DNA from: a virus
IMG/VR virus record: IMGVR_UViG_3300009378_000005
Span: 1-64,000 of that record
DNA: 64,000 nt
Reading direction: 5' to 3' (one strand)
The number at the start of each line of letters is the position of its first letter. The stretch's first letter is position 1. Of this stretch, positions 1-64,000 are shown in pieces. Position numbers and translations under genes: made by a program. The notes under the pieces are model-generated. The model did no database searches. It had not been told where the DNA came from and saw only the letters and a program-made list of their open reading frames with translations.

Positions 1-3000
1 CTACCTGCAGCGAGGTATGATGTTCCATTAGATAGATTCTGTAACGAACCAGACAAGCCAGACGATGCAACAACATTTCCTGAGAATGTTGTTCCTGAAA
101 CAGTTGCGACGACACTGTCGTCTATGCTAAATGTTGTGCTAGAAAGATCTAACCCTGTGCCAGCTGTGTAGGTGGTGTTTGTGTCTGTTGATGCAATTGT
201 GACCTGACCTGTTGACCCTGTAGAAATAGTTACGTTGCTACCTGCTGCAAGGTATGAAGTTCCATCTGTCAATCTTGTTAGTGATCCAGAAAGACCCTGT
301 GTGTGCTTTGTCACTCCTGTAAATGATGATCCCGATATTGTTGCAACTGTACTATCGTTTATGTTGAGTGTTACTGCCCCAGACGTTCCGCCACCGGTCA
401 ATCCAGTTCCTGCAGTAACGGATGATATGTCTCCAACTGTTCCGTCATTTGTGATTGTTAGTGCACCGCTAGAACCCGTTGAGATAGAAATTCCAGATCC
501 AGCAATGAGATATTCAGTTCCATCAGTCAGAGCTGTAAGTGATCCGCTTAATCCGGATGTAAATCTGGCCGTTCCCGTAACTGACATGTCAGACACAGAA
601 CCTGAAAAGTGTACGTTGTCTGTAAATGTTGTTCCAGATGAAACTTGAGCTACGACATTAGTGTTTATTGCAACGGTTATAGATGATCCCACACCAGCAT
701 CAGATATTGTCAGACCAGAGCCTGCTGCAAGAACTCTTTCATTTTGAAGAGACCCTGTTGATGATAGCACAACATATGACGCTGCATCATCAGCACCTCC
801 AGCTGCTGCTGTAACAGTAACGTTTCCAGACGATCCTGTTGATAGTGTTATGTTTTTTCCTGCAACTAAGTACGGTGATCCGTCAGCTAGTGTTGTTAAT
901 GATCCACTAAGACTATCTGCAAAAACAGATCCTGACAGATAAATGCTGTTATCTATCTTTGTTGAATCAGATGAGATGTGAACCTGTGGTCCCTTAATTG
1001 ATCCCGTTAACGTAAAATCTGAAACAGATCCTGACAAATACACATCATTGCTAAATTTAACTCCTCCTGTAAAATTGCTTCCTGAAACTGTCGCAACAAC
1101 ACTATCATCGATATTTAACGTTACTGCACCAGATGTTCCTCCTCCTGAGAGACCTGTTCCTGCTGTTACAGCTGTTATATCTCCAACTGTTCCATCATTA
1201 GTGATTGTCAGAGAGCCATCTGTGCCTGTTGAAATTGAGATTCCAGAACCGGCTATAAGATATTCTGATCCGTCAGACAATGTCGTTAGTGATCCGCTAA
1301 GACCACTATTGAACCTAGCTGTTCCTGTTGCAACAAACGATGACACAGATCCGTGAAAATAAACTCCGGCAGGATCTATCGAAAACAACTGTGTTCCGGC
1401 ATTTTGAAGAGAGACACCCGTCTGTCCGTCAATCGTTACCTTTCCTGACTTTGTCTCTATCTCTGTTGCAACTGATGACTCAATTATCTTTGAAGCAGAG
1501 CTTTTTATTGTCCCTGTTAGAGTAAAATCTGATACAGATCCTGAGAGATGTATACTTCCAGATCCAACATATACGCTTCCTGTCGTTGCAATGATTACAT
1601 CTGTTCCGCCCTGCTTGATCTTTATTCCATCTCGTCCATCTAGAGTTAAAAATCCTCCTGCTGTCTCTATCTCTGTTGCAACTGATGACTCAATTATCTT
1701 TGAGACATTACTTTTAATTGTTCCTGTTAATGAGAAGTCAGACACTGATCCTGATAGGTGTATATTATCATCAAACTTTGCACCCTTGTCAAACTCTGCC
1801 TGATTATCAAATCTCACATATCCATCAAATTCGACGTCTGGATCACTTGTCGATCCTCCGGTATTTGCAAACCAAACATCTCCTTGATTTTCAAACTTAA
1901 CATCTCTGCTATCCTGAACAGAGATAACAGCAACTCCTCCCTCATGAATCGACACGCCTGTCTTTCCATCAAGAACTAGCTTCCCTGCTGACGTCTCTAT
2001 CTCTGTTGCAACTGATGACTCAATAATCTTTGAAGCTGAACTCTTTATCGTTCCTGTTAGTGCGAAGTCAGACACTGATCCTGAAAGGTGAACACTACCA
2101 CTATGCTGTACTGGACCGTTAAAATATGAATTAGATGATACCTCTAATCCAGAGCTTGCCTTTATTGTTCCGGTTGCTGTGAAATCAGAAACTGTTGCAG
2201 AAAGATATAGATTATTTTCAATCTTAGTTGCATCTGATGTTACATGAAGAGAAGGTCCTCGTATGGCTCCGGTCAAAATAAAACCCGAGACGCTTCCTGA
2301 CATGTGAACAGCATCATTAAAATATGATGATCCGGTTACTTGTATTCCTGAGCTTGCCTTTATTGTTCCGGTTGCTGTGAAATCAGAAACAGATCCTGAG
2401 AAGTGTACGTTGTCTGTGAACGTTGTACCTGATACCAGTTTTGCGACGACATTTTCATTAATTCTTAAAAGGTATGTTCCACCAGCGCCGCCATCCGTCG
2501 CCCTAAGGCCGTTATCTAGTCCTAATAATCTCTCATTTGGCAAAGAGCTCGTCAGGCCTAAAACTACAAACTTTGCATCTTTATCAGCGCCTCCTGCACC
2601 CGCTGAGGGAGCTGAAATGATTACCTGGCCGGCTGCATCTGAACCAGAATCAATCGTGATATTATCACCTGCGCTAAGATAGCTCCTTCCATCTATTAAC
2701 CTGTGTAAGGATCCTGTCATTCCTGTTTGAAATTTTGCTGAACCCGTTGCCTCAAACGCTGATATTGACTGTGAAAAATGAACCCTGCTATCAAACAGCG
2801 TCGATGAAGCAGATACATGAAACTGTGCACCTCTTATCGAACCTGTTAAGTTGAAACCAGATACATTTCCAAACAGGTATGTATTGCTCTCCATAGTCAC
2901 ATCAGACTTAAAGATGCTTGCTGATGAAACAAACGCTAAGTCATTTGTATTTGCAGCAATCGTTATATTTCCGCCAGCGCCTCCATCATTAAATGTTAGA

Positions 3001-3377
3001 CCTGCGCCGGCTGCAAGGACCCTCTCGGCATTTAATGACCCTGTTGCCTCAAGAACAACAAATGTTGCGTCTCTATCTCCTTTTCCGCTACCAACATTCG
3101 CTTTTATGTGTATTGATCCTTTTGATCCAGTCGTAACAATAATATTGTCTCCGCCCTGAATAAAGTCTGATCCGTCAATTAGCTTTGTAATTGATCCAGT
3201 TATTCCTCCAGATGCAACTAAAACACCCTTTGTAGTTAATTGACTTTTAAATGCGTCTGAGTCTAGTCCAACCTGAAAGCTGTTTGGAGAGATAATTCTA
3301 TCAACTCTTTCAGAGAGTTTCTTTTGGAGAACTATAAAGTCACTCTTTTTTATATCACTCTTTCTACTAGACGACAT
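1..3377 (-). CDS. Giant repeat-rich tail fibre/structural protein, C-terminus cut by window edge
   Basis: Reading frame stays open from an ATG at 3377 down to base 1, so at least 1125 residues with no stop inside the window. The N-terminus (MSSSRKSDIKKSDFIVLQKK) is a short charged segment. Most of the rest is Gly/Ser/Thr/Asp-rich beta-type sequence with recurring blocks such as DGTEYLIAGSGISIS, GTGLTGGGTSGAVTLNI and SKIIESSVATEIET. Such repeats are typical of trimeric phage fibres and spikes. It is followed by two more fibre-like genes and lies downstream of the endolysin block, as expected for distal tail genes. The start is supported by AAGAG upstream; no other long frame competes. Function in host recognition is inferred; no enzymatic domain is visible in the part present. 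Confidence 0.8.
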   Translation of the reverse strand, partial: MSSSRKSDIKKSDFIVLQKKLSERVDRIISPNSFQVGLDSDAFKSQLTTKGVLVASGGITGSITKLIDGSDFIQGGDNIIVTTGSKGSIHIKANVGSGKGDRDATFVVLEATGSLNAERVLAAGAGLTFNDGGAGGNITIAANTNDLAFVSSASIFKSDVTMESNTYLFGNVSGFNLTGSIRGAQFHVSASSTLFDSRVHFSQSISAFEATGSAKFQTGMTGSLHRLIDGRSYLSAGDNITIDSGSDAAGQVIISAPSAGAGGADKDAKFVVLGLTSSLPNERLLGLDNGLRATDGGAGGTYLLRINENVVAKLVSGTTFTDNVHFSGSVSDFTATGTIKASSGIQVTGSSYFNDAVHMSGSVSGFILTGAIRGPSLHVTSDATKIENNLYLSATVSDFTATGTIKASSGLEVSSNSYFNGPVQHSGSVHLSGSVSDFALTGTIKSSASKIIESSVATEIETSAGKLVLDGKTGVSIHEGGVAVISVQDSRDVKFENQGDVWFANTGGSTSDPDVEFDGYVRFDNQAEFDKGAKFDDNIHLSGSVSDFSLTGTIKSNVSKIIESSVATEIETAGGFLTLDGRDGIKIKQGGTDVIIATTGSVYVGSGSIHLSGSVSDFTLTGTIKSSASKIIESSVATEIETKSGKVTIDGQTGVSLQNAGTQLFSIDPAGVYFHGSVSSFVATGTARFNSGLSGSLTTLSDGSEYLIAGSGISISTGTDGSLTITNDGTVGDITAVTAGTGLSGGGTSGAVTLNIDDSVVATVSGSNFTGGVKFSNDVYLSGSVSDFTLTGSIKGPQVHISSDSTKIDNSIYLSGSVFADSLSGSLTTLADGSPYLVAGKNITLSTGSSGNVTVTAAAGGADDAASYVVLSSTGSLQNERVLAAGSGLTISDAGVGSSITVAINTNVVAQVSSGTTFTDNVHFSGSVSDMSVTGTARFTSGLSGSLTALTDGTEYLIAGSGISISTGSSGALTITNDGTVGDISSVTAGTGLTGGGTSGAVTLNINDSTVATISGSSFTGVTKHTQGLSGSLTRLTDGTSYLAAGSNVTISTGSTGQVTIASTDTNTTYTAGTGLDLSSTTFSIDDSVVATVSGTTFSGNVVASSGLSGSLQNLSNGTSYLAAG
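1451..2032. repeat. Three near-identical ~40-nt repeats inside the fibre gene
   Basis: Near-identical copies lie at about 1451-1493, 1662-1703 and 1992-2032. On the coding strand they encode SKIIESSVATEIET. They alternate with other shared blocks (for example those around 360-500 and 1110-1270 encoding the GLTGGGTSGAVTLNI and DGTEYLIAGSG motifs). This shows that the fibre grew by module duplication. Confidence 0.8.
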
Positions 3378-3426
3378 CTGTAACTCTTAACATAGATAGT
3401 TTCACTTAAAGCACACTCATCCAACA

Positions 3427-3433
3427 ATAAATA
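3427..3433 (-). promoter_or_regulatory. Candidate late promoter element TATTTAT
   Basis: Reads TATTTAT on the minus strand, 50 nt before the fibre start, in a 142-nt gene-free gap (3378-3519). The same 7-mer recurs in other late-gene spacers. It is the reverse complement of the T4 late-promoter core, so the assignment is tentative. I see nothing else in this gap. Confidence 0.3.
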
Positions 3434-3519
3434 TAGTTGTTATGAAGAGTAAGCCAGTTGATTTTAATCAACAGCGATATTTTATAAGGCGACTTACTGT
3501 CATAGATTAATTAAAATAG

Positions 3520-4476
3520 CTAGCTTTTTGTAAGTGTTTCGATGTATATCAAATCAGTGCCGTCAAATGTTACACCAGTATTTTCATAGCCGTATGTTGC
3601 ACCCTCAATTCTTCCATTCATGTACACCTCACCAATAACCTCTTTTGCATTAAGTGTAAACGTATGTGTTCCCGATGCGAGGCCTTCAAGATACCATATA
3701 ATTTCTGATGTGTCTGCACAGTTGTTCCATATGTACCTTGCGCCATAAAATATTGGGCTTAATGACCCATTGCTACCGCTAAACTGATAAACAGCGCCGC
3801 CGGCCGAAGCCTCAGCTATCTGTGATGGATAAAACATCATTTTAACATCTGACGTTTCTGTTAGTGTTATACTGGCACTAACAATACCTTGCATCGTATT
3901 TGTAAGAGAAATTTCTTTATTGTTTGTGCCACTAGCAAATAATATATTTTTGGACACCATTTCTGTAACAGCAACACCAGATATTTTTCCAACCCTCGTT
4001 AGCGCACGATTAACTGTCTCAGCCCATATAATATCAAAACCTTTTCCATTTGTGTCATTGTTTGCATAGTGATTACATGTAATTTGTCCTGCAAGAGGTT
4101 TTCCTTTAAAGTAAAACGTATGTGATCCAGTGGGTACATTTTCAAAAACATGCATACATGAAAGACTTTGTGCAACATATTGTGTACTTTTGCTAAAAGT
4201 TATATATTCCGGACCTGTTTCATCATAGCTTGTGCTAAACTGTCCCAATGCCGATCCACCATTTTCTTCATATGCAATGCTGGGACAAAATGTCACTTTA
4301 ACATCTGAGACTGTGTCAAGCGTCAACTCAGTACTGACAATTGTCTTGTATGGCTTTCCTGATCCGGGTAGGTCTAGCCACGTAGTTCCCTCGTTAGCCC
4401 CGCTTGAAAATAAAACATTTGAACCGTCTGATGATGTGATAAATGTTACACCTGTAATTTTTTTTATATTTGACAT
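3520..4476 (-). CDS. Two-module virion-type beta protein, function unknown
   Basis: 318 residues made of two homologous halves of about 155 residues. Each half opens with a GVTF/GVAV beta segment and FSSG/FASG, has a central SDVK-x-x-F-x-PS motif, and ends near a YIET or WAET segment. A third copy is the complete neighbouring gene at 4477-4956. The protein lacks a signal peptide, membrane segment or recognised catalytic motif. Its position between fibre genes suggests a fibre-associated or receptor/glycan-binding accessory. That is inferred from context only; I do not recognise the family. Confidence 0.65.
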   Translation of the reverse strand: MSNIKKITGVTFITSSDGSNVLFSSGANEGTTWLDLPGSGKPYKTIVSTELTLDTVSDVKVTFCPSIAYEENGGSALGQFSTSYDETGPEYITFSKSTQYVAQSLSCMHVFENVPTGSHTFYFKGKPLAGQITCNHYANNDTNGKGFDIIWAETVNRALTRVGKISGVAVTEMVSKNILFASGTNNKEISLTNTMQGIVSASITLTETSDVKMMFYPSQIAEASAGGAVYQFSGSNGSLSPIFYGARYIWNNCADTSEIIWYLEGLASGTHTFTLNAKEVIGEVYMNGRIEGATYGYENTGVTFDGTDLIYIETLTKS

Positions 4477-4956
4477 TTATCTGTTTATTGTTTCAATATA
4501 AAGTACATCTCTTCCTTCGTTGACGCCGTCGACGCCAGCTACACGATTCATTTTTACCTCACCATTAATTGATTTGACCATCAGCGTAAATGTTTGTGTT
4601 CCAGACGGAACATCTGAAAAAATCCACTGGAAACCTGCAGAGTGTGTTTCCCATGACCACCCACCACGTGTAAAATACCATTCAGGGCTGTTTTCAATTG
4701 TTCCGTCACTACAGCTAATGTATGCAAGCCCACGGCCTTGAGCTACATCTTCACGAATTCGAGAAGGAGACCAATAAGCTTTTACATCGGAAGTAGTTGT
4801 AAGAGCCAGACTTGCGCTAACATGTGACACATAGCTACTTCCAATATCAACATCATCAAATAGCTCATATGTTCCAGATGAAAATAGTTTTGGTAGCTCG
4901 TCTACAGGGCTGCTGCTAGTTGTAAACGTAGCACCGCTAAAGACAATTGCACCCAT
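4477..4956 (-). CDS. Single-module homologue of the adjacent two-module tail protein
   Basis: 159 residues forming one copy of the module that is duplicated in the downstream gene. Shared landmarks are LFSSGTYEL near the start, SDVKAYWSPS in the centre, VPSGTQTFTL, GEVKMNR and the closing VLYIETINR. It ends one base before the two-module gene starts, so the pair is almost certainly cotranscribed and arose by tandem duplication. Probable accessory tail/fibre protein; function not recognised. Confidence 0.65.
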   Translation of the reverse strand: MGAIVFSGATFTTSSSPVDELPKLFSSGTYELFDDVDIGSSYVSHVSASLALTTTSDVKAYWSPSRIREDVAQGRGLAYISCSDGTIENSPEWYFTRGGWSWETHSAGFQWIFSDVPSGTQTFTLMVKSINGEVKMNRVAGVDGVNEGRDVLYIETINR

Positions 4957-4960
4957 TGTT

Positions 4961-5908
4961 TTATCCTAGCTCAACCCAGTCGCCGCTGGGATTAAAGTAG
5001 AATACGTTTGCTGTATCTGTGCACCAACCCACAACACGAACGAAATTACCAGCAGTAGAAGGAGCTGTTGTATCAACTTTTCCCGCTGTTGTACTTACAA
5101 ATATAGCCTCTCCCTTTATAAAATTATTTAGTTCTGTTGTTCCGTCAAAAAATCCCCTAATCAACAATCCATTTGCAACAGTTGTTCCTAGCGCAATTGC
5201 TATCATTTGTGAGCTTCCTGATGTAATTATATTTGCATCTGCATATTTCCATATGCCGCCTGAGTCTAGGCACATTAACTTTCCTGCAGCAAGTGTATCA
5301 GTTACGTCTTCTGTGCCGAATGTTATAACTTCGCCGCCGCCAGTATCATTTGCCAAACTAGAAGGATCATGATGCACATCTAATCCAACCTTTGGAGATG
5401 TTGTTCCAATCCCAACAATGTTATTTGTGTCATCATAAAAAATTCCAGATGTGCCACCAAAAGAGCTATTATTGTTATACTGAATTTGACCATCTGATCC
5501 ACCTGGGCTTCCTCCTCCTCCTCCGGATCCAGATGTCAAATCTGTTTCTGCAACATCAAAAGATTGCCAGTAAATTTTTCCGTCTGTCTTTGTATAAAGC
5601 CAGCCTTCTCCGTCACCTGGCGCGGATGGTGTCGAACCTTGCTCAGACGTAATTGCTATTTTCCCAGATACATCTAATAATGATATTGGTGTTGATGAGC
5701 CTACTCCCACACGATCGTTTGCGCCGTCGACAAATAACATGTGTGCGTTACTATCGCTTTCAACCCTAAAATCATGTATAGACCCCTCTTCGTTGAATAT
5801 TGCTGCTCCAGAAACTATCAGCGTTGCATATGTCGTACCTTCAGACCCAGAGACAATAATTCCTTCATTGAACTTAACAGTTCCTGCACCGTAATTCTTA
5901 ACTGCCAC
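4961..5908 (-). CDS. Tail fibre/tail structural protein with GIGTTSP-type repeats
   Basis: 315 residues. Contains RVGVGSSTPISLLDVSG and VGIGTTSPKVGLDV, the short repeats typical of phage fibre shafts. A glycine-rich linker (about 130-150) precedes GSDGQIQYNNNSSFGG, a motif common in marine phage structural proteins. The C-terminal ~125 residues form a compact beta-rich domain (EVITFGTEDV through YFNPSGDWVELG) resembling the decoration or cap domain seen at the ends of such proteins. It is the first gene of the fibre cluster after the endolysin. The structural role is well supported; the exact position in the virion is unknown. Confidence 0.7.
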   Translation of the reverse strand: MAVKNYGAGTVKFNEGIIVSGSEGTTYATLIVSGAAIFNEEGSIHDFRVESDSNAHMLFVDGANDRVGVGSSTPISLLDVSGKIAITSEQGSTPSAPGDGEGWLYTKTDGKIYWQSFDVAETDLTSGSGGGGGSPGGSDGQIQYNNNSSFGGTSGIFYDDTNNIVGIGTTSPKVGLDVHHDPSSLANDTGGGEVITFGTEDVTDTLAAGKLMCLDSGGIWKYADANIITSGSSQMIAIALGTTVANGLLIRGFFDGTTELNNFIKGEAIFVSTTAGKVDTTAPSTAGNFVRVVGWCTDTANVFYFNPSGDWVELG

Positions 5909-5956
5909 ACTTTCTCCCGATAGATAACCTATAATCTAACTATCAAAGAAATACTG

Positions 5957-6895
5957 CTATTGTCTCCTGTCAAGACAGTATACAGGTGTTTGTTTAACTT
6001 CTTCTAGCAAAGAATCAAGATCAAGACCAGCACAATCAATTTTATTTTTTGTGAAGTTGTAGTGGTTGCAGAATCCATTGAACCTTCCTTTTGCTACGTC
6101 ATCATTCATCGTTGTGTCAAGAACACCTTGGGAATTTTTTGGGAACTCAAGCGGGATACCAAGGCCGACATGGATCGCCTTCCAGAGAGCCTTAAGCGCC
6201 TCGATCTGAACTGGGTAGAAATCTAAAAATGGCTTTTTCTTATTACCGTGCACCCATCCTTCTGTCTGAAGCGGCCGCTCTCCGAAGCCATTCTTGACAT
6301 ACCAGTCCTGATATTTTGTATAGTACGCATCAGAAATTTCAACTCCGATACCTTTCTTGTTTCCGTGTCGATTTCCTGCATGCCAGGCGCCATGCTGTGT
6401 GTCAAGAAGCTGGTATATCGTTCCGTCATTATCGATGCAAAAGTGAATTGATATTCCCCGATTATTTAGAACCTTTGCACAAGACTCTGAGCTGAGACAC
6501 ACGTCCCAGTGGTTGACAAAGTGTGTCGGCTGTCTGTCCTCTTTGCTGCTATTATCATAGTATGTTCCTGGATTCATCTTTAACCCGCCTGGCTCATCCC
6601 AAAGCACAACCTTGTCCCACTCAATTGAAATAAAATGACTATTGTGAACTATGTGCTTAGACCCCTGACGGTGAGGAACAGATCTCGGCTTGTAGTCTGA
6701 GATGTTAGACTGTCTTTCCGTCCATATCCTTCTATGCGTCATCGGACCGACAAGCCCGTCAGACTTTAGATCATTCTCTCTCTGCCACTTTCTTACAGCC
6801 TTTAGAAGATCATCGTCAAAATATTCAGCCCCGAACCAGGAGGGATCCCAATCGAGGCTGTCTGCGCTTGACTTATTGTAAAATATTTTATCCAT
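5957..6895 (-). CDS. Endolysin: peptidoglycan-binding domain plus N-acetylmuramoyl-L-alanine amidase
   Basis: 312 residues. Residues ~20-60 form a peptidoglycan-binding domain (DDDLLKAVRKWQREN, DGLVGPMTHRRIW). Residues ~110-290 are an Amidase_2/PGRP-type zinc amidase. The likely first zinc His is in FVNHWD, the central block is HFCIDNDGTIYQ, then AWHAGN and GIGVEI, with late ligands in NHYNFTKNKIDCAG (His and Cys ten residues apart). Such enzymes cut the amide between MurNAc and L-Ala. No signal peptide is visible, so a holin or similar is needed; none is recognised nearby. The start overlaps the thioesterase stop by 8 nt, indicating translational coupling. Confidence 0.9.
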   Translation of the reverse strand: MDKIFYNKSSADSLDWDPSWFGAEYFDDDLLKAVRKWQRENDLKSDGLVGPMTHRRIWTERQSNISDYKPRSVPHRQGSKHIVHNSHFISIEWDKVVLWDEPGGLKMNPGTYYDNSSKEDRQPTHFVNHWDVCLSSESCAKVLNNRGISIHFCIDNDGTIYQLLDTQHGAWHAGNRHGNKKGIGVEISDAYYTKYQDWYVKNGFGERPLQTEGWVHGNKKKPFLDFYPVQIEALKALWKAIHVGLGIPLEFPKNSQGVLDTTMNDDVAKGRFNGFCNHYNFTKNKIDCAGLDLDSLLEEVKQTPVYCLDRRQ

Positions 6896-7307
6896 CGCTT
6901 TCCTTTATCTCTCCTTCTAGCTTCTTCCACCTCCCTTTACCAGAGAATCTTGTAATTCCATGCGGACGAGGTTCATCAAATTCATCTAGTGATACAAATA
7001 TAATCTTATCAACTGACAATAGTATCTTTTTTGTTCTTTTATTTCTTACTTCCATCTTTAGTGTTATTGATGTTGTTCCAAATTTAACTATATCAGTTCC
7101 AAACTCAACAACGTCTCCCAGCCTGGCAGGATATCTAAAGTTTATTTCTGACATGTGAACTGTTGCAATATTTCTAGTTCCAAGCTGGCAAAAACAAAAT
7201 ATTGATGCCTCTTCATCACACCACTCAAGAAGTCTTCCTCCAAATAGTGTCCCTCTCGCATTGAGATCTTCAGACTTTATAAGCCTTCTAGCTCTATATT
7301 CTATCAT
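6888..7307 (-). CDS. Hotdog-fold acyl-CoA thioesterase (YciA/BACH-like)
   Basis: 139 residues, the usual length of single-domain hotdog thioesterases. The diagnostic motif is at residues ~14-35: LNARGTLFGGRLLEWCDEEA (N...G.LFGG..L...D..A), with the catalytic Asp in the WCDEEA helix. A second conserved block, EINFRYPARLGDVVEF, matches the F..P...GD. segment of the family. Family members hydrolyse acyl-CoA thioesters. In a phage this suggests an auxiliary metabolic or membrane-lipid role, which is inference. It overlaps ClpP upstream and the endolysin downstream by a few bases, so the three are co-translated. Confidence 0.85.
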   Translation of the reverse strand: MIEYRARRLIKSEDLNARGTLFGGRLLEWCDEEASIFCFCQLGTRNIATVHMSEINFRYPARLGDVVEFGTDIVKFGTTSITLKMEVRNKRTKKILLSVDKIIFVSLDEFDEPRPHGITRFSGKGRWKKLEGEIKESDG

Positions 7308-7906
7308 TCAAAATCGATATCTGCGGTAATTGTAATATTGAGCTTAGGCACTCTTAACTGATTTGCAAGCCCATGCTTTTTAGCCTCTTCAGAATCTAAA
7401 AACCAATCTGCGTGACCTTTTTTATGAACTAGCTTCAAAAAATAATCATCCCTTTTTCCGCAGTTTCTTGCCATCATCTTATAAATGATCTGATTTAATC
7501 TCTCAGTCTCCTCTGCAGAAGCCTTAATCTCTTCCACCTTTCCCCGTTCCATTGAAGACACATCATGGATCATCAGCGTGGCATCAGGATCCATGAACCG
7601 CAATCCATCCGCTCCAAATGAAAAAAGAATGGCGCCACATGACATTGCCTTACCTTCAACAATTGTAGCAACAGGTAACTCAGAATGTTTTATAGCTGAA
7701 ATCATTGACATCAAACTGTAAACCTGTCCTCCATATGAGTCTATGGTGATCGGAATAACTTTTTGACCTGTGTTATGAGCTTGTGCAACTGATTCATGAA
7801 ATTCTTTTGCGGATTTCTCATCAAACTTATTTACTCTCACTATTACAGGATTCTTTCTCAGCTCAAATTCTTTAAGCAAGGGTGATATTTTTGTCGTCCA
7901 CTTCAT
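7304..7906 (-). CDS. ClpP-like serine protease
   Basis: About 200 residues, ClpP-sized. Nucleophile Ser is in GKAMSCGAIL (residue ~91 of the longer reading) and His is in LMIHD (~116). Their spacing of 25 equals that of E. coli ClpP S97/H122; the likely Asp is in HADWFLDSEEA. ITIDSYGG is the conserved handle-forming strand. The start at ATG 7906 is preferred to an in-frame TTG two codons upstream. In head-module phages ClpP-like proteins act as prohead proteases, but here a separate T4-type prohead protease exists and this gene sits with a thioesterase and the endolysin. A host-targeted proteolysis role is therefore possible. No ClpX/ClpA partner is seen. Confidence 0.85.
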   Translation of the reverse strand: MKWTTKISPLLKEFELRKNPVIVRVNKFDEKSAKEFHESVAQAHNTGQKVIPITIDSYGGQVYSLMSMISAIKHSELPVATIVEGKAMSCGAILFSFGADGLRFMDPDATLMIHDVSSMERGKVEEIKASAEETERLNQIIYKMMARNCGKRDDYFLKLVHKKGHADWFLDSEEAKKHGLANQLRVPKLNITITADIDFE

Positions 7907-7944
7907 ACACAATACCTATAGAAGAAATATTTTTTTTTATTTAA

Positions 7945-10398
7945 CTAACACTTGCTATATCCGCATGATTTACATGCGACACATCCTTCCTGATATGCCA
8001 GGCTATTCTCAGACCCACAACTAGAACACGACTTATTTCCTCCGGGCTCTAAGCCATCAATAATGTAATTTTTAAGAACTCTTGCAACAACCTTTGAGAA
8101 TGAAAATAGATCAGCATCTCGATCACCCTTCTGAAGCTGCTCACAGATATAGTGAACGGGTGCGCCGTGACGAAGAGCAAGAGATATCGTCCTTGTAAAA
8201 GATGTATGATTTGGATTATCAAACACCTTCACAATATTCTTAATAACAACCTCATCTCCATTCTCACCAAATCTTAAATCATATATTGAATTCATCGTCT
8301 TTCTTAGATGCTTTACAATAATGCCTTTTCGATATTTTCTGGGAATTTCAATATACTCAGACAGACCGCCCAGAATTTCGTAAGGCTTGCTATTCATCAG
8401 ACCTATGAGTATTGTCCACTTCTCACCCTTAATTGACACATGATGAATGTCACACTCAAGATCATTTGGTCTCTTTGGCGCAGAATGTGTTGTAAACGTT
8501 TCGTTGTTATTTTTCTTATCAACTAGAACGCCTGCACGAGAACCCTCTCTATACACTGTGAAACCCTTGCAACCTGATTCCCACGCCTTCTCGTAGATCT
8601 CTCTAACAGCTTCCTTTGACACGTTAGCAGGAAGGTTGCAGGTGCTTGCTATTGAGTGATCTATCCACTTTTGTGCTGCAGCTTGGATCTCAACCCTCCG
8701 CAGCCAGTCAATTTCTGAAGCCGTTGCTTCCCAATACGGTGATTCCTCAATATTATCGTTTTCTGTTACGTCAACCCATCTCTGGACACCGTGATGATGA
8801 ACGTCATACTCGACCCACTTATCACCCATGTCGTCGACGAAGCTTGCCTCAACATTTTCACCATGAGTTATCTTTCTTCTACGAGTGTATGTTAACATAA
8901 AAACCGGCTCAATTCCTGATGATGTTTGGGTTAAAGTTGAAACTGAACCAGCGGGCGCCGTTGTAGTAAGCGCAATATTTCTCCTACCGTTTCTTTCATA
9001 TAGATCATAAAGCTCATCGCTTGATCGCAAGAGCTTTTCAAGATGTGGGTTACCTGACTCACTCGCATGAGAGAAGACAGGAAATGTACCTCTCTCTCCA
9101 GCCATTATACACGATGAGATGTGAGAATTGACGCCGAGGTTTTTGTAGATCTTTTCAACAACCTTGACAGATTTCTCTGATCCGTATCTGATGCCTAGCA
9201 TCGCAAGAGTGTCGGCGACACCTGTAACACCCAAGCCTGTTCGACGGCCTCGTAGTGCCTGTCGCTTGACTCCCTTCCATAGGTCGATCTCAATTCTCTT
9301 AATGTTTTCAGGCTCAGGATCGTTAGCTATCTTATCTATTATCTTATCAACCTGCTCTACCTCAAGATCGATCAGATCATCCATTAGCCTCTGGGACTTC
9401 TGAACAACTGTTGCAAACTTTGTCCAATTGAACCTAGCATGAGTCTCAAACGGCTTCTGAACAAACTTTGTGAGGTTCACAACCATCAACCGGCAACTGT
9501 CGCGCGGGCTCAAAATTATCTCTCCGCACGGGTTACTTGACACTGTTTTAAAGCCTACATCTGCATAGCAGTCAGGAATTGAGTTATTGATCACATTATC
9601 CCAGAAAAATATTCCAGGTTCGGCCATTGACCACGCTGAATCTACAATCTGATCCCAGACTTCTGACGCTCTTACAGTTTTTGTGATTGCTGGATTATCA
9701 GAATCAACTGGCCATTGAAGCTGATATTCTTCGTCGTTTTTGGCGGCGATCATAAATTCATCATTCAAACGAATTGAAATATTGGCACCGGTTACCTTCT
9801 TGAGATCGCGTTTTATATTGATGAACGTTTCGATCTCAGGATGACGGCAATCGATCGAAATTAATAAGGCTCCGCGTCGTCCGCCCTGGGCTACTTCTCT
9901 CGTAGAGTTTGAAAAGCGCTCCATGAAGATGCCGATGCCGTCAGTTGTTCGAGCAGCATTTGACGTTGCGAGGCCCTTTGGTCTGATATTCGAGATGTCA
10001 AAACCCACTCCTCCGCGGCGTTTCATTATCTGGACCTGCTCCTGATCAGTGTGAAGAATTCCTGCATATGAGTCAGAAGGAGAGTCGATGACAAAACAGT
10101 TTGATAATGACTGTAGCTGGTGATCATTTCCAATTCCAGACATGGGTGAACCTTGCGGAACCACCTGCCACGTCGAGAGAAGGTCATAGATCTCATCCTC
10201 AGTCATTGGGTTGGGATAATTTGACTCAATCCTTGCAAACTCAGAAGCCAGTCTTCGATGCATATCGTCTGGCGTTAACTCAAGAACATCTCCATTGCTG
10301 TCTGTTAGCGCATATTTTGTGGCAAAAACTGTTGCTGCTAAGTGATCTCCGCTAAAATAATCAACACTAGCATCAATCACTTTATCAACTTTTGCCAT
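7945..10398 (-). CDS. nrdJ: Adenosylcobalamin-dependent (class II) ribonucleotide reductase
   Basis: 817 residues. Reduces ribonucleotides to deoxyribonucleotides for phage DNA synthesis. The key cysteines of the RNR barrel are visible: C101 (SNCFVIDSP), C291 in NPCGE (thiyl position with N289 and E293), and C302 (DSCRLMVVNL). TTAPAGSVSTLTQTSSGIEP matches the class II TAPTGT/S loop. The C-terminus has a zinc-ribbon-like tail with three CxxC pairs (CSSC, CVAC, CKSC) before the terminal YSKC, typical of large NrdJ proteins. No small subunit (NrdB) is adjacent, consistent with B12 dependence. It follows the helicase gene after a 17-nt gap, placing nucleotide supply in the replication operon. Confidence 0.93.
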   Translation of the reverse strand: MAKVDKVIDASVDYFSGDHLAATVFATKYALTDSNGDVLELTPDDMHRRLASEFARIESNYPNPMTEDEIYDLLSTWQVVPQGSPMSGIGNDHQLQSLSNCFVIDSPSDSYAGILHTDQEQVQIMKRRGGVGFDISNIRPKGLATSNAARTTDGIGIFMERFSNSTREVAQGGRRGALLISIDCRHPEIETFINIKRDLKKVTGANISIRLNDEFMIAAKNDEEYQLQWPVDSDNPAITKTVRASEVWDQIVDSAWSMAEPGIFFWDNVINNSIPDCYADVGFKTVSSNPCGEIILSPRDSCRLMVVNLTKFVQKPFETHARFNWTKFATVVQKSQRLMDDLIDLEVEQVDKIIDKIANDPEPENIKRIEIDLWKGVKRQALRGRRTGLGVTGVADTLAMLGIRYGSEKSVKVVEKIYKNLGVNSHISSCIMAGERGTFPVFSHASESGNPHLEKLLRSSDELYDLYERNGRRNIALTTTAPAGSVSTLTQTSSGIEPVFMLTYTRRRKITHGENVEASFVDDMGDKWVEYDVHHHGVQRWVDVTENDNIEESPYWEATASEIDWLRRVEIQAAAQKWIDHSIASTCNLPANVSKEAVREIYEKAWESGCKGFTVYREGSRAGVLVDKKNNNETFTTHSAPKRPNDLECDIHHVSIKGEKWTILIGLMNSKPYEILGGLSEYIEIPRKYRKGIIVKHLRKTMNSIYDLRFGENGDEVVIKNIVKVFDNPNHTSFTRTISLALRHGAPVHYICEQLQKGDRDADLFSFSKVVARVLKNYIIDGLEPGGNKSCSSCGSENSLAYQEGCVACKSCGYSKC

Positions 10399-10415
10399 AG
10401 TGAGCTCCTGTCGGC

Positions 10416-11819
10416 CTATTTGTCATTAATTTCCTTCCATTTACTTCTAAGAAGCCCTTTCATAGATGCATTGTCTGACGCCATCACCTCGTCAATAGAT
10501 AATTCATCGCTACCTTCTACAATAACAAATTTTGACATAGACGTATCTAGTTTGACAGGAAATAATATTCCATCCTTTCCCGCCCTGTTTTTTGCAACAA
10601 ACAACCTACCCTCTCCAGATGCCTTCTCAGATGACTTCCTTGAGAGAGATAAAACAATATCTGACACCATCGCCTTGCCATAGGCTTCAGACATATTTTC
10701 AAGACCTATGATTGATGAATTCGCCGATTCTCTATGGGCTTGGCTTGCGGTCCAGACAGGTACGTTTAGGTCCATTGCAAAATTTCTTATCTCTTCATAG
10801 ATTGATTTTAACTCGTGCCTTAGACTTTCATGCTTTCTTGATGATCTCATGATATCAGCATAGTCAATTATGATGAGACTTGGAATAAATGACCTAAGCA
10901 ATAATTTTTCTAAGTGATTTCTTATAGTCATGATCGTTGCTGAACCTGTTGGGAATGACTTTATGATCAGCCTTCCAAGATCCATCCCCTCATACATAGA
11001 TAAGATCTCATCCTTTCTATCTATCACATCATTATTTGGTATATTACAGAGGTTTGAATCATATCTAAGACCCACACATGCTTCAGACAGCTCAAATGTA
11101 TAGTGAACAACATTTTTTCCTATTCTTAATGCCTCTGAACCCACATGAACGAGAAAATGTGACTTTCCTCCTCCTGTGCTTGCAATGATGACGCCTATCT
11201 CTCCTCTTCCCAGCCCTCCATTCAGAACGCTCTTTTTATCAAGCTGCTTAATTCCAGTCGGACATGTTGATCTCGCAGTCTTAGAAAATCTAACGTTTGC
11301 ATCGTCAAAAAAATCATGACCGATAGATGATGGTGTTCCGACAGAAAGGGCATCTTTTATTACATCAATAACAGACTCATATCTATCTGTTGATATAAGC
11401 TCAACAGCCTTTTCTAGAGCATCTTTTAAAGCCTGCTTTTTGCAAAAGTCAAGCGTCTTATCCTTGACAAACTGTAGATCTCCCATATCAGGATTTGTCT
11501 TAACCCTGTGAAGAAACTCAATTATCTGATCTCGCAAAAGAACATCGTGACCTTCACGCAGCTCGTCTCTAATAATTGTTATAAGTAGAGACAATGTTGG
11601 AAATGACTTATACGTCTCATGATAGTCAAAATATTTTCCCGTTAGATACTTTAGATATCTTACATCAAAATAGTCAGGTGTCATCACCTCAGATAGCTGT
11701 GATGCCCACTGTTTATCTGTCAATAAGCACTGAAATATTTTCTCCTGAAACTGTTTTCCATACTGTTTAAAGCATGCTGTGTCTATCTCAGTGCTCACTT
11801 TTTCTCCAGGTTTCTGCAT
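10416..11819 (-). CDS. DnaB-family replicative helicase (T4 gp41-like)
   Basis: 467 residues, close to T4 gp41. The N-terminal ~170 residues are helical and match the primase-interacting region. The RecA-like motor begins at ~205 with Walker A ASTGGGKSHF, a hydrophobic Walker B ending IIDYADIM (~320), and later a SQAHRES motif followed by KNRAGKDG. It should unwind DNA 5'-3' at the fork with the phage primase, which is not in this window. Its start overlaps the exonuclease gene by 25 nt. No intein interrupts it, unlike the known gp41 split inteins. Confidence 0.92.
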   Translation of the reverse strand: MQKPGEKVSTEIDTACFKQYGKQFQEKIFQCLLTDKQWASQLSEVMTPDYFDVRYLKYLTGKYFDYHETYKSFPTLSLLITIIRDELREGHDVLLRDQIIEFLHRVKTNPDMGDLQFVKDKTLDFCKKQALKDALEKAVELISTDRYESVIDVIKDALSVGTPSSIGHDFFDDANVRFSKTARSTCPTGIKQLDKKSVLNGGLGRGEIGVIIASTGGGKSHFLVHVGSEALRIGKNVVHYTFELSEACVGLRYDSNLCNIPNNDVIDRKDEILSMYEGMDLGRLIIKSFPTGSATIMTIRNHLEKLLLRSFIPSLIIIDYADIMRSSRKHESLRHELKSIYEEIRNFAMDLNVPVWTASQAHRESANSSIIGLENMSEAYGKAMVSDIVLSLSRKSSEKASGEGRLFVAKNRAGKDGILFPVKLDTSMSKFVIVEGSDELSIDEVMASDNASMKGLLRSKWKEINDK

Positions 11820-12766
11820 GCTAAAAACATTCTATCAACATTAAACGTCTGAATTCCCTCTCTAATAAAAATTCTCATCATTTTCATCTTGTTTCTTGTA
11901 GGATCAAACATATCAATACTGTCATTTATCTTCTTTATCTGACTTGCAGATAAGTTGTTCGTGTCAAGTAGTATTAGTTTCCAATTTCTTCTAATTACAC
12001 CTTCTAAATTAAGAATGTTCAAGTATGCTTTTACTTTACTTCCAGACTCAACCATGTCACGTGAGTGCCTGATGACGTCATCAATCAAAACATCAGACTT
12101 TTCACTCATCATTGGAAACCTATTGGCAAGAGTTTTAAATCCAACACCTTGCACTCCGTCAATATTGTCTGCCGGATCTCCGCAAACTGACTTTGCAAGA
12201 CAAAAATTTTGTGGAGATATTTTAAACTTTTCTCTTACCTCTTTTGACGTCACTAATTTTTTCCAGGTTGGTGAAAATATTATTGTACTTTTATCTAGAA
12301 GCTGATAAAAATCTTTATCTGATGAAATTATTAGCTTTTTATTATCTGCATATTTGTATTTACAGATATATCCGATTACGTCATCTGCTTCACAGTCTGG
12401 AACATATATCTGACACACAGGAGTGTTATTTAACAGCTCTATGATGAGAGAAACCTGACTGTTTCTATTATTAACAGTATCTGGAAGTTCATCACCATAG
12501 AATCTATTTAGCTTTGCCGGTCTTCGCTTCTGTTTATACTCAGAGTAGATTGATCTTTTTCTAGACGACCCACCCGACTCCCAGGCAACAATTACTTTTT
12601 TAGGGTTGTATTTTTCAACCATTCCTATCATTGAATATAGAAATCCTACGACACCACCTACCTGTTCACCTGTCGATGACACAGCAGGATTTGCAACAAA
12701 GTGACGAGTAAACAGATTTAATCCATCAATAATCAGAATTAAATCACGAGACCCTGAGCCTTGCAA
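11795..12766 (-). CDS. 5'-3' exonuclease / flap endonuclease (T4 RNase H-like)
   Basis: 323 residues, FEN-family. Metal-ligand motifs: LILIIDGLNLF at the N-terminus, AWESGGSSRKRS then EYKQKRR, CEADDVIGY, ISSDKDFYQLL, and the helix-hairpin-helix region CGDPADNIDGVQGVGFKTLA. It removes RNA primers and flaps. The start is TTG at 12766, four bases past the uvsX stop, preceded by GAGG, so it is probably coupled to UvsX translation. Its gene order between uvsX and helicase links it to recombination-dependent replication. Confidence 0.9.
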   Translation of the reverse strand: MQGSGSRDLILIIDGLNLFTRHFVANPAVSSTGEQVGGVVGFLYSMIGMVEKYNPKKVIVAWESGGSSRKRSIYSEYKQKRRPAKLNRFYGDELPDTVNNRNSQVSLIIELLNNTPVCQIYVPDCEADDVIGYICKYKYADNKKLIISSDKDFYQLLDKSTIIFSPTWKKLVTSKEVREKFKISPQNFCLAKSVCGDPADNIDGVQGVGFKTLANRFPMMSEKSDVLIDDVIRHSRDMVESGSKVKAYLNILNLEGVIRRNWKLILLDTNNLSASQIKKINDSIDMFDPTRNKMKMMRIFIREGIQTFNVDRMFLACRNLEKK

Positions 12767-12769
12767 AGC

Positions 12770-13267
12770 TTAATCCTCTGGATCAACAATTAAAACGTCT
12801 TCAGATAGAGATTTCATCTCTTCATACGACTCTAAGTCAATGCTAGCTTCATCTATGCTGAATTGTTTTACCATCGCTATCTCAAGAATGTCATCGACAT
12901 ACTGGCTATATTCTGTGTTTCTCATGATATCGCAAAATTCATTTTTTCTAAATTTTTTATCTATGACGATCTCACCTGTCTTTACATCTGTTACACTCAT
13001 GGTCTTCCATCCACCTGTGCCTGCTAGCAAGATCTCCTTTCCATTAACAGTCTCAGGCCCGTGCTTTCTCAAAAGATCAAAAATTTGCTCGTGCTCTTTA
13101 ATTCCCACACCAAAGTGAATCTCAAAATTTATTTTTCTAAATGGAGGGGCAACCTTATTTTTAATTGTCTTTGCAGACACATGAATTCCGATGACATCAT
13201 CACCATCCTTTATCTGCTGTCCAGCTCCTAGCTTTATTCTAGTTGAAGCATGAAAAGGTATTGCTCT
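12770..13267 (-). CDS. uvsX: UvsX/RecA recombinase, 3' exon (C-terminal part after group I intron)
   Basis: Exon 2 encodes 165 residues. It starts RAIPFHASTRIKLGAG, the RecA strand that normally follows TTPGG, and continues AKTIKNKVAPPFRKINFEI, a classic RecA motif, with an acidic C-terminal tail ending VDPED. An apparent ORF start at ATG 13180 is internal and would omit 29 residues of the conserved core. The exon must join exon 1 (ending at 14376) by RNA splicing; the join keeps frame exactly. Together with the extein parts the mature protein would be 386 aa. Confidence 0.88.
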   Translation of the reverse strand, partial: RAIPFHASTRIKLGAGQQIKDGDDVIGIHVSAKTIKNKVAPPFRKINFEIHFGVGIKEHEQIFDLLRKHGPETVNGKEILLAGTGGWKTMSVTDVKTGEIVIDKKFRKNEFCDIMRNTEYSQYVDDILEIAMVKQFSIDEASIDLESYEEMKSLSEDVLIVDPED

Positions 13268-13271
13268 CTTG

Positions 13272-14108
13272 CTAATCTACTACTTTCGTAGCAGTATGGA
13301 CTATATCTTCAAAAATTTTATTGTGTGAAATAATTTTTAGTTCGCTTTCCCAATATCTTATAACTCTAAATCCGCTTTCTTCGATTACACTTGTTTTCTT
13401 TTTATCATATTCCCATATTTCTTTTGCAAGCAGTTTCTTTCCACCAATTAAATCTTCAGAAGAAAACTTAGATGGATTTGCATGCCAATAATCACCATCG
13501 ATCTCAACAATGGTATTATACTTGGGAATATAAAAATCACAAACATATCTTTTTACAGATTTTTGAGTTTCATATTGAATATTAATCGCAACTAAAATAC
13601 TAGCAAACATTTGTTCAGGCTTTGTATTCTTAGAACATGATGGCAATATATTTTTGCTATGCCAGTTCTCCTGACGCTTGTCTGCTTCTTCAACACCATA
13701 TCTAATTACCCATCTTTCATAATTTGACTTTTTCATCCAGTCAGTCACACCTTTCTTTCCAATAAACAATCGTGGAAAGCTTTCTGGTGATTCACTAATC
13801 TTTTTCTTCATTAGTTTTGACTGTGATTCTCTATACTCTTTGCTTTGAGTGGCTTTACGACAGCTTTTCGCCTTTCTTTCTCGTATTTCTTTTGTCCCGT
13901 AAACTTTATCTGCCATTTTTTGACAGTTTTGCCTATTTTCTTCAGAATTTCGCCAATCAGAAAATCTATCAAAATTACCCATTATTGATTCTGGAAATTT
14001 TGATTTGTAGTCGGTTGTTGTCATATTATGTTTTTTAAGATGAGTATTTGTTATGGCCTTGAAGGTTTTACCGCATACTTCACACTTGTATTTTTGTCCC
14101 GCGCTCAT
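13272..14108 (-). CDS. Intron-encoded Vsr-like (EDxHD-type) homing endonuclease
   Basis: 278 residues from ATG 14108, preferred over an upstream in-frame start because AAGGAG (14118-14123) precedes it by nine bases. The N-terminus has a Cys2-His-type finger (YKCEVCGKTF...HLKKHNM). The middle is rich in basic helical DNA-binding sequence. The C-terminal nuclease domain has VEIDGDYWHANPSKF and FRVIRYWESEL, the Vsr/very-short-patch-repair-like signature seen in phage homing enzymes. Located in the intron P8 region. Its last ~15 codons overlap the ribozyme S element and P9 hairpin, so that sequence is under double constraint. A TATTTAT element lies 22 nt before the start. Confidence 0.85.
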   Translation of the reverse strand: MSAGQKYKCEVCGKTFKAITNTHLKKHNMTTTDYKSKFPESIMGNFDRFSDWRNSEENRQNCQKMADKVYGTKEIRERKAKSCRKATQSKEYRESQSKLMKKKISESPESFPRLFIGKKGVTDWMKKSNYERWVIRYGVEEADKRQENWHSKNILPSCSKNTKPEQMFASILVAINIQYETQKSVKRYVCDFYIPKYNTIVEIDGDYWHANPSKFSSEDLIGGKKLLAKEIWEYDKKKTSVIEESGFRVIRYWESELKIISHNKIFEDIVHTATKVVD

Positions 14109-14129
14109 AGGTGTTTTCTCCTTACATGT

Positions 14130-14136
14130 ATAAATA
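14130..14136 (-). promoter_or_regulatory. Candidate late promoter element for the intronic endonuclease
   Basis: TATTTAT in the minus direction, 22 nt upstream of the endonuclease ATG and just before its Shine-Dalgarno. T4 intron endonucleases are known to have private promoters inside the intron, so a dedicated promoter here is plausible. Assignment rests only on motif recurrence in this window. Confidence 0.3.
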
Positions 14137-14375
14137 TTATGAAACGGTAAAGCTTTACCATAAAATTTATTTCTTTGTAAGGTTAATAACACTAGTCTCT
14201 GAACCTTTGACCTGTCACCAGGAAACTTGGCTGCTGATTACCCAATCCTACTTCTTTTTGACATTCACGCTCGCAATTACTCGCCACGTTGTAGTGAAGT
14301 CGGCTCTTAGGGCGTCCCAGACAATTCACGGGATGAATTTGCATTTTATACTCGTGCTTGGGAGGCAAGCATTTC

Positions 14376-14738
14376 ACCACCCGGAGTTGTGTTGTGATTA
14401 ATATGGCCATTAGCAATATAAGCATTTCCATCTGGAACTGAAACATCTACTACATTCATTTTTCCTTGTAGTTGTTTTGCATCAGGATTGTCTTTTAGCT
14501 TCGTCCACTCTCCGTCGACAAGTGTTCTATGAACTGACGTTGCATTTAAATCACCAAGCATATACGATGTATCCACTGCTGGCTTCACTACGAAATTAGT
14601 CATTGGCTTAAAGCCATCTGGACCTTCAATCATAGTACCAACATCGGAAAGATCATATTCACAAGGTGTTTCGAAATCATCAATCCCTAAAATACTTGCG
14701 TATTCAGAAAAAGTCATCTCTCTTTCAATTTGTGCCAT
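14376..14738 (-). CDS. uvsX: UvsX C-terminal precursor, 5' exon: C-half of split intein plus first five C-extein residues
   Basis: Starts at ATG 14738 behind a perfect AAGGAG (14745-14750, 6-nt spacer), inside the end of the N-terminal ORF (14-nt overlap, different frame). It encodes a 116-residue intein C-half (MAQIEREMTFSEYAS...), including block B T-x-x-H in NATSVHRTL and blocks F/G in VSVPDGNAYIANGHINHN, then extein TTPGG at the 5' splice site. Read through unspliced, it terminates after MLASQARV inside the intron. The spliced mRNA continues in the exon at 12770-13267. Confidence 0.88.
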
Positions 14739-14835
14739 TATTATCTCCTTTGGCGTTATATTCACGGAACCTCTCCGCGAAAAGTGAGTTTTCGTCGTAA
14801 CGAATTTTAATTTTTGTTGTTTCTGGGTTTACGCA
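14391..14835 (-). other. Atypically split intein in UvsX (IntN 36 aa, IntC 116 aa)
   Basis: IntN begins at Cys (14833-14835) in the conserved YGDPD|CVNPETTKIKI junction and ends at the ORF stop (14725-14727). IntC runs from 14738 to 14391 and ends HN before extein Thr. The two halves are in different frames on overlapping ORFs, so the intein must act in trans. A 36-aa N-half is far shorter than the ~100 aa of standard split inteins and resembles the atypical class reported from metagenomic phage TerL and UvsX genes. The join gives GDPD-TTPGG, the expected RecA L2-region sequence. No endonuclease domain is present. Confidence 0.88.
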
Positions 14836-15483
14836 ATCTGGATCTCCATAGAGAACACCTATCTTTGTTCTGACCTGATTTAATATAACAAACAGCACAT
14901 TTTGATTTGCAATCACACCTGTGATCTTTCTCATTCCTTTTGAAATTGCTCGTGCTTGAAGGCCTATTGATTCTTTATCATAGTCACCCAGAAGTTCTGC
15001 CTTTGGAGAAGAAGCAGCAACAGAATCCCACACAATAGTAACAGGAATGTCTTTATTCATTGCCTTTGCTTTCATTATTGTTGATTCAGCAATTGACAAA
15101 ACCTCTTCAGTACAATGAGTGTCAACATATACAAATCGTTTTGATACATCAACTCCAAGCATTCCTAGATTTTCAACACTTGTTGCATTCTCTGTGTCAA
15201 TATACACAACAATACCGCCCATCTTTTGAGTCGATGCAGCAATCTGTGTAGCAATATGTGACTTACCGATTGATGGCGGCCCAAATATCTCTATGATCCT
15301 CCCCTCAGGGATGCCACCGTCTCGTCTATTTGAGCATATATAGTCTAAAAGCCTTGAGCCCGTAGAGATCCATCTCTTGACATGAGTTGGTGACTCATCA
15401 CATGAAAGATTATAAGCGACTCTAGAGCCATGCTCCTTGTTGAGGGCACTTATGAGGTCAGATGTAAAGTCTTGTTTTGACAT
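14725..15483 (-). CDS. uvsX: UvsX/RecA recombinase N-terminal precursor carrying IntN
   Basis: 252 residues: 216 of RecA N-extein and 36 of intein. Walker A is at ~67-75 (IFGPPSIGKSH), then VVYIDTENA, the hydrophobic Walker B strand TIVWDSVAA, GLQARAISKGMRK, and VILNQVRTKIGVLYGDPD just before the intein. UvsX loads on gp32-covered ssDNA and drives strand exchange and recombination-dependent replication. The intein sits in the most conserved DNA-binding/ATPase region, as usual for RecA inteins. Without trans-splicing this half lacks the L2 loop and C-terminal core and should be inactive. Confidence 0.92.
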   Translation of the reverse strand: MSKQDFTSDLISALNKEHGSRVAYNLSCDESPTHVKRWISTGSRLLDYICSNRRDGGIPEGRIIEIFGPPSIGKSHIATQIAASTQKMGGIVVYIDTENATSVENLGMLGVDVSKRFVYVDTHCTEEVLSIAESTIMKAKAMNKDIPVTIVWDSVAASSPKAELLGDYDKESIGLQARAISKGMRKITGVIANQNVLFVILNQVRTKIGVLYGDPDCVNPETTKIKIRYDENSLFAERFREYNAKGDNNGTN

Positions 15484-15522
15484 TTATCTTCCTAAGAATA
15501 AGTCCGGTATTGCCGGAACAAA

Positions 15523-16290
15523 CTATTCATCATCAATTAGATCAGCAAATGCCTCATCAATAGACCCATATCGAGTTGAATCTGCTGTTGCCGTTGCTGT
15601 TGTATCACTATTATCTGATGTCTCGTCAGACTCATCATCTTCACCCAGCCAATCATTGATAATCTTTGACAGCTCGTCGTATGACTTGCACTGAAACATA
15701 TCAGACGGATCTGGCATGTCTGTTAGCCAGGTGTTTGCCTGTGCTGAATCTGTCGACAGCATCGACTCCTTTCCTCTAGGCCTTACCTCTGTCATTGACC
15801 ACTGTCTTCCAGGCTGCTTTGTACATGTAACCTTGATATCACGACCCGTCTGCGGATCTGTAATATCTCCGTAGTCCTCGTCAAGCATCAGACCCAGAAG
15901 ATTCTGATAAACTGTCTTTCCAAATCCCCAGATCTGGACACCTTTATCTTCTTCTCCTCTGACAACTACAGGTGCATATGTTCTCATCTTCGGGTATAGC
16001 TTCTTTGCTAGCTCGTATGACTCCTTTGTGCCGTCTTCTCTAAGCTTTGTGATAAGCTCTTGGATAGGATCTGGATCGTCAAATTGGTATGGTGAAAGTA
16101 ACCCTCGTTCACTCCCAATGTTATAGTAGAACCACAGCTCCTTAAACGGTTGGCCGTCATTATCAGGAAATGATAGAAGCCTAACAGTGTGCTCCTCTCC
16201 CTCTTGTGGTCTCCAAGTTCTAGACCTGTTTTTATTTGTTCCGCTTAATCTCTCAAGCTTCTTGCGAATCGCATCAAAATCAACTGACAT
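15523..16290 (-). CDS. Single-stranded DNA-binding protein (T4 gp32-like)
   Basis: 255 residues. Recognisable gp32 features: basic N-terminal segment (DAIRKKLERLSG), core beginning WRPQEGEEHTVRLLSFPDN, then FKELWFYYNIG, VQIWGFGKTVYQNLLGL and DPQTGRDIKVTCTKQPGRQW. A long acidic Ser/Thr/Asp C-terminal tail ends DEAFADLIDDE and would recruit replication partners. The Cys/His zinc cluster of T4 gp32 is not evident. It lies directly upstream of uvsX, so the two partners are made together. The leader carries tandem repeats (see separate entry). Confidence 0.9.
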   Translation of the reverse strand: MSVDFDAIRKKLERLSGTNKNRSRTWRPQEGEEHTVRLLSFPDNDGQPFKELWFYYNIGSERGLLSPYQFDDPDPIQELITKLREDGTKESYELAKKLYPKMRTYAPVVVRGEEDKGVQIWGFGKTVYQNLLGLMLDEDYGDITDPQTGRDIKVTCTKQPGRQWSMTEVRPRGKESMLSTDSAQANTWLTDMPDPSDMFQCKSYDELSKIINDWLGEDDESDETSDNSDTTATATADSTRYGSIDEAFADLIDDE

Positions 16291-16297
16291 TTTTTAA

Positions 16298-16324
16298 CTC
16301 CTTAATGTTTAATGTTCAATGTTT
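16298..16324 (-). promoter_or_regulatory. Tandem-repeat leader and ribosome site of the gp32-like gene (possible autogenous operator)
   Basis: Reading on the minus strand, three consecutive 7-mers AAACATT, GAACATT, AAACATT (16324-16304) abut the AAGGAG ribosome site (16303-16298), eight bases before the ATG at 16290. They are A/T-rich, unstructured, and at the place where T4 gp32 binds its own mRNA to repress translation. Autogenous control is inference from position and sequence character. Confidence 0.45.
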
Positions 16325-16395
16325 GCATAGTGCAATTTAATATTATTGTGCTAATGATAAGTGTTTAAATTTTTATATTATAATATCTTGTTCAT

Positions 16396-17958
16396 CTATT
16401 TTGCTTGGTTTTTTTTGGGCTTTCTAACAACTCCCTTTGCAAATTTTTCAGCTGCTGTATAATCTCTCTTAGGAGAGTCTGGATCTGCAAGACTTCCTCC
16501 GCCAAAAAATTTCGCTGATGTTTTTGCTCTTTTGACGTGACTATCTCTACTATCTCGTCTTCCAGAGGAATCTGTCCCCAAGGGTGTTATTGCACCAGAG
16601 ATTCCTCCAACTACGCTAAACTCGTCGATCTCATCGTCATCACTTTTTTCAATCTCTGAAATTGATTCTCTAATAAACGTTCTAATTTCACTTAGTCCAA
16701 GATATGATGGATCTTTAGTTGAAACTGCCATAAATACGTCACCCGCTGTTATGTTTCCGGTGTCTATTTCTCGACCTATGTTAGAAAGCACATGTTTAAC
16801 CTCTTCAGAATCGATATCAGCCGCCTCTAGCCCTTTCTCTTTTTTCTCTATGTCATCTCTATCAGGCTTTTTTGCATACATTGAACATGGGTTATCATCT
16901 GCGTGCGTTGCATTTAATATTATTCCATATCTTGACACCATCGCCGTTGCTGCAATTCCTCGAAAAGGAAGGCTGCCTATTCTTTTCACAAAAAGCCCAA
17001 CATACGATGGACCGATAAAGTTATTTAAAATTCTTTCAACGCCTGTAATTGTTGTCAGCTTACTTAGAATTTCTCCAAACAGATTAACAACGCTGTCTGG
17101 TGTTAGCTTTACAGTTAGAGACATCTTTCCAGCACCAGGCCACATAGCTATTATCTCACTTACAACAGGTCGAAGGGTATCTGTTACGTCATCTATTTCC
17201 TTTCTTAGATCAGCCCTTGCATCAAAATCTAACTCACAGATCTTCCCTATCAGCTCTTTAAACCCATCCTCATCAAGCTGGCCTGCCTCTGCAAGAGAAA
17301 CACCCGTGTGCATCTTTAAAGCGGCGCCAGCCTCATTATTTTCAGACATGAAATCCTGACCATCAAAGAAAAGCAAGATCGTTGATATGATAGAAACAAA
17401 TGTTTGAACAGCTGGGTTTGGAATAAGGTCTAGAACAGACGTAACACCACCTACCACACCGCGAATTGCAGTTTCAATGCTTATCTCATTTAAAAAATCA
17501 ATATCTCCTGGATCAGTATCATATATCTCAATCATCGAAGGAAGATTGTTCTCTCTAATTCTAAGATATGACTTTGGTTTTGAAAGCTTTCTTGTTCTCA
17601 GCGGTGTTACATCATCAACGTGAGTATCGTCATATTCTTCATTGTAATGCTGGCTGCATGAAACTTGATCTTGGTCTGGAAACATCGTCCTGTCAAACTC
17701 CTCAGGATCATATCCTCCTGCATTCTGACCTAACAAAGATGAAAAATTTGCATCAGCCGACTGTGTCGGTGATCCCATATCACCCTGATAATAAGGTCTC
17801 CTATTTCTACCTATCTTATAGTAATAGTCATCTCCTCCGCCTATTGCACCTCCGACCGGAATTGCTGTTCCACGAGAAGACCAGACGCCGTCACCTGATA
17901 CGTTTCTCATAGATGAGGAATATTTCTTTTTAAATTCTTTTGACTTTAAACGTGACAT
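16396..17958 (-). CDS. Unknown protein with hydrophobic central region, possibly virion component
   Basis: 520 residues, not recognised. The N-terminal ~150 residues are polar and Gly/Ser/Tyr/Asp-rich. A hydrophobic helical stretch follows around 165-195 (AIRGVVGGVTSVLDLIPN, SIISTILLFF). The middle is helical, with further apolar stretches around 245-340. The C-terminal ~100 residues are charged and end in a lysine-rich tail (VRKPKKNQAK). This composition, disordered ends around an amphipathic core, fits an internal or injected virion protein, but no homology is claimed. Its neighbours are the HD protein and the gp32-like gene. Confidence 0.6.
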   Translation of the reverse strand: MSRLKSKEFKKKYSSSMRNVSGDGVWSSRGTAIPVGGAIGGGDDYYYKIGRNRRPYYQGDMGSPTQSADANFSSLLGQNAGGYDPEEFDRTMFPDQDQVSCSQHYNEEYDDTHVDDVTPLRTRKLSKPKSYLRIRENNLPSMIEIYDTDPGDIDFLNEISIETAIRGVVGGVTSVLDLIPNPAVQTFVSIISTILLFFDGQDFMSENNEAGAALKMHTGVSLAEAGQLDEDGFKELIGKICELDFDARADLRKEIDDVTDTLRPVVSEIIAMWPGAGKMSLTVKLTPDSVVNLFGEILSKLTTITGVERILNNFIGPSYVGLFVKRIGSLPFRGIAATAMVSRYGIILNATHADDNPCSMYAKKPDRDDIEKKEKGLEAADIDSEEVKHVLSNIGREIDTGNITAGDVFMAVSTKDPSYLGLSEIRTFIRESISEIEKSDDDEIDEFSVVGGISGAITPLGTDSSGRRDSRDSHVKRAKTSAKFFGGGSLADPDSPKRDYTAAEKFAKGVVRKPKKNQAK

Positions 17959-17990
17959 CGCTTAAATAAATAGGCTGTCACAATTCAACA

Positions 17991-18566
17991 TCACTGCCTT
18001 TCTATGTGATAGACAATATTTCTTGCCTGTTGCAATGCTAGAGCTACTGTTGGTTCATGACCCACATAGAATCTATTCTCTTCAAAGTGTGATCCCTGTG
18101 CAAGTTGTATTGCAACCCACTCCTCTCGAGATAGATTCACATTAAAGTGTTGCAACAGATATAGAGCCCTATGTGACACAGACATCTTATCAATATTTTC
18201 ATTAAACTTATAGTGCTGACCCAACTTTTCTCGATGCCAGTCGCTATCTTGATCAACAAGACTAGGGCCTGTGAGATCCCCTATCTTTCCAAGATTATGA
18301 AAAAGTCCCACTTTTATAATTGACGTAACATCTAGACCCATGCTAAATGTCTCATTAAGAGTCTTCATTGCCATTGTTACATCAAGACTATTTTCAATTA
18401 ACCCACCAGGATAGCATCCCGGCTGATCATTTTTCACTGAGAGAGGGCACATAATAATTCTCTCTCCTATTTCGTTTAGCAGTCTATTAACATTATCATC
18501 TTTTAAACGAATACAAAGCTTTTCAAATTTCTTCCAGTTTGATTCAACAATTTCAGGTGTTAACAT
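17991..18566 (-). CDS. HD-domain-like protein with degenerate metal-binding residues
   Basis: 191 residues. Matches the phage HD-hydrolase family that carries CYPGGLLxHSLxV, LLHDIGK, DSDWHREKLG and HRxLYLLQ. Here the corresponding segments are CYPGGLIENSLDV (N59 where the first His is expected), GLFHNLGKIGD (H90-N91 in place of His-Asp), DSDWHREKLGQHY and SHRALYLLQHF. Two of the metal-binding positions are therefore replaced by Asn. The fold is probably retained while classical phosphohydrolase activity is doubtful. It lies just downstream of the DNA polymerase, 18 nt away, so a replication or nucleotide-related role is likely but unproven. Confidence 0.8.
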   Translation of the reverse strand: MLTPEIVESNWKKFEKLCIRLKDDNVNRLLNEIGERIIMCPLSVKNDQPGCYPGGLIENSLDVTMAMKTLNETFSMGLDVTSIIKVGLFHNLGKIGDLTGPSLVDQDSDWHREKLGQHYKFNENIDKMSVSHRALYLLQHFNVNLSREEWVAIQLAQGSHFEENRFYVGHEPTVALALQQARNIVYHIERQ

Positions 18567-18584
18567 TTATACCTCTATGATATT

Positions 18585-19766
18585 TTACACAAAATTCTCA
18601 ATCTTTACAGGAAACTTTTGTGATATTCCCCTTATCTTTACTCCCTCAGATGCGATTTTTTCTATTTTAGCTACACTTTTTTCAGGTGCATCAATAATCA
18701 TTGCATCATGAATTACAAACACTGGCAATAGATTCACATTCATGTTCTTACATCTTTCTAACAGGTATCTAAATCCAAGAAGAGACGCATCAACACCAGT
18801 AGACTGTAAATAATGATTTACATGAGATGAATCAGATAAAATTTTTCTTCCATATAGATTTTCTATAAATCCATTCTGATCATAAAAGGATTTTAGGCCC
18901 CTCTCAAGATTTCTAATTTTAAAGTATGATTTAATGGATGATAATATCATATCAGCATCGTTGTCTGGAGGAAGCTTAAGTGAAAGATTCTTTGATGTCA
19001 TTCCGTATAGGCAGCAAATTGTTGATATTTTTGATATATCTCTTGATATCTTACCATCGAATATGTTCTTGCTAATGTCATCATAGATATCATTTGGTGC
19101 TGCAATACCAGCTACGTCCAAAGCAATTCTCGGTTCAAGCGATACAAAATCAACCTGTAACAATCTCCCATCATGAAATCTAGATGAAAAAATAGACCTA
19201 TTTTCTTTTTTTAGCGTCAAGATGTTTGGACCGCTTTTTACAGTTAGCCTTCCTGTAGTTGATTTTGACTGATCGTATCTTATTTGTTGAATTAATCCAT
19301 CGATCTTTGGTCTAAATTTAAAAAGAGAGGAATGAAGATCATCTATATTCTGTAATCGACTTTTATTTACTTTTGCTCTTTTTAAATCCGTCAGAAGCTT
19401 TCTATTTTCAACAAATACATCATCGTAATACGATCCACTTATTTCATCAATTATCTTATATGCACTTCTTTTAATTCTAAAAATATGATTCTTAAATTGG
19501 TCACACGAAATAGAATATGCCCATGGAACATAGGACCTATCACTATCTTTTCTCAGAGTCTGCCACATGTTTTTTTGGCTTTCTGTGTCGAACAATGTCA
19601 GGCTTTTATCTAGCGCCAGTGCAACAGCAGAAAGATCTCGTGATCTATCATTGTCTCCCAAAGACCATACATTATCTGGAATTATCGATATCCACGAAAA
19701 GCTATCACCATCACAAAGAAGATGTCTATCTGTTCCCATCACCTTTGAAGAGATTGCAAGCTTCAT
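18585..19766 (-). CDS. Short family-A DNA polymerase (polymerase domain only)
   Basis: 393 residues, much shorter than Pol I or T7 polymerase; no 3'-5' exonuclease domain is visible. Motif A is LLQVDFVSLEPRIA (D206, E211, R213). Motif B keeps the R-x3-K-x7-YG spacing (R242, K246, Y254, G255), with Ile250 at the position equivalent to E. coli Phe762. A Gln-containing helix is HYLQSTGVDA. Motif C is FVIHDAMIID (D354), where the usual Glu after Asp is Ala. The N-terminal ~190 residues probably supply a reduced thumb. It sits beside gp32, uvsX and helicase genes. Whether it is the replicative enzyme or an accessory one cannot be decided here. Confidence 0.85.
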   Translation of the reverse strand: MKLAISSKVMGTDRHLLCDGDSFSWISIIPDNVWSLGDNDRSRDLSAVALALDKSLTLFDTESQKNMWQTLRKDSDRSYVPWAYSISCDQFKNHIFRIKRSAYKIIDEISGSYYDDVFVENRKLLTDLKRAKVNKSRLQNIDDLHSSLFKFRPKIDGLIQQIRYDQSKSTTGRLTVKSGPNILTLKKENRSIFSSRFHDGRLLQVDFVSLEPRIALDVAGIAAPNDIYDDISKNIFDGKISRDISKISTICCLYGMTSKNLSLKLPPDNDADMILSSIKSYFKIRNLERGLKSFYDQNGFIENLYGRKILSDSSHVNHYLQSTGVDASLLGFRYLLERCKNMNVNLLPVFVIHDAMIIDAPEKSVAKIEKIASEGVKIRGISQKFPVKIENFV

Positions 19767-19792
19767 ATAATGATTGTAATCTTTACAATAGA

Positions 19793-22765
19793 CTATGTAT
19801 CGATATTTGTAGACTGAGACATTAACTTAGGTAGCACGCTTGAAAGGGTATTTCTAAATGTGTTTACTGTTCCGTTTGAAACAAACGTTAAGTTGAAACT
19901 TGTTTCAAATTTTCCACTTGATAAAGCGTGACTTATATTTGTCACTGTATAGAGGTTATCTGCTGTTGTACCGGTATTTAAATCAAGAAAAAACTGCTGT
20001 CCATACTCTATGATTGGACATCCAAGCATTGTAACACGAACAGATGCAGGAATTACCTTGACGTCTTCAATTGCAGCAGCTTGAGATGTTGATGATTGTG
20101 GATCTTTATCAACTAATGAGTTAAGTAATAGAGCATCGCCAACCGCGCCGCCTGTGTTTGCACTAAGTGTTACACTTTTTAATGCTGTAAACTGTGATCC
20201 AAAGTTTATATTGGGAACCGTTTGCTTAATAAGACGCTTAATATTTTCAGGATTAGTTTTTGATATAATCATATTATAGTCTGTTAAATTTTCACCTTTA
20301 GATGGTGACTCAACGTGGTTTTCATCCTGACTTCTTGACAAGACGTTTCTACTCTGGCCAGGATCGATTCCAACATTAGTAGCATCCATTTCTGACGTCG
20401 AAGAATCTGCGCCCTTTATTAGGCTTGATATCTCTGAGTCATTAAGTGCTGACAGTAGAAATAATTGATCTGCATGAGGCGTTGCACTCTGATCAAACAC
20501 ATGAATTCTAAGAATTACCTTATTATTATCACCAACTGCAGGAAGAGAATCCATGTAAAATTTAACAACCGGTAGTCTAAATTCTCCTGAAGCTGTGCCG
20601 CAATTGTCACTTGTGTATATTTCCTTGAGCCTTTCTTCAATTTCTTTATTTATTTTTTCAATGCTTTTTTGGGCTTCTTCACCCTGATTTGATGACTCAG
20701 AAGCTGTAGCCTTTCGCCTATATAAAGATGTTAGCCCGTAGTTCACATTAGAAGGATTTGACACGATATCTTTTATTAGAGATAAAAACCCATTAACTGT
20801 TAACGATGGATTACTTCTAATCTTATTAAGCATCTTTATGCGAAATTCCTCTATATTGACAACAAACTGTGATATGTCAAGCCTTCTAGCCGCAGCAGCC
20901 TGTGAATTAAACCTATAAAAGAACACCTGTGTCTCATCAAATCTACCTGACGAAGCAAGAGGATATCCTACAAAGCTCATTATCAGCTTTCCAAGAGAGA
21001 CAAACTCATTATTCTGAAGACCTGATTTTACACCTGGAAAAATCTCATCTGTTATCATTCTGTCATCAGGTAAAAACGGATCAGTCGCATCTTCGTGCCT
21101 CAGGGCGGCTATTTTCCCCTTTAATTCAGATTTTAGTGATTGATTTGACTCATTTAATGAAATTAGCTCTCCACCGTTACCGTCCTCTCCTATTAGCTTT
21201 GTTATGACGTTTGTCAATGCTTTTGTGCTTGTTGACGTGTTTATGTCTGCCTGTGGAGACAATATATTGTGAAATTCTTCAAATAACTCTCTTGATATCA
21301 CAGATGATGTTGATGATGCATTTCTTAAGTTTACTGTCACCTGATTTCTTATGTCTCTTAGCTGATTATCGGCAGCGTCTGTAATATCTTGAAGCTTTTT
21401 AGATAATATTGACGTCAATATTGGCTTAAATATAGAAACAGGCACAACATCTCCTGTGGCAACAGGAACATTAATCGAATCTGTTCCTCCTCGAGAGGCT
21501 AATCTTAAAGTTATTTTTACAGTTCCATCATTTCCCATTGAGTAGTTTGATGAAACTGTATGGAAAAGATTTTTTGTCTTCATGCTGTTTAAAAACTTAC
21601 CTATGGGATTATTTGAACCAGACCCACCTTCAGGATGATTCCAACCCCATTCAATTAAAACATTCGTTGTTCCAAATAGATCAATTGCAACAATTGGAGC
21701 GATATCAGCAAGCCTTGACCTATCATGAAGAGTTATATCAACTGTTGCTGTCTTTGAACTAAGCAGTGCTCTTCCCAGCCCTTCAATCTTTATATTGATT
21801 CCGTTTAATGTCATAAGAGGTTTAAACGGATCGAGAATATTTCCTGCCCGTCCTGAAAAATCTCCTCTATTAATATCAGCATTGATTAACGTCTGCGGGC
21901 TCGTAAATAGCTCCATTCCTGCCGTCGATACAGATGGGTTTATTCCAAGATCATCTCCTGCAACTCCGGCAGAAATTGTTCCAAAGAACTCATCTTTTGC
22001 ACCATCATCAAAAATCGAATTATTCATTCCAATTGAATCATTAGGATCATTTTTTGAATTCATTCCAAGAAATCTTAAGAGAGATAGCTGTCTTGTCCTT
22101 TCTCCCAAGGCTGTAGGGACAACAGACATAAACCTAAGATTTATATACGGAACACATCTTGACATCTCAACAGTTGAAATAGCATTAGAAAATAAAGTGA
22201 TGCTATCTGTATTTCTTGTGGGTATTCCCAATCTAAGATTCGGAAATACAAATGCTGACAGTGTTGGACTTTTAAATCTATCAGGTGATGATGTTGATGT
22301 GTTAACGACAGACACACCCAGCTGTGTCTCATTGCTTGATAAGCCGTCATCTGTGCTTATGATTTCTGATCGTGTCATATTCTTAACACTATCATTATCA
22401 CCCTCCATAAAAAAGGATTTTGGTGTTTTTGCTGCGCCTTTCTCAAAATAGACCTTTATAAAATTTTCTATATCACTGTCTTCACTATTTAGCTGCTCTC
22501 CGATTGTATTAAGAATATCCTTTGTAAAAAATGAGCCTTCAGTTGTATCACACAGGGCTTGCTGCAGCAGAGATACTAATTCTGTGTCTGCTTGTGATAT
22601 ATTTGACGTTCCTCCAGTTGCTATATTTGCTGCGCTTAGAATTGCTGCAGCTTGTTGATCTGAAGAAGACCCTTTTGTCATCAGAGATATGATGTCATCT
22701 CTTCCTGTTGAGGCAAAATACTTTAAAAGACCCTCAGTTGCTTCGCTTAAATAACTTATTGCCAC
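19793..22765 (-). CDS. Large baseplate/tail protein, probable hub component
   Basis: 990 residues, starting at GTG 22765 behind AAGGTG. The central part (residues ~290-430) has KIEGLGRALLSSKTATVDITLHD, VLIEWGWNHPEG and beta-rich segments. The C-terminus (CPIIEYGQQFFLDLNTGT, VTNISHALSSGKFETSFNLTF) resembles the end of gpD/gp27-type hub proteins, where a beta domain closes with NISHxLxxGxFxT. It abuts the LysM-like tail protein and the large tail gene, consistent with baseplate assembly. Hub assignment is inferred from motif style and order, not confirmed. Confidence 0.65.
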   Translation of the reverse strand: MAISYLSEATEGLLKYFASTGRDDIISLMTKGSSSDQQAAAILSAANIATGGTSNISQADTELVSLLQQALCDTTEGSFFTKDILNTIGEQLNSEDSDIENFIKVYFEKGAAKTPKSFFMEGDNDSVKNMTRSEIISTDDGLSSNETQLGVSVVNTSTSSPDRFKSPTLSAFVFPNLRLGIPTRNTDSITLFSNAISTVEMSRCVPYINLRFMSVVPTALGERTRQLSLLRFLGMNSKNDPNDSIGMNNSIFDDGAKDEFFGTISAGVAGDDLGINPSVSTAGMELFTSPQTLINADINRGDFSGRAGNILDPFKPLMTLNGINIKIEGLGRALLSSKTATVDITLHDRSRLADIAPIVAIDLFGTTNVLIEWGWNHPEGGSGSNNPIGKFLNSMKTKNLFHTVSSNYSMGNDGTVKITLRLASRGGTDSINVPVATGDVVPVSIFKPILTSILSKKLQDITDAADNQLRDIRNQVTVNLRNASSTSSVISRELFEEFHNILSPQADINTSTSTKALTNVITKLIGEDGNGGELISLNESNQSLKSELKGKIAALRHEDATDPFLPDDRMITDEIFPGVKSGLQNNEFVSLGKLIMSFVGYPLASSGRFDETQVFFYRFNSQAAAARRLDISQFVVNIEEFRIKMLNKIRSNPSLTVNGFLSLIKDIVSNPSNVNYGLTSLYRRKATASESSNQGEEAQKSIEKINKEIEERLKEIYTSDNCGTASGEFRLPVVKFYMDSLPAVGDNNKVILRIHVFDQSATPHADQLFLLSALNDSEISSLIKGADSSTSEMDATNVGIDPGQSRNVLSRSQDENHVESPSKGENLTDYNMIISKTNPENIKRLIKQTVPNINFGSQFTALKSVTLSANTGGAVGDALLLNSLVDKDPQSSTSQAAAIEDVKVIPASVRVTMLGCPIIEYGQQFFLDLNTGTTADNLYTVTNISHALSSGKFETSFNLTFVSNGTVNTFRNTLSSVLPKLMSQSTNIDT

Positions 22766-22768
22766 TTA

Positions 22769-23065
22769 TCACCTTATCAGCCTAAATACATCGTTTATAT
22801 TCGTAGGAATTTTTATTATTGTTCCAGGAGGAACCTGCAACCCCCATCCTATTCCACTTGCCGCGGCAATAACCCACCACAGATCAGACGACCCATACAT
22901 TCTTCCTGATATCTGATCAAGCCTCTGGCCTTCCTTTAATGTTGTTGTTGTAAACTCAAGGACACCAGACTCAATTGCTTTAAAGATCCTAGATGATGAT
23001 ACGCTGGTTGCATATAGCTTTCTACCAAGAATCTTCGGTGTAAATGCATATCTTCCTGTTGACAT
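22769..23065 (-). CDS. LysM-like baseplate protein (gp53/gpX type)
   Basis: 98 residues. The second half has the tail LysM signature: TTTLKEGQRLDQISGRMYG, then DLWWVIAAASGI and VPPGTIIKIP, matching the D.WW.IA..N.I.....L.PG..L.IP pattern of P2 gpX and T4 gp53-type baseplate proteins. It is only four bases from the hub-like gene and eight from the large tail gene. Likely function: joining hub and wedge or spike parts. Confidence 0.75.
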   Translation of the reverse strand: MSTGRYAFTPKILGRKLYATSVSSSRIFKAIESGVLEFTTTTLKEGQRLDQISGRMYGSSDLWWVIAAASGIGWGLQVPPGTIIKIPTNINDVFRLIR

Positions 23066-23072
23066 TTATCTA

Positions 23073-26000
23073 TTAATCCTTTGCTGACTTGATTGCACGT
23101 CCCGCTGCCCTAACTAGTGCTCCCTTTTTTCCTTCACCTGTATATTCAAGTCGAGACGATGCGCCTCCATCATCATACACATCTCCTGCTATGTGCTCCA
23201 TCGCACCCCCAACATTGTAAATAGGAGCCCTGTTGAAGCCAGCATGGTCAAGACCGGGAGGTAGATCGTGAATCACATCAAGCGATAATGTAACCTTGCA
23301 CGCCATGGGAGCCCTGGCATTCCAGTCAATCTCCCATGGAAACTCCATCCAGTTAAAGTCTAATGATGTAATTGCACCTGCAAGCCCACGGCCCTTGGAT
23401 GAGTTAAATGACTTAACTATCGGATTATTTTTTTCATTCATAAAGCTGGCTGCAGATGTTTGTGAAATGTTAATCATGTCAGCAGGCAATCCAAGGGCTA
23501 AAGATGCCTCTTTTACAAGAGCATCGGCGGCTGCCTGAGCTGTGAGTGCTCCTAAACCTATAGTCGAAAGAACAGCTGAATTGAATAGGTACGATGGATT
23601 TGGCATAATGTCTGCATGGGTAACGGCCAGTCTCTTTCCTATCATGTTCAAGTCTACGCCTGAGTCAATTATAACAACACTGTAAATTGTCTTCGTTCGT
23701 GTTGTGCTTGACGATGGACCAGAAAATGTTCTGCTGTCTCCATTTTTTCCTATGGGTATCTGTGAAGATACTGTTCTTGTTCCTGCTAGCTTATTATTTG
23801 ATTTCGAAGATGGTGAACCAGACGTCTGACCATCAATCCACACCTTTATTGGTCTCGTTATTCTAAATCGAATAGCAGAATCATCCTCTACTATGTATCC
23901 ATCATTATGTGACGCCTTGAGATAGTGTATCTCAGACTTCCTATATCCCTTTGTTGACCATCCGCGATCAGAAATTCCTATCTTTGATGCTGTTTCAGAA
24001 ATTTTCTCAGACAACGTATCTGACCATGTTGAATTCTTTGGATTATCTGGGTCTTTCATCCTATCAAGAATTAGCTCTAACCCAAGAGGATTTGCAAAGC
24101 CATTGATTAAAAATTGAGATGTAAATGTCTTTGCTGCGACACCTGCACCGCCACCAATGTTTGACAAGCTAAGATTTCCTAATGATAATGCTAACGGCGA
24201 ACCAAATAAAGAGTAAAACACCTTTATCATTGACTTAGACATGTTTGCAACAGAATCGTTTACACTATTAACTGTCGAACTAATACTTGACAATCCATCG
24301 CCTGTAACCTTTGGGCTTATGCCTGTATCTCCAATTCCAAATATTCTTGCCAGATTAAACTTTGAATAGTTTCCCTTTATAACATCACCAACTCTCATTC
24401 GAATAATCGGAGATGCACCAAGAACTTGAGAAAACGGCTGAATAAACGTACTATCATCAACAGACACCTTGTCACCCTGTGTCCACTTTGGATAAACTAA
24501 TGTTGTTAGCTTATTTATTTTCCACCACATCTCATCAAAATCTTCTTTCGATGTTGAGATAACATAGAATGTTGTTGACACAGTTCGTCTAGTTCCACTA
24601 TATGACTTAACAGCATCCATTCTACCATAGCCGCTTGAATCTCCAGAATATCCCGGGCTGTATCGATCTGTCAGCGTCTCGACAAATGCATGAAATGCAA
24701 CTATTTCATTTGTTCTTAAATCATGAAAATAAAACGGAACATACTCTGAATCGAGCATGTTCTCCAGCCTCTCAATCACTGCTCCAGGTATTCTAGAATC
24801 CCCGCCTACCATATTTTCATCAATATATGCTTTCGTAGCAATAGATGTCCCTAATATCCCCTTTAGAGGATTTGTACCGTCTGACATTGTTCCCATTTCA
24901 AGTGCAGTATTGATTATATTAGCTGGAACAAGATATGCAGAAGGAATTGAATTTCCTCTCCATGCTAGTGACATCGATGTGTTTCCATCGTTGCTTCTAC
25001 TTTTAGATACCCTTGTTGCAGGACCATCCTCAAGCTCATCAACATTCCATGGGTTAACACTGTCATTAATTGAATCAAATTCTAAATTTCCACCTGTCAT
25101 CTTAAAGCTAATGTTTCCAATTGTCGCTGCGACGTTTAAGAAACCAATAATCTTATTGCGACCCAGAGTCATAAATAAGCTTGATGTAACAGATGAATCA
25201 TCATCTCCAATATCACCTATCTCATTTGCTGCCCTTAGAACAGATCTTGCGATAGATAGCCAGAAGCCTGGTGCCTCCTGAATATGCTGATGCTTGACAA
25301 CTGTTGACTTGTCAGATGCTAACACGCCGTCAGATGTCGGACTTTTATCATCTGTAAATAGAACTCTAATTCCTCTATTAACACATTTATCATAAGGATA
25401 GTCAGTTGGAACTATTACAAGACGCTTAAGTAGCTCAAATCTTGAATTTAACGCAAGGTTTGGACCTTTTCCAGACATATACGGTCCAGGATACATCGCA
25501 AGATTGTCTGATATACTCTCACCAATAATTGACATTAGCATCTTTGATGCCTCTAGCAATGCAACTATTGCTGCTGCTGCCTGAGCCTTGACTATCTTTC
25601 TTGACCCTCGTGAGTCAAACATAGAGGAATCTGTATATGTTGACCCATATGATCGACTATTACTACTGTCATGTGATATAAAGCTGCCCCTACCGTGTCT
25701 ATATGAGTAACCTTCAAGCTCTCCCTCAGAAATTTCCGGTCCGCCTTTTGCATTCATCGATCTAAGCAGAGAAAGGTCAACACCCCTAACACCATCAGAG
25801 ACATCATCGTTTCTATCATTAAGAAAATAATCTTCACCTATGTTACCTGGGCTCTGACTTTCACCCGGTATCGTCGAATCATCCCATCCTGCAGACTTTA
25901 ACAGGAGAGACAAGCCGACATTTTTTAGATTATCGTTTATTACCCGTGTAGATTCCTTATCATACTCTCCAAATGATCTTTGTGCTGTTGTTGTTCCGAG

Positions 26001-26675
26001 GTCATCTGATCCGGCATCAAGATCACTTGTAGCTGTTGGCGGTGGTGAAAAGGCCTTTTGATTTGCATGATTTGAGCTAAATCTATTTCTCTTTCCAACA
26101 ATCTGACTGACAGAATCCTCAATGCCTGATATATCCTGTTGATGTGTTGGAAATGTCAGCCCAGTCTTATCTGCATCCTTTCCAGATATTGATGATAGCA
26201 TTTCATGTGAATCTGACGAGGCACCTGTTTTATCAATTAAGCTAGATAGTGTATTTGATGTCTCGTCAAATTGACCGCTATTTGAATATCTCTCCATCTC
26301 TGCACCCAGAGTTGTCCCGTTTCTAGTAAATGTGTTCTCGACTCCTTGATCATCTGCAGGTACAATTACGTCTCCCCTATTAGATGACACGGCCTCTACA
26401 TTTCCACCTTTTACCTTATATGACACAGGCGGTCTTGACAAATCGACTATAAATCTTAGATAATCACCCAGAAGACCGTTTGTCTCATCGACAAGGTCCA
26501 GAAGCTCTTTCTGTGTTCCAGGATCAGCTCCTAAGTCATCCCCGATACCGACTGAACCGTTTCCATCATTATCTGATATGGTATATGATATAGACGTCTC
26601 TGCTGAGCCCTGTTGTGATAGAAAGTCTTTTAAAGTTTTTCTTGACACCCTACTTCTCCTTCGAGAGCATTTCAT
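23073..26675 (-). CDS. Very large tail/baseplate structural protein
   Basis: 1200 residues. The first ~330 are polar and Ser/Asp/Gly-rich, probably disordered. After a hydrophobic helix (~370-390) comes a folded region containing YFHDLRTNEIVAFHAFVETL, then KSYSGTRRTVSTTFYVIS and DEMWWKINKLTTLVYPKW. That pattern is common to phage tail/baseplate proteins that describe a membrane-distal ring. The C-terminal part has PMACKVTLSLDVIHDLPPGL and ends in a lysine-rich tail. It overlaps the 71-residue gene upstream by 26 nt. Structural role likely; no enzyme motif seen. Confidence 0.65.
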   Translation of the reverse strand: MKCSRRRSRVSRKTLKDFLSQQGSAETSISYTISDNDGNGSVGIGDDLGADPGTQKELLDLVDETNGLLGDYLRFIVDLSRPPVSYKVKGGNVEAVSSNRGDVIVPADDQGVENTFTRNGTTLGAEMERYSNSGQFDETSNTLSSLIDKTGASSDSHEMLSSISGKDADKTGLTFPTHQQDISGIEDSVSQIVGKRNRFSSNHANQKAFSPPPTATSDLDAGSDDLGTTTAQRSFGEYDKESTRVINDNLKNVGLSLLLKSAGWDDSTIPGESQSPGNIGEDYFLNDRNDDVSDGVRGVDLSLLRSMNAKGGPEISEGELEGYSYRHGRGSFISHDSSNSRSYGSTYTDSSMFDSRGSRKIVKAQAAAAIVALLEASKMLMSIIGESISDNLAMYPGPYMSGKGPNLALNSRFELLKRLVIVPTDYPYDKCVNRGIRVLFTDDKSPTSDGVLASDKSTVVKHQHIQEAPGFWLSIARSVLRAANEIGDIGDDDSSVTSSLFMTLGRNKIIGFLNVAATIGNISFKMTGGNLEFDSINDSVNPWNVDELEDGPATRVSKSRSNDGNTSMSLAWRGNSIPSAYLVPANIINTALEMGTMSDGTNPLKGILGTSIATKAYIDENMVGGDSRIPGAVIERLENMLDSEYVPFYFHDLRTNEIVAFHAFVETLTDRYSPGYSGDSSGYGRMDAVKSYSGTRRTVSTTFYVISTSKEDFDEMWWKINKLTTLVYPKWTQGDKVSVDDSTFIQPFSQVLGASPIIRMRVGDVIKGNYSKFNLARIFGIGDTGISPKVTGDGLSSISSTVNSVNDSVANMSKSMIKVFYSLFGSPLALSLGNLSLSNIGGGAGVAAKTFTSQFLINGFANPLGLELILDRMKDPDNPKNSTWSDTLSEKISETASKIGISDRGWSTKGYRKSEIHYLKASHNDGYIVEDDSAIRFRITRPIKVWIDGQTSGSPSSKSNNKLAGTRTVSSQIPIGKNGDSRTFSGPSSSTTRTKTIYSVVIIDSGVDLNMIGKRLAVTHADIMPNPSYLFNSAVLSTIGLGALTAQAAADALVKEASLALGLPADMINISQTSAASFMNEKNNPIVKSFNSSKGRGLAGAITSLDFNWMEFPWEIDWNARAPMACKVTLSLDVIHDLPPGLDHAGFNRAPIYNVGGAMEHIAGDVYDDGGASSRLEYTGEGKKGALVRAAGRAIKSAKD

Positions 26676-26865
26676 TTAACTCATCAAAAAACTTTTCTCT
26701 TTTTTCCTCACTTAAAAGAACTGATCCGATCTTATCATTTATTTCTTGAAGCTTTATAACAAAATACTCGACATCAGACTCTACTTTTGCCCTATCATCT
26801 TCAGATAGCTCGCTCAAGGCATCCTCATAAAACATATTTTTTTTAATCTTATCTAGTAGTGTCAT
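26650..26865 (-). CDS. Small all-helical acidic protein, possible tail assembly factor
   Basis: 71 residues, strongly alpha-helical and charged (YEDALSELSEDDRAKVESDV, LLSEEKREKFFDELNEML). It overlaps the tape measure stop by 4 nt and the next tail gene by 26 nt, so translation is tightly coupled to tail genes. Size and context suggest an assembly chaperone; not recognised by sequence. Confidence 0.6.
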   Translation of the reverse strand: MTLLDKIKKNMFYEDALSELSEDDRAKVESDVEYFVIKLQEINDKIGSVLLSEEKREKFFDELNEMLSKEK

Positions 26866-29153
26866 GATATCTGCGATGTAACAATTGTAATATTGTCAGT
26901 TCCAACTGGGTTTTGTATTATTGCATCGGCCAAAATACGAGAATCTAACTCAACAGTGATATTTATTGGCCTCCCGGACATTGCAGACGTAACTGCCTCA
27001 GCTGTTCTAGATATCACCTCTGTTGTTCCCTGTGTGGGCATTTCAGACTCACCCACATCCACGGCCTCTTCACCGGCTCCAAGAAGAGCCTGTGTTCTTC
27101 TGCCGACAGAGCTTGCAACAACAGTCTCAGCGCTATCAGGCCCAGCGAGTGCTGATGATATTTCCTCTCTTGTCAACCCAGTCTTCTCCATCATATCATT
27201 TATCGCAGACTCATTCAGCTGGTCAAACCTGACCTGATCACTGATCCAAATGTCAAGCATCTCTGATGCGAAATCTGCCTGACTTCTTATAGCCCTTGCT
27301 CTTCTTCCAGCATCAGAGCTTTCAAGAATTCCTAACTGTTCTTCTGTAAATGATGTAATGTCATCAGACCTAGAGATTAGATCATCAAGTGCGTCTCTAC
27401 CGTGTGCTGCAAGAGTTATTGCTGCATCTCTAATTGCAGACCCTTGAACATTTACCCCCTCTCTTGTTCTTTCTTCAATATACCTCAGCGTGTCATCAAA
27501 TTGAGATCTCTTCTCCTCATCTAGCTCACCTATCTCACCCTGGAGCCTTTGTAATGCACCTGAGGTGCCCATGATGCTGTCTATCCTGGCTCTTTCAACA
27601 TCAGCTGCAGCTGCTTCACCTGCCTCAGCTAGGTTTTTAATATGATCTAAGCTTGTCTCAAGCTCTGCTGCTGTTAGCCCAGCCAATCTTTCCTCTATAA
27701 GCTCACCGGTTTCAGATACATATTGACCGCCTTGCTTGCTCATATATTCTTCTAGGGCTTCAGAGCCTGCATTCACTAGCTCTCCAGTGCTTACACCTAC
27801 TATACGAGCTAGCTCAAGCCTTGTATCTGCAAGACCCTTTGCCATATCTTTCGACGCAATGTTCAAGAGGTTATCATTAAATCTTTCCAAAATTCTCGAT
27901 GCATTGTCCATCGGTCTGATGCTTTCAACCATCTCAGAAAGATTGTCCTTTATTAAGCTAGGATCACTTGCTGCCTGGAGATCCTCAAATGACGTTACAA
28001 CATTGCTTGGATCAAGGAATCTTTCAACTGCACCGATGTCCTGGAACCCTAGCTGAGTCTTGAGAAGATTCTTCTCAGCTATCGTCATTGACTCCCAGTC
28101 TTTTCCTGCTCCAAGAAGCTGCTCTCTCATCCTGACTAGGAACTGTTCCTGATCAGTGTTTGCCAGCTCCATCATCTCCATGGCATCCATGTGAATTCCA
28201 AACACAGACGTGAGGTTTCCAACAGCAGTTGCAGCATCCTCATAGCTCTGGAACTTGCCAACGGCTCCTGACAGATCCTCATATCTTATTCCGACCTCGA
28301 TGAGAGCTGCACTGATTCTTGATGCCTCAGACGTTGATACATTTCCAAACCTCTCTGTATCACGAATTATAAGCTCAATATTTCCAGCTATTCTCTTAGA
28401 TGCTATTCCTGTTTCCTTTCCGACGGCATTAGAAAATGCAACAACCTCACGTAGCATCTGCCCTGTAGCCTCACCAGTTAGATCGACTTCTCTAGCGATA
28501 AGAGTCTCAAGCTGTTGCTGGTTAAAGCCCAATTCTTTCTGAGTCAATGCCATGTCAAGGGCGATATTTTCATTTGAGCTTCGAAGCAGATCATATGCCT
28601 CTGTCCCTCTATCAGCCACGGCCTTATAGAAGCTCTCCATCATCTGTTCTGAATTTTCAAATATTGTGAACAGACTAGACCCTTGAATCTTCACAGCCTC
28701 ATCAGAAAAGTCATAAAACTGCGATATGATTCTCTGTGTTGTGTCAACCATCTGTTGTGACTCTAGCGTCGTAGCATTGTTGATAAAGTCTATTCCACCA
28801 CCGAAGTCATCAAGAATCTTAAGAAATTGCTCACTATGATATCGAGTTAACGTATCAACTGCATCTATGGCATCTGATGCGATACCTAGAGGCTTACCAA
28901 GGACATCAAATACCTTTCCAGCAGAACCTGCTAGAGAATCAACTGTTGATCCAATCCTACCCGAAGATCTTTCAGCACGATCTAATGATGCACCCAACCC
29001 TCTGGCTTGCTCTCTAATATCGTCGACGCTATTTCCAGTCGCCTCAGCAATTAAAAGCTGATACTCTAACTGCGTGCTTAGCTTTTGATTTATCTGGCCA
29101 AGAGTTACATTTATCTCTCTTGTTGTTTTATTTTGATCGCCAAAGTCAGCCAT
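26862..29153 (-). CDS. Tail tape measure-type protein
   Basis: 763 residues, almost entirely helical with long heptad-like stretches and few aromatics. It has an N-terminal coiled segment (VTLGQINQKLSTQLEYQLL), a Gly/Ala-rich hydrophobic region (GSAGKVFDVLGKPLGIASDA) and long amphipathic helices thereafter. A beta segment near the C-terminus (NITVELDSRILADAI) resembles other phage tape measure ends. Using about 1.5 angstrom per residue it would suit a ~110-nm tail. It lies between hub and tube genes as in most contractile phages. Confidence 0.7.
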   Translation of the reverse strand: MADFGDQNKTTREINVTLGQINQKLSTQLEYQLLIAEATGNSVDDIREQARGLGASLDRAERSSGRIGSTVDSLAGSAGKVFDVLGKPLGIASDAIDAVDTLTRYHSEQFLKILDDFGGGIDFINNATTLESQQMVDTTQRIISQFYDFSDEAVKIQGSSLFTIFENSEQMMESFYKAVADRGTEAYDLLRSSNENIALDMALTQKELGFNQQQLETLIAREVDLTGEATGQMLREVVAFSNAVGKETGIASKRIAGNIELIIRDTERFGNVSTSEASRISAALIEVGIRYEDLSGAVGKFQSYEDAATAVGNLTSVFGIHMDAMEMMELANTDQEQFLVRMREQLLGAGKDWESMTIAEKNLLKTQLGFQDIGAVERFLDPSNVVTSFEDLQAASDPSLIKDNLSEMVESIRPMDNASRILERFNDNLLNIASKDMAKGLADTRLELARIVGVSTGELVNAGSEALEEYMSKQGGQYVSETGELIEERLAGLTAAELETSLDHIKNLAEAGEAAAADVERARIDSIMGTSGALQRLQGEIGELDEEKRSQFDDTLRYIEERTREGVNVQGSAIRDAAITLAAHGRDALDDLISRSDDITSFTEEQLGILESSDAGRRARAIRSQADFASEMLDIWISDQVRFDQLNESAINDMMEKTGLTREEISSALAGPDSAETVVASSVGRRTQALLGAGEEAVDVGESEMPTQGTTEVISRTAEAVTSAMSGRPINITVELDSRILADAIIQNPVGTDNITIVTSQIS

Positions 29154-29195
29154 CTACACGTACTCCACACGTAATAAGTATTCAGAACGCAGATA

Positions 29196-29450
29196 TCAAC
29201 CGAAACGTTTGGGACCTATTTCTCCCATTGGAACATCCCTGCTAACACTCCTTGATGTTGATCTATTTTCAGACAACTTCTTCTTCTTCTTGAAATCTTC
29301 AACAAGTCGATCTATAAACCATCGCCTATATGGAATCGGAAGAGATCTCACGTCAGAATAGCTCATTCCGAGATGTCTCTGCAGTAGAAAGGCCTCCTCT
29401 AGAAACGCCTCTCTCCACTCACTCCGTGGGCCAAAAAAACTCTGACCCAA
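29196..29450 (-). CDS. Small conserved tail gene between gp26-like hub and tape measure
   Basis: 84 residues. Core EAFLLQRHLGMSYSDVRSLP then PYRRWFIDRLVEDFKK is a helical motif that accompanies the gp26-like gene in T4-like phages, suggesting an assembly chaperone role. The C-terminus is basic and Ser-rich. The only start that keeps the full motif is TTG at 29450, 32 nt inside the upstream gene. The true start is uncertain. Confidence 0.6.
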   Translation of the reverse strand: MGQSFFGPRSEWREAFLEEAFLLQRHLGMSYSDVRSLPIPYRRWFIDRLVEDFKKKKKLSENRSTSRSVSRDVPMGEIGPKRFG

Positions 29451-30252
29451 GGGGAAGTGACACCCGCGAGTTCGTCCCGCAATGCTGACAGTTCATCTGC
29501 ACCCTCATATCAATCCCAGGTTCATTCTGATCAATGTATGTTCTTAGCTTTCTAGAATCCTGTGCAGGCATGCTTTTAACAAACATTCCGATCTTATTTT
29601 TATCAGTTATACCATCGATTGACATTATCTGGTATGCTAAACGTGTTGTTATCATGTTGTCAGTTGAGCTATCAGTCATCTTTTTCATTCTCTCAGACAT
29701 CACAGATATCTCCGACTCATCCTTTCCTGTTAGGAATTTAAAATGAATATCCTTCTTTGTTACAGGTAGTCTAAAGTGGAAAAGATTTTCTCCCGGCGCC
29801 ACTGGATCAATCTCAAGACGTCGTATTTCAAGTGATGCTAGATCAAAATCATGATTGCTTCCCTTGCCGCACGATCTACAGCTAACATCAGCACTATATC
29901 TTGATCCATAACCTGTCACCCTTATTGCAACCATTAGAGCATTTTTATCCCCTAATAGCAATTCATCAACATTAACCGACTTATCAATTAAGCACGATTT
30001 AATAAGATGCGATATTACAGATCCTTGCCTGATTAACGCACGAGACGTAAGGATATCTTCCTCCTGTGCTGTCATTGCCTTTATCTCGAGAATAGACCTT
30101 CCATGCAATGCTGAATTGACAGAATATACCTTTCCCTCTGACGGGACTGGGACGGCTTCAACCGGAACCTCCCAATTAAAATCTTCCTGCATTACATTTC
30201 TTGTCTGAATCTCTGGATGTGAATCTTGAAAAAATTCAGAATTGTCTGACAC
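29419..30252 (-). CDS. Baseplate hub protein, T4_baseplate family (gp26-like)
   Basis: 277 residues. EGKVYSVNSALHGRSILEIK followed by MTAQEEDILTSRALIRQG and LIKSCLID is the signature of the T4 baseplate family. Two CxxC pairs (CRSCGKG ~126 and CQHCGT ~260) form a probable zinc site. The start is GTG at 30252, with AAGGAG seven bases before it. The upstream 200 nt is non-coding on this strand, so this gene may begin a transcription unit that runs through the tape measure. Confidence 0.8.
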   Translation of the reverse strand: MSDNSEFFQDSHPEIQTRNVMQEDFNWEVPVEAVPVPSEGKVYSVNSALHGRSILEIKAMTAQEEDILTSRALIRQGSVISHLIKSCLIDKSVNVDELLLGDKNALMVAIRVTGYGSRYSADVSCRSCGKGSNHDFDLASLEIRRLEIDPVAPGENLFHFRLPVTKKDIHFKFLTGKDESEISVMSERMKKMTDSSTDNMITTRLAYQIMSIDGITDKNKIGMFVKSMPAQDSRKLRTYIDQNEPGIDMRVQMNCQHCGTNSRVSLPLGSEFFWPTE

Positions 30253-30297
30253 TTGCTATCTCCTTGCACACATAAGAATTTTAGACATATAATATGT

Positions 30298-30390
30298 ATG
30301 CGTAAATCAAAAGATCTCGCGAATATCAGAGAACGCTATGGGCGAATTCTACAGAAACTGATGCGTCTTCTCTGTCCATATTTCAAATGA
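30298..30390 (+). CDS. Possible 30-residue plus-strand peptide in the hub/tube gap
   Basis: In the 200-nt spacer between hub and tube genes a plus-strand frame encodes MRKSKDLANIRERYGRILQK and ends PYFK. It is basic and amphipathic. A TATAAT lies only a few bases upstream and no good ribosome site is seen. Too short to trust; listed because otherwise this gap holds nothing recognisable. Confidence 0.15.
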   Translation: MRKSKDLANIRERYGRILQKLMRLLCPYFK

Positions 30391-30452
30391 ATATCTACTT
30401 TAACCACTATGAAGGCGACTATAAGCTAATGTTGTGCTATCGAATTGTAAAA

Positions 30453-30944
30453 TCAGAATTGAAGTACAGCATTATCAAATCTAAGCGATAGTGAAATCTC
30501 TACCGGCTCTGTGTCATTTTCATATGTCAGAGTATTAAAGTTTGCATTCGTAATAAATGCACCCTTAACATCCCACAGCTCCACAACTGTTCCAATAGGA
30601 TCAAGAAGCTTTAACTGGATATCTCTCTTATAGAAATCAGCATATCCTGCTCGACCAGACACAGACTCATAATGTGTTCTAACCCACTCCATTACCTGCT
30701 GAGCCCCTGATGGTGCAATGGGATCATGAAGTGTAATTGACATTTCGCTAAATGTCATTCTTCCAGCAAGATATCTCTTGGCATTGATAAAAGGAATTTC
30801 TTTCATTGCAATAGCCATCTGAGGTCTGGCTGACGTCTTCATGAGAAAGGCGTCAACTCCTTCTATGGCAAACAGCCACCTAAATTGTCTTTTGGGTTCG
30901 AATTTATTTGGTAACATGTCTGTAACAGATAGTGTCTCAGCCAT
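30453..30944 (-). CDS. Tail tube protein (T4 gp19-like)
   Basis: 163 residues, the exact size class of T4 gp19. Signature segments: FRWLFAIEGVDAFLMKTSARP, KRYLAGRMTFSEMSITLHDP, the QQVMEWVRTHYES helix, and YENDTEPVEISLSLRFDNA at the end. It polymerises into the inner tube around the tape measure. Good AAGGAG before ATG 30944. It stands alone between the hub gene and the inverted homing endonuclease. Confidence 0.93.
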   Translation of the reverse strand: MAETLSVTDMLPNKFEPKRQFRWLFAIEGVDAFLMKTSARPQMAIAMKEIPFINAKRYLAGRMTFSEMSITLHDPIAPSGAQQVMEWVRTHYESVSGRAGYADFYKRDIQLKLLDPIGTVVELWDVKGAFITNANFNTLTYENDTEPVEISLSLRFDNAVLQF

Positions 30945-31062
30945 AATATTCTCCTTTATAAAGCTGCTGCTTACTTACTAAATATGTTCGCACTAAGTTT
31001 ATTCTTTTAAAGAAGTGATATATAGTTTAAGAGGTAATTTAAGGTTTAGCTGGGTTCTAAGA

Positions 31063-32718
31063 ATGAAAACGTCAAAAAGATATAAATGTCCCATATGCTC
31101 ATTTACGTGTGGAAGAAAAAATGACTTTAATACTCATGTTGTAGACTTCCACAATTTTTTGTCAACTCAAGATGCATATAATAAAGTTATATTAAAAACA
31201 TCAAAAAATTTAACTTGTGCTTGTGGCTGTGAAGAAGAGTTAAAATTTGAAAGCTGGAATGTAGGATACTCATCTAAGTTTAAGCTAGGTCACAATGGAT
31301 CAATATACTCAATCTACGATGAAAAGCGAGCAAAAGAGATTTCAAATAAACGGTCTTTATCGCTAAAGGGAAAGGAAGGATGGTCAAAAGGACTTACAAA
31401 AGAAACAGACGATAGAATCTTAAGAAGATCTAAAAAGATAAAATCAACGCTACAGGCAAAAAGCAAAAGAGGTGAAATAGCATCATGGTCAAAAGGTCTT
31501 ACAAAAGAAACAGATGATCGTCTTTTAAAATTATCAAAAAAATTAAGCGACAAGTATAGATCAGGTGAATTGATCCCATGGGCAAAAGGCCTTACAAAAG
31601 AAACAGATAACAGAGTGCTAGAAATGTCCCTTAATGTTGCAGAAACACTAAATAACAAAAAGATAAGAGATGTGCTAGATTCTAAAAAAAGGCTTTCAGA
31701 AGATGAAGTTATTAAAAGACTAAACATTAATGCACCCAAGCTAAAGTTAATATCTAAAATTGACAGCTATAAGCGCGATAAAATAAAAAATCTTATATTT
31801 GAATGTCGAAACTGCCACAAACAACAAACTAAGAGCCTGATTCAGGCTATGAGCAATAGATGTGAAGACTGTGATCCACACGGGTCAAAGCATCAGATAG
31901 AAATAAATGACTTTATAAGGAGTTTAGGCAAAGAAACTATTATGTGTGACAGATCGACAATAAGACCATATGAGATAGACATTCTTGTCAAAGAGTGTAG
32001 ATTAGGAATAGAGTATAACGGTCTTTATTTCCACAGTGAAGAGTTTAAGGATAAAAACTATCATAAGAGAAAGTCAGAATTATCACTCGAGCAGAACATC
32101 AAGCTAATACATGTCTTTGAAGATGAGTGGGAAGAAAAAAGAAGCATTGTTAAATCAATGATACGTCACAGGTTAGGAATGACGAAGATAAAGATTCCTG
32201 CAAGAAAATGCAAAATTATAGATGTTGCCTATAGCGATAGAAAAAAGTTTTTTAATGAAAATCACATAGACGGTGACACAAAATCAAGCTGGGCGCTAGG
32301 GCTTGTTTATAATAAAGAGATTGTTGCATGCATATCTGTTAGAAAACCCTTTCATAAAAAATATAAAGGATACATAGAAATTGCTAGATTTGCAAATAAA
32401 ATAGACGTTGTTATTCAGGGCGGCCTAAGCAAGCTGATAAAGCATGTAAAGGCTAGGGCCAAAAAAGACAGATATCAAAAAATTATGACGTATGTGGACC
32501 TAAGACATGGTCTTGGTGAATCATATTTAAAGTCTGGATTTTTAATACGTCAAAAGACAATTAATCGATTTTGGTGGACTGACGGTAAGACACGAATCAA
32601 TAGGTTTAAAATAAAAGCAGATCCAACAAGAAACATGTCTGAAAAAGAGGTATCAGAAGAAGTTGGTGTTGTTAAAATATGGGGCTGTCCAAATATTATA
32701 CTAGAAGTTGATATTTAA
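31063..32718 (+). CDS. Free-standing Vsr-like homing endonuclease with NUMOD-type repeats (only plus-strand gene)
   Basis: About 551 residues from ATG 31063; a GTG 16 codons upstream is possible. N-terminus: zinc finger KCPICSFTCGRKND...HVVDFH and a second Cys cluster (CACGCEEEL). Then three copies of W(S/A)KGLTKETD(D/N)R separated by ~30 residues, DNA-binding NUMOD-like repeats. A CxxC pair (CRNCHKQQ, CEDCDPHGS) precedes the nuclease domain: SKHQIEINDFIRSLG, RPYEIDILVKECRLGIEYNG, YFHSE, IHVFEDEW. Its stop overlaps the first sheath gene stop by 4 nt, convergently. It probably homes into the tube-sheath gap; no intron or intein surrounds it. Confidence 0.85.
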   Translation: MKTSKRYKCPICSFTCGRKNDFNTHVVDFHNFLSTQDAYNKVILKTSKNLTCACGCEEELKFESWNVGYSSKFKLGHNGSIYSIYDEKRAKEISNKRSLSLKGKEGWSKGLTKETDDRILRRSKKIKSTLQAKSKRGEIASWSKGLTKETDDRLLKLSKKLSDKYRSGELIPWAKGLTKETDNRVLEMSLNVAETLNNKKIRDVLDSKKRLSEDEVIKRLNINAPKLKLISKIDSYKRDKIKNLIFECRNCHKQQTKSLIQAMSNRCEDCDPHGSKHQIEINDFIRSLGKETIMCDRSTIRPYEIDILVKECRLGIEYNGLYFHSEEFKDKNYHKRKSELSLEQNIKLIHVFEDEWEEKRSIVKSMIRHRLGMTKIKIPARKCKIIDVAYSDRKKFFNENHIDGDTKSSWALGLVYNKEIVACISVRKPFHKKYKGYIEIARFANKIDVVIQGGLSKLIKHVKARAKKDRYQKIMTYVDLRHGLGESYLKSGFLIRQKTINRFWWTDGKTRINRFKIKADPTRNMSEKEVSEEVGVVKIWGCPNIILEVDI

Positions 32719-35700
32719 ACTTCTGCACCAGCATTCGACACCATGAAATCAAGTGCAACAAACTCTGCTGTTCTTGTAGGTTGAACGTATATTTTTCCTC
32801 TAAGTGTATTATTTTCGATGTCAGCCTGTGTCGTCGTTGATGTATCAATTACAACCTTGTACCTGTCAACACCGCTCTTCTCCTGAATGCCTTGAAGAAT
32901 AGGAGTTACAAGAGCATTAAATCTATCAAGCGTTTCACTTCTATTCGGTTCAAACAGAAGTGAATTTGCAACTGCCCTGACAGACCTTCTTATCTCGATC
33001 AAAAGACGTCTAACATTTACCCTATCAAGCGATGACTGTGATGATAAAAGCGTCTTTTGACCCCATACAACGAGCCCTGTTCCTGGGAATGTTGTGATGG
33101 GATTTATATCTGCATCATATAATTCATCAAGGTTTGCCCTCTTTAAAGGTAATGCAGATCTTTCTGCGCTAAGAGAGCCTCTCGTAAATCCTGCCGGTGC
33201 AAACCACGGATGACCAATTCTATCATTCTTAGCAAATGCTCCAAGAACGCTAACTGAAGGTGGCACCTGAACATTTGTCAAAGTTGTTGGATCTCTAACA
33301 ATCGTATCAGGGAAGTATGCTGCAGCAAACGATGTGTCAAGAGCTCGATTCTTAAATGCTGCAACTGTGTATCCCACATTAACATTCTGGAGAGATCCTG
33401 TGACTATCTGATCTGTGTTATCTCTTTCCTCAATGTCCATGATATATAGCGCATCAAATCTATCCTCTACTGCATCAACTGCATAGTCTGTAACTGAACT
33501 ATGTCTTATTCCTGGAATTGCAAGAAGCTTAATGTCGACATCAGATTTTGTTTCCATGATGTCAACTGCCTTTCTATATGCTGCAACAGTTGGACCATCA
33601 GTTGCACCTTGATTTGATGAGTCATCCATTTCCCACATACATGAGTTGTTTAGCAGATCACTCTTGCTCTTGTTAAAGATATTTACTCCGTCAAAACCAC
33701 CCTGGAGGAAGAATGTAAACTTAGCAAAGTTTCTATTGCCGCTATTCTTAAGGTCATCCACCTTGAATGCTCTAGTCTTTGTTGTTTCGTTTGCTGTAAT
33801 TCCACCCTGTCTGGCATATGATGCGCTCACCCACTGCCTGGGATCTGCCAGACCATTCGATCCTGTTCTAACCTTGACTCTTTCAAGAGTAAACATGTTA
33901 TTGTTAAATCTATCTGCATCAAGAACGGTTCCATTAGAGTCTGCTGCCCCAGCATTGTCTCCAACTGACACATTTCTTACATCATCTCTAAATGTTGGGA
34001 AGTACTTGGCAAAGCTATCAAGTGTGTTGTCGTGAAGACCTATCTTGTTTGGTTCTGTGATACTTTCCTTTCTTGTAAATTGAACTCCCCAGTAGAGATA
34101 TGACTTTGCCCTATCATTTGGATACACACCTACACTAACTGATTCTCTTAGCGGAGTAGGAGGCTCAACAATATGATGTAACAAGTCTGTAGATCCGGCC
34201 CATAGCTGACCCTGAGTCGCTGTGCCTACACCGTGCAACGGCTGACTACCAGATGTTACTAGATGATGATGTCCTCTTGATCCGAGAGGTAATGCCTCAT
34301 CAGGAACAGCACCATCTTTCAAAATTTTACTTTGTTCAATTCTAATAAGATTTGATTGAACCGGATGATCTCCTTCAACAACAAGTCGCTGTGATCCATC
34401 ATTTCTATCAAAATCATAAAATGTTCTCTGGTCACCTATAACCCTGGCAATAAATCTATCAGACGATGGGTTGAGACTTAATCCTCTATATTGTTCAAGA
34501 ACGACCTTCTCATCATCTGAGTCATAAAAGTCTCTTACAATTAGGTCAAATGATCCAAAAAAGCTTGTATCTGACGTTGATTTCTGTATATTCTCAATTG
34601 AAATCTTAAACCTTGTGCTTACTCCTGCACCATCATCAGTTGCATGAACTCTAAACAAATCATACTTTGTTCCACCAAAATCCTGTGATATTACATAGGG
34701 AGACTTTGCTGTCGAAAATCTTGTTTCAAAGCTTTCATAATCTGGAGTTCCTGCAGTTCCTGCATTTCTTCCGTGTGATCCTGTCGTAATAAACGCGACA
34801 GGTTCAAGTGTTGGACCTCCTGTACCGCCTAGCTGAGTACCGCTTCCAGGATATACATACCCAGCACCTGTAATTACAGCTAAGGATGGATGAATGTCAT
34901 AGCTAGAATATAAGTAGTGACCGCTTTCCTCAATCTTAAAAGGGTCTGTGTTAAGAACATCAGCAAAATAATTAGATGATCTTAGATCAAATGAACAGGT
35001 TAGCGTGTTTGGATAGCTATCAGTATCTTTATGACCGTTTAACAGTAGCACAAATTCCTGATTTGATAGATTAACAGCACCTGTTATGCATCCCTGGAGG
35101 CTAGCACCGTGATTACCTGCAATTGCAGGAGACGTATTTGATGGCTTGCTATTTGATCCCGTTGCATGCTCTGTAGATGCTGACAGCAGAGGTATTACGC
35201 CCGATGCTGCCATCAAAATACCCCTTAGAATTGGAATACATCCATCTCCATTTAGCTCATATTCTGCGCTTGATGCCGACATCGCCCAGTGAGACAGACC
35301 TGCATCACTAAACACTGTTGAACCGGCTGATTCAGACATGTAGCATCCGAAAAAGTGCGTTCTTCCAAGATCACCGTTTGGAACTGCATATGTGTTAACA
35401 CCTACATTTCCATTTGTCTGTGGGAGCTTTTGTCCGACAACAAATCCTGCATTTGTCACCTTGCCCGTCGTAGAATTTTTCTTTTTTCCGTCTCCAACAC
35501 CTAAGACTCTAATATATGTTAATGCCTGTGCAGCCTTTAACCATTCATTTACCGCCAGCGGACCAAATCTTTCACCGTCTGTGTTTCCAAACACGCTTGC
35601 AAAATCTTTATAGCTAGCAACTGTTACAGGAACAAATGCTGGACCATCTTCTGCTGTTCCAACTACACCGGCAGGTATGCCAATAGGTCCTGTAGATGTC

Positions 35701-35765
35701 TTACGACTAGACACATCGATTTCTCGTGTGCTTACTCCTGCGCTTCTAAAAACTATTTCAGCCAT
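32715..35765 (-). CDS. Tail sheath protein, copy 1 (gp18-like)
   Basis: 1016 residues, longer than T4 gp18 (659). N-terminal sheath motif FRSAGVSTREIDVS then GPAFVPVTVASYKDFASVFG and LTYIRVLGVGDG. C-terminal domain: GLVVWGQKTL, DRVNVRRLLIEIRRSVRAVA, RFNALVTPILQGIQEKSG, and VQPTRTAEFVALDFMV, all classical contractile-sheath segments. Central ~450 residues are insertion-like beta domains. Start ATG 35765 with GGAG behind it. A paralogue lies immediately upstream. Confidence 0.92.
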   Translation of the reverse strand: MAEIVFRSAGVSTREIDVSSRKTSTGPIGIPAGVVGTAEDGPAFVPVTVASYKDFASVFGNTDGERFGPLAVNEWLKAAQALTYIRVLGVGDGKKKNSTTGKVTNAGFVVGQKLPQTNGNVGVNTYAVPNGDLGRTHFFGCYMSESAGSTVFSDAGLSHWAMSASSAEYELNGDGCIPILRGILMAASGVIPLLSASTEHATGSNSKPSNTSPAIAGNHGASLQGCITGAVNLSNQEFVLLLNGHKDTDSYPNTLTCSFDLRSSNYFADVLNTDPFKIEESGHYLYSSYDIHPSLAVITGAGYVYPGSGTQLGGTGGPTLEPVAFITTGSHGRNAGTAGTPDYESFETRFSTAKSPYVISQDFGGTKYDLFRVHATDDGAGVSTRFKISIENIQKSTSDTSFFGSFDLIVRDFYDSDDEKVVLEQYRGLSLNPSSDRFIARVIGDQRTFYDFDRNDGSQRLVVEGDHPVQSNLIRIEQSKILKDGAVPDEALPLGSRGHHHLVTSGSQPLHGVGTATQGQLWAGSTDLLHHIVEPPTPLRESVSVGVYPNDRAKSYLYWGVQFTRKESITEPNKIGLHDNTLDSFAKYFPTFRDDVRNVSVGDNAGAADSNGTVLDADRFNNNMFTLERVKVRTGSNGLADPRQWVSASYARQGGITANETTKTRAFKVDDLKNSGNRNFAKFTFFLQGGFDGVNIFNKSKSDLLNNSCMWEMDDSSNQGATDGPTVAAYRKAVDIMETKSDVDIKLLAIPGIRHSSVTDYAVDAVEDRFDALYIMDIEERDNTDQIVTGSLQNVNVGYTVAAFKNRALDTSFAAAYFPDTIVRDPTTLTNVQVPPSVSVLGAFAKNDRIGHPWFAPAGFTRGSLSAERSALPLKRANLDELYDADINPITTFPGTGLVVWGQKTLLSSQSSLDRVNVRRLLIEIRRSVRAVANSLLFEPNRSETLDRFNALVTPILQGIQEKSGVDRYKVVIDTSTTTQADIENNTLRGKIYVQPTRTAEFVALDFMVSNAGAEV

Positions 35766-35789
35766 TTAGAGTTTCTCCACAAATCATAG

Positions 35790-35796
35790 ATAAATA
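35790..35796 (-). promoter_or_regulatory. Candidate late promoter element TATTTAT before sheath copy 1
   Basis: TATTTAT on the minus strand, 25 nt before the ATG of sheath copy 1 and inside the 35-nt spacer between the two sheath genes. It would allow separate expression of the second gene. Motif recurrence is the only evidence. Confidence 0.3.
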
Positions 35797-35800
35797 TTTC

Positions 35801-38800
35801 TTACTCAAAACTTACCCCAGCTGACGTAATGATAAAGTCTATTGCGATAAATTCAACAGCTCTAGTTGGAACTAGAACAATTCTACCGTTTAGTCGATTT
35901 TGTTCCACGTCTTCAATTGTATTATTAGAACTATCCATTACAACCTTAAATTGATCAATTCCCTGCTGTGTCTGAATAAGAGATAGCAACGGTGTCACCT
36001 GTGAGACAAATCTTGCCCTTGTCTCTGGCGTGTTTTGCTCAAAGACTATCTTGCTTGCTACGTCAGATATTATTCTCTTTGCCTCTAGGAGCATTCTTCT
36101 AACGTTAACCCTGTCAAGAGACGTCTTTGCCTGCTGCAAGGTTTTTTGACCAAAAATAACAAATCCTGCATTTGGGAATGTTGCGATGGGATTTATCTTA
36201 GCCTCATAGAGGTCATTCTTATCGCTTGCATTTAATCTAGCCTTTGTATTCACGACAAAGTCAAGAGCTGCCCTATTAAATCCTGCGGGAGCAAACCATG
36301 GGTATGCTACATTGTCATTAAACCCTAGCGCTCCTAGCGCTGCTATGCTTGCAGGCACCTCAACAGACCTGTTGTTTACAGGATCATTAATTGATACATC
36401 TGGGAAATATGTTGCAACATAATTACTGTCAAGCGCTCTAGCGCTAAATTTCTCTATTGTCTTTTCAACATCAGGTCTTCCCGTGCTATCATAGAATAGC
36501 CTGTTATTATCGCCATCGTAAGCAGGAGTATCGATGATATAGATAGCCTTTCCGTAGTCTTCAACTAGGTCTGTGACATAATCTGTAACATGACTATCTC
36601 TTATTCCAGGAATGACAATAATGTTAACTCGTGATGACATCTCATCTGTCAAAATCTCAGCTGCAGCCCTATATGATCTAACTGTGCTATTGTCCTTACC
36701 TGAGCCCACTGTCATATTTGTTGACAAGCCAATGTTCAATGGATTTCCATCAGTGCTTGATAGATTAGATTCTGACGCCTTTCCTGTGCTATCTGATGAG
36801 CTTGCTCTGTCGTTTAATCGTGACATATCTCTATCAAGAATATTGACACCGTCAAACCCACCGTAGAAGAAGTTTGTAAATTTAGCATAGTTGGTAAACT
36901 TATTAAAGTGCGTAGATCCTGTCAGTGAAATGAGTGACGCAAATGTCAGCCTATCATTTGCTGTTCCATCAGATACAACGTATGTTGTCCCTTTTGGCAC
37001 GCCGTTTCTAATATAACATGCCTCAAGCATGTGATCTTTTGCCGTTCCTGTTATCTGGCTTTCGACCGTCTGATTTAGGCCAGGTCTTCCGCTTCCTGTC
37101 AATGCATCAGATATAACATTTCCTAATGCTACACGAGCCAGTGTAAATTTATTATTATTAAACTCATCAGCACCTGCACCAGTTACAACAAGATCCATCT
37201 TGGAGATTCCAAGAAGCTTGGCATAATTTTCAATAAGCGGGTTTGGCGTGCTTGACACATTAGCATTGAGAATTGACTCATCAAGCGATGAGCTTCTAGG
37301 AACTATCTCAAACTTAGTTCCCCAGTAGAATCTTGCATCAACTCTCTCACTATTTCCTGGTGATCCAGCAAGACCAGATGTCGCAACATTTCCACGAGTC
37401 ACCTTGAACCTATATGGGACAGGAGGTAAAATTGATCCTGACAAGAGAGACTCTGCACCTGCAGCAGCAACACTGCTTCCAGATGATTTTCTAGGAGTGA
37501 ATGCCAGTCTTGACCCAGGATTTCCAAGATTCTGACCCAGTGACGATGTCAACCCTGTAACAGAATTATCTGCTAGCGTCTCAGTTGTCTTTAGTGACGG
37601 AAACCCTCTAAACCCAAAGGGCAAAGCATCTACAGGTACATTTCCATTCTCAGCATCTACATGCATCACGATTCGAACTCTAGATGACACGTTTGCATAC
37701 TTTCCAGACATCAAAAGTCGACGCTCATCTGATGTCTCTGCATCAAAGTTATACGACACCTTTAGATCACCTATCTTTTTAGCAACATAATTTTCATCAC
37801 TGGGATCTAGCGTACATAGAGGGTACTGTTCTAAGACTGACGGATTTGTATCTGTATCACTAAATGATCTTACCTCTACTGTGAAAGTTCCATTCTTATT
37901 TTTAGAGTCTGTAGATTTTCTAATATTAGAGATCGATACCTTGAATTTTGTATTTGCAGATGCTCCGTCAGATAAAGTTTCAAAATGAAATAGATCATAT
38001 TCCTTCTCACCATATGGCTGTGAGATGAACATTGTTGTTCTTGGAGTTGAATATCTTGTGTCAAATCTTCCAAATGCATCTCTAAAGCCCTGATTTGCGG
38101 GATTGTCTGATGAAACAGCGGCTGTACCAGATACAACTGCTACAGAGTATCTGTGATCTGAAACAGGTGCAATCTCATCTTCAACAGGAAAGTGAGAGTA
38201 TAGAAGGTGTTGTTCTTCCTGGAATCTCTCTGGATCTGTATTTAGGACATTTGAAATATAGCTAGGTAGAGACGGATCTAGCGATGCAGTTAACATCTTT
38301 ACGCCTGGTGATCCATCGTGATTGGCAAACTGTGTTGCTGACGATGATATCGCTATCTTGAACGTCTTAAATCTGCTGTCTCCGGTTCCGCTATATACTG
38401 TAGCTGTATCTGCAAAAGCCTCTGCAGTTGAATATGACGAAGTCGCATGTAGAACCTGGATTCTTGTACCTGTGGCACACATTATCATTCCACGAACTAG
38501 ATAGACATAGTCATCACCGCTACTAATTCCATAGCTATCGTTGTCTGTAAAGACAGGAAAGCCTACTGTTTCTCTTGATGCAGAAACAAAATGTCTTGCA
38601 ACCAAAAATTGAACAGCACCTTGATGCCTTGTGTCTCCGGGCGTTCCACCTAGCGCTGAACCCTGTATAACAAATCCGGCGTTCTTAACTACACCCTGCT
38701 GCTCTGTCTTGTATATGTCAGTCGTTGAATCGTTAGACCCAGCACCAAGAACTCTAACAAACGTCAATGCGCTTCTATTCTTTAGAAATTCTCTAACAGC

Positions 38801-39004
38801 ATACGGTCCAAACTTTTTATGATCAAGTGTTCCAAAGCGAGACTTGAAATCACTAAATGAACCAACTGTTACAGGGACAAATGCCGGACCCATCTCTGAC
38901 GTACCTGCAACACCGGCAGGAACACCGACTGTCTCCGCTTCCCTCTGGGATAGATCGACTTCGCGTTCAAAGAATCCGGGCGACTTAAAGATCTGCTCAG
39001 CCAT
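35801..39004 (-). CDS. Tail sheath protein, copy 2 (gp18-like paralogue)
   Basis: 1067 residues. Same architecture as its neighbour: FKSPGFFEREVDLS, GPAFVPVTVGSFSDFKSRFG and LTFVRVLGAG at the N-terminus; GFVIFGQKTL, DRVNVRRMLLEAKRIISDVA, RFVSQVTPLLSLIQTQQG and VPTRAVEFIAIDFII at the C-terminus. The central domain is diverged, indicating an old duplication rather than a recent copy. Both copies keep the N- and C-terminal polymerisation elements, so both could assemble, either mixed in one sheath or specialised by position. Confidence 0.92.
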   Translation of the reverse strand: MAEQIFKSPGFFEREVDLSQREAETVGVPAGVAGTSEMGPAFVPVTVGSFSDFKSRFGTLDHKKFGPYAVREFLKNRSALTFVRVLGAGSNDSTTDIYKTEQQGVVKNAGFVIQGSALGGTPGDTRHQGAVQFLVARHFVSASRETVGFPVFTDNDSYGISSGDDYVYLVRGMIMCATGTRIQVLHATSSYSTAEAFADTATVYSGTGDSRFKTFKIAISSSATQFANHDGSPGVKMLTASLDPSLPSYISNVLNTDPERFQEEQHLLYSHFPVEDEIAPVSDHRYSVAVVSGTAAVSSDNPANQGFRDAFGRFDTRYSTPRTTMFISQPYGEKEYDLFHFETLSDGASANTKFKVSISNIRKSTDSKNKNGTFTVEVRSFSDTDTNPSVLEQYPLCTLDPSDENYVAKKIGDLKVSYNFDAETSDERRLLMSGKYANVSSRVRIVMHVDAENGNVPVDALPFGFRGFPSLKTTETLADNSVTGLTSSLGQNLGNPGSRLAFTPRKSSGSSVAAAGAESLLSGSILPPVPYRFKVTRGNVATSGLAGSPGNSERVDARFYWGTKFEIVPRSSSLDESILNANVSSTPNPLIENYAKLLGISKMDLVVTGAGADEFNNNKFTLARVALGNVISDALTGSGRPGLNQTVESQITGTAKDHMLEACYIRNGVPKGTTYVVSDGTANDRLTFASLISLTGSTHFNKFTNYAKFTNFFYGGFDGVNILDRDMSRLNDRASSSDSTGKASESNLSSTDGNPLNIGLSTNMTVGSGKDNSTVRSYRAAAEILTDEMSSRVNIIVIPGIRDSHVTDYVTDLVEDYGKAIYIIDTPAYDGDNNRLFYDSTGRPDVEKTIEKFSARALDSNYVATYFPDVSINDPVNNRSVEVPASIAALGALGFNDNVAYPWFAPAGFNRAALDFVVNTKARLNASDKNDLYEAKINPIATFPNAGFVIFGQKTLQQAKTSLDRVNVRRMLLEAKRIISDVASKIVFEQNTPETRARFVSQVTPLLSLIQTQQGIDQFKVVMDSSNNTIEDVEQNRLNGRIVLVPTRAVEFIAIDFIITSAGVSFE

Positions 39005-39038
39005 TAATTATTCTCCCATGCACAAATCACTACAGTTT

Positions 39039-39045
39039 ATAAATA
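39039..39045 (-). promoter_or_regulatory. Candidate late promoter element TATTTAT before sheath copy 2
   Basis: TATTTAT (extended TATTTATA) on the minus strand, 35 nt before the sheath copy 2 start, in the 63-nt spacer after the gp15-like gene. Tentative, based on recurrence. Confidence 0.3.
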
Positions 39046-39067
39046 TCATTCAAAAACCTAAAAGACC

Positions 39068-40285
39068 TTACTCAAATTCTCTGATTAGCTCAATTATTAC
39101 CCTCGAATTTGCAACGGTCTCTCCTTTTCTCTGATTGCGCATAAGAACTGGAACAGTTTTCTGAATTTCCTTACCTGTAAATGGATCATTTATCGTCTCA
39201 ATTATCTGGACATTTGACTGTCCCCTTCTACTCTGCTCATCACCTGACTTATCAAGAAGGCTAGTATCGCTAAGGGTAAATTTATTGATATCTCCATCTG
39301 AATTGCCACCTTTAGACCTTAAGACTACGGGTGACTTTGACTCATAAATTCCAAAATCTATCTGGGGAGCAGATAGAGTCCTTCTAAACGGACTAGACAG
39401 CCCAGGGTGCTGTGGGGCTAAAATATATGCAGGTACAACCATCTTAAACGTATATCTGACAATTCTCTCATCTGATGAAAAATCTGAAAAGTTGTCTGCT
39501 GTCCCTAGAGGTGACTTCAAGTAAGCAACAAACTGATAACCCGAGTCTGTTTCAATTAGAAAATCATGACCCTGTCCTGTAAATCTTGCCATCATCGACT
39601 CAATGATCTGATTCATCTGAGTCATATATTGTGTCCAGAATGTTATATCATACTCCAAAGTGACAAACGTAGGATATGGAACAGTTATCACCTCAAAAAT
39701 ATTATCCCCTATTTTCTCTGCAAGAAGATCACCCTTAGAATTTTTAATTGCACTATTTGATTTACTTCTTCGAGATGCAACCCTTCCTTCAATGCTTCCG
39801 CTGTGTGGAAACGATGAGATATTTTCAAAATTATTTTTTGATGCAACGTTTTTTTGGTTTAGAAGACCTAGCTTATTAATAATATTCTGATAATCTCTAT
39901 CATTCTTGCTCAACCTTCTTTTAACAATATAGCTCTGTTGATCCTTATGTGAGATAGGTGTTCCATATCCTGACTGTGATGGATCATGTGATATGCTTGT
40001 TCTCTTAATTGATATTATTGGTAAAATTATTGCGTTATTCTTGTCTCTTATCGGCTGATTTCTTCTAGTTAATGCAAATCTTTCACCTGTTGAGAATACG
40101 ACAGGAACGCGCGTTGCCTGATTGTCAACCTCAATTTCAAATGACAGGCGCTTATCAAACAGATGAAATAGAGCTCTATCAGCATCTTCAATTCCAACAG
40201 GAGGAATTAAGAAATCTTCAGGTACACTCGTACCTTCATATGGGTCAGCAATTCCAGAGCGTGATTTCACATCATTAGACATCAT
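39068..40285 (-). CDS. Tail completion/sheath stabiliser protein (gp15-like)
   Basis: 405 residues. Residues ~210-310 contain VPYPTFVTLEYDITFWTQYM, QMNQIIESMMARFTGQGHDF and RIVRYTFKMVVPAYIL, the pattern of T4 gp15-type tail terminators, which cap tube and sheath. N-terminal segment FLIPPVGIEDADRALFHLFD also fits. The C-terminal ~100 residues are polar. It directly follows the gp14-like gene and precedes the sheath genes, as in the T4 order 13-14-15-18. Confidence 0.75.
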   Translation of the reverse strand: MMSNDVKSRSGIADPYEGTSVPEDFLIPPVGIEDADRALFHLFDKRLSFEIEVDNQATRVPVVFSTGERFALTRRNQPIRDKNNAIILPIISIKRTSISHDPSQSGYGTPISHKDQQSYIVKRRLSKNDRDYQNIINKLGLLNQKNVASKNNFENISSFPHSGSIEGRVASRRSKSNSAIKNSKGDLLAEKIGDNIFEVITVPYPTFVTLEYDITFWTQYMTQMNQIIESMMARFTGQGHDFLIETDSGYQFVAYLKSPLGTADNFSDFSSDERIVRYTFKMVVPAYILAPQHPGLSSPFRRTLSAPQIDFGIYESKSPVVLRSKGGNSDGDINKFTLSDTSLLDKSGDEQSRRGQSNVQIIETINDPFTGKEIQKTVPVLMRNQRKGETVANSRVIIELIREFE

Positions 40286-40950
40286 TAACTCTCATCGTAA
40301 AATGACGATCCAGCTCCAGTGCTGTCTCCCTTAGATGAGACCTCTGACGGACCTGAGATTGGCTTTTCAAGAACACCCTTTTTCTGTAAGTCTCTAGAGT
40401 CAGCAGTCTCGCCTAATCTATTAGATGGGAGTCCTCGTTGCTGAACAAATGTATTTTGAATGGCATCTGAATCTGAATTCATCTCGTCTGTTGGTCCAAA
40501 CACCTTTGAAATGAACTGTCCCTTTCTTGACTGCTTACCTGTTATCGTGACATATGACTTAAATTCGATCTCTCCATATATTGTGCTAGAGTCTGGCACC
40601 TGAACCACTTCAAAAAATACTGATCCGTAGCTAAAAAAGTCACCCTCTCGTATCTGAATCCCTTTATCGTTTAGATCCTTCTTTTGAATGTATGCCTCAA
40701 TGGTATAATATTCCTCGCTACCAAAAATATTTGATCTAATATCTTGCGGCTGATACTTTACAACAGCCTCTATCTCAATTGGATTGTCAAACACCTTGTT
40801 TGGAGACTCCTCATAGACGTCATGAACATCAGACTTGATCTTAGAGATTGGAAAAAAGTATATCTTTTGACCGATCACATCCTTGACAATCTCTTTTCCA
40901 ATGTCATTTATAAAATCTATCTCTCTTTTTGTTATGAATAGCCTAGACAT
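40285..40950 (-). CDS. Neck protein (gp14-like)
   Basis: 221 residues. IDFINDIGKEIVKDVIGQKI and YFFPISKIKSDVHDVYEES then FDNPIEIEAVVKYQP match the N-terminal half of gp14-type neck proteins. The C-terminal 70 residues are polar. Start and stop abut or overlap the gp13-like and gp15-like genes. Likely part of the head-tail connector. Confidence 0.75.
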   Translation of the reverse strand: MSRLFITKREIDFINDIGKEIVKDVIGQKIYFFPISKIKSDVHDVYEESPNKVFDNPIEIEAVVKYQPQDIRSNIFGSEEYYTIEAYIQKKDLNDKGIQIREGDFFSYGSVFFEVVQVPDSSTIYGEIEFKSYVTITGKQSRKGQFISKVFGPTDEMNSDSDAIQNTFVQQRGLPSNRLGETADSRDLQKKGVLEKPISGPSEVSSKGDSTGAGSSFYDES

Positions 40951-40953
40951 CTA

Positions 40954-42129
40954 TTACCCCATAAAAATTGCTAAACCGTTTGGCATAGGAACATACTTCA
41001 ACTGTTTCTGAATGGCCTCTGCACGTGCTGCAGCAACTTCCATTAGCTTATCATACGTCATCGTATCAAGCATCTCTCTTAATTGTGTCTTTAACTTATC
41101 CTTATCTTCTCTTCCTTGTGAAACTAAGCCTTCTCCATTTAATTTTAGATCTGATCCTGGGACTGGGATTGATCCGAACTTTGATCTAATTAGTCCTAAT
41201 TGTTCTCTGCTTAATGCAAGAGCAAACTGTCTTATCCACTGTCTTCCTATGCTGTTGATATTGTCATACCTTAAATTTCCAAACGGAATGTCTCCAAGAT
41301 TAGACACTCCGTCTATGGTTTCATCTTTATACGCAGGATTGAGGGGATCAGAAAAGAATCTAACTCGTAGAAATAGCTTCTTAGGATCATCCTTTGTTGG
41401 TTTTGGAAAAATTCTTATCTTTGTTCCAATCACCTCATATGAGTAATTTGACCTTCTAACCCTGTTAGATAGATCTAGCTGTCCAGCACGAAGAATATCT
41501 TCAAAAACAGGAAGAACATAAAATATAGTCTCAGGTGTGAACGATTCAAATGAAAACTCATTATTGAGATAGTTTATCGCTGATGTTGTATCAAAAAATC
41601 TATATGCTGCCTGGGGAGATACATGAAACACCTCACTTATCTGGACCTTACTTCTAGGGCTAGAGTTCATGCTAGATGAAAATACTAGGTTTCCGGCATA
41701 ATCCTTTAGCTCATCATAGATGTCATAGTCTTGGCGACCTTTCTCAAGGTCGATAGACCCAGATAGCATATTATATGATCCTCCGACGCCTGCCTCAAAC
41801 GAGTATGGCTCTGCGAATCTTGTCAGATAGTCAAGATTTTCCCTTGGGTATTTTTGCTCAGATCCAGACATAATGCTGCCTGTTGGCATTCCAAGAAATT
41901 GAACAAGCTGTGACTTAGCCTGATACTGATTTAATATTGATCCATACTCTAGCAGAGACTCCTCAAGATTTCCCCATATCTGCTTCTTCGTTAGCTCGAC
42001 ACTAAGAACATCATCACCCAGCTTTCTCTTTACAAATGTTACAACACTGTCAGCTTCCGTCTGGAAGTCTGACTCACTATCAAAGAAACCAAAAGGAGTA
42101 GGATTTGATGTTTGTGAAAATGTTGCCAC
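40954..42129 (-). CDS. Neck protein (gp13-like)
   Basis: 391 residues, starting at GTG 42129. The C-terminal third carries NSIGRQWIRQFALALSREQL, GLIRSKFGSIPVPGSDLKLN and LKTQLREMLDTM, a segment conserved in T4 gp13-like neck proteins. The N-terminal part has DDVLSVELTKKQIWGNLEES, typical of connector adaptors. It connects portal and tail; its position next to gp14-like and gp15-like genes supports this. Confidence 0.75.
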   Translation of the reverse strand: MATFSQTSNPTPFGFFDSESDFQTEADSVVTFVKRKLGDDVLSVELTKKQIWGNLEESLLEYGSILNQYQAKSQLVQFLGMPTGSIMSGSEQKYPRENLDYLTRFAEPYSFEAGVGGSYNMLSGSIDLEKGRQDYDIYDELKDYAGNLVFSSSMNSSPRSKVQISEVFHVSPQAAYRFFDTTSAINYLNNEFSFESFTPETIFYVLPVFEDILRAGQLDLSNRVRRSNYSYEVIGTKIRIFPKPTKDDPKKLFLRVRFFSDPLNPAYKDETIDGVSNLGDIPFGNLRYDNINSIGRQWIRQFALALSREQLGLIRSKFGSIPVPGSDLKLNGEGLVSQGREDKDKLKTQLREMLDTMTYDKLMEVAAARAEAIQKQLKYVPMPNGLAIFMG

Positions 42130-42228
42130 TTTTTAGCTCTCTATTGATGAACGCACTTCTATTATTAATTATCTACACGACATGAACGATTCCTAAAACA
42201 GCGTGGTCATTTACTAAAAACTTAACGC

Positions 42229-42259
42229 AAAGAAAGCTCGGACGTTATCATTCCGAGCT
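42229..42259 (-). terminator. Rho-independent terminator candidate
   Basis: Perfect 8-bp stem AGCTCGGA/TCCGAGCT (42235-42242 with 42252-42259) with a 9-nt loop, followed in the minus direction by TTCTTT. It lies in the 222-nt gap between the decoration-like gene and the gp13-like gene. A second 6-bp hairpin (42324-42344) and a TATTTAT element (42345-42351) are in the same gap; nothing coding is seen there. Confidence 0.6.
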
Positions 42260-42351
42260 CTCAGTCAGCTTCTGTTTATCACCACAACTAATATCTGATG
42301 TAAACCATTGCTTTGCTATTAAGGTAGATCTGTGTTAAATCTACATAAATA

Positions 42352-42807
42352 TTAGTTTGCTGCTGTATTGACGAATGTCAGTGTTCCGCTAGATGCTAGA
42401 ACCTGATACTGACGACCGTCACATAGCAGTGTAACTGCTGCACCAACAGTTCCTGTTAGCTTTAACTGACCACCATCTAGACGATGGTCAGGAAGACTTC
42501 CGCTACCCTCTCTGGCTCCAAGCCCTGAGGCGCAGAAAATTGACCTTCCATCGACATCAGAGCCAGTTAAACTGTGAACTGGGCTTGTGAGTGACCTAAA
42601 CGTCCACAGTGAGCCTGGTACATCAGCTGCCTTTGGCAGTGTTGCAGTTAGTGGTGATGTTGAGTTAAATGTATAAACACCACCTCTAGATACTGTGGCA
42701 TTTGCTGTTAGTGACGTTACGTCATAGACGGGAGCCTCTGCAAATTCTATTCCTGACCCTGGCTCTTGGACCAAACCTTTGCTATTTGTTACTTTAACCT
42801 TAGGCAT
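42352..42807 (-). CDS. Small beta-rich virion protein, possible capsid decoration
   Basis: 151 residues, Gly/Ser/Thr/Ala-rich with alternating hydrophobics (YDVTSLTANATVSRGGVYTF, TATLPKAADVPGSLWTF, GQLKLTGTVGAAVTLLCDG). This composition is typical of head decoration or tail-fibre head proteins. It lies in the head-gene region downstream of the capsid and upstream of the neck. Role inferred; family not recognised. Confidence 0.55.
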   Translation of the reverse strand: MPKVKVTNSKGLVQEPGSGIEFAEAPVYDVTSLTANATVSRGGVYTFNSTSPLTATLPKAADVPGSLWTFRSLTSPVHSLTGSDVDGRSIFCASGLGAREGSGSLPDHRLDGGQLKLTGTVGAAVTLLCDGRQYQVLASSGTLTFVNTAAN

Positions 42808-42812
42808 GATAA

Positions 42813-43100
42813 TTAATTCCTTTTATTTTTCTTATTTTTTGAGGTGACGCTACCCAACATATCACTAACTGATTTCTTCTTAGGTTTTTCAGCTACAACA
42901 GACCTCTTTTGTGAGACAGGTTTTGCGGGCGTCGGCTTCGCGACAGGTTTCACAACCTTTACCTCAGGAGCATCTTGCTTCAACTCTTGAACAACAGTTC
43001 TTGGCTTTTCATCCGCAGAGACATCATTCTTTACCGGCATTCCATTCTTGTCAACCTTTGTAACCTTACCAAATACCTTTCTTATGGCCCTAATGCCCAT
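42813..43100 (-). CDS. Small basic Lys/Pro/Val-rich protein, unknown
   Basis: 95 residues, highly basic and low-complexity after residue 40 (VVKPVAKPTPAKPVSQKRS), ending in KNKKNKRN. The N-terminus RAIRKVFGKVTKVDKNGMP is more ordered. It could be a DNA-associated internal head protein, but nothing is recognised. Co-transcribed with the decoration-like gene (5-nt gap). A TATTTAT element lies 39 nt before its start. Confidence 0.5.
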   Translation of the reverse strand: MGIRAIRKVFGKVTKVDKNGMPVKNDVSADEKPRTVVQELKQDAPEVKVVKPVAKPTPAKPVSQKRSVVAEKPKKKSVSDMLGSVTSKNKKNKRN

Positions 43101-43138
43101 CTTAACATCCTCACTCTATTGAGATTATTTCATCAAAT

Positions 43139-43145
43139 ATAAATA
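43139..43145 (-). promoter_or_regulatory. Candidate late promoter element TATTTAT
   Basis: TATTTAT (extended TATTTATA) on the minus strand, 39 nt before the small basic protein, in the 94-nt gap after the lysA fragment. Same tentative motif as upstream of the sheath genes. Confidence 0.3.
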
Positions 43146-43194
43146 TACAGATATTGGCAAACTGATCAGTAGAGGATACCACTTTAATAAAATA

Positions 43195-43530
43195 TTAGTG
43201 AATTACGATCTCTCTCACCTTGTCTCTCATATTATATCTCTCCATCGACATAACTGCACCGTAGGCACCTGCATTCTCAATCAGGATGACATCTCCGGGC
43301 CTTGTCTCAGGCATCAATCTATTAAATCCCATCACATCTCCGCTCTCACATATGGGACCAACGATCTGATATCTGCTGGCAGGTTCATCATTGAGCCTTG
43401 ACAGGTTAAAGATCTCGTGATGCGCCTCATACATCGCTGGGCGGATGAGCGTGTGCATGCCGGCATCAATTCCAATGAACCTGAGGTTGTTCTTCTTTCT
43501 TACCTGAGCCCACACTGTGTCCGAGACCAA
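43195..43530 (-). pseudogene. lysA: C-terminal fragment of diaminopimelate decarboxylase (lysA)
   Basis: About 111 residues match the end of LysA: FIGIDAGMHTLIRPAMYEAH, then QIVGPICESGDVM (CESGD active-site motif), GDVILIENAGAYG (PLP-contacting AGAYG) and a closing MERYNMR. Full LysA is ~420 residues, so the barrel with the PLP lysine is missing. The frame is closed by a TAG a few codons upstream of the TTG at 43530. The preceding phage gene runs into this DNA in another frame (43466-43530). The fragment looks like a captured host gene end; its codons are GC-richer than neighbours. The motifs are intact, so it is recent or retained. A short expressed peptide cannot be excluded. Confidence 0.8.
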
Positions 43531-43978
43531 ATGCTGCGTGCGGATCTATGCTTCCCAAATCAGAAATGCTTATTTGACCTGTAGCTTTCCAGCTATCATG
43601 AGACTCACGAGGGTGTGCTTCATCGCATGATTGTCCTTCATGATCGCTGTGAAGTACTTCCATCCCAGTATCATTATCATAATCTTCATATTCTTGCTCA
43701 CCAGAAAGACTATCAACAACACCTTCAAGAGCAGATCTAGTAGCTGGACAAGACGTATCATTTGCTATAGCCATGACAGCCTTAAGCGCCTCTTGTCTAG
43801 TAAGTGGTGATCCAGGTCCATCATCAGGTAGCACATCTGGTGAAACTCTAGACATAAGACTGACCTCACCATGTCCAGGGTCTTCAGCTCCAGCTGCACA
43901 AGGTCCGCACATCTCTATCAAGATATTATTAACTTCGTTCAGTATTAGATTTTTGAACTGTCTTTTAGTTATTCTCAC
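43466..43978 (-). CDS. Small head-region protein with N-terminal TKxxxKxxIxxE motif; tail reads into lysA DNA
   Basis: 170 residues from GTG 43978 (GGAG nine bases upstream). The N-terminus RITKRQFKNLILNEVNNIL is the same motif found in the next two genes and at 52198. The rest is acidic, polar and low-complexity. The last ~20 residues (HSVGSGKKEEQPQVHWN) are an out-of-frame reading of the lysA fragment, so the original C-terminus has been replaced by recombination. Function unknown. Confidence 0.55.
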   Translation of the reverse strand: MRITKRQFKNLILNEVNNILIEMCGPCAAGAEDPGHGEVSLMSRVSPDVLPDDGPGSPLTRQEALKAVMAIANDTSCPATRSALEGVVDSLSGEQEYEDYDNDTGMEVLHSDHEGQSCDEAHPRESHDSWKATGQISISDLGSIDPHAAFGLGHSVGSGKKEEQPQVHWN

Positions 43979-44249
43979 GATCTCTCCAGCTTAATGATCC
44001 ACCAGGAATTTTTCTTGATCCTGGAAAAGGCTCTGTTATAAATTCTTCTTTTTCTTCTTCGCTTGGTCTATATGACCCGGGATTAAGTATATCAGCAGCA
44101 TAAACTATAATCTTATATGCCTCTTCTTTGCTCCACTCAGATGATAACGTTGATGCGAGATTCTCAGATGCCTGAAGGATTTCATATTCTTTATCCGAAT
44201 CCTCATAAACCTCTTTAATGATTCTTTGAAGCATTTTTTGTGAGACTTT
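43965..44249 (-). CDS. Small acidic protein with shared N-terminal motif
   Basis: About 94 residues if started at ATG 44249, giving MKVSQKMLQRIIKEVYEDSD, the shared motif at the very N-terminus. A longer in-frame start at 44279 would add ten residues and overlap the upstream gene. Helical first half, then EWSKEEAYKIIVYAADILNPG. It overlaps the next gene by 14 nt. Unknown function; paralogue-like N-terminus suggests a common interaction or processing signal. Confidence 0.55.
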   Translation of the reverse strand, partial: KVSQKMLQRIIKEVYEDSDKEYEILQASENLASTLSSEWSKEEAYKIIVYAADILNPGSYRPSEEEKEEFITEPFPGSRKIPGGSLSWRDRENN

Positions 44250-44259
44250 CATGATATGA

Positions 44260-44667
44260 TTATATTTCTCCCTCATCATACCCTAGTACGGTTCTATGAA
44301 TCATGCTACTGAGCGCTGTGTCGAATCCCTCTTGTATCTCTATTTCTCTAGGCCATGATTCTTCACCAGTACTTGATGAGTGAACAATATGTCTGACCTT
44401 CATATATGCCCTCGCTATTGGATCAATTGAGCTTCTAGCCTCTGACTGAAGAATGTTCATAGTTACATTAAAAGCTTCATCAGATAGCGCTCCCCATTTT
44501 TCTCTGGATCGTTTTTCTTCTTCTCGTCTTTCTAGTGATCGTATCGCTTCAGGTTCTGGTGCATCAAATATACTAGCACTTTCAGACTCACCTGCGACCT
44601 CTTCACTCTCTATTTCTTCAAATGCCTCTAGAATGATTTTCCTAAGTTCATTTTTTGTGACTCTCAC
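44260..44667 (-). CDS. Small acidic protein with shared N-terminal motif
   Basis: About 135 residues from GTG 44667, chosen because GGAG precedes it by six bases and the start then reads VRVTKNELRKIILEAFEEIE, aligning with the neighbouring proteins. Acidic middle (ESEEVAGESESASIFDAPEP) and helical remainder. An upstream in-frame ATG at 44679 would add four residues. Unknown function. Confidence 0.55.
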   Translation of the reverse strand: MRVTKNELRKIILEAFEEIESEEVAGESESASIFDAPEPEAIRSLERREEEKRSREKWGALSDEAFNVTMNILQSEARSSIDPIARAYMKVRHIVHSSSTGEESWPREIEIQEGFDTALSSMIHRTVLGYDEGEI

Positions 44668-44736
44668 AGCTATCTCCAAAAAGTAATTCAGATATAACTA
44701 TTTACTTCACAATGAAATAATATGATGTCAATATGC

Positions 44737-44946
44737 TTATTGTACCATTATACAGCTAGTGATTGTGACAGCCCACGATATGAAAAGTATTGTACCAAGA
44801 ACAGCTGCAAATAGAGACTCACTATCAACTTTTTTATCGTGTGTGTCTGTGATGACTATGTCCCTGCCTGTGGTGGTTGTGTCCCTGTCTGTGATAATGT
44901 CGATTAGCTGGCGGACCCTGCTTATGTGTTCTATATGATTTACCAA
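44737..44946 (-). CDS. Possible small C-tail-anchored membrane peptide
   Basis: A 69-codon frame whose last ~25 residues (LFAAVLGTILFISWAVTITS) form a clear transmembrane helix. Its first half overlaps the histidine-rich end of the secreted protein gene in another frame, and no good ribosome site is seen. A shorter internal start would need a non-standard codon. Low confidence. Confidence 0.25.
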   Translation of the reverse strand: MVNHIEHISRVRQLIDIITDRDTTTTGRDIVITDTHDKKVDSESLFAAVLGTILFISWAVTITSCIMVQ

Positions 44947-45157
44947 GTGACTTGTGATTCCAATAGCCCCCGTTCCATCTATATTTTCTAACGATAGTGT
45001 TTTTTCCTACACCGTATTTTAGATATGACCAGTAACCAGGAACCCAGATCCACCCGGATTGAACGCTGACTGAAACTCCACTTCTAGCTGATGTGTGAGC
45101 GTGTGCTGAACAGCTAGTTCCAAAAAAACTAAGGGCAGCTAATAGCATAAACTTCAT
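44834..45157 (-). CDS. Secreted/periplasmic His-rich protein with YXWGXW-like motif
   Basis: 107 residues. N-terminus MKFMLLAALSFFGTSCSAHA is a signal peptide; the Cys16 context GTSC is a poor lipobox, so signal peptidase I cleavage after AHA is as likely. The mature part contains WIWVPGYWSYLKYG and WNGGYWNH, the aromatic YXWGXW-type repeat found in bacterial envelope proteins. The tail is His/Gly/Arg-rich (QGHNHHRQGHSHHRHTR), a plausible metal binder. A TATAAT-like box (45187-45192) lies ~30 nt upstream. Probably a host-envelope modifier; role inferred. Confidence 0.6.
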   Translation of the reverse strand: MKFMLLAALSFFGTSCSAHAHTSARSGVSVSVQSGWIWVPGYWSYLKYGVGKNTIVRKYRWNGGYWNHKSLGKSYRTHKQGPPANRHYHRQGHNHHRQGHSHHRHTR

Positions 45158-45197
45158 GTTAAACTCCTATATATGATGCTTACATATATTATAAGCT

Positions 45198-45425
45198 TTA
45201 GGGCTGCCTTTCATTCAATTTTTTATTAAAAAAGTTTATTTTTTCTTCTTCAAGCCTGTCTGCTAGCCTTATAACATTAGTAGAAAATGTTTCTGTAAAC
45301 AGAAATGGAACTATTGCGTGAATCACGCTAACAAAAAGCATCATTGCTGACCACACAGCAAATCCAAAAGATCTGTAGAAGTGTCCTAGATATGTCATGT
45401 CCGTATCTTTTAAATGTTTAAACAA
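45198..45425 (-). CDS. Small membrane protein, DUF6356-like
   Basis: 75 residues with one hydrophobic segment (FAVWSAMMLFVSVIHAIVPF) and the pattern TYLGHFYRSFGFAVW then HAIVPFLFTETFS, matching a small bacterial/phage membrane family of unknown function (TY..H...A then HA..PF.F..T.S). C-terminus is charged (ADRLEEEKINFFNKK). It lies just upstream of the secreted His-rich protein gene; both may act at the host envelope. Confidence 0.6.
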   Translation of the reverse strand: MFKHLKDTDMTYLGHFYRSFGFAVWSAMMLFVSVIHAIVPFLFTETFSTNVIRLADRLEEEKINFFNKKLNERQP

Positions 45426-45464
45426 AATTTTACCTTTTATTTTATAACTATTTCACTAAGATAT

Positions 45465-45491
45465 AAAAAGGGCCGGTCGAAAGACCGGCCC
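45465..45491 (-). terminator. Strong rho-independent terminator of the large structured RNA
   Basis: Perfect 9-bp GC-rich stem GGGCCGGTC/GACCGGCCC (45470-45478 with 45483-45491), 4-nt loop, then TTTTT in the minus direction. It ends the structured RNA and separates it from the membrane protein gene. A second 8-bp hairpin (GAAAAGCG/CGCTTTTC) lies just before it near 45500-45527. Confidence 0.93.
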
Positions 45492-46146
45492 TAGATGGGG
45501 GAAAAGCGCAGCATACCTCGCTTTTCATTCTCGTGACCCTCAACTCCGCTTGAATTCGAAGCTGTCCCTTTTGGTTAGAGGTGCACACACCGACCTGTAA
45601 AGCCGTTCACGAGCTTTCTCCCTGTTCTTAGGCTGTAATACCTACGGAACAGCACGCCCTACTATCGCCATGACATTCTGCGTTCTCTTGAGTGAGCTGT
45701 ACACTTCACCTCGTGATCGCGCGCCCTGCTTCCAAACCTTGGGAGCATATCCACAGGACCCCTTTCGGGACGGTGGTCTTGTTGCCAATTCCACCAGAGA
45801 GACTTCTGTCACCGACAGTTAGATTCTGAAGAGAGTTAACCCTTCTTCCCAAGACATCATAGCCTTTCGGCTTCTTGGATTGCCCTTGTCCCGTTTCCAC
45901 GATGAACCTACAAGTCCATGGATACCCTCGGTAGCACTTCCCTAGCGGAATAGGGACTCATACCTTAGGCCACTGAACGACTTCGAAAGTTCCACCTTCC
46001 TTAACTCGTCCCTCCTCTTAGTGAAGCGGCATGACGTAAGAACGTCACCTTCTCCATCGGAGTTTTCTCTATCCTAATACCAAAAGATATTAGATCCAGG
46101 AGCCAGTAACTCCACCTGGATTTTTGGACCCGAGAACATGGGTCAC
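45465..46146 (-). ncRNA. Large structured non-coding RNA (~680 nt), class not assigned; GOLLD/ROOL-like in size and setting
   Basis: About 680 nt without a credible ORF, markedly richer in G+C than its surroundings. On the minus strand it is packed with local helices: GACCC/GGGTC, CTAATA/TATTAG, CTCC/GGAG, TGACG/CGTCA, TCCCTA/TAGGGA, CCAAGA/TCTTGG enclosing AGCC-GAAA-GGCT, CTGTC-GGT-GACAG, GGTGG/CCACC, CCC-GAAA-GGG, and CTGTTC/GAACAG enclosing TAGG/CCTA. The 5' strand TTCTCG can pair with 3' CGAGAA (45528-45533). It ends in a strong terminator. Group I P/Q/R/S signatures, a group II domain V, RNase P and tmRNA hallmarks were not found. It lies between a homing-endonuclease-like gene and membrane protein genes. 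Confidence 0.75.
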
Positions 46147-46200
46147 ATAAATTTTCAAAGAACTATAGAAGTATATACCTTCTACTTCTGTTGTACAAAA

Positions 46201-46755
46201 TTATACATCTTGTCTCTGCGATGTTTTAATGCCCGCGATTCTTTGCTTTTCTCTATATTCTGGTGTTCTAAGTGTGGCACATCTCTCATCATAGTTATCC
46301 TTCCATCTCTTTTTTGCAGCTCGGCTATAGTTTTCTCTATGTGTGGCAGTTCTAACCTTTCCATAGTTTGGAGAATTAATTCCTTTTTTGCCATACATGC
46401 CGTTATTTTTACCTATTGATGAGTGGCCTGAAACGTATTTCGCGAAACCTCCTTTGTTATATCTTACTTTCTCTCCGCAGCCACACTTGCACACGGGCCA
46501 TTTGCCATCGTGATTAAACTTAACAATATAGTCTACAAACTCTACCTGATGTTCTTTTCTTACGTGTCTTGCGAGAACATTGTTTGTATTTGCAACTCGT
46601 TTATTGCAGATATTACAAGACAATTTAAACTCAACACTCTTGTCATATAGCTTTTCTGCAATATCCTTATGCCAATAACCGATATGCGACCCTATTGATC
46701 TTTTTGTATTGCTTAGCAGTTTATCGCAGTATTCACACTTTACTTTTTCTACCAT
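46201..46755 (-). CDS. Homing-endonuclease-like DNA-binding protein without nuclease domain
   Basis: 184 residues. Three Cys/His clusters (CEYCDKLL...HIGYWH, CNICNKRV...HVRKEH, CKCGCGEKV) followed by a NUMOD3-like motif (KNNGMYGKKGINSPNYGK) and a basic helical C-terminus. These are the DNA-recognition parts of phage homing enzymes; the catalytic domain is absent. It is probably a truncated remnant, or a DNA-binding accessory. It sits between the capsid gene terminator and the structured RNA, hinting that it once mobilised that segment. Confidence 0.7.
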   Translation of the reverse strand: MVEKVKCEYCDKLLSNTKRSIGSHIGYWHKDIAEKLYDKSVEFKLSCNICNKRVANTNNVLARHVRKEHQVEFVDYIVKFNHDGKWPVCKCGCGEKVRYNKGGFAKYVSGHSSIGKNNGMYGKKGINSPNYGKVRTATHRENYSRAAKKRWKDNYDERCATLRTPEYREKQRIAGIKTSQRQDV

Positions 46756-46811
46756 ATTTACCTCTACATAGTAATAATATAGTATGAATAGATTTTTGTA
46801 AACTACTTAAA

Positions 46812-46841
46812 ATAAAAAAGGAGGGAGCAAAAGCTCCCTCC
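46812..46841 (-). terminator. Rho-independent terminator after the major capsid gene
   Basis: Perfect 9-bp stem GGAGGGAGC/GCTCCCTCC (46820-46828 with 46833-46841), TTTT loop, and a TTTTTTATTTT tract in the minus direction. Placed 23 nt after the capsid stop, as expected for the most highly expressed late gene. Confidence 0.93.
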
Positions 46842-46863
46842 CCGTTCATTAGATGAACTTTTT

Positions 46864-48795
46864 CTAGATCACATTGAGATCAAGCACCGTCACAGTGCCG
46901 TAGAAGTCAGCACGAACCATCTTTTTGCCGTATCGAGTCATCACTCCCTTGCGAGGCGTGAAATCCTCTGGAGCAAAGATCGTCGGTGTGACAATTAATG
47001 GTACGTACGGAGCGTAAACGTATCCTGTCTCAAGGTAGCTACCGCCCTTATAACCAACAAGAACCTTGTTGCGTGGGAAGTAGGGGTCCTTATAGACCGT
47101 GAAACGGTTGCTCAGCGTACCGACCGGAGCTGCACCGAGTGTGAACGGATTACCAACCTGACCGTCGCCGTCAAGACTGTAGTTAGGCTTGTAAAGAACT
47201 GATGCCTCGAATACCGTTGACACCTCAGGTGAGCAAACGATGAAGTTTGCAGAACCGCGAAGAGTCTTACGGTGAATCTCATTAGCGACATCGATGATCG
47301 TCTCAACTAGCGTCTCATACCACTCACGGACCGTACCTGTGAAGCTAGGACCGGAAGCTAGAGTGCTAGAAAGAGTAGCCTCTGTACCGTTTGTCTTGTT
47401 AACGAACTTACCTGGCATGCGTGACCAGTAGTAGTTAGCACCTGCTGCCTCGACCAGGAGATCGTTTAGGATCTCACGGTCGATCTCAAGAGCTACCTGC
47501 TCAGAGAGGATCTGTGTTAGCTCGACCTCAGCATCCATGCTGTGGTAGGCGTTAAGATCCTGTGCGAGCTCTGGTGACCAGCGAGCACGTAGCTTGCGTG
47601 TCTGAGCTGTTACAGCGATTGACTCGATCTTGATGTCGATCTCAGGGATCGCCGGGGAGGGCGATGACGCGAAATCAGACTCAAACGATGGAATCGTGAG
47701 AGCAGAGCCGTCAGATGTATCGATGTCAAGTGACGCAGCCAATGCGTATGATGCAGTTAGGTTAGCAACACCAGCCGGATGGGCCTTGTGAGATCCTGTA
47801 ACAACAACAAGAAGAGCGGCATTTGCAGACGTTCTTCCAATGAGAGGATCTGACGTGAACTGACCGTTAGCATATGTTCCCACCTGGTTCAGACGTCTGA
47901 CGTTAACAAGGTTCTTGCCACCCTGAACTGACTCAGGTACGGCTGAAAGACCGTTTCCGCCTCCGCCTTGATCTGAACCGAGGTCAGCATCTGTGAACAG
48001 TGAGACATCCTTAGCCTGTGTTGTATCCATAGAGTTGAACACTGAGGAGGCTAGATCAAGAATCACGAACTGGAACTCACCAGTTGTGTTCTGTGCTGTG
48101 TCATCGTCAATGAGGTTTGTTAGCTGTGGATCGAACTGTAGAAGTCGACCGTCAGTACCCGTTGATGCACAGACGCGACCATCTTGTAACGTTGAGTTAC
48201 CCTGGAAGGCACCTGATGCCAAGACGTTTGATGTCTGAACAATAGATGAGCTGTGAACCTTGGTATACGATGTTCCAACTAGATCATACTGACCACCGAC
48301 AGCCAAAGATCCGCTTTGGACACCCTTGCCTGTGGGGTTGTTGTAGATCGACTGACCCTTACCGTATGTCTGCGCATTTGCTGCACCTGCGGCACCTGTC
48401 TGGAGATTTGAATCACCGCCGATGCGGGTTCCATATGTGTAATCCAGATAGAAGAGCAGACCAGAGGGAAGGCTCATAGGCTGAATTGATACCAACTCAT
48501 TAGATACGAGACCACCGAAGACCCTGCGGACGATCGGGAAGGCGATGTTTGTGAAACCACGAAGATCGCCAGATGTTGTCATGTTTGCTGCGCCTGTTGA
48601 CAGAGAGTTTTGCTCTCTTAACAGCTGTGCAGCCTGATTCTCAAGAAGTCGAGACATGATCTCTCTATTGTGATCAGCGAGACCACGAAGAAGACCTGTT
48701 CTAGACCACTTTTCAATCAGTCGTTGACCTTCAGCACCGACATTTCTCTGCCTGATGCCTTCTGTCAACTGTTCTAGTGTAAATGATTTTGCCAT
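46864..48795 (-). CDS. Major capsid protein (T4 gp23-like)
   Basis: 643 residues. N-terminal ~65 residues form a helical leader likely cleaved by the prohead protease. The HK97-fold part has FTNIAFPIVRRVFGGLVSNE, SGLLFYLDYTYGTRIGG, and later TRKLRARWSPELAQDLNAYH, EILNDLLVEAAGANYYWSR and IVCSPEVSTVFEAS, all gp23-type segments. It ends VRADFYGTVTVLDLNVI. Codons are visibly GC-richer than in most neighbours, consistent with high expression. It is followed by a strong terminator. Confidence 0.95.
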   Translation of the reverse strand: MAKSFTLEQLTEGIRQRNVGAEGQRLIEKWSRTGLLRGLADHNREIMSRLLENQAAQLLREQNSLSTGAANMTTSGDLRGFTNIAFPIVRRVFGGLVSNELVSIQPMSLPSGLLFYLDYTYGTRIGGDSNLQTGAAGAANAQTYGKGQSIYNNPTGKGVQSGSLAVGGQYDLVGTSYTKVHSSSIVQTSNVLASGAFQGNSTLQDGRVCASTGTDGRLLQFDPQLTNLIDDDTAQNTTGEFQFVILDLASSVFNSMDTTQAKDVSLFTDADLGSDQGGGGNGLSAVPESVQGGKNLVNVRRLNQVGTYANGQFTSDPLIGRTSANAALLVVVTGSHKAHPAGVANLTASYALAASLDIDTSDGSALTIPSFESDFASSPSPAIPEIDIKIESIAVTAQTRKLRARWSPELAQDLNAYHSMDAEVELTQILSEQVALEIDREILNDLLVEAAGANYYWSRMPGKFVNKTNGTEATLSSTLASGPSFTGTVREWYETLVETIIDVANEIHRKTLRGSANFIVCSPEVSTVFEASVLYKPNYSLDGDGQVGNPFTLGAAPVGTLSNRFTVYKDPYFPRNKVLVGYKGGSYLETGYVYAPYVPLIVTPTIFAPEDFTPRKGVMTRYGKKMVRADFYGTVTVLDLNVI

Positions 48796-48839
48796 TATCT
48801 TTCCTTGTTAAGCAGTTGTTAAGTTATTTACCTGTTATT

Positions 48840-50258
48840 TTACTTTAACCCAGCAAGCTTAGCCCATCGTGAAACCTCTGTTGCCTCTGATAGCTGAGCT
48901 GATGCTCGTTTCGTCGGCCTTGAGGAAGCACCAAGTGTTCTTCTTGCTGTTGATTCTGATAGATTCTCTGACTTGCCTTTTGAAAGTGATTCCGTCAGGC
49001 TCTTGTATAGCAGCTTCACCTCTCTTAAGCTTCTCGCATCATCAAGAGACTCGATGATTGATTTCCTCTGTGTCGATGAGACATTTGGATTTTGAAGAAG
49101 CTTATTTACGTAAAGAAGCTTTGCGTTAAACAAATTCAGATCTGTCAACTGCTCACGAAGTGTTTCAACGGCACTTCTGTATTCGTTGAGCTTATTTTTA
49201 AGAGCTCGATTCTGACGGCTCTCATTGCTAAGACTGCGCTTTAATTTTCGCATCTCTTTTAGAACGTTAATATCCTTGTCACCTAGCTCGAGTGCATCCT
49301 TGCCGGCTTTGCCGCCGCCGAAGTGATGGGCCATTGCCTTGGCCTCGCCCTCAGAGAGCTGGTCACGTAATTTCTTTAGCTCAGATCGAAGAGCACCTTC
49401 ATCGATCTCATATAAGACATCATCCTCTTCCTCAAGATCAGGTAGGTCAGGTAGGTCAGGTAGATCATCCTCCTCTCCTTCCACATCTTCAGGTTCTTCA
49501 ACTGATTCAACATCACCATCCTCTCCTTCCTCATCCTCAACAACACTTACACTTGCTGTTGATAATGCATCACGAAGATCATCAGACAGCTCAACATCAC
49601 CAAGGTCTAGCTCAAGGCTCACCTCGTCTAAGCTGTTTTCTGTTAGGTTAAACTCCTTCTCAAGAGCGTTTAGGTCAATTTCATAAAGGACATCGTCATT
49701 TTTAGACATATCTTGATTCTCCATTTGTGAATCGTCTTGAATATTTATTACTTCACTGTTAAAAAGGTCAGCATTTTCATTAAATTTATTAGCAATAGCT
49801 AATAGCTTCTTTTTCTCATCATCGCATAAGCAGTCAAATGTCTCATTAACAGCAGATCTCATTGCATCTTCCGTCACATCAGAAGACATTGCCTCTGCGG
49901 CCTCATTGCCACCTAACAACTCAACTAAGGACATCAAGGCCGTCTCATCAAGAGAAACCTCATCTAGATCATCCTCATACACAGGAAGAGGCCTTGTTAT
50001 CTCATCAACATCGTCTCCGCCGCCTGGATTTTCAATAGAGTCGTCATCATCGTCAGATGAGCCTGTAAGAACATGGCTGTCATCATCATCAGAATCACTG
50101 TTCTCACTAACAAGCTGTTCCTCTATGAACTTTCTAATTTTTGGTGTAACAGCCTCGATAATAGCATTTTTTGCATTTTGTTCCGCTGTCTCACGGAGCA
50201 TTCTTGCCTCAGCTATTGCCTCATCGTAAAGTGACTTTGACATTTTTTCCCTCGTCAT
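48840..50258 (-). CDS. Scaffolding/prohead core protein (gp22-like)
   Basis: 472 residues, extremely acidic and helical. Three acidic low-complexity segments (SDSDDDDSHV, DEEGEDGDVESVEEPEDVEG, DDLPDLPDLPDLEEEDD) alternate with helices. DDVLYEID occurs twice and may be a binding repeat. The C-terminal half is coiled-coil (LKEMRKLKRSLSNESRQNRA, SAVETLREQLTDLNLFNAKL), and it ends in a helical WAKLAGLK tag, the usual capsid-interaction end. Lies between the prohead protease region and the capsid gene. Confidence 0.85.
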   Translation of the reverse strand: MTREKMSKSLYDEAIAEARMLRETAEQNAKNAIIEAVTPKIRKFIEEQLVSENSDSDDDDSHVLTGSSDDDDDSIENPGGGDDVDEITRPLPVYEDDLDEVSLDETALMSLVELLGGNEAAEAMSSDVTEDAMRSAVNETFDCLCDDEKKKLLAIANKFNENADLFNSEVINIQDDSQMENQDMSKNDDVLYEIDLNALEKEFNLTENSLDEVSLELDLGDVELSDDLRDALSTASVSVVEDEEGEDGDVESVEEPEDVEGEEDDLPDLPDLPDLEEEDDVLYEIDEGALRSELKKLRDQLSEGEAKAMAHHFGGGKAGKDALELGDKDINVLKEMRKLKRSLSNESRQNRALKNKLNEYRSAVETLREQLTDLNLFNAKLLYVNKLLQNPNVSSTQRKSIIESLDDARSLREVKLLYKSLTESLSKGKSENLSESTARRTLGASSRPTKRASAQLSEATEVSRWAKLAGLK

Positions 50259-50286
50259 TACTTAATTATTATGCAAATTAATAAAA

Positions 50287-50916
50287 TTACTCATCTTCAT
50301 CATCTAGAAGCATCAGTATTCTAATGTGTTGTTTTATTAATGATCTCTCATCATCACTCAAGATGTCAGATATTTCAAATGCACTTATGTCATCATCAAC
50401 AGGATCATTCACTGGTGCTCTTGATGTTCCATATACAGTGCCAGTTCTTTTTGGTGGGCCTGTTGTTCTAAATGCCTGACCTGAACCGCCTGTTCCGATT
50501 GGCGGGCCGCTGAAGCCTTTAGGATATAAAACGTTATGAGAGAACGGAGCTATTCCAGATGACGCCTTTGGCATTCCCTTTTCTGCAAGGGGTGCAAGAT
50601 CAAATCTCTGATTGGTTGCAAATGATGCTCTATCAGCCCTTCTGCTAGGATCGGCCCTGACATGGACTTGATTTATCTTTGATACGAAGTCATCGACATC
50701 GTCTAGATCATCAAACATCTCATCAAAGAACTCATCCTCCTCGTCATCATCAAACTCATATCTCGGAGGTTCGACATAGATTCCGCTTTCTCCAGATATC
50801 GGTCTTTCAGATCCCAGTCCGGTTCCCATGCTCGGGATCTTAGACTGAGACTTGCCGTAACCGTGGCCCTGTCTTGAGTCATAGTTTCCAGGATTATAAT
50901 AGCTCTGTTTAGGCAT
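50287..50916 (-). CDS. Unknown acidic/disordered head-region protein
   Basis: 209 residues, not recognised. N-terminal third is Gly/Ser/Tyr-rich, followed by an acidic run (EFDDDEEDEFFDEMFDDLDD), a Gly/Pro-rich segment, and a C-terminal helix (SIxxxLSDDERSLIKQHIRI-like). It shares a base with the upstream gene stop. Position among protease, scaffold and capsid genes suggests a head assembly factor. Confidence 0.55.
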   Translation of the reverse strand: MPKQSYYNPGNYDSRQGHGYGKSQSKIPSMGTGLGSERPISGESGIYVEPPRYEFDDDEEDEFFDEMFDDLDDVDDFVSKINQVHVRADPSRRADRASFATNQRFDLAPLAEKGMPKASSGIAPFSHNVLYPKGFSGPPIGTGGSGQAFRTTGPPKRTGTVYGTSRAPVNDPVDDDISAFEISDILSDDERSLIKQHIRILMLLDDEDE

Positions 50917-51419
50917 CAGCCCTTGCCGTCTGAGCCCTGATATGACCTTCCAGAAATATACTGTCCGATTTTTTGTGACGCTATTCTTCCAGATGTATCA
51001 GAAGGTGACGTCTGGCCACCAAGACCAGATCCAAATTCAACACCGCTCTCAGGCAGGTCACCTTCAAAAGGCGCCTGATCGTTTGGAAATACACTACCTG
51101 GACCAGGGGATGTGATGTTTGGAACATACGGTGACGAAGGAAGTCCGCCGCCGCCTGTCTTGACATCACTAAGAACAGGAGTTGGATCATTTGATGTTCC
51201 AATGAAGTCCCTGTTAAATGAATTTGTTCCGAGGCCGTTTAGCACCTCACCATTCAATGCCAGGCTTTCATATTCCTCTCTTCTCTCGTCATCGGTGAGG
51301 TCACCGCTGTAAATAGGTGATGACGAAAATGACTTCTGCAAGTTATTCTCATTTCTGGCACCTAGCGGGCTCTTTGATGCAGGGGCTGCCTCAACTGTTA
51401 TCTGCTTAACCTCAGGCAT
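50916..51419 (-). CDS. Unknown low-complexity head-region protein
   Basis: 167 residues rich in Gly, Ser, Pro and Asn with little predicted structure except LTDDERREEYESLALNGEV. No known family. It abuts the genes on both sides, so it is part of the head operon. Possibly an internal or core protein. Confidence 0.5.
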   Translation of the reverse strand: MPEVKQITVEAAPASKSPLGARNENNLQKSFSSSPIYSGDLTDDERREEYESLALNGEVLNGLGTNSFNRDFIGTSNDPTPVLSDVKTGGGGLPSSPYVPNITSPGPGSVFPNDQAPFEGDLPESGVEFGSGLGGQTSPSDTSGRIASQKIGQYISGRSYQGSDGKG

Positions 51420-51420
51420 C

Positions 51421-51684
51421 TTATAGATCCTTCATGATCTGCGACTTGATCGCATTTCGAATTCGCCTGACACGCTTTAAGTTTTTGATTAATCTCGCCT
51501 CAGCCAATCCTAGCTTTTTGGCATGGTCAATCTTGTGAGATAGTGTTCCTGCAAGAGAATCAGCATCGACCTCTTTTGCATCGTCAGATGATGCGCCAGG
51601 AAGCCCAGACTCTTCTAACTTTCTCTTTTCATCAAGAACCATCTGCTTTAAAAGATCAGATGTTAGCTTCTTTACAGTTGACAT
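51421..51684 (-). CDS. Small helical basic protein, unknown
   Basis: 87 residues. N-terminus TVKKLTSDLLKQMVLDEKRK is related in style to the TKxxLxxII motif of neighbouring small proteins. The C-terminal half is a basic amphipathic helix (AEARLIKNLKRVRRIRNAIK), which could bind DNA. Head operon position; function unknown. Confidence 0.55.
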   Translation of the reverse strand: MSTVKKLTSDLLKQMVLDEKRKLEESGLPGASSDDAKEVDADSLAGTLSHKIDHAKKLGLAEARLIKNLKRVRRIRNAIKSQIMKDL

Positions 51685-51742
51685 GATAATTCTCCTAATA
51701 TATGCATGAAATACATATTCTAGAATTTAAAAACTATTATGT

Positions 51743-52198
51743 CTACCGTGACTTATTTGTGCTATCTGAAAATGCTAGTGCCGCCCAGTTTCCAGCTGAC
51801 TCACTAAACAGATCGAGGGGATCACTCTGTGCTGCAATCATCGAGGCCCTGTCGCTTGTCGGACCAGTTCTCGTTGACGATGCCTGCTCCTGGAGAGTTG
51901 TAAGAGCTGTATCTTTAAATATTGACGCCATGACAGGATCAGATGTCATCGCTGCTGCCGCTGATTCAGCAAGGACTGACTCATCCTGGCTGTCGTCTCT
52001 ATTTTGACCCCACTCTATTCTATCAAGTGACTGTGACCGACCTGACACCTTGGGCTCTTTTATCGTTGTCATCTGTGAACGATCTTCAACACGTGATGTC
52101 TGGATGATTGATGTCCCGCTAAGACCTTCTTGCAATATTTCAACAAGACATTCCTTGACGATTCCCTTTAAGTCACCCTTGCTTAATCTTTTACTCAT
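51743..52198 (-). CDS. Small protein with shared N-terminal motif, head region
   Basis: 151 residues beginning SKRLSKGDLKGIVKECLVEI, aligned with the motif of the three small genes at 43.5-44.7 kb. The middle is polar, with DESVLAESAAAAMTSDPVMA, and the C-terminus is Ser/Ala-rich. It directly follows the prohead protease gene. Unknown function. Confidence 0.55.
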   Translation of the reverse strand: MSKRLSKGDLKGIVKECLVEILQEGLSGTSIIQTSRVEDRSQMTTIKEPKVSGRSQSLDRIEWGQNRDDSQDESVLAESAAAAMTSDPVMASIFKDTALTTLQEQASSTRTGPTSDRASMIAAQSDPLDLFSESAGNWAALAFSDSTNKSR

Positions 52199-52203
52199 CT
52201 TTT

Positions 52204-53874
52204 CTACCAGGATAAAATTTCATTAAAAATTCTATCAATCTTATCCGTCTTAGTAAAAATCCTATCTAGATCTTTTTGATCTATCTTTCTTGATTCACGA
52301 AGCATGAAAGCACCGGGCGTGCTTGGCTCAGATACCATATCAAAGCAGATTAATTGAAAATCTTCCTGGACGATCTGGCTATCTCCTTGCTGTCTTGTAG
52401 ACCCTACACCTCTAGATGAAATACCCAGAGTCACGCCAGATTCAACCAGGCTCTGTAAGATCTTTCCACTGGGTGTGTTAAGTAGCTCAATTGATCCAAC
52501 AACGGCGTCACCTTCCATCCTTGCCTCACGAATAATGTGAGATGCATTTTTTAACTCAACAACACTATGTTCTGGATGATCACAGTTACCTGTCCAAAAT
52601 TGCTTGCCGTTTCTTCGTGCCATCCAGTTTCCATTAGGTGTTGTAACACAGTAAACATTGCTATCATGATCAACTTCATCAATTTTCATGAATCTTAGGT
52701 CTAGACCAATGTGCTTTGCATGATTTTCAGATATCAGCCACATTGGCTTTGAATTCTCAGCAAGAATCATCCTTCCAGGCTCAATCTCTCTATCTTTTTG
52801 TAAATATGATCTCGTGTTGCTTCCAACTCCAAGCTTCATAAATAACTCACTCACATCTTGAGCAAGCTCAGGAGATGTAGTGCAATACTCTCTAACAAGC
52901 CTTCCTCTAATTACTCTATTTCTTCCATCACCTATCAAAAGCCACGTCATCAATGTTTCAAGATGCTCTTTAGACCACTCTAGAATCTCATCCGGTATTC
53001 TCTTTTGTGAACTATGCCCTAGCTCATAAAGATAGCTGTGCAAGCCTTTATGAGAGCATGTAAAGTCAATTGTTTCACCGTCTGCTCTAGCACATTCTCT
53101 CCACTCTAGCGGCATATCCCTAAGAAGATCACGAATCATCTTTACGTTCTCTGCCTTCTTTTGTGTTATCTGCACCTTATTAGAAGAAGAATAACCACTC
53201 TTTGTTCCAGCTGCACAGCCTTCAGAAATGTATATTCCCATAAAGCCCGCCCAGACGTGAGGATCGACATTTAAGTCAGTTCCAGGTATGTTATATATCT
53301 CTGGAGTTTCTCCAACCCATTCTGACCTGAAGCTTAAACCGCAGTGTGATAACCAGCTTGATTCCTCATTATACAGATCATAAACTGACTGTGCTGTCAT
53401 ATACGTCGGCTTATTGTTCCTGTCATATAACAGCACCTTGTGGTCAGGCGTTAACTTCATATCAAGAGATCTAGCATTGTAAAAATGAAGCATTTTTCCA
53501 CTATAGTGCTTATTTGTAATGTGAAGTATCTCTTGTTCTTTTAGCTCATTTGTTTCTGTATTTAATGTAAATACTCTATCATCTGGTCTTAGGTCTTTGA
53601 AGTTTAACCAGCCTCTCTTTGTAAAAATTTGAGTCTCTTCATCGACGCACTCACCCAAGGCCCTATTTTCCTTAATAAATTTTTGATAATTAAGAATCTC
53701 TCTCTCAAGAATCGATATAGGATATATCCTTCCGTTTTGGTTTACCGTATTTGCACGTTGCAAAACGCCCTTTAAAACAACCTTTCCGCCATTTCTATCT
53801 CTTGACTCTTTAATTGTCTGTGCACTATACTGTAGCGGAGTCCACTCAGTAAGAAGCTGTAGCTTATTTTCCAT
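52204..53874 (-). CDS. Prohead protease (gp21-like) interrupted by an intein
   Basis: 556 residues, of which 75 + 126 are extein. N-extein: VVLKGVLQRANTVNQNGRIY then ENRALGE. C-extein: CDHPEHSVVELKNASHII with the catalytic His segment, GSIELLNTPSGKILQSLVES, and VTLGISSRGVGS with the Ser nucleophile region, then EDFQLICFDMVSEPSTPGAF. The join GE-CDHPE rebuilds the GE-x-DHP motif of prohead proteases. It matures the capsid by cleaving leader peptides. The intein is inserted directly before the DHP catalytic motif, so no activity is expected before splicing, except as splicing allows. Confidence 0.9.
   Translation of the reverse strand: MENKLQLLTEWTPLQYSAQTIKESRDRNGGKVVLKGVLQRANTVNQNGRIYPISILEREILNYQKFIKENRALGECVDEETQIFTKRGWLNFKDLRPDDRVFTLNTETNELKEQEILHITNKHYSGKMLHFYNARSLDMKLTPDHKVLLYDRNNKPTYMTAQSVYDLYNEESSWLSHCGLSFRSEWVGETPEIYNIPGTDLNVDPHVWAGFMGIYISEGCAAGTKSGYSSSNKVQITQKKAENVKMIRDLLRDMPLEWRECARADGETIDFTCSHKGLHSYLYELGHSSQKRIPDEILEWSKEHLETLMTWLLIGDGRNRVIRGRLVREYCTTSPELAQDVSELFMKLGVGSNTRSYLQKDREIEPGRMILAENSKPMWLISENHAKHIGLDLRFMKIDEVDHDSNVYCVTTPNGNWMARRNGKQFWTGNCDHPEHSVVELKNASHIIREARMEGDAVVGSIELLNTPSGKILQSLVESGVTLGISSRGVGSTRQQGDSQIVQEDFQLICFDMVSEPSTPGAFMLRESRKIDQKDLDRIFTKTDKIDRIFNEILSW
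52585..53649 (-). other. Intein in prohead protease, LAGLIDADG-type endonuclease (355 aa)
   Basis: Begins Cys in CVDEETQIFTKRGWLNF (block A) and has block B LDMKLTPDHKVLLYD. Two DOD motifs are WAGFMGIYISEGC and LMTWLLIGDGR, the paired helices of a LAGLIDADG homing endonuclease. Block F is VYCVTTPNGNWMARRNG and the end is FWTGN before Cys. The penultimate residue is Gly instead of His, a known minor variant. Confidence 0.92.
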
Positions 53875-54724
53875 TTAATTCCTCTACTATCTCATTCTTT
53901 AGCTGTGATATGACTAGGAATCTAGATATCACCTCATCAGAAACAGATTCTGTCTGTTCAGAACTAACCTTATCACTAACTGCATCGATCTTTTCAAGGA
54001 TTGTATTATTATCTGTGCTACGCTTAAGCCTATCAAGCTCACTAATCGTGTTGCTTTTAATCTCTAATAGCGTCTCACTTATTGACATACCGTTCCACCC
54101 GCTCTCAGATGAAAACACATATGACCTAATCAATGTCTTCTGATCGTTACTTAAAGAGCCGCCGTATCTCTTGTTGAACTTTTCTGTCATCAGCTTAATA
54201 ACTAGCTCATCCACATCGTTATTAATATTTTCCTCAATTGACTTCTCGACCTTTTCTGACAACAGCCACTCAACAACCTTTGACTCAAATTGAACAACCT
54301 TTGACAGATCTGATCTATCGCTTTTCCTCCACTCATTTAATAACGTCTGAATTGTGGCATACGTCGTATACTCTGGAATTCTCCTGTGATAGAAGCTCTT
54401 ATCGTCTAACGTGTGATTGATATCCCTTATGAGCATTGACTTCTCACGATCAAGACGCTTAGTGTTGCATCTTCTTGCAGCATACTTGGCCTCTGTTAGG
54501 ATGCTTGCTGCAACAGGTGTGTCACTAACAGTCGTCTTTGCAAGCGCGTTAAACAGCCTGAATTCCTTATATAGCTCCGTTGACTTGTGGAACCTTCTCT
54601 CAATTATATCAAGGGCCGTCTTTGCCGCTGCCTTGTCGCCTCTGATCAGTGAGTCAGATATGTTTCTGAGAAGAAGCTCATATATTATTCCGATGTTTCT
54701 CTTCTTATTATGAGATCTTGCCAT
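53864..54724 (-). CDS. Conserved head-region protein between portal and prohead protease, unknown
   Basis: 286 residues, almost wholly helical and charged. N-terminus RSHNKKRNIGIIYELLLRNI, then DKAAAKTALDIIERRFHKST, and long helices ending in a coiled-coil (ISELDRLKRSTDNNTILEKI). Overlaps the protease start by 11 nt. It sits where T4 has small prohead core genes (67/68). Role inferred from position; family not named. Confidence 0.6.
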   Translation of the reverse strand: MARSHNKKRNIGIIYELLLRNISDSLIRGDKAAAKTALDIIERRFHKSTELYKEFRLFNALAKTTVSDTPVAASILTEAKYAARRCNTKRLDREKSMLIRDINHTLDDKSFYHRRIPEYTTYATIQTLLNEWRKSDRSDLSKVVQFESKVVEWLLSEKVEKSIEENINNDVDELVIKLMTEKFNKRYGGSLSNDQKTLIRSYVFSSESGWNGMSISETLLEIKSNTISELDRLKRSTDNNTILEKIDAVSDKVSSEQTESVSDEVISRFLVISQLKNEIVEELNGK

Positions 54725-54731
54725 TTTGGAA

Positions 54732-57700
54732 TCAATCCTCCTCTGATGAATTATCGTTCTCAGAGATCACCCTTCTACGATTACTTATGGTGTTCCCAAG
54801 AGATTTTAATGACGACCTTACGTCTGATGTCATTTTATTCTGCGTTTCTATCTTATCATCTATCATGTCCATAAACTCTGCATCATCCATCTCAGACAGG
54901 GTGGGAATTGAAACCCTCACAAGTCCTCTGAGGTCTGATCTGTCTTGATATCTCTTTTGTTTCATCCCAAATGGGTGTGTGATTGAGTCAGATGCGTTAT
55001 TTCTGTCATGTGAAACGATCCGAGAATGATCTGTGTCATTATTGTTTCTACCTCTTCTACGTTTTCTCTTCTCATCCTCAACTTCAGCCGGTGTCTTATC
55101 GTCGTCGTCATCATCGTCATCAACAACCTCAGAGAGCCTATCAACCGTTCCCTGTGCTGTTATCGGAGATGTCTCATCCCTAATTGATAGAGAGCCAAGA
55201 TCAATCTCGTCGAACTCCCTGACTCCAGAAGATGTTAGAAGGTCAAGTCCAGAGCTATTTCTGTCATCTCCCGCAAGGGCTAGATCAGCTACGGCAGGCT
55301 CCTCATCTTCAGGCTCCTCAGATTCTGGACCCATTGCTAGCTCATCTGCTCCCTCTGGCTCATCACCAGGTAGGTGGACAGCCTCGACCTTGAGATCCAT
55401 CAGCCTGTCACCGAACCTTCCCTTGGAGATCTTATCTATCTCATCGTCTGTCATGTTAAAGATGTTTCTTCTTAACCACTCTCTGTCAACAAGCCCTTCT
55501 ATTCCGGATGCTGACCCTGCGATCTCGAATCTTGACCTAAACAGCTCTAGCTTCTGCTGCTGTGCGATAGTGCTTGGGTTAGATAGCTGTAATGTGAAAT
55601 CTAGAAGATCCTCACCCTCAAACCCATTGCAGAACAGGTGAATGATAGCTATCTTATTCATCTCTGCAATTATTGTTCTCTGGATTCTTGCAATGGTTCT
55701 TGAAAAACGTATGTCTTCTTGAGAGTTATGAACAAATATTTCTGCAGCGAGAGCAAAGTTATGATGTGTGTCAACAGTTATGTCATAAACCAACTCTGGC
55801 TCATCTAGCTTTACTATCTCAATATTTGCAATCTTATGGTTGGAATTAATGTTATCTTCTAATAAATTGTCTTCACAATGTGTCATCGGGCTTTCACCAA
55901 TACTTAAGTCCTCTGCATTTGTGTATAGACCATCTTTCATTAAAAACGGGTGATTATCTGTGCATTCAACAATTTTGCCATTGTCGAGTGTAACTCTATA
56001 AAGCTCAGTGACCTCTTTTGTAGCCCACGCGTTTGTGATATTTCCGAATGTTGTTCTCTTATTATCATGATCATATGAATAAACTTTTAACTTTTTGCCA
56101 TCATTAAATTCATTTACAATATCCAGAATAGAAAGTTTTCTTCCGTCAACAAGGCATATTTCTGTATTTCCTCTCAGGCATAGTGTTGCCTTTGCACCCA
56201 GGCCTTCATCATAGCCTAGATATGCCTTAGGAATCTTTAACGCTGCAAATAGCTTCTTCTGGATGTATTCGACGTCCTCGATAGCTGTTGCATTTGCCCC
56301 GCCGGCAAGTGTATCGATCTTGGTGCCTGACTCTCCGCCGCGAACGGGAAGATAATAATCCTCATCGACCGAATTCTTAATAAAAACCCCAGATTCTATT
56401 CTCTGATCATCAGAAAAGCATCTAGAATCGCCCGGAGTTGCAAAGTTATGGTAACCTTCAATTGTTACTGCACCTACATTCTCAGTATGATCTAGAACCT
56501 CTACACATACAACTTTATGATTAGCATACGAAGCAGCTTGTTTCATCTCAGATCGTGTTTTTCCAGACATCCACGTCCAGTAACAATCTTGTGAGCAAAA
56601 TGTTTTATAGCTCTTTATATCTGTATCACAGCCCCGGCATGCAGAATTTGGCTTATTAAATTTTCCGCCAGATAGATAGGTTGTATCAAATGATTTACCA
56701 GTATACCCGTGCGACTGCAGTATTCTCATAAAATCATATCGACTTATTCCAAAATGCCTGATTATGTCATTTCTAGAAATGTTTATACTGTTACTAGCAT
56801 ATATTTCTATTTCTTTCCAAGGGGCACGTAATGAAGCATAATAATCTTTTACTTCTCTTAGATTCTTGAACCCATTTTTTCTAAGTTGCTGTATGAATTG
56901 ACCTTTTGACAATTTATCATTAAATCCATTTTCAAAATTTTCATTCAGAGACCTAAGATAAGAAGTAAAATTATTGTCATTATTTAACCAGGTTCTTACC
57001 TCATATTCTCTAGCAGACGTTGTTAGTTCATTTAATGCTTGGATTACATGGTGAATTAATTCAGAATTTGTTTTAAGAGTTAGAGCATTTACTCTTTTTT
57101 CTCTTATTTCACTATTTTGCCACATCTTTGTATAAATTTCTGGATTTAGCTTTCCAGCTTCCCAAAGATTGATCATGTTTTTTCTAGATGCTTTTCTTCC
57201 AGCGGACGACTTGTTTCTCTCTACGCAGTAATCTCCGTGAATCTTGTGATGTTCTTTCCATGTGCATGGATGCAAGTTATTAGGAGAGTTATTTGTTTTA
57301 TCGAAATCTACATGATGAACAACTTTTCCTTTAATTGCTTCAAAACCAGATTCAGCTATTATATTTGCTCGATGTGTATAAACATAATTTTGTGAATATG
57401 GATCATAGATCATTTCATATCCATCAATTACTCGCTTATCATCACCTTTCTTTGACCAGCGCTTGTATAGTGGCATCAATGCATCATTTTCGCTTAGATT
57501 CTGTGCTTCACAGTATTCTCCATTACGAAGCATGAATTTATGATCAGGAGTTACATCAAGCCATTTATTGTTATCTAAATGAACCCTTACTAATTTTGCA
57601 TTTTCTTTTGTTATCCCCGCCCACATTACGCGGCCAGGAGCTAATTTCTTTCCATCGCGATCAATAGAATATACCCATTGATCTTTTTGGCCGTTACTTC

Positions 57701-59696
57701 TTTCTTCAATTAGATCTCCAAGAGTAATGTTTCGTCCATCTTGCAGGAATAGAAGTGTGTTCAATGAGTTACAAAGCGGGTTGTAGCGCAAATCGACGCG
57801 CCCTGTGTCCTTGTCCACAACAGACGCCTTCTTTAGTGTCGACTGCACCTGCTCCATGTATGTGGGAATATCCTCTGGTGGGACATTTCCAACATCAACG
57901 TAGAAGACTCTTCTCTCAGGAGACCTAACGATCCTGTACACGAGCATCGCATCCTCAACAAGAATTAGCTGTCTCCAGATCCTTCTTGCAGACTCTAAAA
58001 CAGACGACCCGTAAGGAAGAAATGCATCATTTCCTAATAGTCTCATGTGTGAGACCTGCCAGTTCTCCAGCGCCTGGTTTCCCTGGGTTATCCACCTGAA
58101 TCTGACAGCTAGTGGGTCATCAGGATCATATCCCTCCTCCCTCTCGACCTCATTCACAGGCATCGGATATGCGTTGATAACACCGTGCTCAGGTGACACG
58201 TCATTAAAGAGAAAGAAGTCACCGTACTTGACAAGGCTCCTAACCCATGACGTCATGTTAAACTCAACATTCAAAGTATCGTAGAACAGCTCATGTAGTA
58301 GCTTCTTAATCGTCTGGTTGTCTGAGTGGATGTGTAGAACGTTTCCATGTTCATCTGCAGCAATTGACTCCTCAGAGTAGATATCCAGAGCTGAACTCAC
58401 CTCCGGTGTGTACTCCATTTCGCTGTTTGAAACAAAACACATCTCCTTTTTTGTACTTGTGTCACAGACAGCAAAATTGTGTGTTTTTGTTACAGTTATG
58501 TCAAATACCGGCTCTACTATGTGTGTATTAACTACATTTATGATCTTATGATTAACATACAATGATTCAAAATCATCAAATGACTTATATCCTTCCCATT
58601 TTAATCTATTTAAAACTTTATACTTAGATTGGTTAAGCTTTTTAGACAAAACCGTCAGTGTATCACCAGAAACATATTCATCATAAATATTTTGAGCTGT
58701 AAAAGATCTATCTGCATTTGCATTTTGTAACGCTTTTTGATCTTGCCTGCCTTTGTTTCCTGTACCGGGGGGGTTTGTTTTATTTCTAAGGATCGTTTCT
58801 GCAACATTTTTTCTATAACCGTCAGTTAGCTTTCTTTTCGCAAGATTTTCTTTTTGATTTTTACGAAGATCTCCTTCAAGAGACCATCTTAGTGTCATAT
58901 GGCTAGATTGCTTTTCTCTTTCTTTCGGATCTTCAAATCTTTTATTGTTGATTCTTGCATGCAATGCTAGGTGTTCCTTAGCATCCATTAGCTCAAGATT
59001 CTCTATTCTATTGTCTTCTTTTATAAAATTCTTATGATGAACATGTAATCCATCGGCCTTTTCTATTGAACGATTATTTGAATATTCTGCAACCAATACG
59101 TGCTCTGGCTTCCACCCCCTTGAAAAACCGTAAACCCAGCGATAATTTCCACCAGTTCTTTTAGAATCAAACTTCTTCCTGTAGAATGGCATAACAGCTG
59201 TATTGGGCTGGATCGCATCTGTTCGACAATACTCACCATTACGAAGCATAATCGGATGATTTCCCGTACATCTAAGTGTAGTACCATTATCAAACGTTAT
59301 TTCGTATATTTCATCTTCTACGGTTTGCCAGGCATTTTCTACAGGAGCTAATACAGTTGAATCTGTTTCTTTATCATATGAAAAGACACATACTGTTTCT
59401 CCATTTTCAAACTTAGATACAATATCTCGAATAGAGATTACACCTTCTTCAGTATTTGTTGCTATTAAAGTATCACCAGTCAAACAAAAATCCGAATACC
59501 TCGCCATTCTATCATACGTGCCATACGCAGACATTGCAGTGCTGTACACGTGACTCTGATTTCTTCGAAACATGTCAAATGCTGACGAGGTGCCGCTTCC
59601 GCTTTCAAAGTCCTTCACCCTTCTCTTGATTACAGGGCCGCTTCTAAATAGAAGTGTTAGCCTTCTAAATAGACTCTGTGAATTTTTATCAGCCAT
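54732..59696 (-). CDS. Portal protein (gp20-like) with three inteins
   Basis: 1654 residues; removing three inteins (354, 467, 152) leaves 681. Extein portal segments: SEMEYTPEVSSALDIYSEES, FNMTSWVRSLVKYGDFFLF, RRIWRQLILVEDAMLVYRIV, RRVFYVDVGNVPP, RYNPL-SVDEDYYLPVRGG, SGTKIDTLAGGANA and RFSRTIARIQRTIIAEMNKI. The acidic/basic C-terminal tail (DDDDDDDDKTPAEV then KRKRRRGRN) is longer than in T4. It forms the dodecameric DNA gate at the vertex. All three insertion points lie in conserved sequence. Splicing of all three is required for a functional portal. Confidence 0.93.
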   Translation of the reverse strand: MADKNSQSLFRRLTLLFRSGPVIKRRVKDFESGSGTSSAFDMFRRNQSHVYSTAMSAYGTYDRMARYSDFCLTGDTLIATNTEEGVISIRDIVSKFENGETVCVFSYDKETDSTVLAPVENAWQTVEDEIYEITFDNGTTLRCTGNHPIMLRNGEYCRTDAIQPNTAVMPFYRKKFDSKRTGGNYRWVYGFSRGWKPEHVLVAEYSNNRSIEKADGLHVHHKNFIKEDNRIENLELMDAKEHLALHARINNKRFEDPKEREKQSSHMTLRWSLEGDLRKNQKENLAKRKLTDGYRKNVAETILRNKTNPPGTGNKGRQDQKALQNANADRSFTAQNIYDEYVSGDTLTVLSKKLNQSKYKVLNRLKWEGYKSFDDFESLYVNHKIINVVNTHIVEPVFDITVTKTHNFAVCDTSTKKEMCFVSNSEMEYTPEVSSALDIYSEESIAADEHGNVLHIHSDNQTIKKLLHELFYDTLNVEFNMTSWVRSLVKYGDFFLFNDVSPEHGVINAYPMPVNEVEREEGYDPDDPLAVRFRWITQGNQALENWQVSHMRLLGNDAFLPYGSSVLESARRIWRQLILVEDAMLVYRIVRSPERRVFYVDVGNVPPEDIPTYMEQVQSTLKKASVVDKDTGRVDLRYNPLCNSLNTLLFLQDGRNITLGDLIEERSNGQKDQWVYSIDRDGKKLAPGRVMWAGITKENAKLVRVHLDNNKWLDVTPDHKFMLRNGEYCEAQNLSENDALMPLYKRWSKKGDDKRVIDGYEMIYDPYSQNYVYTHRANIIAESGFEAIKGKVVHHVDFDKTNNSPNNLHPCTWKEHHKIHGDYCVERNKSSAGRKASRKNMINLWEAGKLNPEIYTKMWQNSEIREKRVNALTLKTNSELIHHVIQALNELTTSAREYEVRTWLNNDNNFTSYLRSLNENFENGFNDKLSKGQFIQQLRKNGFKNLREVKDYYASLRAPWKEIEIYASNSINISRNDIIRHFGISRYDFMRILQSHGYTGKSFDTTYLSGGKFNKPNSACRGCDTDIKSYKTFCSQDCYWTWMSGKTRSEMKQAASYANHKVVCVEVLDHTENVGAVTIEGYHNFATPGDSRCFSDDQRIESGVFIKNSVDEDYYLPVRGGESGTKIDTLAGGANATAIEDVEYIQKKLFAALKIPKAYLGYDEGLGAKATLCLRGNTEICLVDGRKLSILDIVNEFNDGKKLKVYSYDHDNKRTTFGNITNAWATKEVTELYRVTLDNGKIVECTDNHPFLMKDGLYTNAEDLSIGESPMTHCEDNLLEDNINSNHKIANIEIVKLDEPELVYDITVDTHHNFALAAEIFVHNSQEDIRFSRTIARIQRTIIAEMNKIAIIHLFCNGFEGEDLLDFTLQLSNPSTIAQQQKLELFRSRFEIAGSASGIEGLVDREWLRRNIFNMTDDEIDKISKGRFGDRLMDLKVEAVHLPGDEPEGADELAMGPESEEPEDEEPAVADLALAGDDRNSSGLDLLTSSGVREFDEIDLGSLSIRDETSPITAQGTVDRLSEVVDDDDDDDDKTPAEVEDEKRKRRRGRNNNDTDHSRIVSHDRNNASDSITHPFGMKQKRYQDRSDLRGLVRVSIPTLSEMDDAEFMDMIDDKIETQNKMTSDVRSSLKSLGNTISNRRRVISENDNSSEED
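55725..56180 (-). other. Portal intein 3, mini-intein (152 aa)
   Basis: Starts Cys after KATL (CLRGNTEICLVDGRKLSILD), block B VECTDNHPFLM, block F ELVYDITVDTHHNFAL, and ends FVHN before Ser. All canonical splicing residues are present. No endonuclease domain. Insertion joins GLGAKATL-SQEDIRFSR. Confidence 0.93.
56373..57773 (-). other. Portal intein 2 with HNH endonuclease (467 aa)
   Basis: Starts Cys after RYNPL (CNSLNTLLFLQDGRNITL), block B LDVTPDHKFML. HNH core is GKVVHHVDFDKTNNSPNNLH with HHKIHGDY following. A Cys cluster (CRGCDTD, CSQDCYW) occurs later. Block F YHNFATPG; the end is FIKN before Ser, with Lys at the usual His position. The join is RYNPL-SVDEDYYLP. Confidence 0.92.
58425..59486 (-). 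other. Portal intein 1 with HNH endonuclease (354 aa)
   Basis: Starts Cys at residue 71 (CLTGDTLIATNTEEGVISIR), block B LRCTGNHPIML (T144, H147). HNH core is GLHVHHKNFIKEDNRIENLE followed by KEHLALH. Block F VFDITVTKTHNFAV; ends FVSN before Ser, with Ser at the penultimate position. The join is RYSDF-SEMEYTPEV. Confidence 0.92.
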
Positions 59697-59710
59697 CTAT
59701 GTCCCTCTCT

Positions 59711-61336
59711 CTACTTATACACCCATTCCCACTCTGAGAGAATGTTTAGTTTCTTATTCCACTCACCTGACAGCTTGCTCTTTTTGAAGTCATCTGGCTG
59801 CACCTTTGGATCTCTTGTTGCAGAGCTATATGGCCTCCCTTCTGTGATCGCACCGGGCATGTCGTCGTATGTGTTTCTTGACACAGACATTGCCTTTAGC
59901 ATTGCGCTGTTAAGAGACGATGCTGTCTGACTGTACTCTGAAGATGCATCATATAGCCACATCGCGATGGCCATGCTCATAACTAGATCGTCATTGTACC
60001 CCTTCATCGCCTGTGCCTTTTGACCCTTCCACACGAACGTCTTTAGCTCGTCATAAAATCTCGTTGAGTAGATCTTTATCTGCTTATTCCTTATTACCTC
60101 TTCGAGTTTTGCAAGAATTAGATTTCTACTCTTTCCTGAGGTTGTGAATCCTGCGATATCACTATCCTTGCTGGGCACATAGTCCCCGACATACACTGCC
60201 TTTCTTCTCTTGTGATAAAGATTAGGATATTGCATTTCTTTTAGCTTTAAAACAGTTGCGTACCCATAGCTGTTATTTTCAGGGCATAGTAATGCCTTAT
60301 TATATCTGTGGCCGAACTCGTGTAAAAGCTCTGCAAACTTATCTGGGGGTATCTTTCCCTTATATTCTGCAACACACTCACCTTCTGTAACGTCTATCAC
60401 GTGAAATGTCGAATAGTCTCTTGAGTCACCTCTTGAGACGTCTGCAGATATGACATACTGATGCTCTGATAGCGGATATCTCCATATCCACACATTCATA
60501 TCATTGCCTGCCCTATCTATGGGAGGCTTGCACTCTAATCTTATCCAGTCTATCTCACTGTCTGACAGGAATGTCTCACCCGATGATGCGAAGTCACAGA
60601 GATACTCCTGAGAGATCTGTCTCTGCGATAGGTTTTTAGTTGTCTCATTAAACCACGTCTCATCTCTCTCTGGGTGGATGTTCCATGGAAGCTTTATCGA
60701 CCTGAACTCGTTTAATCCTGCCTCGGCATCAGTGTATAGCTTATAATACTGACCACCAACGCCATTGGGTGTTGATAGTATGATGACTCGACCACCTGTA
60801 GAGATCGTGGGATATAATCCCATCCACAGCTCATCAAAATTTCTAACGAATGCTGCCTCGTCGATGATGAGAAGAGATAGCGCCTCAGATCGACCGGCAT
60901 CGTCAGATGTCGGTATCGCCTTGATCGATGATCCGTGACTAAACTCTATCAGCTGCTTATTGTTTGTGACGATCTCAGGTAAGACTAACCACTTAGGCAG
61001 ACTTCTAATCATCGTCTTTACCTTGCTAATAAAATTTTGAGCAACTGATAATTTTGTTGCGATAATTAAAACATTCTTATCTTTCTGAAATAATGCCAGC
61101 CACACAGAGTAGGCTGCCACAAGAGTTGACATTCCTAGCTGTCTAGACTTAAGGATTATTGAAAATCTCTCATCAATAAATGTTTCAACACAGTCATCCT
61201 GAAACGGGTATGTGTCAAACTGTATTAGACCGCGAACAGGATGCTGTATTTTTAAATAGTTGTTAAAGAAGTATACAGGATCTTTACCAGACTTAACGAT
61301 CTCCTTTATCTGATTTGTCTTGTTTATTTTTGTCAT
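59711..61336 (-). CDS. Terminase large subunit (gp17-like)
   Basis: 541 residues. ATPase: Walker A-like SRQLGMST (64-71), Walker B SLLIIDEAAF (D159, E160), coupling motif VIILSTPNGV. Nuclease domain: YVISADVSRGDSRDYS (D299), ALLCPENNSYG, and YNDDLVMSMAIAMW near the end, an RNase H-like cluster. It packages and cuts DNA at the portal. It is uninterrupted, unlike the TerL of phages carrying the atypical split inteins. No small subunit gene is recognised next to it. Confidence 0.95.
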   Translation of the reverse strand: MTKINKTNQIKEIVKSGKDPVYFFNNYLKIQHPVRGLIQFDTYPFQDDCVETFIDERFSIILKSRQLGMSTLVAAYSVWLALFQKDKNVLIIATKLSVAQNFISKVKTMIRSLPKWLVLPEIVTNNKQLIEFSHGSSIKAIPTSDDAGRSEALSLLIIDEAAFVRNFDELWMGLYPTISTGGRVIILSTPNGVGGQYYKLYTDAEAGLNEFRSIKLPWNIHPERDETWFNETTKNLSQRQISQEYLCDFASSGETFLSDSEIDWIRLECKPPIDRAGNDMNVWIWRYPLSEHQYVISADVSRGDSRDYSTFHVIDVTEGECVAEYKGKIPPDKFAELLHEFGHRYNKALLCPENNSYGYATVLKLKEMQYPNLYHKRRKAVYVGDYVPSKDSDIAGFTTSGKSRNLILAKLEEVIRNKQIKIYSTRFYDELKTFVWKGQKAQAMKGYNDDLVMSMAIAMWLYDASSEYSQTASSLNSAMLKAMSVSRNTYDDMPGAITEGRPYSSATRDPKVQPDDFKKSKLSGEWNKKLNILSEWEWVYK

Positions 61337-61716
61337 TATTCACAGAGAAACCTTGTTGACCTTCTGTAATAGGCGACCTTCCTTGGTGTGTAAGGAGATG
61401 TTGTAATCATCTCGACACTGTCATCTGTATCCAGCTCTTTTAGCTTAAGAGATCTACTTACATCATTTTTGAATTCTTTTTTAATATTTTTGATGTATTC
61501 CTTGATTAACTTAACAGATTCTTCCTCAAAAACCTTAACCTGATCTCTCAGATTTCTTTCAGATGCTAGATGAACAACTGTGGTATATTTTAGTGTTAGT
61601 ACTTCTCCGGCGAGCGACCCTTTAATTGACATGGTTGGAGACTTTACAGTTGAGCTCTTGCCAAATGTGTCGTTTAAAATTTGTCCAATACAATTAGTTT
61701 CTTCAAAGTTTAGCAT
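61336..61716 (-). CDS. Small conserved protein upstream of terminase, unknown
   Basis: About 126 residues from ATG 61716, preceded by GGTGA; a GTG three codons upstream is an alternative. N-terminal half is beta-like (MSIKGSLAGEVLTLKYTTVV), then a charged helix (VKLIKEYIKNIKKEFKNDV), and the C-terminus SPYTPRKVAYYRRSTRFLCE is basic. It overlaps the terminase start, implying coupling. No small-terminase motif is evident, although this position could suit one. Confidence 0.6.
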   Translation of the reverse strand: MLNFEETNCIGQILNDTFGKSSTVKSPTMSIKGSLAGEVLTLKYTTVVHLASERNLRDQVKVFEEESVKLIKEYIKNIKKEFKNDVSRSLKLKELDTDDSVEMITTSPYTPRKVAYYRRSTRFLCE

Positions 61717-61747
61717 TATTATCACCCAATATAAGTATTTATCAAGT

Positions 61748-62002
61748 CTAGATTTGAAAACTAGGAGGAATTAGCTTTCTTTTTTTAATTTCCACATCTA
61801 GATCACGCTCTAACGGCCTCCAGCCTGCGATCCAGCGATCTCTATTTGGTTCGGCCCACTTGATAGCACAGTCTGAACAACATTTATATCTAGTGTAATA
61901 GACATCGTCATCAGAGTTATTCATCACAAATCTGCATACAGGACAGAATAAAGGGGTTATGTCTGACTCTCTTCCGTTAATGATGATAATTTCATCATCC
62001 AT
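61748..62002 (-). CDS. Small zinc-ribbon-like protein
   Basis: About 84 residues from ATG 62002; an in-frame ATG at 62026 adds eight more. FCPVC and CCSDC pairs separated by ~20 residues form a zinc-ribbon. The C-terminal part (WIAGWRPLERDLDVEIKKR) is basic. It overlaps the gp46-like gene stop, so the two are coupled. Function unknown. Confidence 0.6.
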   Translation of the reverse strand: MDDEIIIINGRESDITPLFCPVCRFVMNNSDDDVYYTRYKCCSDCAIKWAEPNRDRWIAGWRPLERDLDVEIKKRKLIPPSFQI

Positions 62003-64000
62003 GGAACACCATCGTATCCTTTTCATTTTTCAGTATCTCAAGAGAGTTATCAACAGCATCTTTTATCGCATCAACGTGTGATATAACTATGATATTCTTG
62101 AACCACTTCTTAAGAGACTCAAGTAATCTGCTACAGGCCTCAATGCTTGTCTCATCAAGCGCACCGAACCCCTCATCAATAATTAGCATATTTGTCTTTG
62201 GAAGAGAGCTAACGTTGATCAGTGCAACTCTCATTGCAAGTGATGCCATCATCTTTTCCATTCCAGATGCTAGCTCAATTATCCTCTTTGAGTCACCATA
62301 GTCAATAAAGATATCCATTGCATTAGATGCAGGATCTGCAACTAACTCAACTGTAAAACCTGTAACACCCTGGAGTATCTTTAATATCTCATCATTTATT
62401 AGGGGAAGCTGGGACATCATTATCTGGAGTGGGATTCCCTTTTTTGACATTGCCTGTATAAACATATCATACATCTTGAGATCCCTTCGTATCTTATTAA
62501 ATTCACTCTTTTCGCTCTTTAGCCTCGTTATCTCAACGTTGGCACGGGCTATCTCATTAGAACACGACAGCCTTTTTTCATCTAGGCGCTCTATCTCATC
62601 CCTTAGTGATGAAATGTTGCTTTTAAGTTTGATGCACTCTGATGATGACTCTTCGTCAACTACCCTTATAAGCATGTCATCTAAGATTTTTAAATTTTCA
62701 TCAACGATCCTTTCTGAATTTGATATCTTAGATTGCAACTCGCCCCTTTCAACTTCAAAGCTCGAAATTTTTCGAAGAATCTCGGCCTCCTTTTCAGAAA
62801 TCTTATCAAACTTTTTAATCTTATCTTCTACGTTCTCTAGCTTTATTTTTTCAAATGCTTTTGTTGCCTTGGTTAAATTTTTAGACATACTAGAGACAGC
62901 AAGCTTTTGTGACTCAATGCTCTTTTTATCCTTGTGAGAGTCTTTAATGAACTTACATGATGAAAACTCATCACCACACGGAACATCTAGTAGCTTTTTA
63001 ACAGATCGTTTCTGACGACTGAGTATGTTTTTTTGAACCTCGCACTCGTGCTCAAGTGAGAGCAAAGATTTTTCAAGAGACGTCTGTGATGCCAAACTCT
63101 CTCTAAGCTTCTTGATCGGAAAGTCATTCTTTACACACTTAATTCTTAGCATTCTTTCATTTTCTTTCTTTAGATTGTCACTTAAGACTCTTAGGTCTCT
63201 TTCATAACACTCTAGCTCATCTTTATTTTTGTTAACCTTCTCCCTGTGGTCTTTGACGTCAGACGGTGTAACAATATCAATTCCGCCTGTTGTTGCTAGC
63301 TCAATGCTTAGCCTCTCAAGGATTTCTCTTTTTGTCTTTATCGTACTCTCAGTATTCACAAGACTTTCTTTATTTTTTTCAATGATTGATGTTTGATCAT
63401 CAATTAACGAGTCCCAGTCCTCATGTTTCATCAGTCTGGCTTTTGATCGTGTATCAGATGAGTCATTTTTTGCAAAATCATGAAGCTTATCAAATATGTC
63501 TAGATCAAGAAAGTTTGTCAATATCATTTTTCTTGCAGTTGCCTTTTCTCTAATGAACGTATTCATCTGTCCCTGTGACGCAAGAGATGTCATTAAGAAA
63601 TCTTCTGATGTTCCTATCATATTTCTAACAATCTTTTCAGTGTTTCTTCGTTGCTCACCTGATAGGTCTGATACTATGTCGCCCGCGTCATCAATCTCAT
63701 ATAGGTAGAGGCTCGTTGTTGCATATGTGTCATTTTTTTTTGTTGTATTTTTGACAGTCTTTCTCTTTATTCTAAACTTTTTTCCATTCATGCTAAATTC
63801 AATTGTTGAGCTACAACTATTCTTTCTATTATTGATTACATGAATGTTTTTTATCGGACCTCTGTCTGTAGTGTTAAATAAACCATACATCAATGATCCA
63901 ATTATCGATGACTTTCCTTTTGTATTTTTTCCAAAGATTCCAGTTATTCCAGGAAGATTATCAAAATTTACCATATTTCCAGAACCGTATGCAAACGTAT
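61995..64000 (-). CDS. Recombination endonuclease ATPase subunit (gp46/SbcC/Rad50-like), N-terminus beyond window
   Basis: The frame stays open to base 64000 (in-frame GSGNMVNFDNLPGITGIFG precedes an apparent ATG at 63974), so the start is outside. Walker A GIFGKNTKGKSSI; the central ~350 residues are coiled-coil with a hook-like CGDEFSSC in the middle; Walker B MLIIDEGFGALDE; and a signature-type ELASGMEKMMASLA. With gp47 it resects DNA ends to feed UvsX. gp47 is presumably beyond the window. Confidence 0.92.
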   Translation of the reverse strand, partial: TFAYGSGNMVNFDNLPGITGIFGKNTKGKSSIIGSLMYGLFNTTDRGPIKNIHVINNRKNSCSSTIEFSMNGKKFRIKRKTVKNTTKKNDTYATTSLYLYEIDDAGDIVSDLSGEQRRNTEKIVRNMIGTSEDFLMTSLASQGQMNTFIREKATARKMILTNFLDLDIFDKLHDFAKNDSSDTRSKARLMKHEDWDSLIDDQTSIIEKNKESLVNTESTIKTKREILERLSIELATTGGIDIVTPSDVKDHREKVNKNKDELECYERDLRVLSDNLKKENERMLRIKCVKNDFPIKKLRESLASQTSLEKSLLSLEHECEVQKNILSRQKRSVKKLLDVPCGDEFSSCKFIKDSHKDKKSIESQKLAVSSMSKNLTKATKAFEKIKLENVEDKIKKFDKISEKEAEILRKISSFEVERGELQSKISNSERIVDENLKILDDMLIRVVDEESSSECIKLKSNISSLRDEIERLDEKRLSCSNEIARANVEITRLKSEKSEFNKIRRDLKMYDMFIQAMSKKGIPLQIMMSQLPLINDEILKILQGVTGFTVELVADPASNAMDIFIDYGDSKRIIELASGMEKMMASLAMRVALINVSSLPKTNMLIIDEGFGALDETSIEACSRLLESLKKWFKNIIVISHVDAIKDAVDNSLEILKNEKDTMVFHG

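What the first reader, a model, noticed from the sequence alone, without database searches (positions are those of the whole stretch)
12770..15483. UvsX must be built by both RNA splicing and protein trans-splicing
The recA/uvsX gene is broken twice. An atypically split intein separates the N-ORF (14725-15483) from the C-ORF starting at 14738. The C-ORF is then broken by a group I intron (13268-14375) only five codons after the intein junction. Removing both gives GDPD-TTPGG-RAIPFHAS, contiguous RecA sequence, and a 386-aa product, near T4 UvsX (391 aa). Seeing both layers within 15 bp of each other in one conserved motif is unusual, and implies two mobile elements converged on the same codons.
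Basis: partly seen in the sequence, partly recalled or inferred. Interest (0 to 1): 0.95.

Follow-up and report, generated by a model that had tools for sequence, protein, structure and literature searches.

The report
Phage recombinase gene needing two splicings
An uncultured phage carries its only known copy of a DNA-repair gene cut twice within 15 bases, so that, by sequence, the protein can form only if a self-splicing RNA intron is removed and two separate protein pieces are then joined; relatives show that the same few codons are a repeated landing site for such mobile elements, once three at a time.

Summary
uvsX is interrupted by an atypically split intein (IntN 36 aa, IntC 116 aa) and, exactly 15 nt downstream, by a 1,108-nt group I intron encoding a Vsr-like homing endonuclease. 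Removing both gives a 386-aa RecA/UvsX protein.

Added here: 35 of 35 intron-bearing loci share one 5' splice site and a facing guide sequence. Covariation supports P3, P6 and P9. Three compact relatives pass Rfam's group I threshold; the window's own intron does not. An unsplit homologue of the intein is predicted to fold as an intein (pLDDT 93; Z up to 15). Exteins and IntC are under purifying selection.

The site is a hotspot. Within 12 codons of the RecA L2 motif there are three insertion points: intein A, intein B (the window's) and the intron. They occur as a, b, i, a+i, b+i and a+b+i. The a+b+i virus has UvsX in three polypeptides, with a 7-residue middle piece, plus the intron. Intein B also exists unsplit. 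The intron has been exchanged separately from the intein, yet in one pair both elements are shared as a block between diverged genes.

All is sequence inference; no splicing was measured. New variant of known kinds.

The parts
14836..15483 (-). UvsX/RecA N-extein, 216 aa, ends GDPD
   Evidence: Pfam RecA E 3.6e-43 and PHROG 97 UvsX-like E 1.6e-50 on the N-ORF; 94% aa identity to uninterrupted L254/L006
14728..14835 (-). IntN of intein B, 36 aa, Cys1 (stop codon 14725-14727)
   Evidence: its first part aligns with the start of the unsplit inteins L173 and L184
14391..14738 (-). IntC of intein B, 116 aa; TSVH (block B) and ...HINHN end; own start ATG 14738 preceded by AAAGGAG
   Evidence: Pfam Intein_splicing only 13.4 bits, below cut-off 35.8
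14376..14390 (-). 15-nt middle exon, TTPGG, between intein and intron; its last 7 nt form the 5' strand of P1
13268..14375 (-). group I intron, 1,108 nt
14360..14366 (-). internal guide GCCUCCC facing exon GGGUGGU (14376-14382): U.G at the splice site, one U-U mismatch (P1)
   Evidence: sequence; guide of this kind in 35 of 35 loci (29 GCCTCCC, 3 GCCTCCT, 3 GCTTCCC)
14327..14335 (-). P3 5' strand CAUCCCGUG; its partner GAGCGCGGGAC (14096-14106) lies in the first codons of the endonuclease ORF
   Evidence: covarying pair CG 11, UA 10, UG 1 of 22
14193..14204 (-). R element GUUCAGAGACUA (P7 5' strand)
   Evidence: alignment; TTCA[AG]AGACTA found in all 35 intron loci
14120..14182 (-). helix CCTTACA/TGTAAGG that holds the Shine-Dalgarno AAGGAG of the endonuclease ORF (P7.x position)
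   Evidence: mean own helix 7.3 bp against 5.9 for mismatched partners, 0 of 1000 permutations as good; weak (4-5 bp) in L181, L182, L196 and L197
13272..14108 (-). Vsr-like homing endonuclease ORF, 278 aa (stop 13272-13274), N-terminal Cys/His finger; by the order of elements it sits in the P8 loop, and both ORF ends overlap the ribozyme core
   Evidence: Pfam Vsr 3.9e-8, DUF559 7.3e-10; TIGR00632 vsr 1e-11, below its cut-off
13298..13310 (-). S element GAAGAUAUAGUCC (P7 3' strand), also codons EDIV of the endonuclease
13277..13294 (-). P9 hairpin CUGCUAC-GAAA-GUAGUAG
   Evidence: covarying pairs, some with exceptions (columns 371-377/382-388)
12770..13267 (-). UvsX C-extein (exon 2), RAIPFHAS... 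to stop, 165 aa

Best explanation
The window carries the phage's only known uvsX, in a form that needs two successive splicing reactions. (1) The transcript self-splices: a group I intron leaves after the codons for TTPGG. (2) Two polypeptides are made from the mRNA, with the second start codon overlapping the first stop: UvsX-N+IntN and IntC+TTPGG+UvsX-C. (3) IntN and IntC associate and trans-splice, joining GDPD to TTPGG inside the DNA-binding L2 motif and giving 386-aa UvsX. Unspliced RNA yields only IntC plus a 14-residue tail, and is the template for the intron's Vsr-like endonuclease. (4) How it got there: the two elements are separate homing-type parasites of the same conserved motif. 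The intron, with its endonuclease, is the more mobile. I think it most likely that intron homing often drags the endonuclease-less intein along, because the 15 bp between them are too short for recombination to separate them easily. Steps 1-3 are inferred from sequence with strong comparative support. Step 4 fits patterns of identity but is not shown.
For: In-frame joins at both junctions. 35 of 35 intron-bearing loci (22 distinct introns) have the exon GGTGGT and a facing guide, and 34 of 34 complete introns end in G at the frame-defined 3' site; only 4 of 85 distinct empty alleles have GGTGGT. Of 75 pairs in the automatic consensus fold of the 22 introns, 22 show compensatory changes without exception, among them pairs of P3, the P5 region, P6 and P9. 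Three compact relatives exceed Rfam gathering. Cys1, the block-B His, NHN and +1 Thr (Ser in L174) in the 17 distinct intein B versions. An unsplit homologue (L173, one 546-codon frame) is modelled as an intein: pLDDT 93.2, best Foldseek hit 6vgv VidaL intein E 1.1e-4, VIA Z up to 15.0. dN/dS where computable: N-exteins 0.018-0.058 (5 pairs), first 30 codons of the C-extein 0.028-0.131 (3 pairs), IntC 0.011-0.076 (7 pairs), endonuclease 0.11-0.28 (3 pairs). No second uvsX copy in two records of the virus. Mobility: the window sits in a clade of 21 rows otherwise all empty (98/96; empties thinned to about a third), while its intein relatives L084/L085 lie elsewhere. L084/L085 DNA identity: N-extein 68-75%, IntN 88%, IntC 97%, middle exon 100%, intron 5' part 99%, intron 3' end 88%, C-extein 69%. 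None of the 17 intein B versions has an endonuclease inside it or between its halves; 14 of the 17 have the intron.
Against: No RNA or protein data. The window's own intron is below Rfam gathering and L195's gave no hit; 23 of 75 pairs of the automatic fold have at least one non-standard cell; the Pfam and NCBIfam intein models score intein B below cut-off. Against co-homing as a rule: L087 carries an L089-type intein but an L112-type intron and endonuclease (HEG data reject L087+L090, p-AU 2e-38, group named after seeing the tree; the converse test on IntC data is not significant, p 0.066). In L188/L097 the endonuclease dS is 0.08 against 0.68 in the intein, so the intron also moves alone. 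The tree-based association test of intein B with the intron is underpowered and not significant (5-6 pairs, median p 0.5). The 14 of 17 is inflated: several lineages were first found through their intron endonuclease; in the scan with the window's IntC alone it is 7 of 10 distinct lineages (typed). The L084/L085 introns lack an intact endonuclease, so another enzyme or ordinary recombination may have moved that block.
Confidence: 0.8

Rival explanations
1. Both splicing layers are real, but intein and intron are unrelated passengers: each invaded the L2 codons on its own and they meet only because both target a highly conserved stretch; ordinary phage recombination explains shared blocks.
For: Conflicting intein and intron/HEG trees; intein-only and intron-only alleles; faster intron turnover by dS; association on the tree not significant.
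Against: 7 of 10 distinct intein B lineages found with the IntC query carry the intron, always 15 nt away, while 79 of the 80 nearest uvsX genes are empty; L084/L085 share both elements between diverged exteins.
Confidence: 0.47
2. The gene is a relic: uvsX is dead in this phage and the host RecA or another recombinase replaces it.
For: No frame encodes the whole protein, and no RNA or protein product has been seen.
Against: Open frames up to each junction; low dN/dS in N-exteins (0.018-0.058, 5 pairs) and IntC (0.011-0.076, 7 pairs); the ribozyme covaries; inteins only 47-48% identical to the window's keep the splicing residues.
Confidence: 0.03
3. Assembly or chimera artefact.
For: All records are metagenomic.
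Against: The same structure in three records of this virus (G000, and contigs ending 009128_001551 and 013111_000613) and in diverged relatives; in the a+b+i virus, four further contigs match the first at 3,996-4,000 of 4,000 bases, two of the five contigs being from one sample.
Confidence: 0.01
4. The layered splicing is retained as a regulatory switch that times UvsX production, for example linking recombination to translation or stress, and is not merely parasitic.
For: Insertion in the L2 loop should keep UvsX inactive until both steps finish; a helix can occlude the endonuclease Shine-Dalgarno.
Against: Patchy distribution: 85 of 116 distinct uvsX genes sampled here are empty; nothing here tests conditional splicing.
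Confidence: 0.06

Closest known systems
Fractured genes with split inteins and Vsr-like homing endonucleases (Dassa et al. 2009, NAR 37:2560; reference seen in the list of PMC3653736; content recalled, paper not held)
   Same: Phage replication/repair gene broken by a split intein; Vsr-like endonuclease family, also said there to occur in group I introns; in relatives L188 and L249 an endonuclease ORF lies between the intein halves as described there
   Different: In the window nothing lies between the intein halves (ORFs overlap); the endonuclease sits in a group I intron 15 nt downstream of the same intein; one relative carries two split inteins plus the intron in one motif. Whether that paper already holds such a locus could not be checked
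[quoted passage not shown]
   Same: RNA-level and protein-level splicing in one phage gene
   Different: Contiguous intein there as recalled; here the intein is split, the distance is 15 nt and the pair recurs across lineages
Atypically split inteins VidaL, AceL-TerL, GOS-TerL, PolB16 (PMC13014065, passages)
   Same: Short IntN; VidaL 6vgv is the best Foldseek match; intein B's split follows the first helix of the model (S2-like), intein A's IntN is about 17 aa (S1-like)
   Different: No sequence match to solved inteins at E<0.01; here in uvsX; the same family also occurs unsplit
Neighbouring inteins of haloarchaeal mcm (PMC10643990, passages including the abstract)
   Same: Several homing elements in one conserved region; question of co-homing against interference
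   Different: There both elements carry active endonucleases and block co-homing; here intein B has none, so a single break could serve both
T4 td/nrdB/nrdD introns and co-conversion during homing (PMC2988022, passages)
   Same: Group I intron carrying an endonuclease ORF; homing needs RecA/UvsX and co-converts flanking exon
   Different: Here the intron sits inside uvsX, the recombinase used for homing, and carries a Vsr-like enzyme

Membership tests
Group I self-splicing intron | Conserved core (P4/P5/P6, R and S forming P7, P3, P9) | tested here: met
   Rfam RF00028 E 1.2e-6 on the 5' half and 0.005 on the 3' half, both below gathering; of 7 related loci 3 above gathering (79.5, 79.2, 70.9 bits), 3 below, L195 without a hit
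Group I self-splicing intron | P1 with U.G at the 5' splice site and terminal G of the intron | tested here: met
   Exon GGTGGT and guide GC[CT]TCC[CT] in 35 of 35 loci; terminal G in 34 of 34 complete introns. In one search the guide columns of L196, L174, L181, L182 are misaligned
Group I self-splicing intron | Covariation of core helices | tested here: met
   75 pairs: 22 compensatory without exception, 14 compensatory with exceptions, 23 in all with some non-standard cell. P7 itself does not vary and P4 is mixed
Group I self-splicing intron | Self-splicing with exogenous guanosine | not testable with these tools
   needs RNA
Split intein, class 1, atypical split site | Cys1, block-B T/SxxH, C-terminal HN, +1 nucleophile | tested here: met
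   Window C1, TSVH, HN, +1 Thr; T/SxxH in 32 of 32 loci, Ser in L174 (SGEH) and L181-L183 (SGDH)
Split intein, class 1, atypical split site | HINT fold | tested here: met
   Unsplit homologue L173 pLDDT 93.2; 69 of 961 aligned chains Z>=8; the rows listed are inteins or intein-like domains. The window's own two halves were not folded together
Split intein, class 1, atypical split site | Match to curated intein family models | tested here: inconclusive
   Pfam PF14890 13.4 of 35.8 bits; TIGR01443 13.3 of 15.6 bits
Split intein, class 1, atypical split site | Ligates its exteins in trans | not testable with these tools
   needs protein
Fractured gene (Dassa type, definition recalled) | Free-standing endonuclease gene between the two intein halves | tested here: not met
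   Window: ORFs overlap by 14 nt. Met for intein A in the L188 group and L249
Vsr-like homing endonuclease | Vsr domain similarity | tested here: met
   PF03852 33.5 bits against cut-off 27; TIGR00632 45.1 bits against 97.85, so it does not reach NCBI's cut-off for Vsr proper
Vsr-like homing endonuclease | Cuts the intron-less allele | not testable with these tools
   needs enzyme

The most novel reading that the evidence does not exclude
The split intein and the group I intron act as one composite mobile unit that works at two levels: one endonuclease, encoded in the RNA-level element, cuts the empty uvsX motif once and installs both, while the protein-level element has no endonuclease of its own. 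The a+b+i virus extends this: UvsX assembled from three polypeptides, with a 7-residue middle extein held between IntC-A and IntN-B, plus an intron-spliced mRNA. The unsplit, overlap-split and endonuclease-split versions of these inteins in one gene family would be a series of steps in how inteins become split.
Probability: 0.35. Interest if true: 0.88.

Novelty: new variant of a known kind. Interest (0 to 1): 0.74.

Why it matters
It is a clear natural case of one gene needing RNA self-splicing and protein trans-splicing at almost the same codons, and it recurs. The allele series (empty; intein A; intein B; intron; pairs; triple; intein unsplit and split) makes two open questions testable in one gene family: how atypically split inteins arise, and whether an element without an endonuclease can spread by hitch-hiking on a neighbour instead of being blocked by it as in haloarchaeal mcm. 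The target is UvsX, the recombinase that homing uses, which adds a mechanistic handle. The short-IntN inteins are also candidates for protein-ligation tools.

Tried and rejected
UvsX model: AlphaFold of uninterrupted L006 gave pLDDT 55, so it was not used; the position in the L2 motif rests on the RecA alignment and recalled L2 boundaries. Folding the raw intron 5' part gave no signal (z 0.28); the structure evidence is comparative only. Sequence search against PDB: IntC alone no match at E 10; profile A5 best E 0.018; unsplit intein A one hit, a designed repeat protein, not an intein, so I do not claim that intein A is VidaL. No IntC-B in 50,697 phage records at E 0.01 nor in genome contigs (25 pattern matches, none confirmed). 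Programmed frameshifting to make the intein in cis was rejected: several relatives have a stop and a gap before the second start. P10 pairing of the 3' exon was looked at by eye and is not consistent. The association test of intein B with the intron failed for want of independent pairs.

Errors corrected: C1/C2 values for the window used a shifted coordinate and were replaced. The 146 empty loci count many contigs twice; the distinct number is 85 (exact DNA of the last 500 nt of the N-half). The 5'-end P1 columns are misaligned in four introns; one search recounted the guide by pattern. On re-checking I lowered the composite-unit odds from 0.38 to 0.35 and the overall confidence from 0.82 to 0.80, because the 14 of 17 is partly due to how the loci were found. 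Left out of some counts: L201 (incomplete intron), L189 and L200 (no N-half); L178 gave no row (its IntC has no ATG in range). The weaker HEG matches, 45 of 72 rows and 49 of 80, were not analysed.
Full report
What is in the window. On the minus strand lies a phage replication block: DnaB-type helicase, exonuclease, uvsX, single-strand binding protein and a polymerase-like ORF, with a major head protein of PHROG 138 elsewhere; I take it for a T4-like phage. The record is a 76,158-base virus record. uvsX is in pieces: N-extein 14836-15483, IntN 14728-14835, IntC 14391-14738, a 15-nt exon 14376-14390 (TTPGG), an intron 13268-14375 holding a 278-aa ORF, and exon 2 12770-13267. The joined product is 386 aa. 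It aligns through the junctions with E. coli RecA: GDPD|TTPGG|RAIPFHAS against GNPE|TTTGG|NALKFYAS. That is the L2 DNA-binding region (boundaries recalled).

The intron is a group I intron. Alone it gives two sub-threshold Rfam hits. The decisive evidence is comparative. Thirty-five intron-bearing loci were read, 22 distinct introns. In 35 of 35 the intron follows GGTGGT of the two glycine codons and has a facing guide (29 GCCTCCC, 3 GCCTCCT, 3 GCTTCCC), with U.G at the splice site; 34 of 34 complete ones end in G at the 3' site that the reading frame fixes. Among 85 distinct uninterrupted genes only 4 have GGTGGT and 15 have T at -1, so the exon letters are those the ribozyme needs. In the automatic consensus fold, 22 of 75 pairs show compensatory changes without exception, 14 more with exceptions, and 23 in all have some non-standard cell; the clean ones include pairs of P3, the P5 region, P6 and P9. 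In P3 the change falls in a codon of the endonuclease, Gly or Glu in SA[G/E]Q, so protein and ribozyme covary. Of seven related loci scanned with Rfam, the three introns without an intact ORF (L084, L085, L181) exceed gathering, three with the ORF score 36.9-41.9 bits and L195 gave no hit. The short ones keep ORF remnants and look like decayed forms. The ORF's Shine-Dalgarno lies in a helix whose strands match within an intron better than between introns (7.3 against 5.9 bp, 0 of 1000 permutations), though it is weak in four of the 22.

The split intein. Intein B has Cys1, T/SxxH, NHN and +1 Thr (Ser in L174) in its 17 distinct versions. Curated intein models score it below cut-off. Two lineages, L173/L093 and L184, carry it unsplit in one frame of 546 or 561 codons. 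The L173 intein was modelled at pLDDT 93.2. Its best Foldseek match is the VidaL intein 6vgv (E 1.1e-4), and by VIA-align the rows listed are inteins or intein-like domains, Z up to 15.0. In the window the linker of that intein has become a stop, a frame offset and a new start with AAAGGAG before it. In 14 split versions IntN is 25-39 aa and the second ORF overlaps the first by up to 32 nt or follows it by up to 28 nt, by a mechanical choice of ATG. Selection: dN/dS 0.018-0.058 for N-exteins (5 pairs), 0.028-0.131 for the first 30 codons of the C-extein (3 pairs), 0.011-0.076 for IntC (7 pairs) and 0.11-0.28 for the first 92 codons of the endonuclease (3 pairs); dS could not be computed for the other extein comparisons.

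A hotspot with three ports. Reading the motif NQIRTKVG^VMYGDPT^TTPGG^KAIPFH across relatives gives port a (after KVG), an intein with an IntN of about 17 aa when split; port b, the window's intein; port i, the intron. Found: b alone (L173/L093, L178/L179, L184); i alone (L115/L194, L195, L196, L197, L198, L201); b+i (window and most others); a alone (L248, L249); a+i (L118); a+b+i (five contigs of one virus; four match the first at 3,996-4,000 of 4,000 bases). In the last, an ORF of 180 codons encodes IntC-A, then TMYGDPT, then IntN-B. UvsX there would need three polypeptides, two trans-splicings and one intron removal. A Vsr-like ORF lies between IntN-A and IntC-A in that virus and a related one in L249. 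In L248 intein A is unsplit and a related free-standing nuclease ORF lies directly downstream of uvsX. Unsplit with a neighbouring nuclease, then split by one: this looks like a series.

How the elements move. The window's uvsX N-half is nearest to uninterrupted genes: 79 of the 80 nearest contigs are empty and the other is the same virus. On the tree, built with empties thinned to about a third, it lies in a clade of 21 rows otherwise all empty (98/96), while its intein's nearest relatives, L084 and L085, lie in another clade. So the elements arrived horizontally. L084 and L085 share IntC (97%), middle exon (100%) and the 5' part of the intron (99%) between N-exteins only 68-75% alike, with IntN and the intron's 3' end at 88%: most simply one block. 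But L087 has an intein like L089's (92% DNA) and an intron and endonuclease like L112's (96% and 82%), against 57% between the L087 and L112 IntC. HEG data reject L087+L090 (p-AU 2e-38, chosen after seeing the tree); the converse test on the short IntC is not significant (p 0.066). L188 and L201 share a 98% intron 5' part although one has intein B upstream and the other does not, so the enzyme's target is unlikely to depend on sequence beyond the 15 bp on that side (inference). Synonymous divergence falls from extein to intein to endonuclease in L188/L097 (1.43, 0.68, 0.08) and L105/L106 (C-extein 1.26, 0.69, 0.24).

Reading. The splicing architecture is close to certain from sequence. That the intron drives the intein by co-conversion is my preferred account: intein B never carries an endonuclease in 17 distinct versions, 14 of them have the intron (7 of 10 if only the scan with the window's IntC is counted), and T4 homing co-converts flanks and needs UvsX or RecA (PMC2988022, passages). 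It is not shown: the association test on the tree is not significant and the intron clearly also moves alone. Haloarchaeal mcm inteins with two active endonucleases block co-homing (PMC10643990, passages); a one-endonuclease pair is the natural contrast.

Novelty. A search for 'split intein', 'group I intron' and 'UvsX' together found no paper; with RecA and phage instead, one review, whose shown passages do not mention this. The listings (titles, starts of abstracts) showed none that by title describes it; eight papers were opened and only passages read. The library lacks most subscription papers and Dassa 2009. A phage gene with both an intron and an intein is known (SPbeta nrdE, PMC3653736, passages), and Vsr-type intron endonucleases are known (PMC11878797, passages; annotated Staphylococcus phages). 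I therefore call it a new variant of a known kind.

Noticed in passing
L188 (same contig as L107), 582-4884; also L095, L098, L190, L191: uvsX broken by two split inteins and the intron; a 180-codon ORF encodes IntC-A, the 7-residue extein TMYGDPT and IntN-B.
   Followed up: partly
L248 2-2213: Intein A unsplit in uvsX, with a free-standing 337-aa nuclease ORF related to the Vsr-like ones directly downstream, before the exonuclease gene.
   Followed up: partly
L178/L179, exon ACAACTCCGGGTGGT: Intein B without the intron, yet with the exon letters typical of intron-bearing alleles; may be precise intron loss or a co-conversion scar.
   Followed up: no
window 14094-14108 and relatives: Residue 4 of the endonuclease (Gly or Glu in SA[G/E]Q) follows the covarying P3 pair of the ribozyme.
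   Followed up: partly
window 18585-22681: The polymerase-like ORF 18585-19766 matches only a late part of PHROG 17; the neighbouring 962-aa ORF 19793-22681 has no PHROG match at E 0.001. A divided or unusual polymerase is possible.
   Followed up: no
L188, L118, L248, L249 at the intein A junction: Intein A alleles have Thr at +1 (TMYGDP) where the 80 empty alleles typed have Val (GVMYGDP or close), suggesting co-conversion of the +1 codon.
   Followed up: no
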